Source: Chondrosia reniformis | Taxonomy: Eukaryota; Porifera; Demospongiae; Chondrillida; Chondrillidae | Length of the DNA: 64,000 bases | NCBI GenBank assembly: GCA_947172415.1 | Contig: OX359196.1 | Location: 7,769,901 to 7,833,900, forward strand | Reading direction: 5' to 3' | In this document: one piece after another, positions 1 to 64,000 of the stretch | How positions within the stretch are numbered: the stretch's first letter is position 1 | How the letters are laid out: each line of letters starts with the position of its first letter | Position numbers and translations under genes: made by a program | Notes under the pieces: generated by a model | Seen by the model: the letters and a program-made list of their open reading frames with translations, nothing else | The model's database searches: none | What the model was told of the DNA's origin: nothing

Positions 1-2142
1 TCAAGTTTCAGCTTCACATCTTTCCAATTGACAGAGTTACAGCACTAAATGTACATCAAATTCTGCTATATGTACAAATTTAATGTATGGTGAGAGATAG
101 GGCAAATATGAGTGAACATCAAAATTTGTAAAACTCTTTGGATATGCTTTATGTATGTCTGTGAATGCTAACACCAAGTTTCAGCTTCACATCTTTCCAA
201 TTGACAGAGTTACAGCACTAAATGTACATTAGATTCTTGTATACAAATTTAATGTATGGTGAGAGATAGGGCAAATATGAGTGAACATCAAAATTTGTAA
301 AACTCTTTGGATATGCTTTAAGGATGTCTGTGAATGCTGACAGTAAGTTTCAGCTTCACATCTCTCCAATTGACAGAGTTACAGCACTAAATGTACATTA
401 GATTCTACTATACAAATTAAAAGTATGGTGAGAGATAGGGCAAATTTGAGTGAACATCAAAATTTGTAAAACTCTTTGGATATGCTTTATTTATGTCTGT
501 GAATGCTGACAACAAGTTTCAGCTTCACATCTTTCCAATTGACAGAGTTATTGAACTAAATGTACAATAGATTCTTGCATTCAAATTTAATGTATGGTGA
601 GATATAGGGCAAATATGAGTGAACATCAAAATTTGCAAAACTCTTTGGATATGTTTTATGGGTGTCTGTGAATGCTGACAGCAAGTTTCAGCTTCACATC
701 TTTCCAATTGACAGAGTTACAGCACTAAATGTACAGTAGATTCTGCTATACAAATTTAATGTACATATGGTGAGAGATAGGACAAATATGAGTGAACATC
801 AAAATTTGTAGAACTCTTTGGATATGCTTTAAGGATGTCTGTGAATGCTGACAAGAAGGTTCAGCTTCACATCTCTCCAATTGACAGAGTTACAGCACTA
901 AATGTACATTAGATTCTTGTATACAAATTTAATATATGTACGTATGGTGAGAGATAGGGCAAATATGAGTGATCATCAAAATTTGTAAAACTCTTTGGAT
1001 ATGCTTTATGTATGTCTGTGAATGCTGACAACAAGTTTCAGCTTCACATCTTTCTAATTGACAGAGTTACAGCACTAAATGTACATTAGATTCTTGTATA
1101 CAAATTTAATGTATGGTGAGAGATAGGGCAAATATGAGTGAACATCAAAATTTGTAAAACTCTTTGGATATGCTTTAAGGATGTCTGTGAATGCTGACAA
1201 GAAGGTTCAGCTTCACATCTCTCCAATTGACAGATCGAGTTACAGCACTAAATGTACATTAGATTCTTGTATACAAATTTAATATATGTATGGTGAGAGA
1301 TAGGGCAAATATGAGTGATCATCAAAATTTGTAAAACTCTTTGGATATGCTTTATGTATGTCTGTGAATGCTGACAACAAGTTTCAGCTCCACATCTTTC
1401 TAATTGACAGAGTTACAGCACTAAATGTACATTAGATTCTTGTATACAAATTTAATGTATGGTGAGAGATAGGGCAAATATGAGTGAACATCAAAATTTG
1501 TAAAACTCTTTGGATATGCTTTAAGGATAGCTGTGAATGCTGACAACAAGTTTCAGCTCCACATCTTTCCAATTGACAGAGTTACAGCACTAAATGTACA
1601 TTAGATTCTGCTATACAAATTTAATAAATGTATGGTGAGAGATAGGGCAAATATGAGTGAACATCAAAATTTGTAAAACTCTTTGGATATGCTTTATGTA
1701 TGTCTGTGAATGCTGACAGCAAGGTTCAGCTTCACATCTTTCCAATTGACAGAGTTATAGCACTAAATGTACATTAGATTCTGCTATACGTACAAATTTA
1801 ATGTATGGTGAGAGATAGGGCAAATATGAGTGAACATCAAAATTTGTAAAACTCTTTGGATATGCTTTATGTATGTCTGTGAATGCTAACACCAAGTTTC
1901 AGCTTCACATCTTTCCAATTGACAGAGTTACAGCACTAAATGTACATTAGATTCTTGTATACAAATTTAATGTATGGTGAGAGATAGGGCAAATATGAGT
2001 GAACATCAAAATTTGCAAAACTCTTTGGATATGCTTTAAGGATGTCTGTGAATGCTGACAACAAGTTTCAGCTCCACATCTTTCCAATTGACAGAGTTAC
2101 AGCACTAAATGTACATTAGATTCTTGTATAGAAATTTAATGT
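1..2142. repeat. Satellite array, about 170-bp unit (first block)
   Basis: About a dozen tandem copies of a roughly 170-bp AT-rich unit. Each unit has the same landmarks: TTTCAGCTTCACATC, TTGACAGAGTTACAGCACTAA, a variable ATTAGATTCTTGTATACA stretch, TGGTGAGAGATAGGGCAAAT, ACATCAAAATTTGTAAAACT, and TTTGGATATGCTTTA followed by TGTCTGTGAATGCTGAC. Copies differ by scattered substitutions and short indels near the variable stretch. The 60-residue frames inside simply recur with the unit and are not genes. The array starts before base 1, so its full length is unknown. Confidence 0.95.
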
Positions 2143-2850
2143 ACGGGAGTTTCGTAATAATATAAATGGCCGACCTAGAGAAGGGAATATTGAAAATACG
2201 TTACTTTTATATGTATATTTGAATGACGAGAACGCTTTTAAAGATTTTAATGCACGTGGATATTCACTCTGTAATACTTGATTGTTTTGAAGTAGTATCT
2301 GTCCATATTATAATATATGGATGTCGCTAAAGTGAAAAATCGCCAATCGACTGCTAAAGAAACTCCAAAGGAAAAAAATTGGACCATACCGAACGCTACC
2401 ATCCACGACGCTCAGAGGCCGGGATCGGTGGTAACGCTCTGCCGAGTTGAGCTTTGGGTGTCACTTGCGTGAGAAGAACCAGTTCTTCTCGATATGGCCG
2501 ACTCATATGAATCCTAAGATATCAGATGCCAATCCCACATTACGTGGAACCCCCCCCGAAATCCGGATTATTGGTGAGCACGTCTCTATGGCACCAACCG
2601 ATTAGGAGACAGCTTCAGAGTCTAAGCGCTACCAACCTCTATGGGAACCGCAACCACCATAGAGATGTGTCCAGATAGGCCTACTATTATAAGGTTTTAT
2701 CTTCTATTTAAATAAAGTAATTGCCTATGAAAACGCTTGTGGTTGGCGAATCTTCAATACTTTAGAATAGGGTATTTTTCGATCTGCAGTAACTCGGGTA
2801 TCCTTTTTTGAAATTTTACAAAACTAGCAGGATATACTGTATAGTTATAT
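2143..2850 (+). repeat. Interspersed repeat, copy A, inserted in the satellite
   Basis: About 0.65-0.7 kb of non-satellite sequence interrupts the array. It is matched in inverted orientation by copy B at about 5210-5885. The best-kept part (about 2340-2690) is more GC-rich than its surroundings and contains GAGGCCGGGATCGGTGGTAA, GAGAAGAACCAGTTCTTCTC and ACCAACCGATTAGGAGACAG. It starts near GTTTCGTAATAATATAAATG and fades near 2790-2850 into a degraded satellite unit. No long open frame survives and no family is recognised. A small non-autonomous transposon or SINE-like element is possible. Confidence 0.75.
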
Positions 2851-4785
2851 GTGCATACAGCCAAGAGGTTTCAGCTTCATATCTTTCCAATTGACAGAGT
2901 TACGGCACTAAATGTACATTAAATTCTGCTATATGTACAAATTTAATGTATGGTGAGATATAGGGCAAATATGAGTAAACATCAAAATTTGTAAAACTCT
3001 TTGGATATGCTTTATGTATGTCTGTGAATGCTGACAGCAAGTTTCAGCTCCACATCTTTCCAATTGACAGAGTTACAGCACTAAATGCACATTAGATTCT
3101 TGTATACAAATTTAATGTATGGTGAGAGATAGGGCAAATATGAGTGAACATCAAAATTTGTAAAACTCTTTGGATATGTTTTATGGATGTCTGTGAATGC
3201 TGACAGCAAGTTTCAGCTTCACATCTTTCCAATTGACAGAGTTATTGAACTAAATGTACAATAGATTCTTGTATACAAATTTAATGTATGGTGAGAGATA
3301 GGGCAAATATGAGTGAACATCAAAATTTGTAAAACTCTTTGGATATGCTTTATGTATGTCTGTGAATGCTGACAACAAGTTTCAGCTCCACATCTTTCCA
3401 ATTGACAGAGTTACAGCACTAAATGCACATTAGATTCTTGTATACAAATTTAATGTATGGTGAGAGATAGGGCAAATATGAGTGAACATCAAAATTTGTA
3501 AAACTCTTTGGATATGTTTTATGGATGTCTGTGAATGCTGACAGCAAGTTTCAGCTTCACATCTTTCCAATTGACAGAGTTATTGAACTAAATGTACAAT
3601 AGATTCTACTATACAAATTTAATGTATGGTGAGAGATAGGGCAAATATGAGTGAACATCAAAATTTGTAAAACTCTTTGGATATGCTTTATGTATGTCTG
3701 TGAATGCTGACAACAAGTTTCAGCTCCACATCTTTCCAATTGACAGAGTTACAGCACTAAATGTACATTAGATTCTTGTATACAAATTTAATGTATGGTG
3801 AGAGATAGGGCAAATATGAGTGAACATCAAAACTTGTAAAACTCTTTGGATATGCTTTATGTATGTCTGTGAATGCTGACAACAAGTTTCAGCTTCACAT
3901 CTTTCCAATTGACAGAGTTACAGCCATTAGATTCTGCTATACAAATTTAATGTATGGTGAGAGATAGTGCAAATATGAGTGAACATCAAAATTTGTAAAA
4001 CTCTTTGGATATGCTTTAAGGATGTCTGTGAATGCTGACAGCCAGTTTCAGCTTCACATCTTTCCAATTGACTGAATTACAGCACTAAATGTACATTAGA
4101 TTCTTGTATACAAATTTAATGTACGTATGGCGAGAGATAGGGCAAATTTTGGTGGATATCAAAATTTTCAAAACTCATTGGAAACCTTTCATACATGTCT
4201 ATAAATGCTGGCAAAAAGTTTCAGCTTCATATCTTCCCATTTTATAAAGTTACAGCACTAAATGTACATTAAATTACTGGTATACGAAGATAATGTATGG
4301 TGAGAGATAGGGCAAATTTTGGTGGATATCAAAATTTGCAAAACTCATTGGAAACCTTTCATACATGTCTGTGGATGCTGACAAAAAGTTTCAGCTCCAT
4401 ATCTTAATATGTTAGAAAGTTACAGCACTAAATGTACATTAAATTACTGGTTAAGAAGTTAATGTATGGTGAGAGATAGGGCAAATTTTGGTGGATATCA
4501 AAATTTGCAAAACTCGTTGGAAACCTTTCATACATGTCTGTGAATAATGACATTGAGTTTCAGATTCATATCGATCCATTTGGAAGAGTTACAGAACTTA
4601 ATGTACTTTGAATTACTGCTATACAAAGTTAATGTACGTATGGTGAGAGATAGGGCAAATTTGAGTTGATTTCAAAATTTGCAAAATTCATTGGAAGCCT
4701 TTCATACATCTCTGTGAATACTTACACGATGTTTCAGCTTCATATCTCTCCATTTGACAGAGCTAAAACACTCTAATGTACATTA
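2851..4785. repeat. Satellite array, about 170-bp unit (second block, decaying edge)
   Basis: The same unit resumes after copy A. Units up to about 4080 are close to the consensus. From about 4140 to 4785 they form a diverged subfamily with GGTGGATATCAAAATTT, CATTGGAAACCTTTCATACA and ATCTTCCCATTTTATAAAG. A single decayed unit is also visible beyond copy B at about 5885-5965, with CTCATTGGAAACC and TGTCTGTGAATACTG. The array therefore once reached about 5.97 kb. Divergence rising toward the edge is the pattern expected when only the centre is homogenised by unequal exchange. Confidence 0.9.
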
Positions 4786-5209
4786 AATTTCTACTATACG
4801 ACCTTAAATGGTGTAGCATATATATCGTGCGATACTATTATGCAAATTATCGGGATACCAAGTTAAAATGTTTTGACATGAATGGGGCAACTAGAAACAC
4901 GCAGGGACAGTCCAGAACGCAGCTGTCAGAAGGTCTTTACATAGAGGCAGGTAGCCATTATGCTATTACTGCAATTGAGATTGAGTGTGGCTGGTTATAC
5001 CAGTTTACGTTCATATCGGAACACCTCTCGCTAAAATCGTTTCTACATGGGACCAGAAAAGTTGGTCTCCTCCGCCAATCAAGACACTTACAGGATTCTA
5101 TCCATTTTTCCCAGCTTCTAGATGAACCACGAATACTGGATATACCTTTAAAATGGCTTGGAACGATGCACTCATCGCGAATTAACTTGATATAATTTGA
5201 CTACATTTT
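4786..5209. other. Non-satellite stretch next to repeat copy B, with an unrecognised 139-codon frame
   Basis: This stretch lies between the last diverged satellite unit and the part of copy B that matches copy A. It has an open frame on the + strand (4776-5195) whose first codons overlap the satellite-derived AATGTACATTAAATT. The predicted 139 residues match no family I recognise. The segment may be the remainder of the element that copy A lacks, which would make the complete element about 1.1 kb (about 4790-5885, minus-strand orientation). Confidence 0.35.
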
Positions 5210-5885
5210 TCTCGCAAATACCCTATTCTTAAGTATGGAATTGCGCCAACCACAATCGTTTCCTTTTGAAATTTTCTTGTTTAAATAGAAGCGCAAAACC
5301 TTATAAAGTAGGCCTACCTGGACACATCTCTATGGTGGTAGCGGTTCCCATAGGGGTTGGTAGCGCTTAGACTCTGAAGCTGTCTCCTAATCGGTTGGTG
5401 CCATAGAGACGTGCTCACCAATAATCCGGATTTCGGGGGGGTTCCACGTAATGTGGGATTGGCATCTGATATCTTTAAGGATTCATATGAGTCGGCCATA
5501 TCGAGAAGAACTGGTTCTTCTCACGCAAGTGACACCCAAAGCTCAACTCGGCAGAGCGTTACCACCGATCCCGGCCTCTGAGCGTCGTGGATGGTAGCGT
5601 TCGGTATGGTCCAACTTTTTTTCTTTGGAGTTTCGTTGGCCGTCGATCGGCAAAATTTCACTCTAACGACATCCATATAATATATATGGACAGATACTAC
5701 TTCATCAATAATCAAGTGCTACACAGTGCATATCCCTGTGCATAAGAAATCTTTGAAAGCGCTCTAGTTTATCAGATATATATATAGTACTATAGTACTA
5801 TATAGTATTTAGTGTATACATAGTACTGAATTTTATGTAATACCTTCTTAAGGTCGGCCATTTTTGCTATTACGTAATTATCTGA
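5210..5885 (-). repeat. Interspersed repeat, copy B, inverted relative to copy A
   Basis: Reverse-complement match to copy A along most of its length. GGTGGTAGCGGTTCCCATAG, AATCGGTTGGTGCCATAGAG and GAGAAGAACTGGTTCTTCTC all have partners in copy A. Two short minus-strand frames (5314-5499, 5521-5715) are broken in copy A, so they are unlikely to be maintained. The far end, near AAGGTCGGCCATTTTTGCTA, matches the start of copy A. Together the copies form a long-range inverted repeat about 2.4 kb apart. Confidence 0.8.
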
Positions 5886-5965
5886 TATACGAACTTTTAA
5901 TATATGGCAAGAGACATAATTTTAAAACCTCATTGGAAACCTTTTATTCATGTCTGTGAATACTG

Positions 5966-6174
5966 TCATATAATTGGTGATACCTTTAATTGAAGCCTTC
6001 ATTTGTCTGTCTTGTCCTAGCCTATATGGTGAAGTCTGAAACTGTATATGTTTGTATAGAATATATGCATGTGCAACACCTTACGCTTTGTAACTAAATA
6101 TCATATACTGAAGTATGTTATTGATTGCAACACCATTTAAAATTCAAGACAAGATAAATTGCAAGTCATACAGT
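5966..6174. other. Intergenic, 3' flank of RPL31
   Basis: AT-rich single-copy sequence between the last satellite remnant and the RPL31 stop codon on the minus strand. It must hold the RPL31 3' UTR and polyadenylation signal. No other gene is visible. Confidence 0.5.
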
Positions 6175-7115
6175 TCATTCGTCATCTTCATCAACTGTCT
6201 TTGTTTCTAGACCTGGAAGAGAAGATAATGAAATCACGGAAAAAATTAGAAGTTAATGGTCTATTACAATCTACAGTTAATTTAAGTTGAGAGCATTTTA
6301 TTGGACAACAACAAATTGCTACTTAGAAACCAACATTCATGTTGGAATAGGGAATTCCAACATATCTTTAACTGTGTACATGTATGTGCTAACAAATTCA
6401 CCTTTATACGATGTGACTGGTACATGTGTAACTAGTGTGTACAGTTTATGAGTAGACTCCTCATCCTCATTCCTCCTCCTAGACAGACGCACTCGAACTC
6501 GGTATGGTACATTTCTACCACAAGGAAACAACACAAATAGCACAGGACAGAATATTCAGATCAGTTAATTATAAAGACCAGTAGCAGTGGAACAATTAAG
6601 ACAAACACAATAAAATTTGACACCACAGCTCACAGGAATTACAGTAAAGGTCAGTTCGAGTCATTAAAATTGAAGAACTGTTTCAAATGTTGTAAACGCC
6701 CCCATACTTCCATATTATAGAAGAGCAGCCAATAACCCTAAACCAACCTGATCCCTCTTGACCAAACAATTTTGTTTAAATTCGAATCTATTCTAACATC
6801 CTCTGTTCCCATGTGCTTCTTGGCAAATTTTCTGATGGCTGCAATGGCTCGTGGAGCTCGTTTCTTGAAACCACTACCACAGACAGAAAGCAGTTAATAC
6901 CACTTAGTATACCCACACACAACGTAAGATACAACTCATTTCTGTCCATTTAGTTGTCATAATTATAATTTGTTCTACCTGACTATAAGGTCTGACTTTG
7001 TTCGGCCACGACTACAAACTTACATGCCGTGTATATACTTGTGTAGGTGAACAGTATATTCACGCGTGATGACTTCTTTCATTGCCGATTTCTTGTCCTT
7101 TGCTTTCGGTGGCAT
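6175..7115 (-). CDS. RPL31: 60S ribosomal protein L31 (eL31), four coding exons
   Basis: Component of the large ribosomal subunit near the peptide exit tunnel. Coding exon 1 starts at 7115 ([20 protein letters not shown]) and ends at a GTAAGT donor near 7025. Exon 2 (about 6877-6750) gives [20 protein letters not shown] and [17 protein letters not shown]. Exon 3 (about 6520-6400) gives [20 protein letters not shown] and [16 protein letters not shown]. The last exon ends [11 protein letters not shown] and stops at 6175. This follows animal L31 almost residue for residue at about 125 aa. Upstream, GAGAAAG followed by GTAAAA near 7212 and an acceptor-like TTGTGTGTAG just before the ATG suggest an intron in the 5' UTR, which is common in ribosomal protein genes. 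The ATG is chosen by homology. Confidence 0.96.
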
Positions 7116-7924
7116 ATTTCTACACACAATAAAAATATCAAGAAAGCTGTCACTTGTACGTTTGTTTCAAAGGAATCTTCCAGACGAGAAATTTTAGGCG
7201 ATTGTTTTACCTTTCTCTAAGTCTCTAACGCACGTGGGTATCACCCCCGCATCCAGTAAATTATCGATTTTTCTGACACCATGTTGGCATGTATTATCGA
7301 TATATATACACTACAAGTGTTACAATATTATAATATTATCAGGCATTTGGGAAGATCGTGTGACCCAACTGGGTAGATTTATGCGGTTACCATTTGGCCT
7401 TTCATGCCCTTGTGTGCAAGTTACAAAATGGTCTATAAGCCATATGTATTGAGATACGTGTCATTTTCTTTCTTTTTTCCTTATGTAATTTCTGAATGCC
7501 ATCACGCACACTTATGTCCACTGCATCTAATGCACTGTATATTAAGGGGCCTCAATAACTGATTTGATGTAAACATATACATACATGGCTACTGGAGTTA
7601 TAGATAATTTTGTAACTTGCACACACAGGACATGGAAGGTCCATGTAAACCACAAATAAATATTTTAGAACATGCACCATTCGACCATCAAAGAATTAGG
7701 TACTTTGACTTTGGCTTGCACACTATATGTACATACATAACAGTTGGGTATATACATTCAGTAAAAGTATAACAAAATAAAAGCATAGAATGTTACAGTT
7801 AAAATGTTGATATTTCCCAGTCCTGGTTAAATGGACCAAACGTTGGCCAAACTGAACAATGTCAAATGGTGAAGCTCTCTTCCATGTGGCCATTGTGCCA
7901 TCAGCCTTCTAGGGGATGGTGTTG
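7116..7924. other. Intergenic: RPL31 promoter and FHIP 3' flank
   Basis: About 0.8 kb between two minus-strand genes. The part nearest 7116-7230 should hold the RPL31 leader. The rest is AT-rich, with a 72-codon frame at 7234-7452 that resembles nothing known. Nothing else is supported. Confidence 0.5.
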
Positions 7925-10900
7925 CTAAGCAGGTCTATAAAGCTGTTCATCTAAAATACTGTGGACTTGTGAGAGTGAAGCTAGTTCCTTTAAAAAGTCA
8001 TGAAAAATTACAATGCAAAAGAGTCTATTAGTAAGATTCTTAGTCTTCTTTTTAGGAGTTGAACCCTGCTTATTAGGTGTAGTCTTTGTGGGTGTGGTCT
8101 GTGGTGTACTACCTCCTTGGGATGTCACACCTGACACATGCATAGTGGGTGTGTTCAGAGCATCTTGCATTCTAATGACCAGGGTCTTCCTAGCTTTTGC
8201 TAGTCTGACATCAAAGTCCTTATCTTTGAGTTCTAAAGCAGATATTTCGTTTGTAAGAATGGATAGTACCTAATGGAGAGATAATGAATAATTAGCCTTT
8301 TAAAAGGATGCACATTAATAATCTCACCTTTAGCAGATTTGGAGCACCATCTTTAAAAGGTGTCCTATTTCCTAGGAGATACCCTCTGAGGATGGGCTGG
8401 GGGAAGGCTGCAAGTCGAGACACTAGACGTGTAACTAAGAGGAGATGCTGATAAGGCAGCTTCAGAGCCATGCTCATCTTCTCAACACAAGCCTGTATCA
8501 ATGGACCAGCCAACAGTCCAATTGGGTGAGGAAAGTAGTTCTCCTTAATGGGGGAAGAAGCCTCCGAATGTGATTCACTGCGGACATCCTCCACTACCTG
8601 TGAATAGCTGCTAGACCAGCACTGGCAGGCCAAAGCACAGGCCGTCACGCTCTCGTGTGCCTGGTAGAGATAGCAGTAGTATGCCTCTTCTTCAGAGAAA
8701 GGTCCTCCATTAACCAAAGGGACGGCTTCCTCCACTTCACTGGTCACCAGAGGTGCATCTAGGGGTGGTTGCAGGCTGCCCGGTGAAGTAGAGTCACCCT
8801 CGCTCAGCTCCAGACACTGGCCTACCCCTATCTTGCTAGCACCTGACATGACATCCTCCAGCGCTGGGAGCTGCCCACCAGCAGATACACCATGAGATGG
8901 TTGTGAGGAACTGGGACCTTCCAACCTTGAAGAGGGCTTGTTCTGCTGAGGAGGATAAAGGTACCTGTTGGGCCCTACATGGGCTGCCACTGAGGAGTTC
9001 TTGGGCAGAGTGGAGGATGGTTGATTTAATAAAGGCGATCCCTGTGATCTTAGATGTCTTGGTGAAGCTGTCTTTTTCTCTGAAGATACTACATCAACAG
9101 ATTCAATTTGTGCAATCTCTGGCTCAGAAGGTTGCAACTTCTTGCGAGCTTCTTTCATTCGAGCTATAACAGATTCATAGTACTTCTTTTCTGCCTGTTG
9201 GCAGACCACAGGAATCATTGAGAGAAGCTTCTGAGGAATCTCATTGTACACATCCACTTCCTCCACTTTCGTCCAAGATCTTTGAGGGAGATGTCTGCCA
9301 TAGATTAAGTACCTACGGTTGACAAAGGATAAAGAAACTGAAGAAAATGCACACACAAGTATGCAAGTAAGCCACCATATTAACAACCTTATATGGAAAC
9401 TGCTTAAGAATCACTTTCATTGGCTAAGAGTGGTGAATTACGCAATCAGTCTATAGTAACTACAATACACCTCAAAATGAGCTCCAAGTCATACTCAACA
9501 AATGCAACACTAACTGGGAACAAGTACACAGAACAGGTCAACCTGCATACGTCAGCTACAATCAATAAATAAATAACACTAACGGACAGCTCTATATAAG
9601 AGGAGGTAGGATATTTTCAGGTGCTCAGAGCTCTGGAAGCACTTGGTACCACAAAACAATTGTGCTTCCCTTGCACTAAAAAACATTTTGTTGTACTCAC
9701 TTGAAGACTAAGGCCAACATGATGTCTTCACAGTTCATATCGACCAGAGTGTACAGCAAGTTGAATGCTGCTGCAGAGAGCTAGACAAAGGAACAAGAGA
9801 GACAATCACTCATGATGCATTAGAAATGACATTTCTTAGCATGAGGTAACTACCGGCATGATACTATTCTACATATGTACTATAATACTACATACTATAA
9901 TACTATTCAGTACTACTCATTTATTCCATTGCTGCTGTAGCATATTCAGTCACATGTAGGAAGTGCATGTATTAGTGCACCAACCATTGCTGACTGGTTG
10001 GAGGCTGCTAGTACTATCTTAGCCAGTACTGTCTGATCCTCAATCTCCAGCTTTACAATAAAATGGAGGAACTCTTTGAGGAATGGTTTGGAGTGTACAT
10101 GCTTCAGAAAGGCATCCAGATAGACCATAGCTGTCATCACTGCTGGCTCTCGGACCTACAGGCAGGATTAACACACAAGAGGTTGGTCATGTCAAATGAC
10201 TGGATATATGATGGTAGTCATGGTTACTGGGTAGGGGGATCCCCAGACCAGTCACAACATACAGTGGGAAGCTAAAACAGAGTTACACGACACTTTCTAC
10301 AAAAAGGTAGAACCTCTAGAGATCAGAGAGGCAGCATCAACAAACCTGAAGGAAGGTAGGACCCAACACATTCTGAAGGAACGTTATCCTTATGTACTCT
10401 AGGAGCTGCTTGGAGATGGCAGGAGGCGAGAGCTACAGTAACAAATTAGGAATGGGAACAGTAAAAAATTAGGAATAGGAACAGTAACAAATTAGGAATA
10501 GGAACAGTAACAAATTAGGAATAGGAACATAAGATGGTATTATAGATTAGATATGAACGTACCTCTAGTACTGTGTCACAAAACTCCAGAGACCTCAACA
10601 TGCCAGCAAGTGCTGGAATGCCTTCCAAGAGATCTTCCTTATTAAGGATCCACCAGTCCTCTTCCGTCAGATGATGTTCATTTGGTAGAGATGCATAGCG
10701 GGCACACAAACCTGAAGCAGTCAGCTACCAAATAAGGAAACCAAATGAATTTACTTATTGGAGGGCACATTTTGATGAGCAACTTACTTCTGAGAAGTTA
10801 GATAACTGAACAAGGTACTCCAACAGACCACTCTCTTTAGTGGTACACACCCACAAAAGAATTAGAAGGGTTTCCCTCGTTTGCTCTCCAATGCAGCCAT

Positions 10901-11840
10901 CCTGATGAATGTGATCCATGAGCAGGCCAACAAGGGGATAACCTGGGCCTTCCCCCTCTCTACCCCCAACATGGCTGCCCCAGTGGAAGAGGTTCACCAG
11001 TGCTGGATTGTGGCTGATACACTGCCACAGGTGATACAGAAAGGTGACTGCTGTAAACAATAATTCCTTGGACTTGACATTCTTCAGGGACTCCATGATA
11101 TGCAGCCAGGGACGCAGCAACTGGTGGTGGATCAGTAGAGGCTGCTTGGATTCCTTTATCAGTTTAGTGGAAAAGGTTAAGATGACACTGAGTAAATCAG
11201 TTCTAAACTTCTCTTCACGTTTTGCAAACTGCCTCATGTTCTCAACCAAGTCATTGTTCAGAATGTATTCCAGACAAGGAGTAACTTGGTTGTGTTGGCT
11301 TGTCGCCTCTTCTGCTAAAAGTGTCTCTGAAATGTCAGACAATTTGATCCTAAAATCTTCAACAGTGATTGGATCAGTGATTCTACCAGACATTATGGCT
11401 TCCAGTGTCATGCACTCTACTTGCAGTCGTTCGAGGTACCTGGATCCGCCCTTAATCACAGCATCCATTGACCGGTCCACATTACCACCCAGCTCATCTA
11501 CATCAAATGGGTTGGGTGGGGCTGTGCCAGTTCCATTAATCTGTCTCTTGGATCTTCCTAGGCCCTTACTCGCGCCTTTAGCTTCATCTTCGCTATCGCT
11601 ATTCCCAAACGGGTTGCTCCCCTTCGACTTTCCCTTTAGGAAACTGCCATTTTTGAGCGAACTGCCGACTTTCGGACGAACATTAATTGGATCAAAAGGA
11701 TTGGTTGTCTTAGAAGTCAACGCTGTTGTAGGGGCGTAGCCTCTCGAAGGAGCTTCGTCGAATGGATTCCAAGAGGTCTTCTTTCGCGATTCAGGATTCT
11801 GCTGCCCTCTCCTTATAGCTTTCCCAGTTTTTTTTGACAT
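7925..11840 (-). CDS. FHIP family protein (FTS and Hook-interacting protein, FAM160/RAI16-like)
   Basis: Scaffold of the FTS-Hook-FHIP complex, which links early-endosome cargo to dynein. Exon 1 (11840 to about 10786) encodes a basic, NPF-rich leader (NPFDEAPSRG, NPFDPINVRP, NPFDVDELGG) and the start of the helical FHIP core (TPCLEYILNNDLVENMRQFA, then KQPLLIHHQLLRPWLHIMES). Smaller exons follow near 10725-10560, 10437-10345, 10155-9985 and 9780-9700, the last with NCEDIMLALVFK. A long exon near 9315-8328 begins YLIYGRHLPQRSW and ends with the family motif ELPYQHLLLVTRLVSRLAAFP-like at about 8430. The last exon (about 8271-7925) holds a Thr/Pro/Lys-rich tail. Total is about 960 residues, within the family range. 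Whether it is FHIP1- or FHIP2-type I cannot decide; the NPF-rich leader is not one I know from vertebrates. Confidence 0.88.
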
Positions 11841-11961
11841 ATTGTTTACTCACATCTGAAATGTTTATCTACTTACTGACTCAATGGCATTTGGTGCTTT
11901 GTGCGTCAACGTGACATCCGTCGCATCTCATCGGCCATCTTTTCTATTAACTAACTACAAA
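11841..11961. promoter_or_regulatory. Shared promoter interval of FHIP (-) and VPS26C (+)
   Basis: Only 121 bp separate the FHIP start codon from the homology-supported VPS26C start codon at 11962. Both transcription starts and leaders must lie here or slightly inside the coding regions. No TATA box stands out. An upstream in-frame ATG at 11884 would add 26 residues to VPS26C that the family does not have. Confidence 0.6.
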
Positions 11962-12852
11962 ATGGCGACTCTCACTATTAATTTGAAGAGGGCAAGTAAA
12001 ATCTACAAAGAGGGAGAAACGATCAAAGGGTCAGTGATAATCAACTCTAAAAATGAAATAAGTCATAATGGACTGACGCTTACAATGGATGGTTCAGTGA
12101 AGCTGCAACTCAGTGCAAGAAGCGTCGGTCGATTTGAAGCCTTTTACAACTCGCTAAAGCCTATACAGCTCGTTCACAAGCAGTTAGTGCTCGTTAACGC
12201 CGGAAAGCTGCCAAGTGGAATTACAGAGCTAGCTTTTGAACTCCCCCTTCTACCCAAGCAAAACAAGAGTTTATACGAAACGTATCATGGCGTCTTTGTC
12301 AACGTGCAATACATGCTCTCTGCAGAAATGAAGAGGTCTTTTTTAAACAAAGACCTCCAGAAGGAGCTGGAGTTTATAGTAGAGTATAAACAGCAAGATA
12401 AGAAGGCGGAAGGTAATCCTATAGAAATCAACATTTCTCCCAGCAGTGTAGACAATGTAAAGGATCGCAAGGGAATTCCAAACTTTTTGGTTCGCGGGAG
12501 ACTAGACAGCGACAAGTGCTGCATTACAAAGCCCTTTACAGGCGAGATAGTAGTAGAGCATGCGGATGCAGTCATCAAGTCGCTGGAGATCCAACTAGTT
12601 CGAGTTGAGACTTGCGGCTGTGCTGAGGGATTCTCCAAAGATGCCACTGAGATTCAAAATATTCAGATTGGAGAGGGTGACATTTGCAGAGGTCTGGCCA
12701 TACCGGTCTACATGATCTTTCCTCGTCTCTTCACTTGCCCTACTCTCCGTACTAACAACTTTAAGGTGGATTTTGAGATTAATGTAATAGTCATCTTCCA
12801 TGACAATAGATTAGTACAAGAAAACTTTCCTATTTTCATAACAAGATTTTAG
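11962..12852 (+). CDS. VPS26C: VPS26C (DSCR3), retriever complex subunit, single exon
   Basis: Arrestin-fold subunit of retriever (VPS26C-VPS29-VPS35L), which with the CCC complex forms Commander and recycles membrane proteins from endosomes. The 296-residue frame from ATG 11962 (MATLTINLKRASKIYKEGET) is almost the same length as human VPS26C (297). Family hallmarks are SVGRFEAFYNSLKPIQ, LYETYHGVFVNVQY, the nearly invariant LVRVETCGCAEGFSKDATEI, and FPRLFTCPTLRTNNFKVDFE. ATG 11962 has a good context (AAAATGG) and aligns with the family start, so I prefer it to 11884. There are no introns. An AATAAA at about 13050 could be its polyadenylation signal. Confidence 0.97.
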   Translation: MATLTINLKRASKIYKEGETIKGSVIINSKNEISHNGLTLTMDGSVKLQLSARSVGRFEAFYNSLKPIQLVHKQLVLVNAGKLPSGITELAFELPLLPKQNKSLYETYHGVFVNVQYMLSAEMKRSFLNKDLQKELEFIVEYKQQDKKAEGNPIEINISPSSVDNVKDRKGIPNFLVRGRLDSDKCCITKPFTGEIVVEHADAVIKSLEIQLVRVETCGCAEGFSKDATEIQNIQIGEGDICRGLAIPVYMIFPRLFTCPTLRTNNFKVDFEINVIVIFHDNRLVQENFPIFITRF

Positions 12853-13239
12853 CTAATGTGAAAATGCATGCGAGAACTCATTGTAATAAGCTAAAACTAA
12901 ATCTATTATGATGTCACTTATGTATTGTATTCCTTAAATGATGTGTCTTGCTTTTCTTGATTGATTGCATATATACTCATTGAAATTACACAACTTGGTA
13001 ACATCTTTCATGGTGCACTTAAGGTTGTGGTTCTTAATTACCCCTTCTCAATAAAAATATTCTGTACCCAGTTCAAGTTGATGCCCTATCTCTATAATAG
13101 CAGTCACTGTATGAACCAGCAGCATAAAGTATTGTTGTAGTAAACTTAAAAGGCATAAAGGCAAAAGCAATTCCATACAACAAACTGATCAAAAGTAATA
13201 GAAATACATTCAAAATCTCCAAAATGGAGTCTAATTTGG
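12853..13239. other. Convergent intergenic region, VPS26C and CLN5 3' UTRs
   Basis: Non-coding AT-rich sequence between two genes pointing at each other. CAATAAAAATATT near 13050 is a candidate VPS26C polyadenylation signal. Nothing else is visible. Confidence 0.5.
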
Positions 13240-14401
13240 TTACAACCTTGGGAATGGTACAAGATCATAGTCAATACGAATAAATGGTTTCTTCATTGGT
13301 ATGAACCAGTACTCAGAGTTGAAGTAATAGTAGAAGTCATCATCTTCAAAGATCTCCCATCCTGCCTCTATTGCATGAAGAATATACTCCCACCATGGTA
13401 TATGGGTCTGAAACTTTTCATAAAAGTTTTTTAATGTTGCAGCCAAGGTTAAATTGCCTTTTGGACCAAAAATGGAAGAATCGTTACCAAGCAACACTGG
13501 CATGTCTGATATAAGAGTAAAGAAAGTGTAATGAATTTGGATGTCTTCAAATTTAGCTCCAAGCTTAGCCAATTGATTGTACATTCGAAACAGGTAATTA
13601 GCACAGTCATATGGAGAGAACCATTCAATGTAGTTGGAAGCATCCGTAGAGTTGCGTATTCTGAAGGTGTTATAATATATTCCAGTATGGTTGTCTTCAT
13701 GAATCCACTTCATCAGCTGGTTGAACTGGGATCCAGATATCTGAGTAATCTCTGTCACATTTCCATATTGACTCCAGTGATGGTAATCTATAAAGTTGAA
13801 GAAGCAGGCTGCCCCCTGGTTGCACCACAGAGGAGTACTCCTTCCTTCTACCAGATGCGGGAAGGTACAGTTGAACAGTTGAAACAGCTCATACCATTCA
13901 GTAGTAAAGTTTTTTCCTGTCTTGTGACTATGGAAACCAACTGCATCGTGATAGATGTCCTGGAAGATAGTATAAAGTGATTCTGTAACTCATAAAATTT
14001 CACTGACTTCTATATTAAATAGGTGCTATCTGAAGCCTCTAAATTTTTGTAATTAGTACGCATATAGTTACTAGGTACTACCATAGTCTATGATAAAAAT
14101 TTCCGAAAATAGATCGTTAGCTTACAAATTTCCCAAGCAAATCTCCAAACTTAAAATCCCAAACTGGCGCCTTCAGAGCAAGCACGTCTATGACGTCGTC
14201 TTCCCCCAAGACCGGAGTCGACCCGTCCGCACTACCGTTCGGACAGAAAGGATAGAGCGCCTTGCAGTATGGATTGGAGGGAGGTCGCGAGGTGTACCGC
14301 TTGTATGGTACCGGCCACTGCTGATCTGCGCTCTCGAGACCACGAGCGGAAAGTGCTAGAGCAGCGACGAGCACCAGAAGAATTACAAGGGTTTGGTTCA
14401 T
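13240..14401 (-). CDS. CLN5: CLN5, lysosomal BMP synthase / ceroid-lipofuscinosis neuronal 5 protein, two exons
   Basis: Soluble lysosomal glycoprotein of papain-like (NlpC/P60) fold, reported to make bis(monoacylglycero)phosphate by transacylation. Exon 1 (14401-14126) encodes a signal peptide ([19 protein letters not shown]) and [20 protein letters not shown], then ends [16 protein letters not shown] at a GTAAGC donor. Exon 2 (13959-13240) gives [58 protein letters not shown] and [19 protein letters not shown]. The protein is about 331 aa. The His of NCTFPH (about residue 127) and Cys of SPYDC (about 211) align with the catalytic pair of the human protein. Several N-glycosylation sequons (NGS, NFT, NCT, NVT, NHT, NST, NDS, NLT) fit a lysosomal protein. 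Confidence 0.95.
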
Positions 14402-14607
14402 TTGCAGCTCACCTCAGTCATGTGACATGTGTACGGTATACATCAAATTTATATAGAAAACTAGGCGCTTTTACCATAAATAGTTTTATACAAAATAGTG
14501 TAGTTTATATGTGATAAGTGAAAATAATACATTTGTAGTATAACGTACAATAAACTCACCCTTTCATCAGCTGATAGGTCATACGAATGTGTACGTATCG
14601 AGCAGAG
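14402..14607. promoter_or_regulatory. Shared promoter interval of CLN5 (-) and NSDHL (+)
   Basis: 206 bp between the two start codons. It contains CAGCTCACCTCAGTCATGTGAC next to the CLN5 start and an AT-rich centre. The TCATGTGAC stretch includes a CATGTGA E-box-like (CLEAR-like) word, which is suggestive only, since such words are common. No TATA box is assigned. Confidence 0.4.
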
Positions 14608-16790
14608 ATGACGGAGAGGAGAAAGGTAACACATACACTAGTGTGTCAACGTTGGGAGCACCGAACTCTACATGTTTAATTCTAGTCTACTAACAGCTTC
14701 TTTAGTTAGGTCCTTGGAGTCCATGATTGCCCATTGCTAACTATAGCTAGTCTCATGTGATGTTTGTAGCAATCGATATATCATCTATAACCAGGTGGGT
14801 GTGTCCTGCACAGTGATTGGAGGATGTGGCTTCCTCGGTCGACATATTTGCGAGAAACTGGTTAAGAGTGGCTACACAGTCAAAGTGTTTGATCTAAGAA
14901 AGACATTTGAGGATGACAGAATGACCTTTTACACAGGTGACCTCTGTAAGAAAGAGGTGAGACGGAACTTATAGCTGCCCGTTGATAGTTACTGTACTAG
15001 CACTGGGCTGTTTGAACATGATCACTTATATGGAATCACTTGTCCTCGATTTGCCGCACTTTGCTGTTACATCCAACTTAATACGTCTAATCTTTAGTAA
15101 ACAATGTATTAGACTGTGTCACTGTGTTGTTGTTTGTCCACTAGGACCTTCTGCCAGCTTTGAGAGGATCTGATGTTGTCTTCCACTGCGCATCTCCAGC
15201 TCCTTCTTCAAACTATAAAGATCTCTTTTATAAAGTGAATGTTACTGGTACTAAAACTCTTATACAAGCTTGTAAAGAAGCTGGAATAAAGGTAGTATGC
15301 TAGCTAGATACGTTTTTAGTCATGAATGTCGTTATCGATAATAAACCACAACTATTTTCTCACTCGACAGTTTAATTACAATACATTAGTATGCAGATGC
15401 GTGGTATTCCCAGAAACGTCTGGCCTTTCTTTAAAACTGATGAAGAAAATTTTTGGAAGCCTTAAGCCTTTTTAGGCCTAAAGGCCACACCCGTAACAAA
15501 ATGAAATATTTATAATTTTATGCATGGCTTGTAGAATGTAATTTCTATATTATAAATTTAGTTACTTTTTCATTCTTGCTTGTTTTGATATTTCTTTGGT
15601 AGAAATTCATATTAACAAGCAGTGCTAGTGTAGTGTATAGTGGAGAAGACATTGAGAATGGAACAGAAGACTTGCCATATGCTGGAAAGCCGTTGGATTA
15701 TTACACAGAAACAAAAATATTACAAGAAAAGGTTATTTAGGGTTGATTGATAATTGTGTTAATGTAATATTTTGCTGTAGTGGTTCATGCACAGTAGTGC
15801 ACTTTGAGGTATACTTCTCTGTGTATAGCTTGTCTTGGCTGCCAACTCACAAGTTAGTGGAAGTGAGCCATTTATGACAGTTGCCATCAGGCCCCATGGA
15901 ATATTTGGACCACGAGACCCTCAATGTGTGCCTACAATAGTAAAGACTGGAAGAGCAGGAAAAATGAAATTCATAATTGGGTACAGTAAAGACTCCTGTA
16001 TCTTCATCCAATGCTCTCTCCATGTTTAGTTCCCTATAGGCTTTTTTACAGAGTAGGCATAGCATGTAGGAAAATGGTGTACATAGATTTCTCATGTGTT
16101 ACTACTATACACTTAAATAGTAATTATTTAGCGCCAAGAAGTTCAAATTATTTTTATCATTTTTAATTCAAAGTCTCTTTATATTCAATGTGAAGTATTA
16201 TTTGGTATATTTGCTGTTTCTCTAGTAATGGAAAGAATATAGTAGACTTTACCTATGTTGATAATGTGGTTCATGGGCATCTACTGGCAGCAGAACACTT
16301 ACATGGGACATCAGCACTCTGTGGTCAGGTCAGCCATTGATCCACTGTTACCATAGCAACATACTTACACTAATACAGTGAATCTGTTTATATTAAAATT
16401 CCAACTGTTACATTCCATGCACTAGACTGTTGATCTTTTCTTCTTTCTTAGGCATACAATATCACAAATGATTCACCATTACCATTTTGGAAATTTATTG
16501 GTAAAATTCTCAAAGGATTTTCTCTCCAAGAACCCAGCATCAAGGTGCCCTACCTCTTGATATACTTCCTCTCGGTGCTCCTGCACTACATAAGTGTGGT
16601 CCTGAGCCCGTTGGTGACCATCAGACCGACCTTCACGCCCTCCAGAGTGGCACTCGCGGGAACACATCACTACTACAACTGTACCAAAGCAAAGGCAGAT
16701 TTTGGATACTGTCCAATTGTGAATTTTGATGAGGGAGTACAGAGAGCAATTGATCATGTTAAAAGAGAGGAGCAACAGTTAAGCAACTAG
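14608..16790 (+). CDS. NSDHL: NSDHL, sterol-4-alpha-carboxylate 3-dehydrogenase (decarboxylating), seven exons
   Basis: NAD(P)-dependent enzyme of the 3-beta-HSD/SDR family that oxidises and decarboxylates C4-carboxysterols during sterol demethylation on ER or lipid-droplet membranes. Exons: 14608-14625, 14795-14956, 15145-15291, 15603-15731, 15829-15980, 16226-16328 and 16452-16790, all GT-AG, giving about 349 aa. The Rossmann motif is [18 protein letters not shown]. Other landmarks are [20 protein letters not shown], the catalytic YYTETK with upstream [13 protein letters not shown], and [15 protein letters not shown]. The hydrophobic C-terminal segment ([20 protein letters not shown]) is followed by [20 protein letters not shown]. 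Human NSDHL matches throughout. Intron 3 and intron 5 carry fragments of a dispersed repeat also seen at 35.8 and 61.0 kb. Confidence 0.96.
15987..16077 (+). repeat. Dispersed repeat fragment in NSDHL intron 5
   Basis: About 90 bp, GACTCCTGTATCTTCATCCA through GGCATAGCATGTAGGAAAAT, closely matching 35919-36007 and more distantly 61110-61188. Intron 3 (about 15395-15425) has the other half of the same family, ATTCCCAGAAACGTCTGGCC. The family is unnamed here. Confidence 0.75.
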
Positions 16791-17244
16791 AAACTGTGTA
16801 AAGTAGTCTGTGGACTTGTCTCGCAGTAAACAAATGACTATACACCATGCATTTGGAGTTTTGTAGCATCATTAGAGATCCATGATATATTGTGTAATTA
16901 CAATTTTGGTGTAAGGAAGCTACGCAGGTCATGGTTGCAATAGAATTATGATCTAGCATCAACACTTGAAATGGGGGCACAGCATCTTTTTTCAAGCCAT
17001 CCCTACTTAGCGAGTATATCCATATATAAAACACATATTCTTTTATCGTGCATATACAGTATATATAAACAATCCAATTCATCTGAGACACCTAACTAGC
17101 TGCAGTTTTTAAGCTAAAACAATTAGAACTTTGATATGGTCCTTATCAACCTTTATTGTATATACATGTGCTGTCAAAAATATATAGGAACAATGAGGAA
17201 AATAAAATGATTTATAAATTATAAAGTTGGCAACCTGTCACAAG
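16791..17244. other. Convergent intergenic region, NSDHL and UGT 3' ends
   Basis: AT-rich sequence between converging stop codons. AATAAAATGATTTATAAATT near 17200 could serve as a polyadenylation region. No gene or repeat was recognised. Confidence 0.5.
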
Positions 17245-18768
17245 TTAGTCCTTCTTCACTTTACTTCTTCTACAGCACTGAAAGCACCTCTTCATAGACC
17301 AGTACAACAATATGGCTGCACCAAAGAGGAAGGCTGCAATGGTCAGCTTAACATCAATGTTGTGGTACTTGATAAAGCCCCACTTGTACTTGATGAAAGC
17401 AGGAACCAAGTGATCATAGCCAATCCTGTGATAGTACTCAATCAGATCAGCGGACCTTTCTGCACCTCCTGAAGACTTGAAGACTTCTGCCATTCTTTCT
17501 GCATTCTTCTTGAACTTGTCATCTGTAAGCTTCTGCAATGCATGAGAAACATATTTTTTGGACATTTTATTGTCTGTTATACGAAAACCTAGGCCCTGAT
17601 CATGAACCAAGTTACAAGTCAAAAATTGGTCTTGCCCAATTGGCAGACAGAGAATGGGTACTCCAGAGGATATAGCATCATTGATGCCTCCCATTCCTCC
17701 ATGAAGAGCTGCAACAAACATTGCTGGGTGGGATAGCACTTGTGACTGAGGAAGCCACTTGGAAATGTACACTCTACTGCTGTTCCATATGCTCTCATCA
17801 ATTCCATCCAAGATGTATCTGTTGTCATCACGCAAGCTCCACACAACATCATATCCACTCTCTACAATGGCTGGGATTAGAGAAGATGCTCTTAACTGAG
17901 AAATTTGACTTAAGCTTCCCATGCTGATATAGACAACAGTGCTGCGTTTGTGCTCATCCAGCCACTCCTTCAGATCAATCGGAAATGGATCCACTTTATC
18001 CCTTTTTGGTATAAGTGGCCCAACATAGTGTGTCATAGGATAGACTGGTTTGGAATAGTCCAGGCCAATAGATGTAGAGTATAGTAATGGATGAGATAGG
18101 CCTCCTTTTCCAGTGAAAAAACTGAATTGGGTTAACTGCAGTACACCACTTGCGAGAATGGATGATATTCTATCCCAAAAGCTCAGATCAGCTGAGTACT
18201 CGTTATTAATACTAGGTAGGGCAATAGGGTAGGGCCAGCTTGGTAGTGTCGTTGGGTTATGGATGATTGAGAGAGCAAGCTCCATAACAGTTTTGCTAGT
18301 GGAGTCCGATAGCCAATCTGCTATTGCGTGGTTCATCGTTTCGACCAAAATAACATCGTATTTACTGACATCTTGTTCTACAACTCGAAGAAGTGCATTT
18401 TCAGCCTCAGACATATCTTTCCGCATATTGAGAAATTGGGAAAATGGTATTGATCCATTGTAACTATCTATCAAATGAAAAACATTCGATATATCTACAA
18501 CACCGTAGTGATTGAAGCCGTTCGATTCTATTTCTCGGATTGTTGCTTGATGGGCAGGTATGTACGCTGTCAGGAACGTGACGCTGTGGCCTCGCTGACC
18601 CAGTGCCTGAGCAATCGATAGAAACGGGTATATATGACTCCGTATTGTCGTTGTTATCATTGCTACGGAGAGCTTAGCATGATCTTGATCTTGAAGGTCC
18701 TTGGGAATTACGTCCGATGCAGGCAGATTCACTTGAGAAATGATACAAAGTACGTAAATCAACTTCAT
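17245..18768 (-). CDS. UDP-glycosyltransferase (UGT, GT1 family), single exon
   Basis: 507-residue membrane enzyme that transfers a sugar from a UDP-sugar to small lipophilic acceptors, expected in the ER lumen. It has an N-terminal signal sequence and the start of the acceptor domain (MITTTIRSHIYPFLSIAQAL, where the His is the usual catalytic base). The UGT signature lies around 17620-17760: WLPQSQVLSHPAMFVAALHG followed by GMGGINDAISSGVPILCLPI and GQDQ. A C-terminal membrane segment (VKLTIAAFLFGAAILLYWS) is followed by a short basic tail ending KVKKD, a dilysine-type ER retrieval signal. The motif reads HGGMGG where most UGTs have HGGxNG or HGGxGS. No introns are present, unlike its neighbours. 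Sugar donor and acceptor cannot be told. Confidence 0.9.
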   Translation of the reverse strand: MKLIYVLCIISQVNLPASDVIPKDLQDQDHAKLSVAMITTTIRSHIYPFLSIAQALGQRGHSVTFLTAYIPAHQATIREIESNGFNHYGVVDISNVFHLIDSYNGSIPFSQFLNMRKDMSEAENALLRVVEQDVSKYDVILVETMNHAIADWLSDSTSKTVMELALSIIHNPTTLPSWPYPIALPSINNEYSADLSFWDRISSILASGVLQLTQFSFFTGKGGLSHPLLYSTSIGLDYSKPVYPMTHYVGPLIPKRDKVDPFPIDLKEWLDEHKRSTVVYISMGSLSQISQLRASSLIPAIVESGYDVVWSLRDDNRYILDGIDESIWNSSRVYISKWLPQSQVLSHPAMFVAALHGGMGGINDAISSGVPILCLPIGQDQFLTCNLVHDQGLGFRITDNKMSKKYVSHALQKLTDDKFKKNAERMAEVFKSSGGAERSADLIEYYHRIGYDHLVPAFIKYKWGFIKYHNIDVKLTIAAFLFGAAILLYWSMKRCFQCCRRSKVKKD

Positions 18769-19061
18769 TATTAGCTTTACACGTTTAATTTGCTAGCAAA
18801 ACACCAACAGTCCCTTCTTTATATCGCGGCTGCAAACAAATCACTTAGTACTTCCGTCGTTCTGGAACGTGACAGCCGAAAAAGTTTACACAGGAGAGAT
18901 GATGAAATCATTGTGGTAACAATTAAAATTACAATTCAAATACAAGCTGATGGCACAAAGCTAATATTATGACTTTGTTGACATGCACACTTTAACAAGG
19001 AGGTTGAAAAGGATAATAAAAACACACTATTAATGTCACTGTCAATTCTGAAGGATCTGGG
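18769..19061. other. Intergenic, UGT promoter and CCDC57 3' flank
   Basis: Non-coding sequence between two minus-strand genes. The part just beyond 18768 should be the UGT leader and promoter. No repeat or further gene is visible. Confidence 0.5.
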
Positions 19062-22000
19062 TCACCTAGGAGTAGGTGATGCAACACTTCCAAGAAATGC
19101 CAAAAGATCCGCTTTGTCTTTGCTCAGTCCCAAGCTGTCTTCAAACTTTAATGTGGAGAGGGACATGTCCAAAGCATCTTCACTATCTCCTCCAGGTGAG
19201 CCTATTTTAAGGACTGGCATGTGAAGAACAATGAATCTCATTTCATGATATTCACTTGCCTTCAATGACTGGAGGGTGGATATCATGAAGGGGAGTGCTG
19301 ACTGTGTCTCCATGGTGACCGCTGGCTATATCTCCATGGTGACTGCTGGCTGTGTCTCCATGGCGACTGCTGACCACTGTATGTGCCTCATACTGTACAC
19401 TCTTATCACAGACACCAATGTGAAGTGATGTACCTTCCTTGAGACCTGATGGAGGCTTTCGTCTGCTGGATGTGCCATCAGACTCACTCACAGTGTCAGG
19501 AACACTTGATACATTATTACTAATTTGCAAAAATTAAGAAGAGATACATAAGGAAATGTACAATCAGTCGAGTTACACTGCTATTCAATGTAATACCTTT
19601 CTGCAGGTCTGGCAGGATCATGGCTCTGAGCTGTTAGTCTTGGTGCCAGCACTCTGACCACGGCAGCAAACTGGTCTCTCTCAAACACCAGATTTGCTAT
19701 TGTCATACTTGCTTGCAACAACTTTAACTTCAACTGGTTCATCAAGGTCCCCTGGGCCTGGGGGAGGGGGAGTACAAAGAGGAGCTTAATGCATTACTTA
19801 TTTTGGTTGCTACGGACTTACATGTGGTTTAGCATACTTTAGGGCTGCCTCAAGTGATTTGATCTTTTGTGACAGCTCCAACACATAGGGTGCCTGCTGT
19901 TCCCTATTCACTGGAGAAGGAACAGTATAGGAGTTCGCTATAGGATACCTAACAATGCTAACAGTATAGGTGTTCGCTATAGGATACCTAACAATGCTAA
20001 CAGTATAGGAGCTTGCTATAGGATACCTAACAATGCTAACAGTATAGGAGCTCGCTATAGGATATACCTAACAATGCTAACAGTATAGGAGCTCGCTATA
20101 GGATACCTACCTATACTACAGTATAGAGAACTAAGGGTATATCCCCCACTATACCAAATATATATCATTAACAATATGGCAACTACCTTACTGCATTCCC
20201 ACATAGTTACTATAGCAACACACCTCTAACTTGTTCAAGTGCCTCTTCAATGGCTGTTTCAACTGATTTCACTTCTACACTTCCTTTACTCCTTGGTTCA
20301 GTTTGAGGAGACCTTCTCTGAGTAGCCGCTCGTTTGCTAATCCTCTTCAGTCTACTAACCTCTTGCTCCAAATACCTCACATAACCTGCACACACCACAA
20401 GAGGAGCACAGAGAGGGAACGCTAGGGGAGTGTGTTAAGGGGTGTGTCCAAAGTAATCTCATACTCTTTGTTATGGGTGCTTCAACATTTGAAGATTCTG
20501 GTACACTTTTGGACAACGACTCCATTTCCTTCTTCATTTGATTCACGATAGATCTAACGTAAATCACCATATATTAGCACACATTACGCTACAAAGTAAC
20601 TACTGACCTCAACTGCATGTTTTGATCTTCAAGTTCCTTCAGGTGACCTTCATTGGCAGCTCCACTAGCGAATGTTCTTGCTTGAAATGCCTTCCTGATT
20701 ACAGTTAATTCTTCTGTCAATTTAGCCACATTCGCTAGAGCCTATTTGAGTTAAGTAAAAAAAAGTAAAAACTCCACCGAGCCGGATTCGAACCAGCGAC
20801 CTATGGATTTCTAACACCTCTACAGTCCACCGCTCTACCATCTGAGCTATCGGTGGTGGTTAATAATACCGTCTAAAATACCACATATAACTGTATTACC
20901 TGATCACGAGCCGATTTTAATTCGGCGATTATGCGTTCGTTTTCCTGATATACGAGTCGCTCCTTCTCCTCCAAATCCGCCTGATGATCCAGCTCCTTTT
21001 GTGCCAACTCTCTTTCTAGTTTACGCTCTCTCTCAAGACTTTCAGCAACTTCAGTTTTGTACCTTACAAGACAAGCCACTAAAGTGCAACTACCTAAAGA
21101 GGTGGATCTAGTGCAAGTGTCACTAACTTGGCAATAGCCTGGTTCTTCTCTCCCACTTCCATTCTCAAGATGTCACACTGTCTTTCGAGAGAGCTAATTT
21201 TTCTCTGCTGACCATCTGAAGTGGAGAGGCACCGAGACAGCTCTGCATTGTGTCTTGCCGTATTCTCAATGTGTCTCTGTTCCAACTCCTCAATCTCTAC
21301 CTTGTGTGTCCTGTCCCTCTCTTTTGCTGTCAGATGAAGCTGTTCTATCTCTTTCTCTTGGTCAGATATTACCTTCTCCACCGATGCAAACTTCTTCTCT
21401 AATTTTAGTATCTTCTCTTTATGACACTTTACTGCCGACTTGAGAGAGAGATCCTTCTGGTTACATAGCATGTCCAACTTGTTAATCCTGTATATTGTGT
21501 GGAGGACTATAGCATCCTTACCAGACCCTATGGGCTTATGTATGGTATCTTATTATATATGAATATATCCTATAAAGATATATGAATACAAATGCAACTC
21601 GTCCAACTTGTTAATCCTGTATATTGGTAGGCTATAATAATTATTATTATTATTATTATTATTGTTATTATTTTTTAATTTTTAATTTTTAATTTATTAT
21701 TATTATTATATTGGTAGGAAAGTACCAGATTTTCCATACCACCCAAGATAAACAAACACTTGCTCCTCACTTGTCCTCAAAGTGCTTTACTTCTTCAGAG
21801 TGACCTGCCTTGCAGTGCTTCAACTCCACCTCCAACTCTGCCAACCTAACAAATACAAGTGTATACGTCAAAGTGACCTCGCCCTTCAGATTAGCTTACT
21901 GCAAATACAAGGAATTACGGATTCCATCTAACATCACAAACAAATGGTCTGCCCAGCTCAGATGTATGTAGGACCATAATGTCAACTAACCGTGTGTCTT

Positions 22001-22907
22001 TGCCATTAACTTCTTCCATATATCTTAACTGGCTGTCTTGAAGCAACCTCTCTAAGTCAGCCATTTTGTCAGATTTTTCTTCAATTTCATGTCTCAACGT
22101 CTCCAACTGTTTGGCCTTTGTAGTGCTCTCTCTGTGAAGTGTGTTTATAGTCTGTTCTTTGGACTGCAGGCTCACTGACACCTCATCCATTTTACAACGA
22201 TACTCGTGTTCCCGCCTCCTCAATGCATCATCAAATTGAGCCATCATTTGATTTTTTTGAGAGGAAAGATCGTCTTGAAGATCCAACAATTGCTGATGGT
22301 ACTTGCGTCTCATTGATTCATGTCTCTTCCTTTCAGCCTCCAGCTAGACATAAAAATACTGTATATAGTAACATAGCACATGTAAATAATAATAATAATA
22401 ATAAACACTTGATTTATTCTTATGCATAAAATGAAGTGAATGAACCCTACGTATGTCCAAATGCGGTAACGCACTTACCGTTTCCTCCTTGTTCCGACAG
22501 TATACTAAAATGTGACGTTTCTGTTCATCTAGCCTTTTTTGCAATTTGTTTCTTTCTGAATCCAGTAACTCCTCGTTCGATTTCTGCTTTGCATTCTGTC
22601 TATCAATGGCAATGCGTAGGTCACTAATTAGTTGATTTTTGCGATTTAATTCAGATTTTGCTTCTAATACAACAGAATTGTACTTCTCCAAGTCTTCATC
22701 TCTTTGCTGAAGGAGTGAAAGGTTGTGTTGAAAATCTGCAGCAAGTTTCTGACGTTCTTCTGAAAGTTGCAATATTTCTTTATCCTTCACTTGTATGATA
22801 CTTTCTAGCTTGGCAAGTCTCAATTCTTGAATATTTTGCAATTCTTGGGTTTTCTTTTCTGCCAAGACCTTTAGCTCTTCTTCGTGCTTCAAACTTAGCA
22901 CCGCCAT
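19062..22907 (-). CDS. CCDC57: CCDC57-like centrosomal/ciliary coiled-coil protein, about a dozen exons
   Basis: CCDC57 is a centriolar-satellite and centrosome protein. Exon 1 starts at 22907 (MAVLSLKHEEELKVLAEKKT) and contains FQHNLSLLQQRDEDLEKYN, which follows the N-terminal CCDC57 motif. The next exon (about 22340-21990) gives RRKYHQQLLDLQDDLSSQKN and RREHEYRCKMDEVSVSLQSK, again CCDC57-like. Further exons near 21830-21780, 21477-21100, 21060-20900, 20750-20610, 20560-20460, 20390-20225, 19910-19820, 19760-19600 and 19530 onward are mostly Glu/Lys/Gln-rich coiled coil. The tail is less conserved and has HGDTASSHHGD repeats. The last junction appears to use a GC donor (AAG then GCAAGT, near 19255) joined to an exon that ends SVASPTPR at 19062. 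Without that splice the frame stops at 19252. Confidence 0.82.
19910..20115. repeat. Minisatellite, 39-bp unit, in a CCDC57 intron
   Basis: About five tandem copies of GTATAGGAGCTCGCTATAGG followed by ATACCTAACAATGCTAACA, with one- or two-base variants (gttcgc, gcttgc, gctcgc). Confidence 0.9.
20773..20856 (-). tRNA. tRNA-Tyr (anticodon GTA) with an 11-nt intron
   Basis: Read on the minus strand, 84 nt fold as a canonical cloverleaf. The acceptor strands CCACCGA and TCGGTGG pair perfectly, with discriminator A. The D-arm is GCTCAGATGGTAGAGC. The anticodon stem GTGGA/TCCAT encloses CTGTAGA, whose anticodon is GTA, interrupted after position 37 by an 11-nt intron (AGGTGTTAGAA). The T-arm GCTGGTTCGAATCCGGC carries an intact B box, and A-box bases are present. 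An intron after position 37 is normal for eukaryotic tRNA-Tyr. The gene lies inside a CCDC57 intron on the same strand. Confidence 0.97.
21632..21712. repeat. AT-rich simple repeat (ATT/AAT) in a CCDC57 intron
   Basis: A run of TAATTATTATTATTATTATT with TTTTTAATTTTTAATTT in the middle. It has no coding content. Confidence 0.9.
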
Positions 22908-22957
22908 ATTTCAAACTCTATTAATTAACAGTGACAGCCATTTTATCATAGATCACC
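22908..22957. promoter_or_regulatory. 50-bp shared start interval of CCDC57 (-) and ARSA (+)
   Basis: Only 50 bp separate the two start codons, so the leaders must be very short or the promoters overlap the partner's coding sequence. ATTAATTAACAGTGACAGCC lies in the middle. No TATA box is assigned. Confidence 0.55.
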
Positions 22958-24499
22958 ATGTTGTCGTATCTGCTAGTACTGCTCCTGGTAGGACGCGTGT
23001 GTCCTATTGTAGGTTCGCCAAACATTGTAATACTGTTCGCTGATGACCTTGGCTATGGAGATTTGGGTTGTTACGGGCACCCAACCTCCACTACGCCGAA
23101 CATCGACCAGCTAGCTGAAGAGGGTCTGCGGTTCACGTCCTTCTATAGTGCTAGTCCGGTTTGTAGTCCTTCCAGAGCCGCTCTTTTGACTGGAAGGTTC
23201 CAGACTAGATCGGGAATATATCCGGGAGTATTTGGTGCTGAAAGTGTTGGGGGGTTGCCGCATAACGAGACGACGATAGCCGAGCATCTCAAGAAGGGAG
23301 GTTACTCCACTGCCATGGTGGGAAAGTGGCATTTAGGTGTGGGAGCCAACGAGACCTACCTCCCCACCAACCACGGGTTTGATTCCTATTACGGTATCCC
23401 GTATTCTCACGACATGTGTCCGTGCTTGCTCTGTTTCTACCCCGACACTCCCTGTTACGACAAGTGTAGAGTGGAAGATACTGGATGCCCCATCTACCAG
23501 GATACACTAATTGTCGAGCAGCCGGCAGACTTTCTAACACTGACTGAAAAGTACGTATTAACGGCTCAAACCTTTATTCAGACCGAATCTCTTGCAAAAA
23601 GGCCTTTCTTTCTGTACATGGCTTTTCAGCACACACACCATCCTCAATTTGCTGGTAAAAAGTTTACTGGCAGTAGTATCAGAGGGAAGTTTGGAGATTC
23701 TTTGAATGAGCTGGACTGGGCAGTTGGCGAAATCATGTCGACTTTGAAAACGTATGGTGTTGATAATGAAACATTTGTGTTTTTCACATCTGATAACGGA
23801 CCCTCCCTGACCCGTGAAGTTCGAGGGGGAAATCCCGGCTCATTAAAATGTGGCAAGGGCACTGCATATGAAGGTGGTCTGAGGGTCCCGGCTATAGCTA
23901 GGTGGCCCGGAATGATTGCTCCAGGGAGAACCACAGCTATAGCCGCCACTGTTGATCTCTTCCCGACCATCCTGTCCATTGCAGGTCTTAAGCCACAACC
24001 ATTTTTGATATTGGACGGTAGTAACTTAAGCCCACTCCTGTTCAAGGGTCAGCCTTGTAGGCTTGCCTACTTCTACTATCCAGAAAATCCAGAGCAGGAT
24101 ATTGGGTTGTATGCGGTGCGGTATAAGTCATATAAGGCGCACTACTACACTTCAGGCACAGGTCTGTGCTCAGAAGTCTACCCAGACTTGGACTGCAGGA
24201 GAAGTCATCTGCTGACCATACAGCACCCTCCCTTGCTGTTCAATATTGACCAGGACCCCAGCGAGGTGTACCCCATTGACCCAAACAGCAAGGAGTACAA
24301 AGAATTCATATCCATTATTGACTCTCTCAAGTTGGAATTTGAGAGTGTCATGGAATGGGGTCCATCACAGATGCATAGAGGATCATCAAAGTCTGTGGAG
24401 CCTTGTGCCACTCCTGGTTGCTCACCATTCCCCAATTGTTGCAGCACTTTTGGTTCACCTTTTAAAGAGCAAGACACCTGCATAGACAATTGCCAGTAG
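22958..24499 (+). CDS. ARSA: Arylsulfatase A-type lysosomal sulfatase, single exon
   Basis: Hydrolyses sulfate esters, classically of sulfatides, in lysosomes. The 513-residue protein starts with a signal peptide (MLSYLLVLLLVGRVCPIVG) and the metal-binding NIVILFADDLGYGDLGCYGH. The sulfatase signature is VCSPSRAALLTGR; its Cys is residue 69, the same number as human ARSA, and should be converted to formylglycine. Further landmarks are VGKWHLGVG, NHGFDSYYGIPYSHDMCPC, MAFQHTHHPQF, FFTSDNGPSLTREVRGGNPG, LKCGKGTAYEGGLRVPAIAR and the Cys-rich C-terminus with GPSQMHRG. All metal and active-site motifs are present, so it should be active. Sequon NET occurs twice. It lacks introns. Substrate preference is inferred from similarity only. 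Confidence 0.93.
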   Translation: MLSYLLVLLLVGRVCPIVGSPNIVILFADDLGYGDLGCYGHPTSTTPNIDQLAEEGLRFTSFYSASPVCSPSRAALLTGRFQTRSGIYPGVFGAESVGGLPHNETTIAEHLKKGGYSTAMVGKWHLGVGANETYLPTNHGFDSYYGIPYSHDMCPCLLCFYPDTPCYDKCRVEDTGCPIYQDTLIVEQPADFLTLTEKYVLTAQTFIQTESLAKRPFFLYMAFQHTHHPQFAGKKFTGSSIRGKFGDSLNELDWAVGEIMSTLKTYGVDNETFVFFTSDNGPSLTREVRGGNPGSLKCGKGTAYEGGLRVPAIARWPGMIAPGRTTAIAATVDLFPTILSIAGLKPQPFLILDGSNLSPLLFKGQPCRLAYFYYPENPEQDIGLYAVRYKSYKAHYYTSGTGLCSEVYPDLDCRRSHLLTIQHPPLLFNIDQDPSEVYPIDPNSKEYKEFISIIDSLKLEFESVMEWGPSQMHRGSSKSVEPCATPGCSPFPNCCSTFGSPFKEQDTCIDNCQ

Positions 24500-24673
24500 T
24501 TACTTGACTACAGATCTACATACATACATACATTATATTAGGTGATATATTATTATTATTATTATTGTTGTTGATTTAAGTGCATCATGTGCTGGACGCA
24601 CACACTCTTCACCTTCATTCTTACAACTTCTTACAACTTTTGTTGCCAGGATACATGATATGAATATGAATAT

Positions 24674-24823
24674 GATATATGAAGTTTATTGAGCAACAGC
24701 AACATTAAATCTTTGGAATAGAACGTTTCAACCCGTAGGTCTTCATCAGCAATAAGACCTACGGGTTGAAACGTTCTATTCCAAAGATTTAATGTCGCTG
24801 TTGCTCAATAAACTTCATATATC
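24674..24823. repeat. Near-perfect 150-bp hairpin element
   Basis: Two 70-bp arms (24674-24743 and 24754-24823) are reverse complements with one mismatch, around a 10-nt loop CATCAGCAAT. The minus strand across the loop reads GCTGATGAAGACC, TAC, GGGTTGAAACG, which resembles the CUGANGA...GAAAC core of hammerhead ribozymes, with one unpaired A beside helix II. It lies downstream of ARSA. It could be a mobile element end or two head-to-head copies of one. Confidence 0.85.
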
Positions 24824-25465
24824 ATCATGATTGCGACAAATAAGCCCTATCACTTCATTATATTAGGTGTATGCACTATTTAATTAACATTTAACATTGT
24901 GTGGTTGTAATACATGCATTAGATTTTTCATGCAAAACTGCATGCTCATTTGACATGCATTTATTGTCATATGCCATCATGAAAAATTAAAACAGATTTC
25001 ATGATCATCTATTATTATGTCAGATGCTTCAGGAGAAATAATAAATACAATACAACCAAATACTTTCTGTGCATAATAAGTGTGTGTGTGTGCTACGAAG
25101 GAATTAGTGTTTTACAAGTAGGAAAGTAAACTTGAGAAAGAAATGAGTAAAAACAGTTCAAAGAGTTGGTTTTCTAGAGTGGTCCCTTTGGAGGGAAAGC
25201 TTCAATTTGTGATGATACACACCAGAAAAGAAAAAAAAATTCAAAATGAAGAACAAGAAGTGGTGTGAAAAATTATGCAATTTGTGTTAATGTACATTAT
25301 GGTAAAATGCCGGCCAACAGTCAAATGGCTGTTTCGCATCCAAAGATTCATAGAGACAAAAACTAGGGATAAAACCTTTGAACAAGAGATGAAGACCAGT
25401 CAAAAATATTAAAATTTTAGTAAAGGCGTCAGTGTGATAGCCAGATAAAAATGGAGAATACTAAA
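24824..25465. other. Intergenic, ARSA 3' flank and CBP/p300 3' flank
   Basis: AT-rich convergent region. Just before the stop at 25466 it may hold the CBP/p300 3' UTR. A short GTGTGTGTGTG run lies near 25080. No gene is recognised. Confidence 0.5.
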
Positions 25466-28400
25466 CTATAATTGGTCAGAGATGTGGGTTAATCTATCTG
25501 CGGGACTTTGCCCTACAAAGCCAGTTTGTTGTGGGGGATAGCCACTGTTAAAGGCTGGCTCGGGAGGATGACTTGGGTGCTGGGGCTGAGGCATGTGGGG
25601 GTGTGGCTGGTAGCTCACTCCCCCTGCCATCTGGTGCTGCTGGCCCTGCTGAGGGTACCCCCGGTGAGGTACGTGTTGAGCAGCTAACTGGGCCTGCATG
25701 GGACTGCCTGTGTAGTGTCCCTGAGGGATCTGACGGTAGCTTGCTGGCACTCCGCCCACTCTCCCAGCCTGTTGGTAAGCTCTCTGCTGCAATACTGCGT
25801 GTGTTTGCTGCACTTGTCTTGGCATATAGTTCTGTTGCGGGTTGTGGTACTGATGGGAGACAGCAGCAGTTGAGTAGGTGTTTGGTGGGACTCTGATTTG
25901 AATAGGTCGTCCTGACGGGTCAAACTGGGTCCTCTGTTCGTACTGCTGTACCGGAGGCATGGTATCTGTGGGATGCTGAGGTTGCTGGTGAAGCTGACTG
26001 CTGTTGATCTGGTGAGGCTGAATATACTGACCAGTTACTGCATTGGTAGCCATGGGAACATTAGAGTTCTCACTTGAATAGCCTTTTAAGATTTTGGTGG
26101 GATTCTGTCTATTGGTCACAATGTCCTCTCTACCTGTGCCAGCACCCATCCCTCTGACTGGGGTGGGGGGCTGTCGGGGCAAGGTAGACTTCCCTGGTGT
26201 ACCTGGAGGCCTTGGGCTTTGAGCAGTGGGGTTGTTGAAAGGCGGAACCGAGGATGGACCATGCACTGACTCCATAGAGTGAAGACCACTCAGTTTGCCA
26301 CCTCCGGGGCTGGAGTGTGAGACTGAGCTGGGAGGTACACTGGCTGGGTTAATGTGAGGAGAAGGAGCTGGTGAGTTCTGTGGTTGGGGCTTCGTGCTTG
26401 GAGTACTAGGCTGGGTCTTGTGCTGCGACGGAGTAGAGGGGGCAGGGGATTGCACAACAGCTGACGTAGAGGGTGCAGATTGAGTTGAGGTTGACATTCT
26501 CATCAGATTCATACGTCTGTGCAGTAGTCGTCTCTGGTTATGGGCAGATTGGTTTTCCTTGATCTTAATCTGTTTCTTCAAGTTGGCACACATGGGAGCA
26601 GTGCACTTGTCATCTTTACAAGTCTTGGCATGGTGATAGCAGTATCCAAGAAACGACTTGCACATTGGACAGGTCCGGCACTGTCTTGTGTGATGCAAGA
26701 TTCTCTTCATCTTCATACAACTGTTCAGATTGCACCCCTTGCATTCCTTTGCATGCATCACAGCATCAATAAATCTCTGTATCAGCACACTAATGTTGTT
26801 TGGGTCTAAATTCTTAGTTTCAGAGCCTTCTGTTACCCAATCCATTCCAAGTTTCCTCATCTCATGTTCATGTCCTTTCTTCTCATAACAAGAGACACAC
26901 AAATCAAAGTCCTTTAGCAATAGAAACAGATACAAAGTGTGTCAATATGTATGCATATAAAATACATATGTAGCTGAGCTAGTAATTTACACACATGCAC
27001 TAATTACACTTGTAATTTAGGGACACCCATATCTTATATTTTACAAACAATGTATGTACGTACATACGTACATACATACGTACATGAGATAGGTGAAGTT
27101 TTGCCGTCATATATATCTATATAATGCTCACCTCACAAACTGTGCAGTTGTAGCGTGTCTCCACCTGTGTCTCACAGAGGTTGCAGGAGTAGATGAAGCG
27201 GTCTCCCCCTTGGTTGGCCAGGTGGAACAGGAGGGACAAGGTGGAGTACCTCGCTCTCCTCAAAGAGGAGAACTCCCAGTGCTTCTCTCTAGCTAGCGTT
27301 AAGAAGGCATCTCGACCTTCCATGAGGTCACATGACATCAAAGGGTCTGGTTCGGTGGTCTGCTCAGCAAAGACATAGCTAGGATCTTGCAACTGAACCA
27401 CAAAGAATACCTACATCATGTCAACGAGAAGAACTTGTAAGCTTACATCATACCTACCTATACAGGAACACAAGGCCTGATCAAACACAGTATAGTACTC
27501 TACCTACGTACATGTACGTATCTGGCATACTCATGTAGTGAGGTGGGCGTGGTCACACTCGTAGTACACATTGCAGTATGTAGGGAGGTGTGGTGCTGTA
27601 CAAACAACTCACTTCTTTATGTTTTTCCATTATGCTCATTAGCCTTTGATTTAAATCTCCAGCTTTCTTTGTCTGTTTCTGCTTGTTTGCCTTCTTGCTC
27701 CCAGCCTTCTTTGTAGCTCCTCGCTTGCTGTTGCCTTTCTTGGAGTTGTGCGGCTAAAATCACATCAGTTGATCAGTAAAAGTAGACAGCCATGAACGTA
27801 CGTAAAACACATGTGAGTAGTACATATGTACGTACATACGTACGTACATACGTACGTACATACATACATACAAACATAAATACATACATAAATACATACA
27901 TAAATGCATATACACGTACATACACATATGTATGTGTATATGTATGTGCATGTGTATGAACAAGTGAGAGAATGGTTAGATAGGGCTGCTGAACCGAGCA
28001 GCAATTCAATCTCATTGAAATAGAAGAGATATCCCATAGAAACATTTGGAAAGAGGGGATAACCCTGTAGATATTGAAATAGAAGGGATAGCACCCAGAA
28101 ACATTTGGAAAGAGGGGATAACCCTGGAGACATTTGAATAGAAGGGATATCCCACAGACAGCTCATGAGACAAGTACTGGCTGAACCTAAGGCCAAATAT
28201 TTACTAAACAGATAACATACGTAGAAATCCAATCTTCATCCTAAGATATCTCAAATTCCCACTAGCCTTATACATACATAAGTAAGGGTTAAAGAGTGTT
28301 ATTGAATGTTTTTGTAGCATGTACGTACGTACCTCGGTGTCACAAGCTTCTATGGCTCGTCTCTCCTCCTCTAGTTCTTGGTCCAACTCCTTGATCTGCT

Positions 28401-31400
28401 CTTCTATAACATTAGGCCAAAAATCCCCCTCAAAGTAGGGCAGGTGGATCGGAGAGGTCAGGTTGCTGAGATTCACATAGTAATCATACAAGTCCTACAG
28501 AATGACAGAGATAGAGCACTGGCCAAGTGAAGGGGAAAACCCTTTAGAGCCTTAACTATAGGACACAACAGTGATAGTAGTACTTTAGAGAAGTGATAAA
28601 GTCCTCACCATGTAGTTATAAACAACTCCGGCCTCCTTCCCTCGGTCCAACATTTTGGCATACCACTCAATCAGCCTCTTTGGTTTAGGGATCTTCTGCT
28701 CTGGTGGGTGGCAATGGAAGATGTAGTCATCTCCTTCACTTGGCGGACAGGCCCAAATATGGGCAGTGTTGTACCTGCAGAGGACAAAGTTTAAAGGTCA
28801 GAGTCCAACTCTACATTAAGCTTCTCTTATCTTGTTACCCTAGTTTTTTCACAAATTCAAGATAGCCAATGAGAATTTCGTGGTACACCAGTGTTCTGTA
28901 ATCCCTCGGCTGAAAGAAGTGGACGCTGTCCAAATAGGAGATGTAGACTCGCCTAAGTGCAAGAAGGAGGAACAGTGATTCCTTTGCTAAAAGGATTCAT
29001 CAATCTTCTGTTAGGTTAAGTACCTTGAGTTGGGATCCGGACAACTGGATGGATATTCCTGTACATGCATTCCAAAGAAGCAAACATCAGTTCCGTCTAT
29101 CTCTTCAAACACAAACATTGCCTTAGTTCTATAGGGCAGCCTATCTTGAATTTCGTCTCCAAACTTCTCCTTCAACAAAGGCTTAATTTCTAGTAGCTTT
29201 TCTGAACTGGAGACAACCCGGATCTTGATCTCCCCGGCGCCAGCACCTTGCTCTCTAAGGAAGCTGTTGACCCGGTTCTCCAAGTGCACACTCAGGTTGG
29301 TTGTGGGAAGCTCTAAATAAACAAGTGATCACAAATACCTAAAGCACCATCACATGCAACTGTGGACAGGCTTGAGCCAATGTGTGTTAAGGACCATAGG
29401 TCAAGGTTCATAGGTCAAGGTTCATAGGTCAAGGTTCATAGGTCAAGGTTCATAGGTCAAGGTTCAGTAAAGGAAATAATTTGGTCACCCAAAAACTGCA
29501 TAGCTTACAATGTTTGTTAATTAAAAACTCATGTGTGGATGGCTGTCTAAGCTACAGGGGTTGCTGTAACTAACTTTTGGCCACCCATTTGTTCTCCTTC
29601 CTCTGAGTGCCGTTCTCCTTGAGACAGCTGCTGCACTGGTATCCCTCAGACCAAATGCTCTCGTGCCAGAGGACACAGATCTTGTGAAACATCCTCCCGC
29701 AATGAATGCAAGCACACATTGGTTCCTCCTCAATATGGTTGTTCTTCATCTCTTGGAACCGAACCTTTTCTATAACACTGCAGCAATATGTGGGATCAGT
29801 GACGCAATACACAATGTGATAGAGTGTGCATGTGCTCTTACGTAGCACTCTCCGGGTCATCCCCGATGGTAACACTGTGACCAGGAATCTCTTGGAAACA
29901 CTTTGGGCAGAACATGTACCTACAAACATGTACGTACGTATGTCACACATGTAAACCAAATCCGCCACACATACATACGTATGTACATGTAGGAGAGGCA
30001 AACCTGTTCTCATAATTGAAATAAGGTGCATCTCTTTGAATAGGGCAAAGGTTCTTCCCAAAGCAGTAGAGAACTTGTGGACTAAAGGTATACTAGAAGG
30101 AGGAGGGTTGCATTGGGTGAGTCACGTAGGTGGAGCTACTTGAGCAATATCCACTTACTCTGCTTCCGCAACAGTAACCAAGTTTTCTCATTGCATCATC
30201 AATCTCTTCACTATAGACTTCTGCCAATTTGCTACACATTTTGTACACTTTAGACTGTTTCTTGTTGTACAGCCAGGCATTATCCAACATTAGCCACACA
30301 TCTCTGCAGAACTATCCAATGAAAACCAAGATTGCAATTAACAGGGGTTTCCCCTTCAAGCAAGGCAATATCCAACAAGCATACATATATACATACGTAC
30401 ATATCCTTCATCAGCAGCTTACCTCCCAGCCATCCTTGTAATACCCATGGGTCAACTTTCTGTTAATGGTTGACAGATCCATTGGCTCCTTCACAATATT
30501 GAAGTAGTCCTACGAGACAGTGGCAGTACACATCAAATCAATACTTCATATGACCAGTGCAGCGACTTACTGGAATGTTATACTTATCAGGGTCTACAGG
30601 TTCATGAAATGGATAGGCATCCGGAAGATTCCACAAAATATCAAAGACCGGACGCAAAGCACCAGCCAGCTCCTCTGGTGTAAACACTACACAAACAATC
30701 AACAGGTAAATTTGCAAAAAGTACTAAGGCAGTGCTTGTCTGCACACATACCTTTTCTCAAAAGTGGGTTGGGCACGGCCTTCCTGACAGGCGTGGCCAG
30801 CCTGGGGGGCACTGAGGGAGGCTTGGAGGGCGTGGTCGGGGATAGGATGGGAGGAGGCTTGGTGTCAGTGGGTGTGCCAATGGAAGAAAGCATCGGCTTG
30901 CCCTGATCTGACAGAGGCTTGCCTATTGATAATGGAGATTTAATGGTTCCCAAACCAGAGTCAACAGTTGGATTTGATGATACATTTGAAATTTGTGATG
31001 TGCTAGATGATTGTGCAGCGGAGTCTCCAGGAGTAAATGGAGGTACACTGCCGGGTCCACCAAACTGAGACTGAGAGGGTGGCGGCACTGAGCAGGGAAA
31101 AGGAAGGAAGTTCTCAGCTTGGGCTTGACATTACTAATGAATGGCAGACATATTTGGCTTATGATGCAATTCAGTGCAACTCACTGATATTGTTGGTGTC
31201 TACTGAAGGGGCTACCCCCGGGCCTCCTGCCACTGCAGTGATGGCATCCATCTGTAGATTAGGAGCCCTCGCCACTCCATCCACTCTTGACATTTGAACA
31301 TGGGGACTTGTACTTTGAATCTCTGTTTGGATTTGTTCAAATTTCTTTAATAACATTTGATTGTATTCCTCCTAAATGAGTAAAACGTGCACATTAACAA

Positions 31401-34400
31401 GCAGTTCTTCAACAGTACCAGTACAACAAAGAACCATTTTCACACACGAGAATTGTCTATATCCAAAAGGATAGCTACGTATGTACGCACCTTTGTCTCT
31501 GCTTGACTGAATATACTCTCTTCAACCCTCTTTATATACTGCACTAGCTGTACATACTTGGGATTATGAGCCATGTCCTTAAAGCTCTGCACTGGATAAA
31601 TCTTATTCACACTACAACAGAACAAGAGAAAGTTCGACCTTTTCTATAGCAAGCTGATTGCAGAACCTTTAGGCCATAATGTGTAGACTGTATGTAACTC
31701 ACATTAATCTAATACACCCATTACGGAAATCTTGATTGCTCTTCCAAGATGATGCTTCACCTAAAGGGACCAAGCATATCATTAGTATTATGTTAAATCT
31801 GTATTTATATACATTTATACAGATATATATGTATAAGAACCTGCAGGAGGCTTGTTAATGATCCCTTTGACCGGCATGCAGATTGAGCAATCCTTCCTTC
31901 CACAGCTCTTCCAGTGCTGGATAATTTGTCTTGAAGACGCACAGTGCGGATCTGCATACAGAGTAAGGTTGGCTGACATGTACAGAAGTATCATCAACAT
32001 TGAACTCTGCATCAGAAGTAGGTACGTAGCTAGCAATTGTATGTCGTGATCAAAACTATCTTAAGAGTGTCAGCAATGACGGCATGTGACATGAGCATCT
32101 AATTCCTTGTGTAGACACTTACATTGTTGGTCTGGGTATAGTCTCGCATAGCCCAGACCGCTATCTCACCTCCATATTTATATTATGACGTCACACGGTC
32201 GGCGAGATAGGGTCTGGTCAATTGCCTATACCATTTTTGTTCTGGCCCCCGGAAGTTGGGGGCTCATTAAATATGCAGTTACCATGGAAATAATTATATT
32301 TATACGAGATACGCGTATGTAACGTGAACTCCACAAATCGTCTACGTACAAGATGAGTACTTCTAAATCTAGTGATCTTACGGGAATTCTTGTGGACGTT
32401 GCTAAATTGTTTGGTGTTGGGAGCTTTAAGGACAAGCAAATCGAAGCCTTTAAGGCCTTTGTAAGCGGGAAGGATACCTTGGATGATTGTCCAGGGTCAC
32501 TTATCTGCGTGACAGTATCTTCCAATTCAAGACGGAAGACCTTGCTAGGAGGAGTAGCTTTACAATCGATCGCGATCGCTCGGGGTGAGATTCACACGTC
32601 TAAATGCGTATGCGTTAGAAGTGTGTTTATCATCGCCTACCACTTCCGGAACACTTCGGGCCAGAACAAAAATGGTATAGGCAATTGACCAGACCCTATC
32701 TCGCCGACCGTATGACGTCATAATATAAATATGGAGGCGAGATAGCGGTCTGGGCTACGCGAGACTAGTCTGGGTATAGTAACTCAATATGAATGTCAGC
32801 TATGTACGAATGTATGTACATGCAGGAGGGCTACAAGTGTGTGTCTGTAAACTCACAGGGACAGTCCCTCTGTCTCATGCAAGAGGTCATGTGCTGGAGG
32901 ACACCCTTCATGACGTGGCAGTGAGGAAGGTTACAGTGATGTGGGTTACCGCTTTCTCTCTCCCGCTGAAGACACTTATTTGCATGCAGTAGTATGACCA
33001 GTTGCTGTTGGATCAGCTTGGTCTTCTCCTGGTCAGGTGAGTTGCCATGTGGCATCATGTCCCCCGTGTGGTAGGGATTTTCCTCCTTAACTGGACCCTA
33101 AGGAACAGACAGACACAATAGAGTCTTTTCATGCATCTACACTCACACACTATTACAACTACAACTACAAATTGTCATACAATGTACGTACCTTTAGGAG
33201 GTCTCTAGTGTCTCCATTCGGTATCTGCTTTGCTTGAGAAGCTAGTTCTCCTTCTACTCCACCAGATATTTGGGGGGGAACCCCTAGTGGCTGGGAATTG
33301 AATGAGACGCCTTGAGGTGGTCTGGCTGCTGGAAACTGACCTGGGGGTGCTGTGGACGAGGGTGGAATACCTTGTGACTGTGAAACTGATAGCTGATTTG
33401 GAAATGCTTGAATAGGGAGTGGCCCATTAGTCCCTCCCCCAGTGTCGCTCACTGGAGTGGGCTGAGGGATAGTCGAGTTGGATGCCTGCGACACAGCATC
33501 CAGAGGGTTAGTGTGCGTCATGGTGCTCTGTAGAGAGGAAGTGGGCTGTACAGTACGAGTCATGTTCCGAACGTCCACATTGGGAGGAGGGTTACTTGCT
33601 AATATTGAAGTGGTTGAGGCCACCGTCGTGGATACAGGCCCATGGGATGACGCAGTGGTGGGCGTGTGGGCCGCAGAGTTGGGGTGCCCGCTCTGCATGG
33701 AGGCTAGGTGACTGGTGGGCGGCTGAACAGGAGTGGGGGCAGCAGTGGTTGCCATGGGATACTGGGACTGAGGACCTTGTTGAGGTCCGTACCTCTCAGC
33801 CGCCATATAGCTGTTGTACCCGTGGTGCTGGTACTGTGAAGGAGGGTAGTGGGCAGCTGACTGGGGAGTCCCCTGTTGATGGTACTGGTTGGGGTAGGGC
33901 ATGTTGGCTGGTGGGTAACTGGGATTTACTCGGTTCATCTGTGGGTGCTGTCCGGGATGCATGGTCATACGAGTACCTGTAACCTGACTACCATAGGCGC
34001 CCGCAGTGTGTAAGTTGCCTCCGTGGTAGCCACTGTGATGGACAAACTGCTGTTGTGGGGGGAACCTCTGCTGCTGAGAGTGCAGGTACCCGGTGGAGGA
34101 TGGGCGTGCCCTTAAGTGCTCTTGGGAATGTGGCATTTGGGGGATACTTCTCGGATTCAACATCATTTGTTGTGCATCAGCACTTACAGGAAATTCACCA
34201 TTAACTGAGGAGGAAGACAAACAGAAGGCAGATATTTAGAACATGTACTGAGATGGATGAAAAGGCTTGTGGGATAAAGGAATATTAAAATATGGAGGAC
34301 ACATTAGGTAAATTCTTCTTAGGTTATGATGCAGCAAAAAAACTTAAGTCTTTTAGCACTGAAGCAATTAGATAATCAATATCAGCTATTTCCTTTAGTT

Positions 34401-34682
34401 ATGAGGTCTTTAATTTAAATTTAATCGACTGTTGGAGCAGACGATTGAAATTGCCAAATATTGCAAAATTTAGCCCAACCAAGATAATAAGCTTAAATCA
34501 GTTCTAAATTAGCTAAACAAAGCTATCTATGTGATTCTGGTACTAAGAGAAAGATATCCATATCGCACATAAGACATTAACTGCGCGCCCTCGCGCCGCA
34601 TCTCACCTGGTCCTGGACCCATTCTGGCTCTCTTTGAATCTGGGAGAGGGTTAACGACATTGCTCGGAGGTTGACTAGCCAT
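25466..34682 (-). CDS. CBP/p300 lysine acetyltransferase and transcription coactivator, many exons
   Basis: Nuclear coactivator that acetylates histones (H3K27, H3K18) and transcription factors. Exon 1 (34682-34607) gives [20 protein letters not shown], like the nuclear signal of vertebrate CBP. A Pro/Gln/Ser/Thr-rich exon (about 34207-33193) follows. TAZ1 is split between exons at about 33058-32850 ([20 protein letters not shown]) and 31965-31840 ([20 protein letters not shown]). KIX is at about 31765-31330 ([20 protein letters not shown]), bromodomain about 30690-30165, RING/PHD about 30090-29570. The acetyltransferase domain spans about 29300-27120, with [20 protein letters not shown]-like sequence at 28700-28780, [20 protein letters not shown], a Lys-rich autoinhibitory-type loop and [19 protein letters not shown] (about 27180-26880) and TAZ2 (about 26790-26560) follow. 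The tail is Pro/Gln-rich and ends LTHISDQL; I see no NCBD (IBiD) helices. Confidence 0.95.
27044..27084. repeat. ACGTACAT simple repeat in a CBP/p300 intron
   Basis: A short run of TACGTACATACGTACATACA-type sequence, self-complementary in part, between the ZZ-encoding exons. Confidence 0.8.
27815..27955. repeat. GTAC/CATA simple repeat in a CBP/p300 intron
   Basis: Alternating CGTACGTACATACGTACGTA and ACATACATAAATACATACAT stretches. The frames reading [12 protein letters not shown] are products of the repeat, not genes. Confidence 0.9.
29396..29466. repeat. Minisatellite, 14-bp unit, in a CBP/p300 intron
   Basis: About five tandem copies of AGGTCAAGGTTCAT. AGGTCA and TCAAGGTTCA also resemble nuclear-receptor half-sites, but the tandem array explains them without any regulatory role. 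Confidence 0.85.
32139..32767. mobile_element. Non-autonomous DNA transposon, about 120-bp TIRs, 9-bp target duplication
   Basis: A 629-bp element sits in a CBP/p300 intron. Its ends, TAGTCTCGC...GCGAGACTA, open long inverted repeats (32139-about 32256 and about 32643-32767) that match with few differences. The 9-bp GTCTGGGTA occurs directly on both flanks (32130-32138 and 32768-32776), a clean target-site duplication. Between the repeats is a + strand frame from ATG 32353 ([20 protein letters not shown], then [19 protein letters not shown]) that resembles the start of RecQ-like helicase domains, whose motif I should follow but is gone. A 9-bp duplication with long TIRs fits Mutator-like elements; a helicase-bearing Academ (AcademH) relative is the alternative. 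Confidence 0.9.
32353..32688 (+). pseudogene. RecQ-like helicase N-terminal remnant inside the transposon
   Basis: 111-codon frame running from the transposon interior into its right inverted repeat, where it ends GQNKNGIGN. The [20 protein letters not shown] segment resembles the Q-motif region just before helicase motif I in RecQ-type helicases. After [20 protein letters not shown] the similarity stops, so no ATPase can be formed. It is best read as the leftover of a larger helicase-coding parent that lost its interior. Confidence 0.6.
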
Positions 34683-35492
34683 ACTGTACATTCAATCACA
34701 AGAATCTCTTGAGAGCACTAAATGAACCACTTTTCATGACAATTACTAAAAAAATCACCGCCTGATCACACGCTAGTCAATTCGCGCAACTATCCAGAAA
34801 CTCCAATTTTCCTTGAAGCAGTTTAGGCTTCTTCTTCTTCAGAGAGAATGTAAGAGGTGATACGATGCTCGGTTGCTTCGAATTATTCTTTCCCACAAAA
34901 TCTAGCGAAGTGGAGCTTTAAGCTTCGGCGTCTTCAAATAGGAAAGAATTACCTTTGACGTACAAAATGGCTCCTAGAACCGACTGTCAATTAGATAGTA
35001 AAGTTGTCTTGAAATCTAGTTGAGAAACTTGGCTCGTCTGCTGAATATCTAGACAATTCCGTCAATCTCAGCAGTAAAGATCACTTTATCCACAAATTCG
35101 CCATCTTCCCCCTGACATATCTTTGCATACTTACCACCTCAGCCTCCGTAAATTATGACTCACGTGATAATCATTTCCTTAACCCAGGAAACTGGTCAGG
35201 AATACTCCGTAATTTATTTACCTTATGACATCATTTTGAATTTGGAAACCGCAGCACTGGATACACGAAGCACCTAAACTGCAGTGTCCCGGCGGTGGCT
35301 TACCATACGGAAGTCGGTTTACGGCGAGTCTCGACCCATGCTATATGAAACTCACTGCCTCATCGCATACGACTAGACGTACTAAGTACACGATGTAGCA
35401 GGTCTCAGCACTTGTAATTAAAGGTAGTTGATGCTGTATGGCAGTTTTGAATACCAGTGTCTGTGTAGATTTGCATGTCAATATATTTGTGG
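34683..35492. promoter_or_regulatory. CBP/p300 promoter and leader region, SLX4 3' flank
   Basis: 810 bp between the CBP/p300 start codon and the SLX4 stop codon, both genes on the minus strand. GCTTCTTCTTCTTCAGAGAG near 34830 and splice-like signals suggest a possible 5' UTR intron, but I cannot fix it. No other gene is visible. Confidence 0.45.
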
Positions 35493-38400
35493 CTAATCTA
35501 AATCTCTCGAAGCAGTTCCTTCTTTCCTGTTTCTTGGAGCAGTGAAGGTGATACACTGTAGACATTAGAGAAATCACTCGTTTTAGTTTATGAACTAGTT
35601 AAGTTACTACAATATTTAAATATAATTATTAAACAAAGCAATTTTGAGCATATTAAATTTTGCAAATTTGAAACAAAGATTATGTACTCAACATAGGTAT
35701 ATACATATAGGCCAGGAGTTGACACTATAGGCATATTGGAAATTTTAATACTGAGACTGATACTAGAAAGATATATTATAGCTAATATGCCAAGGATTCA
35801 CAGAAGATTAAGATAAAGAAAAAGACAAAGACTCCCAGGATCACTGATGAAGGGTGGAATTCCCAGAAACGGCTGTCTGACCCAGTGGAGAAGAAGATGA
35901 AGGAAAAGAAGGAAGAAAAGACTCCTGTATCTTTATCCAAAGCTCTCTTCAGGTTTAGTTCCCCTATAGGCTCTTTTACAGAATAGGCATAGCATGTAGG
36001 AAAATGGTATCTTTGATTTTTCATGTTCATAATTTTTATTTAAGCTTTCTACATCATTAGCCTATATGCACTACATGAGGAGGTTAACAGTTGAAATTGA
36101 AATGGCCGAATAACAGAACAATCCTTAGCATATGTATGAATCCTACCTGCTTATCCAAAACAGCCATCAGCTTTGCCTTGGACACATCTAGATCTGCCCT
36201 CTTCAGTTCCAAATGAAGATCTCCCAAAGGAATTGGCTATGTACATTGAGAAGAAGTATCATTCATTAAATGCTTAAAATTCTCAGTTGTGCAACATAAT
36301 GCCTTTACATTACACACTATCTCTTCTGCAAATGTTCACGTACTAAAACACATTACAAAACCAAAGTCACGATCTAGTGAAGTGACACAGTAGAGAACGT
36401 TTATTACTATTGTAAGTTGTTTTTCTTCAAAAGCAGCTTTCCAAACCTTGTATTGCAGAATTTCTGTCATCAAGTCTTTGTTATTTTGAATATACTTTAA
36501 CACTTTGTCCTCAATATCTTTGTCCTGTTTACTGTGCAACACCAATAAGTGGTTTATAATACGTACCAACAAACATTCAAAAACAAACAAATAAACATTC
36601 AGTTTACATGCTGATTTATCACCACACACAGCAGATACAAGGTGACATAGAATTACATCACCACGTTTTAAGTGGTCATCACGACTCATTGAATGGCACT
36701 CATATATAGACACATGGGATTCCTTTTCAATTTGAGGTCAACAATGGATTGTCTAGCAAGGGTAAAACAATGATGATTGTCTACTACAGGGGAAGGTGCT
36801 AATTAGAATCATTGTCTAGTGCAGGTAAACCATAAAAGGGTTGTCTAGCTCAGGTATACTAAAATGGCCGCCTAATACAGGTAAATTAAAATGGTCGCCA
36901 AACACAGGTGAACCTAAAATGGCCGCCTAGCACAGGTAAATCCTAAAAATGACCGCCTAGCACAGGTAAATCCTAAAAATGGCCGCCTAGCACAGGTAAA
37001 TCCAAAAATAGCCGCCTAGCACAGGTAAATCCAAAAATGGCCGCCTAGCACAGGTAAATCCAAAAATGGCCGCCTAGCACAGGTAGGTAGCCTTTAAAAC
37101 AGTTGCCTAATCTGCACAGTACATTCCTGTATGGCAGTCACACGACTGCATTTCCTGTTTATCCTTCTTCCTGTTTGGTCTCTTCTGGCCATTTTTCTGA
37201 CTGGCCCTATCAGTGACTTCATCAATAGTCACTTCTCTTCCTTGGTCTACAGGAGCATTAAGGAGACTACTTAATTACAACTGAAGTGTCTCTATAAATA
37301 TCATTACACAGTCACTTAGGTTGCTTGAAGAACACATTTAGTAAACATTCAAATATTCTTTAAAGACTTTCACTTTTGATAAACTAACTAGGAACTTCCG
37401 TGCAACCGGTTCAACAAGTAAGGAAAAATGGTTTCCAACAACTTTACCCCACATTCTCCTATATCCTCACTACTAATCCCCTCCTCCTCCACTTAACCCC
37501 TCCTCCTCCACTTATCCCCCTCCTCCTCCACTTAACCCCCTCCTTCTCCACTTATCCCCCTCCTCCTCCACTTATCCCCCTCCTCCTCCACTTATCCCCC
37601 TCCTCCTCCACTTATCCCCCTCCTCCTCCACTTATCCCCCTCCTCCTCCACTTATCCCCCTCCTCCTCCACTTATCCCCCTCCTCCTCCACTTATCCCCC
37701 TCCTCCTCCACTTATCCCCCTCCTCCTCCACTTATCCCCCTCCTCCTCCACTTATCCCCCTCCTCCTCCACTTATCCCCCTCCTCCTCCACTTATCCCCC
37801 TCCTCCTCCACTTATCCCCCTCCTCCTCCACTTATCCCCCTCCTCCTCCACTTATCCCCCTCCTCCTCCACTTATCCCCCTCCTCCTCCACTTATCCCCC
37901 TCCTCCTCCACTTATCCCCCTCCTCCTCCACTTATCCCCCTCCTCCTCCACTTATCCCCCTCCTCCTCCACTTATCCCCCTCCTCCTCCACTTATCCCCC
38001 TCCTCCTCCACTTATCCCCCTCCTCCTCCACTTATCCCCCTCCTCCTCCACTTATCCCCCTCCTCCTCCACTTATCCCCCTCCTCCTCCACTTATCCCCC
38101 TCCTCCTCCACTTATCCCCCTCCTCCTCCACTTATCCCCCTCCTCCTCCACTTATCCCCCTCCTCCTCCACTTATCCCCCTCCTCCTCCACTTATCCCCC
38201 TCCTCCTCCACTTATCCCCCTCCTCCTCCACTTATCCCCCTCCTCCTCCACTTATCCCCCTCCTCCTCCACTTATCCCCATATATCCCCCTAACACACTC
38301 ATTTCCCCTCTGCCACACACTAACACTTCATCTTACTAACCATCAACCAAAGGATGTAAGAATTCATAAATCTCTATCAGTTTAGCGATCATCTTCTTCT

Positions 38401-41400
38401 TTGGAAGTGTCCTAATTCCAAATTTGGAAACTTCAGCCTAAATAAATCAAAGTTGAAACAAACCATCTCAGTTCCAATCCACTTCTGTAGCTATTCCATT
38501 AATACACAAATACATAGGCACCTATCTATGCTTTGTGACATTAAGTGTATTCATACCTTCAGCCAAGGTGTATCCATTGCTGTGTAATCTGGCATTGGAG
38601 TAACTGGAGCTTGAGAAACAGTTGAGGTAGAAGGTTGCACTGATTGGAAGGTAATTCGACGTTTTAGTGGTAGAGGGGTCTTAAAACTGCCCACAGAACC
38701 TCCAAGAGTCTGAGACATCTCTAGAGGGCCTAATGGGAATGGAATATGCTACACAAGACTACACATCACATCTAATGTAACTTACCTGGAGGGATATCCG
38801 ACAAACAATTTGTATCAGCACCCATGATTGGAGGAGTATCACTGCAAAGTGCAGCAAGAGAAGATGAAACAACTCCAAAGAGAGGCCCACTCCCAGCTAA
38901 GATCTCATTGGTGGGAGAGGAAGATGGCTGGTCACCTGAGGTAGTGGTCTGGATGGTGGAGGGAATATGGAGGTTGTGCTGTGGTGTAGTGAGGTATTCC
39001 ATCTGAGGACAGTCCATAAAGTCTGGAAAAGAGTACTCATCAAAGAGCTCTGCAGTACTGGTGCCTTCTACTGCACCGTCATCTGACCCCTCGCCTTCAG
39101 CAACTCTGCCATCACTGTCACCATCACTGCCATCAGAACATGACTGTACTTGCTCAACTTGACCAGTGTCTACATACATGATAAACAGTAATAAGCACTC
39201 ACTTGCACACACTGGAGGTGAGTGCAGAGATACATCAGTTGCTGGTACTTGAGGACAAGAAACTTACCACAAGTCCCAAACATGGCAGAACTAGTGCTCT
39301 GCTGGCAAACAAAGGCTTCATCCATTGCTCCTTCACTAAAACCTTCAAAGCTCCTCTCACATGACTCAAGGGATAAACTGAGAGTACTTTCAACACTCTC
39401 ACAAGAAGTTGCATCTTGAAATGGTGGGGTGCCTGGGTCGGCATGTGGGGTGCCTGGGTCGGCATGTGGGGTGCCTGGGTCGGCATGTGGGGTGCCTGGG
39501 TCGGCATGTGGGGTGCCTGGGTCGGCATGTGGGGTGTCTGGGTCGGCATGTGGGGTGCCTGGGTCAGCATGTCGTATATCCTGGGTATTCCAAAGTGCCG
39601 TCTCATTGGGTGTGTGCTGGATATTTGAGGGTAGGACACTTGAAGTACAGCAGTGAGCTGGGATGGTTGTAGTGTTTAAACCTGTTATATCCTGGAGACT
39701 AAAAGGAGAAAGAGAGATATTCACCTCAAAACTGTCATCAGATGATTCTATAGCAGCTATTGGATCAATGGAAGCTTCACTTTCCAACTCCTGAGACTCA
39801 GTTTCAAATGGAGCTCTTTCACTTCTGTCTATCAATTGAATACCACTGTTCAATGGTACTACTGGCCGAGAGGGAGGCAATTGAAGCAAGGGAGGTGATT
39901 GAAGTGAAGGAGGTGATTGAAGTAAGGGGGTAGCTTGAGGTGAAAAAGGTGAAGGAGATTGAGAGGCTGTTTGTGGTTCATTCTCCAAAAGAAGTGGACT
40001 CAGGGTGGTGTCAATCAGTGACGTCTCCATTTCCTCAGGCAGCCAGACCACTTGGTTTGGTGATGGAGGTGTCAGGGCCATCTCAGAAGAAGGCTGCTCC
40101 TGGACAGCTAACAAGGACACTCTTTTTGGACCAAAAGTATTCTTCTCCAGTTGGCTAATCCCAACATCCAAATCTGTAGTCTGCAGTAACCTGTCAAAAT
40201 CGTCCTTTTGGTCCTTCCAACCTTCCTCTATCCTACCACTATACAAGAACCTCAAGAAGACCCTAATTAGAGGTGGGTAGAACTGGGAGCAGTCAACCAT
40301 TAAAGTCTGTCTGCTAGTGTTCTCAATGTTCTTCACAGCCTACACACAAGTAAACAGGAAACACAAGTGTACACACTTGGACACACACTCGAGGAGTTAC
40401 TGTCTGGTGCAGCCTGCCTTTCTACTTACTAGTGCAAAGGCCGGCCATCTCACAAACAAGATGGCCGCATGAGCAGGGAGGTGCTCGCCATCTTTCAGCA
40501 ATATCTGGATATCGCTAAACACGGCTGGTGGATCAAGCAGTTGAACCAGGTCCACTGTCACCTTCTCCTCTTGTGCCTGCTGGGAAGGAAGACCCACCTA
40601 TCGCAGGAAGAGAATACAGCACCCAACAATAGCTCACAATCAGTAAGCATTGAATAATCAAAGAAACCAACCCCTTTAATAAGAAGCTTTAGTGCTATTG
40701 TCTTAAGATGTGTCTGATCTCATATATTAACACCTTAACATCTAAAGAGCATGCTGACATACATAATGTCAATCATTCAGTTACCTCTTCAGTTTGGACT
40801 TCTATGGATCTGTGTCCCCCCTTGTATTCTCCATCACACAGCCCTCTCTGCTGAAGGTCAGCCATTTTGGCTCTCTCCAACATGTCCACCTCCTCCAGCG
40901 TGACCACTTCCTGGTGAAGAGGCTTTGGGTGGATGTGGCTGGTAAGAGTGGACACATAAAACTTTTTGTAGTCCTCACACTCGTTATAACCAGTCAAGCT
41001 CCACAAACCACAACTTGGTACCTTAGCACTCTGGAGGTGTGGCTGGAGGTGTGGCTGCAGACCACCTTCCTCCTTAGTCTCCTCATTTGCTGTTTCCAGG
41101 TCATTAGCAATACCAGTCCTGCTTGTACCATCATGATTACCAATATTGGCACTTGACAATGAGAATATATTGCCTCCCAACATCTCCACTTCCTTAACAT
41201 TCTCCACTTCCTTAACATTCTCCTCTTCCTTAACATTCTCCTCTTCCTTAATATTCTCCTCTTCCTTAATATTTTCCTCTTCCTTAACATTCTCCTCTTC
41301 CTTAACATTCTCCTCTTCCTTAACATTCTCCTCTTCCTTAACATTCTCCTCTTCCTTAACATTCTCCTCTTCCTTAACATTCTTCTCTTCCTTAACATTC

Positions 41401-43002
41401 TCTTCTTCCTTCTGTATGGAAATGCACTTGGTGGTTGGCTCCAAGGTCATGGCCTCTTGCTGGGGGCTCTTATTAAGGTGCCCCGGGCCACTGTTGGCAT
41501 CTCCCTGGAACACAAGTGACTTAGGTACTACCAAAGGTGGTCGACAGGTTTTCCTCCGTAGTCTACTCTGAGGTAGATCAGGAGTCTTCTTCAGCGAACC
41601 AGAAGGTACAATGAACTAGCATACACAAAAAATACTGCAAATGGTTACTTGTACATCACTGGCTGTAGTAATGGAGAGGCTAACAAACTACAGACCTTCT
41701 CTTGAATTAGAGTGTGAGCTCTTGTCTCTATTCTCTTCTGTACCTCTGATGTGGACAGACTGGCTAGAAGAGGTGGAGGCTGACCTTTGACCTTTTGACC
41801 TCTTCGTTTCCTTTTACCTTTTGGTTCCTCAGTCATGCAGATCTCTTCTGAGGTCACTTCAGAGGCAGAGAGAGCCAGTGCCAACTGCAGCTCATCCATC
41901 TCACACGAGCTACAGTGCACAATAGGAAAGCAGTGACCTACGCCCCCTGCCACACCCCCTGCCACACCCCTGGTATGCAGGGACTTAGTCCATTTACCTC
42001 ATATCATCATGACTGTAGGCTTTTCTTTTCCGCCCTCTCCCCCTCCCTGTAGCCATGCTCCTCTCTGTACTTCTGTTTTGTGAAGTCTGCATAGCTCGTG
42101 GCTGTCTCCTTTGGTCACTAGTGAAGTCATGTTGATCGCTATCCAGTACAGCCAGCTCCTGTTGACGATGCTGTCTCAGTGCAGCTATCACTTCTGCTGT
42201 AGGGATACCAGTGTCTTTAGCACACTTCTTTAGATGGCTAGTCCTCTCCTAAACACACACGTATATATACATAGGTTTACACAGCCAGACCCTTCAATCA
42301 ACCATTTATGAAATGTACTTGCAAACTTACCGTACCACTTTTAAATGATTTATCACAAATGAAACATTTGTACTCCTGAGGTAGTACCTGATTGGGTGGA
42401 ATAGGCTCTCCTTCAAGAGGCATGGAGCAAGATGGCTGATTGGGAGTAATAGGTTCTCCTTCAAGAGTCGTGGAGCAAGATGGCTGATTGGGAGGTTGAG
42501 GTTCTCCTTCAAGAGTCATGGAGCAAGATGGCTGATTGGGAGGTTGAGGCTCTCCTTCAAGATCTCTAACAGCTTCTCCTTCAAGAGGTACAGTCGGCCT
42601 CTCTTTAGAGAGTTCTAAAACTTTTAGACCATGTTCTGAGCATTTTGGACTAGAGGTAGTTGTATGGTTACCATGACTACCTAAGAGTGGATAATTCAGT
42701 CATATTTATAATATCTAATGTATGCTATGACTGTGCCTTACAGCTTGCAATGTGTAAATACATCTGTTAGCAACTCACAGAGTGCTTTTCCTGTTTTTGA
42801 GACTTCAAAGCTACCTAATGAACAGAACATCTCAAGCTGAATGCACTGGCTTCTACATCACTACACCACTGCTAGTCTTACCGACAGCCTCACGTTCCAC
42901 TGCTGCACCTTCCACCTTCATTCTAGCCTGCGTAGAGACGTGTCTCCCTGCTTTTGGCTTTCTCTTTAGTGACAGAGAAGATTTCGAGTTCTTGCTCGAC
43001 AT
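35493..43002 (-). CDS. SLX4: SLX4 (BTBD12) structure-specific endonuclease scaffold, many exons
   Basis: Nuclear scaffold that binds SLX1, XPF-ERCC1 and MUS81 for Holliday-junction and crosslink processing. It starts at 43002 (MSSKNSKSSLSLKRKPKAGR). An exon at about 42680-42330 has LEGEPxxPNQPSCSM repeats and then a C2HC UBZ-type finger split by an intron (YKCFICDKSFKSG / ERTSHLKKCAKDTG). An MLR-like region lies at about 41940-41700 (LQLALALSASE, PPPLLASLS). NVKEEE repeats lie at 41400-41170. BTB spans about 40570-40190 (VFSDIQILLKDGEHLPAHAA; FLRFLYSGRIEEGW), and HADPGTP repeats 39570-39425. The SAP-like MPDYTAMDTPWLKAEVSKFG, IRTLPKKKMIAKLIEIYEF motif is at about 38620-38350. The SLX1-binding C-terminus is KDIEDKVLKYIQNNKDLMTE (about 36510), PIPLGDLHLELKRADLDVSK (about 36230) and a last exon 35555-35493, CITFTAPRNRKEGTASRDLD, which matches the human ending. 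Confidence 0.93.
35815..36010 (+). repeat. Dispersed repeat in the last SLX4 intron
   Basis: Two linked blocks. The first, 35841-35895, has CACTGATGAAGG, GTGGAATTCCCAGAAACGGC and TGTCTGACCCAGTGGA. The second, 35919-36007, runs from GACTCCTGTATC to AGCATGTAGGAAAATGG. The same order recurs at 61027-61188 in a PHKA intron, and separate halves are in NSDHL introns. The element stretches the last SLX4 intron to about 570 bp. Confidence 0.8.
36780..37090. repeat. Minisatellite, about 29-bp unit, in an SLX4 intron
   Basis: About ten imperfect copies of AAAAATGGCCGCCTAGCACA followed by GGTAAATCC. The left copies are the more diverged. The copy at the right side runs into GGTAGGTAGCC just before the exon encoding DQGREVTIDEVTDRASQKNG. 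Confidence 0.9.
37475..38279. repeat. Homogeneous minisatellite, 20-bp unit, about 40 copies, in an SLX4 intron
   Basis: About 800 bp of CTTATCCCCCTCCTCCTCCA repeated in tandem. Copies after about 37540 are identical; the first four differ slightly. The transcribed SLX4 strand is the G-rich one, each unit reading TGGAGGAGGAGGGGGATAAG with four G-runs. Because three units make 60 bp without a stop, a long false frame crosses the array on the + strand (37400-38293). Confidence 0.97.
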
Positions 43003-43125
43003 GCTGTACAGTGTAACTACTCCGCAGACTCAAGATTGCTCCTCAAAAGATTAGTTTACACAAAATAACTCAAAAACAATTACTAGCTGAAGTTAAAAGA
43101 GCAAATAAAATAACTTGGAAATACA

Positions 43126-43323
43126 CTAGTTCTCCTTAGATTTCTTTCTATCCTTCACTCCCGCGCTAATTTTCTCTTTAATAACGTCAGCTTGCAGTCT
43201 CGCCTCCTCCTGTCTCTGCTTAACTTCAAACTGATCGGTAACAAGTTCGCGTCTCTTTCTATATCCGAAATAGAACCCTAGCAGAATGGTACCAAAAAGT
43301 ACAGGAAATCTCCAAGCGGACAT
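43126..43323 (-). CDS. Small single-pass membrane protein, possibly ATP synthase subunit e-like
   Basis: A 65-residue intronless frame, MSAWRFPVLFGTILLGFYFG followed by YRKRRELVTDQFEVKQRQEE and a Lys-rich end. It has one hydrophobic segment with a GxxxG pair (GFYFG) and then a charged amphipathic helix. That layout, the length and the xxLGxxxGxxR pattern resemble mitochondrial ATP synthase subunit e (about 69 aa in human), but the match is weak. It starts 124 bp from the NLR gene, which runs the other way, and its stop lies 124 bp from the SLX4 start. Being a real gene is likely; the named function is a guess. Confidence 0.55.
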   Translation of the reverse strand: MSAWRFPVLFGTILLGFYFGYRKRRELVTDQFEVKQRQEEARLQADVIKEKISAGVKDRKKSKEN

Positions 43324-43446
43324 TTTTTAGGGAGTTTCCCTTGGAGGAGCCCGGCCCTGATTACGTAGACTATTATAGTACGATTACTGTTAGCGCTATA
43401 TTTACTGATTCGTTCGTAGATATCTGAGGATCATTGTAGTGCCAAA
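43324..43446. promoter_or_regulatory. Divergent promoter interval, small membrane protein (-) and NLR (+)
   Basis: 123 bp between start codons. It contains CTGATTACGTAGACTATTAT and GAGTTTCCCTTGGAGGAGCC. The GAGTTTCCC word is close to half of an NF-kappaB-type site, which is noteworthy next to an NLR but weak on its own. Confidence 0.4.
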
Positions 43447-46400
43447 ATGGCAAAGAATTCTTCAGCCGCTGGTAAGACAATCCTTACTAGATTACGCATG
43501 TAGCGAACGTACTGGATTAGCACTAAGCCTTCCTATTCAGCAGCCATCGCCTCGAACATTGTCTCATAAGAGCTTTCCTTTTAAATAGGTGATGAGTGTA
43601 AAAGGATTAGGCATTTCATAAAAGTAACCCTTCACGATCACTTGAGGGAGAAGTGCGATGTCCGAACAGTGGCTCCAGAACTCTTCAGGCAGAATGTCGT
43701 CAGCAGGGATCAGTTGGCGACAATATCTTTGAAGAACGACGTCTCCCTTGCCAACAGGAACTTCTACTTGCTCCTTCATCAGAAGGCAAGGGTTGATGTA
43801 CTAAATAAAGTATCAAGTAGTTTTAAGAGGGACACCAGTCATGAGAATAATGTCAAACTTGGGGAGTACATTGATACATTCCTTCTGCAATCATTCTCCT
43901 CTGGTGAGTGCAGCTTGTGAGTGTAGCTTGTAAGTGTAGCTTGTGAGTGTAGCTTGTGAGTGTAGCTTGTGAGTGTAGCTTGTGAGTGTAGCTTGTGAGT
44001 GTAGCTTGTGAGTGTGCATGTATTGTAATTCCTATAGTTGGCAGTTATCAAAACCCCTTCAGTTTTAATCAGTAAAGAAAGAAACCTAACTAGACTAATT
44101 CCACTCTACATGTGTTCTGAGAAATCTTACCATATTCCAAGAGTGACCTTTAAAAGGAAGCTATAAAACTTTAAAAGTGTCTGTAATAAGACTTCAGTTT
44201 TTCCTTATTTAAAAGTATATGCACTCTATGTGTATAGTCAGTGGATCAGTTGGTGAGAGCAGTGATCAAATGGTGCAGGGTAGTGTAGAGGATGTAAACA
44301 ATATTGAAGACTACAAGTATGTATGTTTTGTTATTTCCTAGACTCTCTGTAATGTTACTGAATAATGCAATATTCTCTATATTATAATATTATAACATTA
44401 TTTTACTATATATATCACTCACTGCATAATTTTATGTTGATATTGTATTTTATTTTCATTGTTTATCTCTTTTCACTGTTTAGTTTTTCATCTCTTTTAT
44501 TTATTAAAATTATTCTCTTCATGCTAGTATATCCCTCAATGATGAGTGTCACATGAGTATTCTCCAGAAGTACATCATTGATGAGGTGCCTCGCAGGTGG
44601 AAGAGGATAGCCACTGCTCTCGGGTTCTCCTTCAACAAGGTGGAGGCTATTGAGAGTGATTGTTCAAAAGATGATGATTGTCTGTTGACAGTCTTTGGTT
44701 TATGGTTGAGGGGATCAGGTGGAACTGGAGAGACGGAGAGGACACTCCAGTCACTCTATCATGTACTAGTGGACTGTGACTGTAGACCTGAGGCAGAGAA
44801 TCTGTTCAGGCATTTCCAAGGTAAGGCTCTTGTGTGCCATATATATAAGTGACCTTGTATAGTAGCCTGGTTATATATTATAATTTATAATTTATATGGC
44901 TAAGTATATCATACTATTTTTATAGAGTAGACATGAGGCATATATATGTATATGTATATGTATGGATATATATGTGTACCTTGTACATGTATATATTTAT
45001 AGGTATGACTGGTGGACCTAAAAAGAGTTCACTTCAGGAAGGACCACTTTCAGAAACACTACCTGTAAGTTCTTGTGTAGTAGCTTTACTTTCATGTGCA
45101 AGAACAGGATTGCAGTGCTTGCATGTAACAAAAGCATATACAATATGCATACACTCATATAAATGTATTCAGAAACTTGTTATAGAATTGAATCTCTCAA
45201 GAGATATACTTAATAAAATCTATACCTATACCTATACTGTATTAATAACACCTTCCAATTCTCAACAGATCTGGGTACCCAAACTTAGAGACCACGTATC
45301 TGATTGCTACAGGCAGTTTAAGCTCAGTGAAGGGCCGTATGACATTAAATATGTCAGGTTGGCTATATTGAAGAGCAATCCCTCAGAACAGGTGAAGAAA
45401 AAAGATCAAGGAGCGGCCCCAGACCACGTTTCTGAGGAGGTCTCCAAATCTGTTTATGTAGAGGATCTTTTAAAGAAGAATAGCACTGAATCAGACCTCT
45501 CCAATTCCCATTTTGCATGCAAAATTAAAATTCTGTATGGCCAAGCAGGAGTAGGTAAAACTGCAACAATGAAGCACATGTGTCGTCAGTGGACACTGCA
45601 GCAAATGTCAAGCGAGTTCCCTCTAGTATTGTTCTTTCCATTGCGTGATGAAGCTGTGGCCAGTGCCACTGACCTGGCCAGCCTCCTAAAGTACTACACC
45701 TCTACAGATCCATCCATCAACTTGGATAGCTTGGTAGAGTGGATGATTCAAACAAAGGGAAAGAATGTGCTCTTCATGTTTGATGGAGCTGATGAAGCTA
45801 AGAATCTTGTGAGGGAAGATTCCAAGTCTGTTTTATTGAAACTGCTAAAGGGGAACATCTTGGCTGAGTCTTCCATCATTCTCTCCAGCCGTCCAGGAGT
45901 CTGTCCTGACCTCCAGCAACATCGAGCTACATTCTACGAGATTCAAGGATTGAATGGAGAAGCAATTGATTCATATGTGAATGATTTCTTCAAAGAAGAT
46001 GCATCCACTGCAGCAGTCATGTTATCCACACTGAAGCACAGACCTGATCTGATGGAAGGAGCTTACCTTCCAATGAACCTGTTCATCTACTGCTCAATAT
46101 TTGATCCCTCGACGTCAGTATTTCCCTCTACAATGACAGAGTGCTACAATGTGTACACCACACATGTGTACGTTGGAGAGTGTAGAAAAGAAGGAAAAGA
46201 TGTCTACATTGAGTCTATACTCACTGATCAATCAAAAGAAGTGAAAAATTTGATTGCCCTTTTAGGTCAACTAGCATTTAAAGGTCTCAGCTCCTCTCCC
46301 AAGGCCTTTATATTTCAAGAGAATGCAATTTACAGTCTTTTTCCATCGTTTGAGAGGAAGGTAGCAGATACGTTCTTCAAGGGCCTCCTTCACGTCCATG

Positions 46401-49400
46401 CTGGTACTATAGGACTTATCAGGAAGTACACCTTCAACTTCTCCCATGCCACCTTGCAAGAGTTCTTTGCAGCCCATCATCTCCAGCAGCTGTCACACGA
46501 GGAGCAGCTCTCCTTTTGGAAGGAGCACATTTGGGATCCCTCTTTTGATGTGGTGTTGCAGTTCTATGCAGGTCTGTCCAAACTGATCTGTGAGGAGGTC
46601 ATTAGCTGCTTGGGGTCAATGGAACGGGATAACAATGCCATAAGACAGCCTCCCCATCAGTCAAGTCGAGACGATCCTCGTCTTCTCATTCTGTTTCATG
46701 CTCTTTACGAGTCTCAAAATGAGCAACGCACAAGAAAAGTGACTGGATGTTTAAGAAGTTCACTTGAATTCTATAATAATGCCACTCCATTTGATTTAGC
46801 AGTAGTATCTCACTGTCTCTCACAGTGTACTCATCTTGCAAAGTTATCATTTTATTCGAAATCCTTTTCATTCCACCCTGACCAATTGGCTTGCATAGTC
46901 AAATCAAATAACCTTCAGTTTCTCAAGAGCCACGTGACTGCTTTATCCAGTAAAGGTACATAACTGTGCAATAGTGCATGGTTAATATCTATATTTAGCT
47001 GCATCTGATTGTGCATGGTCCAATATACCGACCATTCCTGACACCATTTTGTTATTTAATGAATTTGTATAATATACTATTTAGGGTTAACTATATTGTT
47101 GTTGCTAACACCTTTTAGATGCGAGGAGTGTTTTTCCACCGACATGCTCCTTAGAAGAACTACATCTCACTATTGAGGAACCAATCACCCTGGATTCACT
47201 CAGTGTCCTGTTTTCATTGAAGAGACTGGTGGAGCTGGAACTTTCTTTGAACCAAAATGACACATCTTGTCAGGCAGTAAGTTCATTTGTCTATAAGGTC
47301 CATCTGTTAAACTGCTCTGCAGCAAACAGCATACATGTGACAAACATGTGACTAAGTGTTCTCTATACACACATATCATGTTCAGATAACTCTGTATTTA
47401 CAGAATTCAACTTGTAATTTATTGGAAGAAGCAATGAAAAGCAATAAGTGTTTAAAGTGGCTGTGTGTAAAAAATGTGCCAGCAAAATTTTTTGAGTTAT
47501 TATCTTTGAACAAGTCTGTTGAGGAACTGTTTATTTCAAGTAAGTTGTATACGTATGTTTCTGTACAGACTTAGTGATGTGACTACTTTATTTAATTCAC
47601 TGTGTGTACTGTACGTGTGTTTTATTCACCAAACATGTAGGCTGTGAAGTTAGTGGTGAATTGCCTGCATTGATAATGCCACACCTGAAGCATCTTAGTC
47701 TATGGGATACCAATCCTCTCCCATTTATATATTCTTTGAGTGCTCAAGGAGATGTGCTGGATTCCCTCTGCATGAGAGGACCACAACAGTGGAGCCAGTG
47801 GGTTAGTGTGTCAAGGACAAACCCACTGAATTGAGTCATACAATGATTTTGAAAATCTATTGATTTTAGAAGCAGAAAAAATTGACAAAAGAAGAGTGTT
47901 CAGATATTGAAGCAGGACTCAGTCAATTGAAAGTCAAATCTTTACAGGTAGACTTTAAGTTCCTTGAGAACATGGATATTGCAAGAGCATTCAGTATTGG
48001 TCTGTCAGGGAATGTTCATGTTAACCACATAGCATTGGAAAAGCCACTGGCATATACTGTATGTACAAAATGTATGGGTTAATATTGTTAATATGTATAT
48101 ACTACGTATGTATATATTCAATAGGTTCCAGGAGATGATTCTTCTTTCAGTATCTGTAAATCTATATCACTGAACAGATCAATTGAATCTTTGGACTTAA
48201 GCTGTGAGTTTGAATTTTATGCAGACAAGTTGTTATATGTCCTCATGTATTAGATATAACTTACAGCCTCTCACGCTTAATGTATGTATATATATGTATA
48301 TACAGTATGTGTAAAGCCACAGTTAGGATTGTCTATTTTTCTGTATAAGAACAGCCTTCACAGGAAAGGATGTTGCCAACGTATTGAGCATACCACAGCT
48401 GAAGAAACTTGTTTTATCAGATACTGATGTTGTACCAGTTTTAGCTTCCCTCGGTACTAGGAAGGAGGAGCTGGATCAACTTCTCATTTTCAGATCCTTT
48501 GATGTAATTATAATCATATATAGTTTTTGTAAGAATATTACATATACTGTACATATGTGTACGTACATAACATTGTGTCTTGCAGTACATATACAGTGAG
48601 ACATAGCTGTCACACTCGGGACATTCACATGTACGTAGCTTTAAATTGTAGTTCTGGAGTATTCATTCACTAACATAAATTCAAAACCCCAGCTTAAAGA
48701 AAAGAACTACTGTTTAAATATATAGTTTTGGCATCCGAGAAAAAGGCAATTGAAGGAAAGGATTTGCTCTGATCTTACTGTTGCTGTCAGTAAAGCTAAA
48801 GTCAGATGTGTTGGAGTGAACTTTTGTGAAGAGATTGATGTAGCAAGAGCTTTCAGCATGGGACTGTCCCAGAACAGTCATGTGACCCAATTTACACTGA
48901 CTAAGCCCCATCCAAAATGGGTATGTATAGTGGAAGTACATATTATATGTATACAGTATAACAACACATTGCAACTCTTCCCTTTTCTTCAGTTAGACGA
49001 TGACCCGCCTGCTAATGTGTTTAGATGTCTATCTTTGAATAAATCAATTGAAGAATTGAGTATACAAGGTGAGTTTTGCTGAAAAATAGTTAATTGGAGG
49101 ATCTTGTACTTGTTAAGAATTAATTCTGAGTTGTGACAAATTGATTTTCTTGGCTCAGGAGGTGCAATAGATGACATTGTACATGTAGTCAATATGCCAC
49201 AGCTACAGAAGCTTCATCTTGAGAATACTAATCCTCTTCTAGTTCTGTGTTCCCTTGGAACCAGGGAGAAGGAATTGGATGTACTTGCAATTGGAAAAGT
49301 CATGGACAGCTTTATCATGTTCAGAACTGTACCTTCAGTGAGCTTCACATCAGCTGGGTGATCCTGTATTAATATGCGGGTGATCCTGTATTAATATGCG

Positions 49401-49998
49401 GGTGATCCTGTATTTATATGCGGGTGATCCTGTATTTATATGCGGATGATCCTGTGTGTGGTCATAGCTACTTCTCTGGATATCTGTTTGGTCCCTTAAA
49501 TAGCACGTTTTCATTTGCCTATGGCTGGAATGTATCTGATTTAAATACCACCAATTAATAATTTTATTTCCAAAGATATTATAGAAAAAACATTTGTGAA
49601 TTTACCAGGAATGACAACTACATATGTAACTACCTACTAATTATGGATTTCATATCCAAATAAGATATAAATTTGAAGTAGTTAATTATCAACCGTACGT
49701 ACAATATTACAAATATATGACTGCTATAGATCTATAGTAATTGTTTTTGTAGAATTATTCTGAAATACCCTTGACACCAGAGGAATACACTGATCTTGTA
49801 ACAGCTGTCTCAAAGATAAAGGTCAGATGTCTCAAATTAGGCACCAATCAATTAGATATAGCAAGAGCCTACAGTACTGGTCTGTCACAGAACAGTTATG
49901 TGAGGAAGGTGGAGTTGTGGAGGATACCTGATGAACTGCAATCAGTACTGCAATCAACCATTGCATCTAACACCATTGAAGTGACATTTCACAAGTAG
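43447..49998 (+). CDS. NLR-type receptor: CARD-like, Death, NACHT, LRR-like repeats
   Basis: Predicted cytosolic innate immune sensor of the NACHT/NLR class. Exon 1 is MAKNSSAAG. A CARD-like helical domain is at 43590-43905 (IKVTLHDHLREKCDVRTVAP, LLLHQKARVDVLNKVSSSFK). A Death domain is at 44555-44820 (LQKYIIDEVPRRWKRIATAL, GFSFNKVEAIESDC, TLQSLYHVLVDCDCRPEAEN). NACHT is at about 45520-46000: Walker A ILYGQAGVGKTATMKHMC, Walker B VLFMFDGADEA, sensor ILSSRPGVCPD. Helical NACHT-associated sequence follows to about 46950 (FNFSHATLQEFFAAHHLQQL). From 47120 come short exons encoding degenerate LRRs in a three-exon cassette repeated three times, the last ending ASNTIEVTFHK. Frames reading through introns at about 44930-45280 are not coding. 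Confidence 0.9.
43906..44014. repeat. Minisatellite, 13-bp unit, at an NLR splice donor
   Basis: About eight copies of GTGAGTGTAGCTT. The array begins exactly at the exon 2 splice donor (CTCTG then GTGAGTG), so each unit repeats a donor-like GTGAGT. Confidence 0.85.
49352..49452. repeat. Minisatellite, about 22-bp unit, in an NLR intron
   Basis: Four to five copies of GGGTGATCCTGTATTTATAT plus GC, between the last two NLR coding exons. Confidence 0.85.
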
Positions 49999-50214
49999 AA
50001 TTGAAATCACATTTAACATACAAATAGTTAACATTGTCAATTTGTTTGGGACAAAATTATATTCACATATGGTGTATCAATACATGTATTGTTATAGCAT
50101 ATGTACAAATCTGTTATCCATGCAAACTCCAATGACAGAGTGTAAATATATTTCTGACACTAACTCAGAGAACAACAAAATAATAAATAGCAATATTTAA
50201 TAAATAGCAATACC
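49999..50214. other. Convergent intergenic region, NLR and CHIC 3' ends
   Basis: 216 bp of AT-rich sequence between converging stop codons. AATAATAAATAGC near 50180 and the complementary strand could supply polyadenylation signals. No other feature is visible. Confidence 0.5.
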
Positions 50215-51392
50215 TTAAGCATATTGTGCAACAGCAAGTACTATGTACAGGTAACAGTTATGTACATACACATATTGGAGGCTCTGGTTCTTCAGTCTGG
50301 TTGATACAGAAGGAGTTTTGGAAGGAACTGTATCAAGATGACCTATGTATATTTAGAATACCCACATATATATACGTATATATACACTTGTTCAATTTAC
50401 TGTACATGCATCATCTTACATATTAACAAAGGCAGGGAATAATATCAGTTACTTACATATTCATGAAGCTGAGTGCTGTCCCTTTTCTCACATTCCAACT
50501 TCCAATTCAGTCCAAGCTAATTAAAAATGAAAATGTAGAATATTTACAAGCCAAGTTCAAGATGCAATAAAGTCATCAGTCATTGCCAAACAACAATATC
50601 AATGGAAGCAAGCTCCTTGTACATGTATTACATAAATACCTTATTGTAGAGTCTTCTATTTTCTTCTTCTAATATCTTCTCAATAAGATATTTAGTCTGT
50701 AAAATCACAGTAGAAGATATATACGTACATGTCCAACAAAGCATCTTAAGTATTACAGGGTCTTACTCTTTTATTTAGAATAACAGCTGGTCCCAGTGAC
50801 AGTCCAGCAGTACAGCAGCAACACAGACAGCCCACAAAGAGGCACTTGAATGCCAGTGGAACACTCTTTTGAACTAGAGAGTTGACCCTGTGGATGGTCA
50901 CACCAAACTCCTCACGTGCTACCTACACAAGTGTTACAGATCAACGACACTGTATGGAGTGCTACATCAGGCATTGCACAAGAACCAGACACGCAAAATT
51001 ACTGGGCAATTATGGAGTATTACATTATACATAGTATATAGATTGTTACACCATACAATACAAACACAGGAATGCCATATGTATGGCAAAGCAACACACT
51101 TTCCCATTGAGCTGTGAAGGGTATTCGTCGTCAAATCGACTGCTAACTCCAAAGCTATACAAACGCAAAATGAACACATTAAGAGGTGACGCTTCAAATA
51201 CAAAGTTAACACCCACACAGTCGTTCCTCCAATTCCTCGAAGTCTAAGTGGATCTGGGACAGTAGTTTGAATAAGTGACATATCGATATAGTTATCTAAT
51301 GGGGCGACCGGGTGTGTGTCTTCTTCTATACGTTCTACCACCTCTATTACCGCTTCAGCGTCTACATCACTACCAACTGACACGTCCGCCAT
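50215..51392 (-). CDS. CHIC1/2 family cysteine-rich hydrophobic domain protein
   Basis: Palmitoylated membrane-associated protein family found at plasma membrane and vesicles; its biochemical role is poorly defined. Exon 1 (from 51392) gives MADVSVGSDVDAEAVIEVVE and ends PDPLRLRGIGGTT. The next exon (about 51157-51104) gives FGVSSRFDDEYPSQLNGK. A later one (about 50925-50770) gives AREEFGVTIHRVNSLVQKSV and the hallmark VGCLCCCCTAGLSLGPAVIL. Then come KRTKYLIEKILEEENRRLYN, KLGLNWKLECEKRDSTQLHE and a last exon with YVILIQFLPKTP. Vertebrate CHIC2 matches in order, including the GCLCCCC block. The last exon runs past the usual FRPD ending to LAVAQYA at 50215, about 25 residues longer. Confidence 0.92.
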
Positions 51393-51472
51393 TTTCTATA
51401 ATTAATCTATATCGCGTCAAAAGATGAAATTGAACCAAATAACAATCACAATACATTTGATAGAGCATTTGT

Positions 51473-53231
51473 TCAAACAGCGTCTTGTACTGGTGGTTCG
51501 TACCCTTTAGATTCGCCCGACTTTGTGGTGCCCGCTTCTCCATGTAATTCTAACAGTTTTCCAACTAGAGGAAGATGGCAGAATAACTAGCTCAACAACC
51601 AACCACAAATGATGTCAGCACTACATTACAGGATGCAGCAATATACTGTTCTAGACTTACGATCAAATTTCGGTTTTCTGAGTACTTTAACCTTTCTAAT
51701 GCAGACATCTTTAAGTGGAAAGATGGACTGACATCTCTTCTCAATCTCCTTGCCAATTGAGCCAGGAATCCTATAAAACAACTCCAACACATCACAACAT
51801 TGCTACCATGGTAACAATGAAAAGCATCAACTAACAGTTTCTCTACAACTTCTTTGAGATTCGATGAGGAGATTTGAGTTGTTACAATCTCCACCATCCT
51901 CCTTCTAATGTTACGGACTTGTGAACCCTGGGCGTAACTGCACTTCTTCAACTGGTTGGGGGCTCGTGCTGTAAAGCCGAGCACAAACACTCGCAGCAGA
52001 TAAGCATCAGTTGTCTTGACATCCACAAAGGCTTCTATTGTTGTCTGTAAACGATACATATACACTGCTTACATGAATAATCAAAGTGACAATCAAACCA
52101 CAAGTAATTTGTAATTCATAGAAACACTAAAAATTATGAGGAATGCCTATATAGATAACAGAGGGCTTGCTGCACGAGAAGTGGCATACTCCTCTATAGG
52201 ATCAGATGTTCTTTGACATTAATGTCTACCTCTGCTCAGCAGCCTATTTCTAGTTAGCTTGTGTATCTGGTGTCCATTTCCTGGCACTGACCTGCCACTT
52301 TTTGACTAGAGATCTGAGCCTGTCTGTTGTGATGGACATTCCATGAAAGTTGGTGAGCACTTCTTTGCTCTGTACGTTCTCCACAATCAGTTTAAACTTT
52401 CTGTACGCACAATCATCTTTGTGGATGTCTGCCAGTGCAGCCTCAAATACTCTTCCTTTCAGCCCGTCAGAGGCAAGCTCTACAGGACAACAGACAAGGC
52501 AGTCACAAGTGCAACAGCAATCACTTCAGCTGCTAACAAGTGCAAATAGAAAGTTTGGACAGCTCCACTGACCAGACTATAAGCTGACTGTATGTATGTA
52601 CATATACAGCAATTTAGGAGCACTGTGTTATAGCACTAGCAGGCTGGTGATATACTGCATAGGACATCACTTTTTAAGTACTACACTGTCAGTTAATAGT
52701 AAAACTCACTCTTTCCCGTTGTCTTGGTAACGGGTGTCTTCCCCACCAACCTCTTGTCGCAGTTGAACATGATTGGCGCCTTTACATCGTACCAATCCTT
52801 CTTCACAAACGGATCAATACTAGCAGAGGAAAGGTTGTACAAGTAATCTCACGAGAGCTACACCATGTCTTTACAAGCAAACTACGACATATGCCAATCC
52901 TTCCACACGACGAGCTATCCTTGTAATGACAAGTGCGTGCAACAATACCTCACTATCACACTTTGGAACACTAGACCATTCAAAGATGCGTGTTCGTGCA
53001 AGACTATGACAGTTACATATCAGAAACAGCAATCCGCAGATAGTGCGGTCGCTACTCTGTAACTTTAAATTCGCCACATTCGACCAAACTGAGTATTTGC
53101 TGATGACATATTACATATTCTACCACGTAGCGAAACTGTACTAGCTAAGGACAACTCTGCAGGTCAACTTACATTTTCTTTTTGGTGCCTTTTTTACCTT
53201 TCGATAACCGCTTGTTCTTACCAACGGCCAT
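51473..53231 (-). CDS. RPS3A: 40S ribosomal protein S3A (eS1)
   Basis: Component of the small ribosomal subunit near the mRNA exit. Exon 1 gives [20 protein letters not shown] at 53231-53172. Further exons give [20 protein letters not shown] and [13 protein letters not shown] (about 52815-52710), an exon around 52560-52295 (matching [20 protein letters not shown]-type S3A sequence), and [40 protein letters not shown] and [20 protein letters not shown] (about 52050-51840). The last exons contain [20 protein letters not shown] and [20 protein letters not shown], ending [10 protein letters not shown] at 51473. The order and ending match animal S3A (about 264 aa). Vertebrate RPS3A introns host snoRNA U73; I looked for C and D boxes here and saw no convincing pair. 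Confidence 0.95.
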
Positions 53232-53372
53232 ATTGCTACCTCGTGTGCTGAAACACGTGTGTAAATGGCCCTATTGCGCATGCTCACAAGTGCGTGCTTA
53301 TGATTGCGAAATAGTGAGGACTATTTGTGCACCAGAGAGCCAGTAGCACTCCAACCCCGTCATTTATTTAAA
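53232..53372. promoter_or_regulatory. Shared promoter interval of RPS3A (-) and PHKA (+)
   Basis: 141 bp between start codons. Near the RPS3A side it reads GTGTGCTGAAACACGTGTGT, with a CACGTG E-box, and then GGCCCTATTGCGCATGCTCA, with GCGCATGC, an NRF1-like palindromic word. Both words are typical of housekeeping bidirectional promoters. Function is inferred. Confidence 0.55.
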
Positions 53373-56300
53373 ATGCCGTTGGGTCACAGAAGAAGGAGCA
53401 TCACCGGAGGAGTACTGGACGACTGGTACACCTTAATACAAAAGACCATCATTGAATATCAGGTGAGACTGTCTCAGACACTGGACAGCAGTTTCCTATT
53501 GACCCCTATTTGTTGTTGATTGAGTAGTAACCAGTCCTCAACCACAGACTAGCTGTGACCCGATATAGTTGTTACATCTCTGTTCTGTCCTCCCGTATGT
53601 GCTGAAGGATCCGGTGACCGGTCTCTCCCCTGCCTTCCTCTTCAGTGACGGGAGCTCCACCTCCGATGCTTGGGTGAGAGACAACACTTACACCTCATTA
53701 TGTGGGTGGGCGTTGTCCCTTGCATACAAGAAACTTCACGACTCAAAAGAGAGTATATCGCGAGCTCTTGAACTGGAGCAGGTCAGTTATATACTGTACA
53801 AGTGTGGGACATATAGACATGTACGTACGTATATACCTATTTTTATTGTGTACCAATGTGTGTGTGTATATCTTTGGGATGGTACATCCTTCGACTTTTG
53901 AGCGTTTAAAAACGCAGTTGGTTTTCGATTCTTCGTCAAACGTTTCGACCCTGGGGGTCTTCCTCAGTGACTGATGGTTGAGTGGAAGAATTGCCTCTAT
54001 TTATAGAGGATTTTTAAATGCTCAAAAGTCGAAGGATGTACCATCCCAAAGATAAGTTCAACGCAGTTATAAGGAATCCTTATTCTATTGTGTGTGTATA
54101 TACCTCATGCAATAATATTTATTAAAGTAACACATTCCGAATACAAGCACAAGGACCATGAGTCACTATAGTGATTTGATATTTATATAAGTCTTCTCTA
54201 TTGAAATTGAACCAGTACAGTGTATATGGCATAATAATTATATTATTGTTACACCTAGGTACGTATATTATACATACGTGCATGTATAGTTATGTACGTA
54301 CATTTGTATATTGGTGTGCACTTTAAGGTTGTTGTGAAGCAGATGAGAGGTCTCCTGTTTTGTATGATGAGGCAAGTTGGAAAAGTTGAGAAATTCAAGT
54401 CTTCTCAATCCAAGATGCACTCTTTGCATGCTAAATACAACAGAAGTCAGTCAGCAGACTTAACTGTATATAAGAATGTGATGTTAAGTGTGTCAAGTTG
54501 TTCACTTGTGATAAACTGACTCTTTCCCATGTTTAGAAACAGGTGCACCTGCTGTCGGTGACCACCAGTGGGGGCACTTGCAGATTGATGCAACCTCACT
54601 CTACCTCATTATCCTAGCTCAAATGACAGCCTCTGGTAAGTACTGCACATTCCACTGCCTCACTTGGTAGGTACATACATACGTATGTATACATCGTAGG
54701 ATTGCAGATTATATATTCGCTGGATGAAGTGGCTTTTGTGCAGAATTTGGTGTTTTATATTGAAGAGGCTTACAGAATACCAGTAAGTGTGATAGTCATT
54801 TAATGGGTATGACCCTGCTCGTTTGATCTGCCCCTCATGCCTACTGTACCATGATGCATTAAACATGTACATGCTGTGCTGCTATTACCAGCTCTAACAT
54901 GTGGCAGGACTATGGGATATGGGAGAGGGGAGACAAGAGCAACAATGGAGAACCAGAGCTGAATGCTAGCTCCATTGGAATGGCCAAGGTACCTACCTCT
55001 GTCTACTAATGGACCTCACTTGTGACTTGTCTTGTGTGTCAAGTGCTAGTCTTATTAAACACTTGTGGTTTGATTATCAATCTTGTATTAAACAGGCTGC
55101 TTTGGAGGCACTGGATGGTTTGGATTTGTTTGGTTCAAGGGGGGGTCCCTCTTCAGTGATACACATTCTGGAGGACGAGGTGCAGCAGTGCAACGTAAGA
55201 GAAACTGTTGTTGAAGATAGTGTGTGAAAATCTGTTGGACATGTATTGTTTGTATGCTCCAGGCGAAGCTGGAATCATTATTACCCAGAGAGTCTAGTTC
55301 AAAGGTCAGTTGACATTCTATGTGTGTATAATGGATGGAGGACAAGATTGTGGTTACACTATCTCTGGTCTGTTAGGAGACAGATGCTGCTCTCTTGGCT
55401 ATCATTGGGTATCCGGCCTTTGCTGTTGAGAAGGGTTCTCTGGTGAGTCAGGTGAAGGAGGAGATCCTCTCCAAGCTGCAAGGAAAGTATGGCTGCAAGC
55501 GCTTCCTCAGGGACGGATACCAGACAGTCAAAGAGGTCAACCATCTCCTTTAACTAAGCACATCCACAGTCTAGTGATATTCTATGAGATGTATACTGCA
55601 GCTAATAATATTATATGTATACTGCAGCTAATAATATTATATGTATACTGCAGCTAATAATATTATATGTATACTGCAGCTAATAATATTATATGTATAC
55701 TGCAGCTAATAATATTATATGTATACTGCAGCTAATAATATTATATGTATACTGCAGCTAATAATATTATATGTATACTGCAGCTAATAATATTATATGT
55801 ATACTGCAGCTAATAATATTATATGTATACTGCAGCTAATAATATTATATGTATACTGCAGCTAATAATATTATATGTATACTGCAGCTAATAATATTAT
55901 ATGTATACTGCAGCTAATAATATTATATGTATACTGCAGCTAATAATATTATATGTATACTGCAGCTAATAATATTATATGTATACTGCAGCTAATAATA
56001 TTATATGTATACTGCAGCTAATAATATTATATGTATACATACTAATAATAATATTGTAAATGTATTAGACTGAACTTACATAAGGTATGTGTGTGATTTG
56101 TACACTATAATGTGTGTATTGTCTGTTAATGATGCAGGATCCCTCCCGCCTCTATTACCACCCGTCTGAGCTGAAAGGTTTTGAGAACATAGAGTGTGAG
56201 TGGCCTGTCTTCTTTGCCTACCTTATGATTGACGGCATCTTTACCAACAACTTGTCACAGGTGACTGAATATATGCATTTCCTCTCCTCCTCCTCCCCCT

Positions 56301-59300
56301 CATCCTCTCCTCCTGAACCTCACCCTCATCCTCATCCTTTCTTACTCTCACCCTCCCCCTCCCCCTCATCCTCTCTTACTCTCACCCTCCCCCTCCCCCT
56401 CATCCTCGCCTCCTGAACCTCACCCTCCCATTCCCCCTCACCTCCTGAACCTCTTACAGGTTGCCAAGTATAGCGGTTTGTTGGATGCAGTGCTCATTCG
56501 TGATGAACAAGGTGTGGTACATATACCAGAGCTGTATTATGTTCCTCACGACAAGGTACAGTGACAGTTGAGTATCGGTAATCCTTAGGATCACTCTAGC
56601 CAGTTTCCCTTTACCTGGTCACACTGTTGTCACCTCAAGAGATCTCTCATACTCAGGTTGAACTAGAGTACAAGAACCCAGGAAGTCAGGAGAGAGTTTG
56701 GGGCAAGAAGTGGCAGTCCATGTGGGCACAGTCACTCTACATCGTTGCAAAGCTCCTTCAACATGTATGTCCACTTTCTATATGTCCACTGCAATATATC
56801 CACTTTCTATATGTCCACTGCTATACGTATGTATGTCCATTTTGTATACTGCTACGTACAGTATATATATATACTGCAATATGGTCACTTTACTATAGGA
56901 TTATGTTGAAGTAGGTGAATTGGATCCACTAAACAAGAGATATAACGCAGTGCCTCGACCAGATGTCATTGTGCAAGGTTAGCTCATAAGCCTCCCGTTA
57001 GCATGTAGTGATATATATGTACCTCCATTTTGTATCCACAAAGTGGCCTTATTGTGTGAGAATCCTTCGTTGAAGAAGGACATGAAAGTGGAAGGAATAG
57101 AAGTGGAAACTATTCACGAGGCTTGTCTAACTGCTTCTGCTCCAATGAGTATACTCCCAGCTAAGGCGCTGAGCTCTGCCTACCAGCACTTGGGTGTGAG
57201 CAAGAAGATGTCTCTGACAGGCAGACCTCAGCACAAGATGGGGATCCTGGGAACCAGCCAAATGTACAACATATTGGGGAACTTTTATGCCTTCACTCCT
57301 CAGGTATGTAGGTCATGTGATGATACAGAGTCTATATACATATGTTTATGCACTCATTTGTGCTGCCTCTCTCCAATATGTGATGTATGCATGTTTATAG
57401 AGCATTTGTGTGTCTGATGTAGTTTGTGGATCAGGAGCAGTTCTACCTCTGGTTGGACAATGAGCTCCTGGTTGATCTGATCAAGACTGATATTGCCTAC
57501 CTGAGGAGCAACTGGAAGAAGCTGGGACGACCCACCATGGTCCTGCCCATCATGAGGCTGATGCTGGGGGAGAGGAGTAACTGGAACAGGAACCCTGTTT
57601 GGAAGCTGATTGAGAAGCTCAAGTCGGGCTATGTAGCAGGAACCAGAATTATGGTCGGACAATTGAGTGAGCTCATTCACACCTCCTGTATCTCAAAGAT
57701 GACCTTCCTGGAAGGACCAAAGAAATCAATTAGTAAGAGTCAGCCAACTGTCCACCACCCACCCATTTATCCATCCATTATCCACCATCCACCCATCCAT
57801 TATCCACCATCCACCCATCCATCCATCCATCCATCCATCCATCCATCCATCCATCCACCACCCACCATCCACTACCCACCATCCATCCACCCATCCACCA
57901 CCCATCCATTATCCACCACCCATCCATTATCCACCACCCATCCATTATCCACCACCCATCCATTATCCATCCATCCATCCACCACCCACCCATCCATCCA
58001 TCCATCCATCCATCCATCCATCCATCCATCCACCACCCACCATCCACTACCCACCATCCATCCACCCATCCACCACTCATCCATCCATCCACCACCCACC
58101 CATCCACCATCCATCCATCCACCACCCACCCATCCATCTGTTCCTCTGCACATACGTAGTTCCAATGGAGTTCCGCAAGAGAGTATCTACTGTAGTTAAG
58201 GCTAGAATCCAAAGACTGTCATCTTTTATGGAAGTGAGTCCTATTTTGCTAAGTACATAGTGGCTCCTACCTGGTTGCCATGGAGATTCTGTTTCCTGTA
58301 GCCCTCTCCTGTTACATCACGCAAGACTGCCACACTGCCAGATGAAGTCAAAGGAGCTGTGAGGAGGAACAGGAGAACCATCTTCAAGATGGACTCTCCA
58401 AAGGAAGTACCAACTGCAAGTGAATGTTAGTCAACCGACCTTGCGATAGCTACACATTAATTTTAGTCAACCGACCTTGCGATAGCTACACATTAGTCAA
58501 CCGACCTTGCGATAGCTACACATTAGTCAACCGACCTTGCGATAGCTACACATTAGTCAACCGACCTTGCGATAGCTACACATTAGTCAACCGACCTTGC
58601 GATAGCTACACATTAGTCAACCGACCTTGCGATAGCTACACATTAGTCAACCGACCTTGTAATAGCTACACATTAGTCAACCGACCTTGCGATAGCTACA
58701 CAGTAATATTGCAATCTTGTGTGTAAACATACTCTATACCTGGAAATGTTTGTGAGCACTCCATCAAATATTCCAGTCAATTTCCGGCTACGTACCTATA
58801 TATTAAGACCCTTGGTGATATTAAAGTGCATATACCTGTTACGTAATCATATGTGATTATGATCCAGTGGTGTTGCAAAGGATTATGTGATTACTGAGGT
58901 CCTGATTCCCAATTTAGTGGCTGCTGTTTGGTCTCAGAGAAGGTCAACTTCGGGACACCTTGCTATGAGCTCCAGTTTCAGTGGACTGATCAGTCCCGGT
59001 CACTCTAGAAGGAACAGCTTCACTGGAGTGGAGGTCACCACACTCTTGGACATCCTACAGAGCTCAGAGGATATACAAGTCCAAGCAGACATCTTGCACC
59101 ACATATACACCAACAAGTACGTTGTGACTGTGGGAGCTTAATAGTGTACTAGTCATTGGTTGTTGTCATTCTGGACTCCATTTTATTGTTTTCTCTGCAT
59201 TCAGTGGTGGGTCATATTCATTCTACTTACAAACTGGTGAGATGGTTACCGTGACAACCCTTTTGGAGGAGCTCTATCAGAAGGCCTGCAGTCTGAGGAT

Positions 59301-61863
59301 GTGGTCCCTTGTCCGGCACACTGCCGGCCTCCTGAGGAAGAAGGTGGAGGATCTTGCTCAGGTACACCACACATCTGCAAACCTGCACACAAGTGCACAT
59401 TTAGTCATATGAAGATGCAATATCAAGGTGCTGAAGCTATCAGTGTTTTATGTCCTCCCATTAATTAGGGATTATCTGATCTGCTGGTCCGTCAGAAGCT
59501 TGTGTCTGTTGGTCTGGTCAATCCAGCCTATGGGGGAATGGAGATGGAGATAGCACGGTAGGTTTTGAGGAGTAGGCTGCCTGTGGTGATTACTGTCTCT
59601 CTCCCTGTCTCTCTCTGCCAGTCCCCTCTCCTCGACTGAGCTTCTGGAGACCATTGAGAAGGGATGTGGCAGCCATCACAGTGCAACAGTGATCTCACAA
59701 GAGATCATTGTGTACCTCGCAATGTTTATTCGCTTGGAACCAGACCTGTTTAAAGACATCTGGAGGATACACATTGGAATCATTATGTCCATTGTTGTAC
59801 AGGAACTAGTACGAGCCACAAAGAACTCAGGTTAGTAGAGTGGTGCTCTCACTGGTTGACCGGTTGAGGGGTCCAGTTGACCTGTTGAGGGGTCCAGTTG
59901 ACCTGTTGAGGGGTCCAGTTGACCTGTTGAGGGGTCCAGTTGACCTGGTGAGGGATCCAGTTGACCAGTTGAGGGGTCCAGTTGACCTGTTGAGGGGTCC
60001 AGTTGACCAGTTGAGGGGTCCAGTTGACCTGTTGAGGGGTCCAGTTGACCTTTTGAGGGGTCCAGTTGACCTTTTGAGGGGTCCAGTTGACCTGTTGAGG
60101 GGTCCAGTTGACCTGTTGAGGGGTCCAGTTGACCTGTTGAGGGGTCCAGTTGACCTTTTGAGGGGTCCAGTTGACCTGTTGAGGGGTCCAGTTGACCTGT
60201 TGAGGGGTCCAGTTGACCTGTTATGGGGTCCAGTTGACCTGTTATGGGGTCCAGTTGACCAGTTGAGGGGTCCAGTTGACCAGTTGAGGGGTCCAGTTGA
60301 CTAGAGGCTGCAGTCATGCCAGTAGACTGTGTGGAACAGTGTTTCAGTTTACTAGTATCTTGCTGTTTCTTCTGTGTAGTGGAGGATGCAACAGACGTCT
60401 TGTTAAGCCTCAGTCCCTGTGGACTGAAGAACTTGTTGTACAACCTTCTGAGTGGCAGGGAATACAGGATAGACCAATTTAGTGAGTGCACACATCTAGT
60501 GTGTGACAATGGTTGTGTTTGGTATTGTCTGCACTCAAACACAGTCCTCCCTCACTTTGCGGTGTACATACCATCTCTCATTAAGCCTCATATCTCTCTC
60601 TCTCTGGCTGGTGCAGATATGGGTGAGATGGAACCACAGATTTCCATTATAGCTCCAACTAAGAGAGACATGTCCAAACAGCTGAGAAACGATGTCTCGG
60701 TGCTGGGCAGCATCGACGAGGAGCCCATTGAGGAGAAGGTGGGGGTGTGGCGGAGGAGACGGAGGCTTGATGGTGCACTCAACAGAATTCCTGCAGAATT
60801 CTACACCCAAGTGTGGTACATTTTGGAGAGGGTACGTACTGTGAGGTAATAGATAATACTGTATGTGATCATTGATGGGTTCCATTTTAAATGTAGTGTG
60901 ATGCAATCCAAATGGGACACCACCACTTACCATCTAGACCAACAATTGAAGAGGTACTTGTGTGTGTCTGTTTGCGTACTGTAGACAAGCCTTGAGTGTC
61001 TTGACATGCACAGACTCAAGAGGAATGAAAGATTCCCAGGTTCACTGGTGAAGGATGGAATTCCCAGAAACAGCTGTCTGGCCCAGTGGAAAAGAATAGA
61101 AGAAGAAGAAAACTCTTGTATCCCAAACTCTCACTAGGTTTAGTTCCCTATAGGTTTTTACTCTAAAGTAGATGTAGCATGTTGAAAATGGTTATTCATG
61201 GAGTATCTGCTTGTAGATGACAGCTGGTGAGCTCAAATTTGCTGTTCAAGTTGAGAAAGCACTAAATTCCCTGTCCCATCCCGAGTACCGCCAGTTGGTT
61301 GTAGAGGCTTTAATGTTAGTGGCTATTGTTGTCCAGCAGGACAGAGGCCAGGGTCTCGGACGTATTCTGGTAGTTGATCACGTGATTCAGGCTGCTCACA
61401 CCCAGTTCCTCGAGGACCAGGTGAGGCTGCTGCAGATATTGGCACACTCCCTGCATTCTGTAACACCATCCTTAATAAGTCACAAACTGTATTTTGTAGT
61501 GGTTGCATTAAGTACATATTGATTTGCACTTGAAGAGCTTTACATTATGTTATAGTGCAGAGCACTTTTATGCCTTGTCTGTTTTAAATGTTATAATATG
61601 TAAACATTGATTTTACACTTGAAGAGGGATGCATGCATTCTTGAACTGTTGAATGATGTATTTTGTAGAGGAAGAGCAAAGGGCCCTCCATGCAGTGCTG
61701 CTGCGAAGCCCTTGGAAAGTGCCACGGACCTATGGGAATATGCATCCATTTCTATGACTCCGCCCCCAGTGGTCGCTATGGCACCATGACCTATACAACA
61801 GCAGCATTGGTAGAAAAGTTAAAGTGGATTCCTACAATGACATCAGATTGTAAAGTGTCCTGA
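53373..61863 (+). CDS. PHKA: Phosphorylase b kinase regulatory subunit alpha, many exons
   Basis: Largest regulatory subunit of phosphorylase kinase (alpha-beta-gamma-delta)4, which activates glycogen phosphorylase. The N-terminal GH15-like glucoamylase domain starts [20 protein letters not shown] and continues [100 protein letters not shown] (about 55450-55535) and [20 protein letters not shown] (56180-56250). The middle has [20 protein letters not shown] (57225) and [14 protein letters not shown] (57650). The C-terminal region has [20 protein letters not shown] (60745), [20 protein letters not shown] and [18 protein letters not shown] (61217-61340). The last exon reads [20 protein letters not shown] and stops at 61863 after CKVS, a CaaX-type prenylation signal. 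Sequence is alpha-like rather than beta-like throughout. Many introns carry minisatellites. Confidence 0.94.
53867..54060. repeat. Inverted-repeat element in a PHKA intron
   Basis: TATCTTTGGGATGGTACATC and CTTCGACTTTTGAGC on the left (53869-53903) are mirrored by the reverse complement at about 54019-54053. The interior holds AACGTTTCGACCC and GGGTCTTCCTCAGTG, on the minus strand a CTGAGGAAGACCC-CCA-GGGTCGAAACG structure like that of the hairpin at 24.7 kb. TGTGTGTATAT lies on both flanks (before 53872 and near 54095), so the full insertion may extend to about 54090. Confidence 0.75.
55585..56040. repeat. Minisatellite, 26-bp unit, about 17 copies, in a PHKA intron
   Basis: Almost identical copies of ATGTATACTGCAGCTAATAA followed by TATTAT. 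Each unit has a PstI-type palindrome CTGCAG and self-complementary AT stretches (TATAATATTATA). Confidence 0.97.
56280..56455. repeat. Pyrimidine-rich CCTC/CTCACC tract in a PHKA intron
   Basis: Imperfect CTCACCCTCCCCCTCCCCCT repeats on the + strand leading up to the acceptor CTCTTACAG before GTTGCCAAGTATAGCGG. It doubles as a very long polypyrimidine tract. Confidence 0.85.
57748..58140. repeat. CCAT/CCACC simple repeat in a PHKA intron
   Basis: About 390 bp of CCATCCATCCATCCATCCAT with CCACCCACCATCCACTACCC interspersed. A larger duplication is visible: the block around 57820-57905 recurs around 57990-58080. Open frames on both strands come from the repeat. Confidence 0.95.
58428..58705. 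repeat. Minisatellite, 30-bp unit, about nine copies, in a PHKA intron
   Basis: Tandem AGTCAACCGACCTTGCGATA followed by GCTACACATT, nearly identical apart from TTGTAATAG in one copy. Confidence 0.97.
59850..60300. repeat. Minisatellite, 21-bp unit, about 21 copies, in a PHKA intron
   Basis: Tandem GTTGAGGGGTCCAGTTGACC plus T or A variants. As 21 is a multiple of three, both strands are open across it (59840-60304 +, 59832-60542 -), reading RGPVDLL and DPSTGQL repeats. Position between PHKA exons and perfect periodicity argue against coding. Confidence 0.95.
61027..61190 (+). repeat. Dispersed repeat in a PHKA intron
   Basis: Third, more diverged, copy of the family at 35815-36010: CACTGGTGAAGGATGGAATT, CCCAGAAACAGCTGTCTGGC, then CTCTTGTATCCCAAACTCTC and GGTTTAGTTCCCTATAGG. 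Confidence 0.75.
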
Positions 61864-62127
61864 AGATGTAATTGAAGCATCCAAGTTCACCCAACCAGCA
61901 CATACTGAACCGTTTATAGCTGACACTCTTTTACACGTGATTGAGTTTGTGTATATAAACTTTAAAAGTTTTTTTATTGTCATCAGAGGGTATATACTAG
62001 TAATGATGTATACTACATATATATGAAAGCAGATCTCTCTTGCATAAATTAACAATATCTTGAAAATAATAAAATCATCTATAAGTTGTATTGTAAAACA
62101 ACAATCATCTAGAGAAATCCATGTCAA
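61864..62127. other. Convergent intergenic region, PHKA and DCUN1D 3' ends
   Basis: 264 bp between converging stop codons. AAAATAATAAAATCATC near 62065 offers AATAAA-type signals for PHKA. No other feature is visible. Confidence 0.5.
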
Positions 62128-63683
62128 TCATGCAGAATCATCATTGCACTTGTGTGCACTAGTCCACTCCACATACTCGTCCAGAAGGACAGGCCACGCC
62201 CCATTTGGGTCATAGTTTGATAGATCAGATTGCATTGCTTGACTGAACTCAAGGATGCTGTACCACTGATCACGATTAATGACACGATACTGCTTCTGTT
62301 TCTGAAGGAAAGTGACAAAGGATTCAACCAGACACCACTTGTCGGAGAGAAGGACAGACAGTAGAGCAGTGGCTGTGTCCAGCTCTAGGCTTCTCTGGCC
62401 CACCTCCTACAGTACAGCCAAATAGACAAAACTAACATGACTGCTGTCTGTTCTACCAGTGTGTCAACAGGTGTAATGTGACTGCTGTCTGTTCTACCAG
62501 TGTGTCAACAGGTGTAATGTGACTGCTGTCTATTCTACCAGTGTGTCAACAGGTGTAATGTGACTGCTGTCTGTTCTACCAGTGTGTCAACAGGTGTAAT
62601 GTGACTGCTGTCTGTTCTACCAGTGTGTCAACAGGTGTAATGTGACTGCTGTCTGTTCTACCAGTGTGTCAACAGGTGTAATGTGACTGCTGTCTGTTCT
62701 ACCAGTGTGTCAACAGGTGTAATGTGACTGCTGTCTGTTCTACCAGTGTGTCAACAGGTGTAATGTGACTGCTTCTATTCTACTAGTGTGTCAACAGGTG
62801 TAATGTGACTGCTTCTATTCTACTAGTGTGTCAACAGGTGTAATGTGACTGCTGTCTATTCTACCAGTGTGTCAACAGGTGTAATGTGACTGCTGTCTGT
62901 TCTACCAGTGTGTCAACAGGTGTAATGTGACTGCTGTCTGTTCTACCAGTGTGTCAACAGGTGTAATGTGACTGCTTCTATTCTACCAGTGTGTCAACGT
63001 ACCTTTGCAAAATCAAATGAAAACCGGTATACTTCTTTGAAAATATGATTTTCATATAAATCTTCCCTTAAAGAGTCTAGTTTGGTCCTCAAATCATTCA
63101 AACTGTCACACCTTTAAATGTGTACACAGAGGATGGCAGGTGACAGATGTACACACAGGATGACAGATGTACACATAGGTGACAGATGTACACACAGGAT
63201 GACAGATGTACACATAGGTGACAGATGTACACGGAAGATGACAGGTGACAGATGTACACGGAAGATGACAGGTGACAGATGTACACATAGGTGACAGATG
63301 TACACAGAAGATGACAGGTGACAGATGTACACAGAAGATGACAGGTGACAGATGTACACACAGGACATACGTATGTGTACACAAAACAAACACACATTCA
63401 ACTCAGTCAGTGCTTGTCTCATTCAAATAGGAAAGTTATACAAGTTCAATAATAGATTAATGTCCTATTCAGCATATCGGCTGGACAGCTAAAACAATAC
63501 AATAATAAAATACTAATATAGACTGGCAATCGAAGACTATTGATAAGTTAAGATATTTTAAGACAGGCAGTTACACAATCCCATATCTCAGACCTCATAG
63601 ACGTCATTCCAATGACCCACTCATCTCTAGTGAAGTACCCCATTCGTGAAGCTTTCATCTTCCAAGCTATCACCAACATGACA
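62128..63683 (-). CDS. DCUN1D4/5-type cullin neddylation co-E3 (5' exons outside window)
   Basis: DCN1-like proteins help the NEDD8 E2 modify cullins through their PONY domain. Three exons are visible. About 63683-63590 gives SVMLVIAWKMKASRMGYFTR and DEWVIGMTSMR. 63114-63003 gives CDSLNDLRTKLDSLREDLYE and KEVYRFSFDFAK. About 62405-62128 gives QRSLELDTATALLSVLLSDK, NRDQWYSILEFSQAMQSDLS and NYDPNGAWPVLLDEYVEWTS, ending at 62128. The order follows human DCUN1D5 closely, including the C-terminal DLSNYD..GAWPVLLDE PONY signature. An acceptor (CCATATAG) precedes the first visible exon, so the N-terminal exons must lie beyond about 63700; I could not place any before 64000. Confidence 0.9.
62440..62998. 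repeat. Minisatellite, 41-bp unit, about 14 copies, in a DCUN1D intron
   Basis: Tandem GTGTCAACAGGTGTAATGTG followed by ACTGCTGTCTGTTCTACCAG and T, with a shortened CTTCTATTC variant in three copies. It ends just before the donor of the preceding exon (CAACGTACCTTTGC). Confidence 0.97.
63118..63365. repeat. ACAGATGTACACA-based minisatellite in a DCUN1D intron
   Basis: Irregular tandem of GACAGATGTACACAC/ACGG, AGGATGACAG and ATAGGTGACAG blocks next to the exon ending at 63114. Three open minus-strand frames reading CTSVTCHLL come from the repeat. Confidence 0.92.
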
Positions 63684-63689
63684 GACTAT

Positions 63690-64000
63690 ATGGAATATCA
63701 ACATATCGGAGATAACAAATTAACCTAATTTATTATCTCTGCTAAATAGACACTTAGAGATTACCAGTAGCTGCATACTGCAATGAGCCATCACATACTA
63801 GCAGAGAGTATGACTGAAGATGTAATATATTTGTGTATTTAACCCGAAACATTATAAATAAGCAATTTGTTGTGATGAACAAACAAATAGTAAAACAGTC
63901 AATAAAACACTTACAACACCCTATATATATATATATGTGTATACCTAGCTGTCAATTCCAGAAGAGCAATGGTACAAATTGTATAGAGTGCACGATATGC
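63690..64000. other. DCUN1D intron or upstream sequence, no feature recognised
   Basis: AT-rich sequence upstream of the first visible DCUN1D exon, with a short TATATATATATATG run. No exon of the gene could be identified. Confidence 0.4.

Follow-up and report, generated by a model that had tools for sequence, protein, structure and literature searches.

An internally deleted transposon in an intron of Chondrosia reniformis and its probable helicase-encoding parent

Mutator-like elements (MULEs) typically bear long inverted repeats and are flanked by 9-bp duplications. Helitrons are not known to have inverted repeats or target duplications. AcademH transposons reportedly come from animals and fungi, going by the title of a 2020 paper by Kojima. 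In PMC10045372, the duplications of AcademH are given as 9 or 10 bp and those of AcademX as 3 or 4 bp, and this length is suggested to be related to the helicase or nuclease that AcademH and AcademX encode. KolobokH carries a RecQ helicase and is reported from fungi only, and the RecQ helicase of Kolobok-1_CCri lies on the complementary strand (PMC9587614).

The window analyzed here, a stretch of 64,000 nucleotides from the sponge Chondrosia reniformis, contains a short element of a family that shares with AcademH, as described in PMC10045372 and PMC10799480, its 9–10 bp duplications, a helicase within the element and inverted repeats. The family differs in that the copies seen are all deleted or decayed; the comparison with AcademH covers duplication length, helicase and inverted repeats. 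Long inverted repeats and 9-bp duplications are also found in MULE/MuDR elements, but here they occur with genes for a RecQ-like helicase and a DUF6589 protein, with no MULE transposase found near the termini. A RecQ helicase alongside a transposase is likewise the arrangement of KolobokH and Kolobok-1_CCri, whose duplications, in the same source (PMC9587614), are instead the 4-bp TTAA. Like MITEs, the element is short, multi-copy, devoid of a working gene and provided with strong inverted repeats; unlike them, it has a parent whose successive pieces can be traced within this genome. The window element is very probably a cut-and-paste DNA transposon, both internally deleted and non-autonomous, derived from a parent that encoded a helicase and a DUF6589 protein and fits best within the AcademH lineage.

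The element and its host intron

The element occupies window positions 32139–32767 and measures 629 bp, the length given in the earlier note. The features of the region are as follows.

~31863..31955, minus strand: host frame containing the second TAZ zinc finger half (zf-TAZ profile positions 49–72; limits approximate)
32130..32138, unstranded: left copy of the target site duplication, 9 bp, GTCTGGGTA (direct-repeat comparison and sister-copy termini)
32139..32248, plus strand: left terminal inverted repeat, 110 bp, starting TAGTCTCGC (inverted-repeat alignment)
32353..32477, plus strand: 5' portion of a RecQ-like helicase gene, which begins at the start codon and stops immediately short of the LPTGYGKS motif (sibling extension with DEAD match)
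32478..32569, minus strand: middle piece, derived from the parent's opposite end (L032 1503–1592, 89%)
32574..32767, unstranded: piece from the parent's right end, within which the right terminal inverted repeat lies (L032 1947–2134, 88%)
32658..32767, minus strand: right terminal inverted repeat, 110 bp, finishing GCGAGACTA (inverted-repeat alignment)
32768..32776, unstranded: right copy of the target site duplication, 9 bp, GTCTGGGTA (direct-repeat comparison and sister-copy termini)
32855..33097, minus strand: host frame containing the first TAZ zinc finger half (zf-TAZ profile positions 1–47; frame limits, not mapped splice sites)

The terminal inverted repeats (TIRs) are long and well preserved, as had been noted, but their gap-free length is 110 bp (97% identity, 3 mismatches) rather than 120 bp; in the fold, pairing extends beyond these 110 bp with an unpaired bulge. 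As expected from such long inverted repeats, the single-stranded element folds far better than shuffled sequences (n=20, z −18). A 21-bp terminal motif occurs at only two places in the window, both of them element ends, a count reached by 0 of 100 shuffles. The direct repeat around the element matches over 13 bp (GTCTGGGTATAGT), including the 9-bp GTCTGGGTA, because the right flank starts with TAGT, as the terminus does. Since the element termini are the same as in other copies, the duplication is 9 bp, and the perfect 9-bp direct repeats reported on both sides of the element are confirmed at that length. The duplications GTCTGGGTA (window 32130–32138) and GTCTGGTGT (copy L006) resemble GTCTGGGC within the element's own terminus, possibly by chance.

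The intron that holds the element divides a TAZ zinc finger between the minus-strand frames 33097–32855 and ~31955–31863. The two zf-TAZ halves on either side of the intron agree with the claim that the element had inserted between exons of this domain, while the identity proposed for it, TAZ1 of CBP/p300, is presumed from similarity together with the zf-TAZ domain. Elsewhere in the window, a satellite-like 169-bp unit is repeated in tandem over two long arrays at positions 2–2143 (12.5 copies) and 2868–4789 (11.3 copies), a 20-bp unit is repeated 40 times at 37478–38279, where the copies are 99% alike and three plus-strand frames stay open, and a 26-bp unit is repeated 17 times at 55589–56038 with 100% identity.

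Copies, duplications and age of the family

The genome searched comprises 117,379,552 bases in 15 contigs. A 671-base query gave at least 133 matches (best 40 of 186 candidates scored), and a 22-bp terminal motif, allowing 3 mismatches at most, was located at 171 sites (90 + 81), versus 1 (0 + 1) for the reversed control pattern. Judged by eye among ~100 of the 171 sites listed, at least 12 pairs of terminal motifs stand merely 63–146 bp apart (e.g., C1:6847549-6847654 and C8:5094383-5094484); with paired ends this close, these would be near-pure palindromes, the extreme of internal deletion.

Target site duplications were scored in 28 two-ended copies from all subfamilies, a non-random sample consisting of the best matches fetched. 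They are 9 bp long and varied in sequence, perfect in 21 copies and matching at 8 of 9 positions in three more (L003, L045 and L047); no good duplication was found in the remaining four (L008, L030 with 7 of 9, L038 and L064). Strict automatic ends yield 20 of 28, L029 having been added after its end was reset as in the family-A comparison. Within family A the duplication is perfect in 14 of 17 two-ended copies, the exceptions being L003, L008 and L030. The genome-wide TIR search proposed in the earlier note has returned many TIR copies and 9-bp duplications, together with longer copies in which the helicase is continuous with the terminus.

Sequence identity was compared for 11 of the 17 family-A copies. 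The closest relatives of the window copy are L002 (98.1% base for base) and L003 (97.9%), or 94 and 93% counting gaps, both of the same deletion type; the eight other compared copies are 88–90% identical to it, and 8 differences over 616 columns are private to the window copy. The insertion had been described as recent, which holds to a moderate degree only, given 3 mismatches in 110 TIR positions and a base divergence of ~2% from each of its two nearest full-length sister copies. In relative terms, moderately recent is a reasonable description.

The helicase, the long copies and internal deletion

The RecQ-like trace previously noted in the element carries no significance on the window frame alone: the 111-aa frame has no Pfam matches, and its first 42 residues have no PDB matches at E<=10. 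The case therefore rests on sibling copies, which prolong this frame into LPTGYGKS and ISPLTSL. The sibling helicase frame matches Pfam DEAD (3.1e-8) and, in the PDB, BLM best (3.3e-6) and RECQ5 next (8.4e-5), which bears out the RecQ-like character of the trace. Subfamily B includes four copies of 745–747 bp as well as L064 (724 bp) and L066 (1369 bp), with termini 89–90% identical to those of subfamily A over 91 bp, except in L064, where identity is 77–78%. The L066 frame has a DEAD match of 4.3e-16, and the helicase fragments of the two subfamilies are 44–45% identical. Weak traces of the helicase start are also present in older copies (L047, C9). The occurrence of this start in diverged A, B and older copies indicates that it is ancestral to the family and not the product of a single capture.

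In two other long copies, L018 (1079 bp) and L023 (1574 bp), no helicase C-part or transposase was seen by eye in the plus-strand frames. A weak helicase match at C9:2.769 Mb led to a 522-bp element, diverged but similar at its termini, for which no duplication was found, and another at C6:3.402 Mb is accompanied by terminus-like fragments; an autonomous copy was not found in either region. The interval C9:4754460-4795594 holds a tandem helicase cluster with five DEAD-domain matches in ~41 kb; for four of these matches the surrounding frame is open over 730–742 aa. In L039, a 1053-aa frame at 2771–5932, judged by eye to resemble the reverse transcriptase of a retroelement, lies close to a diverged element whose termini are similar.

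A decayed copy on C3 (L024, L057) starts with a family-A terminus (95.7% identity over 70 bp), and L057 is 85.5% identical to the window element over 345 bp. Reading inward, L057 presents the terminus, the N-part of a RecQ-like helicase and its C-part, which together make up most of that protein, and then, on the opposite strand, a DUF6589 match (5389709–5390020, E 1.4e-9) that falls partly within the L057 sequence analyzed; the far terminus was not seen in the analyzed part. The helicase frames of L057 are broken and contain ISPLTSLLIDQ, TATAT and FGMGIDCPD, which we take to be helicase motifs; motif II was not recognized in this copy. One L057 frame gave a Pfam Helicase_C match of 8e-4, below the cut-off, an 89-aa frame overlapping the DUF6589 match gave just DUF4116 (E 0.22), and three more frames gave nothing. 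The TATAT frame matches other helicase C-parts in the genome, and the frame overlapping the DUF6589 end recurs directly after DUF6589 on C5 (38%, E 1.5e-9) and, weakly, on C4 (E 0.12). In a decayed copy on C2 (L032), the helicase C-part, 86% identical to that of L057 over 171 bp, is followed by a minus-strand 145-aa frame and then by the other terminus. The 145-aa frame, the putative start of the transposase, has no Pfam match and shows a weak resemblance (28%, E 0.028) to the region before DUF6589 on C14. Both long copies are decayed, and no complete, intact autonomous copy was found. The order of the parent was assembled by description, not as a joined sequence, from the analyzed parts of these two overlapping copies, which suggest terminus, helicase, facing DUF6589 gene and terminus, with the DUF6589 gene probably reaching the second terminus.

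The window copy consists of three parent pieces: element bases 8–339 correspond to L057, 340–431 to L032 1503–1592 and 436–629 to L032 1947–2134. It is therefore an internally deleted, non-autonomous transposon, whose interior includes pieces of the parent's opposite end that were not visible in the first reading; the middle piece, on the minus strand, may be part of the transposase-side gene. Six other derivatives have other junctions, near 467–472 in L004, at 454/456 in L005, at 268 in L029 and at 595/597 in L030, with one junction common to L016 and L021, indicating that internal deletion has been repeated. Besides L032, the window's middle piece was found at no fewer than five places, on C12, C10, C8 (the window), C14 and C6 (best 40 of 1107 candidates), and these copies are 92–100% alike across the junctions as protein, C10 in part. 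The presence of one deletion form at five places indicates that this form itself multiplied, and hence that it was presumably moved in trans.

The sequence of events that we propose starts from a parent with inverted repeats beginning TAGTCTCGC, in which a RecQ-like helicase gene would point from one end towards the interior. Facing it on the opposite strand would be a gene with a DUF6589 domain, its start presumably near the other terminus. Deleted copies may arise from such a parent through interrupted gap repair. The parent's proteins would act in trans on the repeats and move the deleted copy into the intron, an insertion that would leave the 9-bp duplication.

DUF6589 and the placement of the family

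DUF6589 has 12 matches at eight places in the genome, four of which have a match over the cut-off (C14, C1:4.94 Mb, C3 and C5:4.64 Mb). A RecQ-like helicase match lies within 6 kb of DUF6589 at five of the eight places, versus 0.05 expected by a rough Poisson estimate from the 61 helicase matches. With only ~6 kb between them, the two C5 places are possibly not independent, and a more cautious count is four loci. The helicase and DUF6589 genes are oriented towards each other at C3, at both C5 places and at C2, and point in the same direction at C14; the pair was seen joined to family termini at C3 only. The other three DUF6589 places, two on C1 (one over the cut-off) and one on C4, are without a nearby helicase match. 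That DUF6589 might be the Academ transposase was supposed at the outset, and no mention of the domain was found in the papers searched. The observed co-location makes the DUF6589 protein a candidate Academ transposase. We lean towards the view that transposons with a helicase, whether AcademH or a sister group new to science, use it as their transposase and encode it in a gene that faces the one for the RecQ-like helicase.

An alternative raised in the earlier note, that a MULE had taken up part of a RecQ helicase gene from the host, would account for the long inverted repeats and 9-bp duplications, both typical of MULEs, and the genome does contain MULE-transposase domains (nine PF10551 matches, eight over the cut-off). 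However, none of the nine lies within 28 kb of any of the 61 helicase matches, and by eye none lies within 20 kb of the ~100 of 171 termini listed or of the matches to the 671-base query; a MULE/MuDR parent is rejected as far as this comparison of PF10551 and helicase positions extends. Capture also sits poorly with longer copies that extend the helicase, and with a helicase start that lies inward of the same terminus type in both A and B at ~45% identity, leaves traces in older copies and thus appears ancestral. We regard it as quite improbable. The other option in that note, derivation by internal deletion from an AcademH-like transposon that encodes a helicase, gains support from the TIR copies, the 9-bp duplications, the terminus-linked helicase and the long decayed copy.

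Derivation from KolobokH or a Helitron is hardly credible, as inverted repeats and duplications are both present here and neither is known from Helitrons. KolobokH and Helitrons do carry helicases (PMC9587614; PMC10799480), but the Kolobok duplications are given as TTAA in PMC9587614, against 9 bp, varied in sequence and perfect in 21 of 28 copies here. It is unlikely, though less so, that the same anatomy stands outside Academ, with DUF6589 as the transposase of a separate superfamily. This reading overlaps the AcademH one and differs from it in family name only, and the DUF6589-helicase pairing holds whichever superfamily is chosen; the duplication length and the helicase agree with AcademH as characterized in PMC10045372. 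Three of the features by which AcademH is described are present in this family as duplications perfect at 9 bp in 21 of 28 copies, a helicase whose N- and C-parts lie inward of the terminus in the decayed L057, and terminal inverted repeats of 110 bp at 97% identity; for the Academ-type DDE transposase there is a candidate in the DUF6589 match facing the helicase. The 9-bp duplications together with the helicase argue for AcademH and against gene capture by a Mutator-like element, and AcademH is probably the best home for the family.

In this sponge, a short intron element could be traced to a helicase-carrying parent within one genome. The position of DUF6589 next to a RecQ-like helicase provides a concrete candidate for a domain of unknown function. 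If the assignment is true, it would give this orphan domain a function, and the link between the co-encoded helicase and the 9-bp duplications would become testable, the helicase and DUF6589 proteins being a candidate enzyme pair that may set the duplication length in this lineage.
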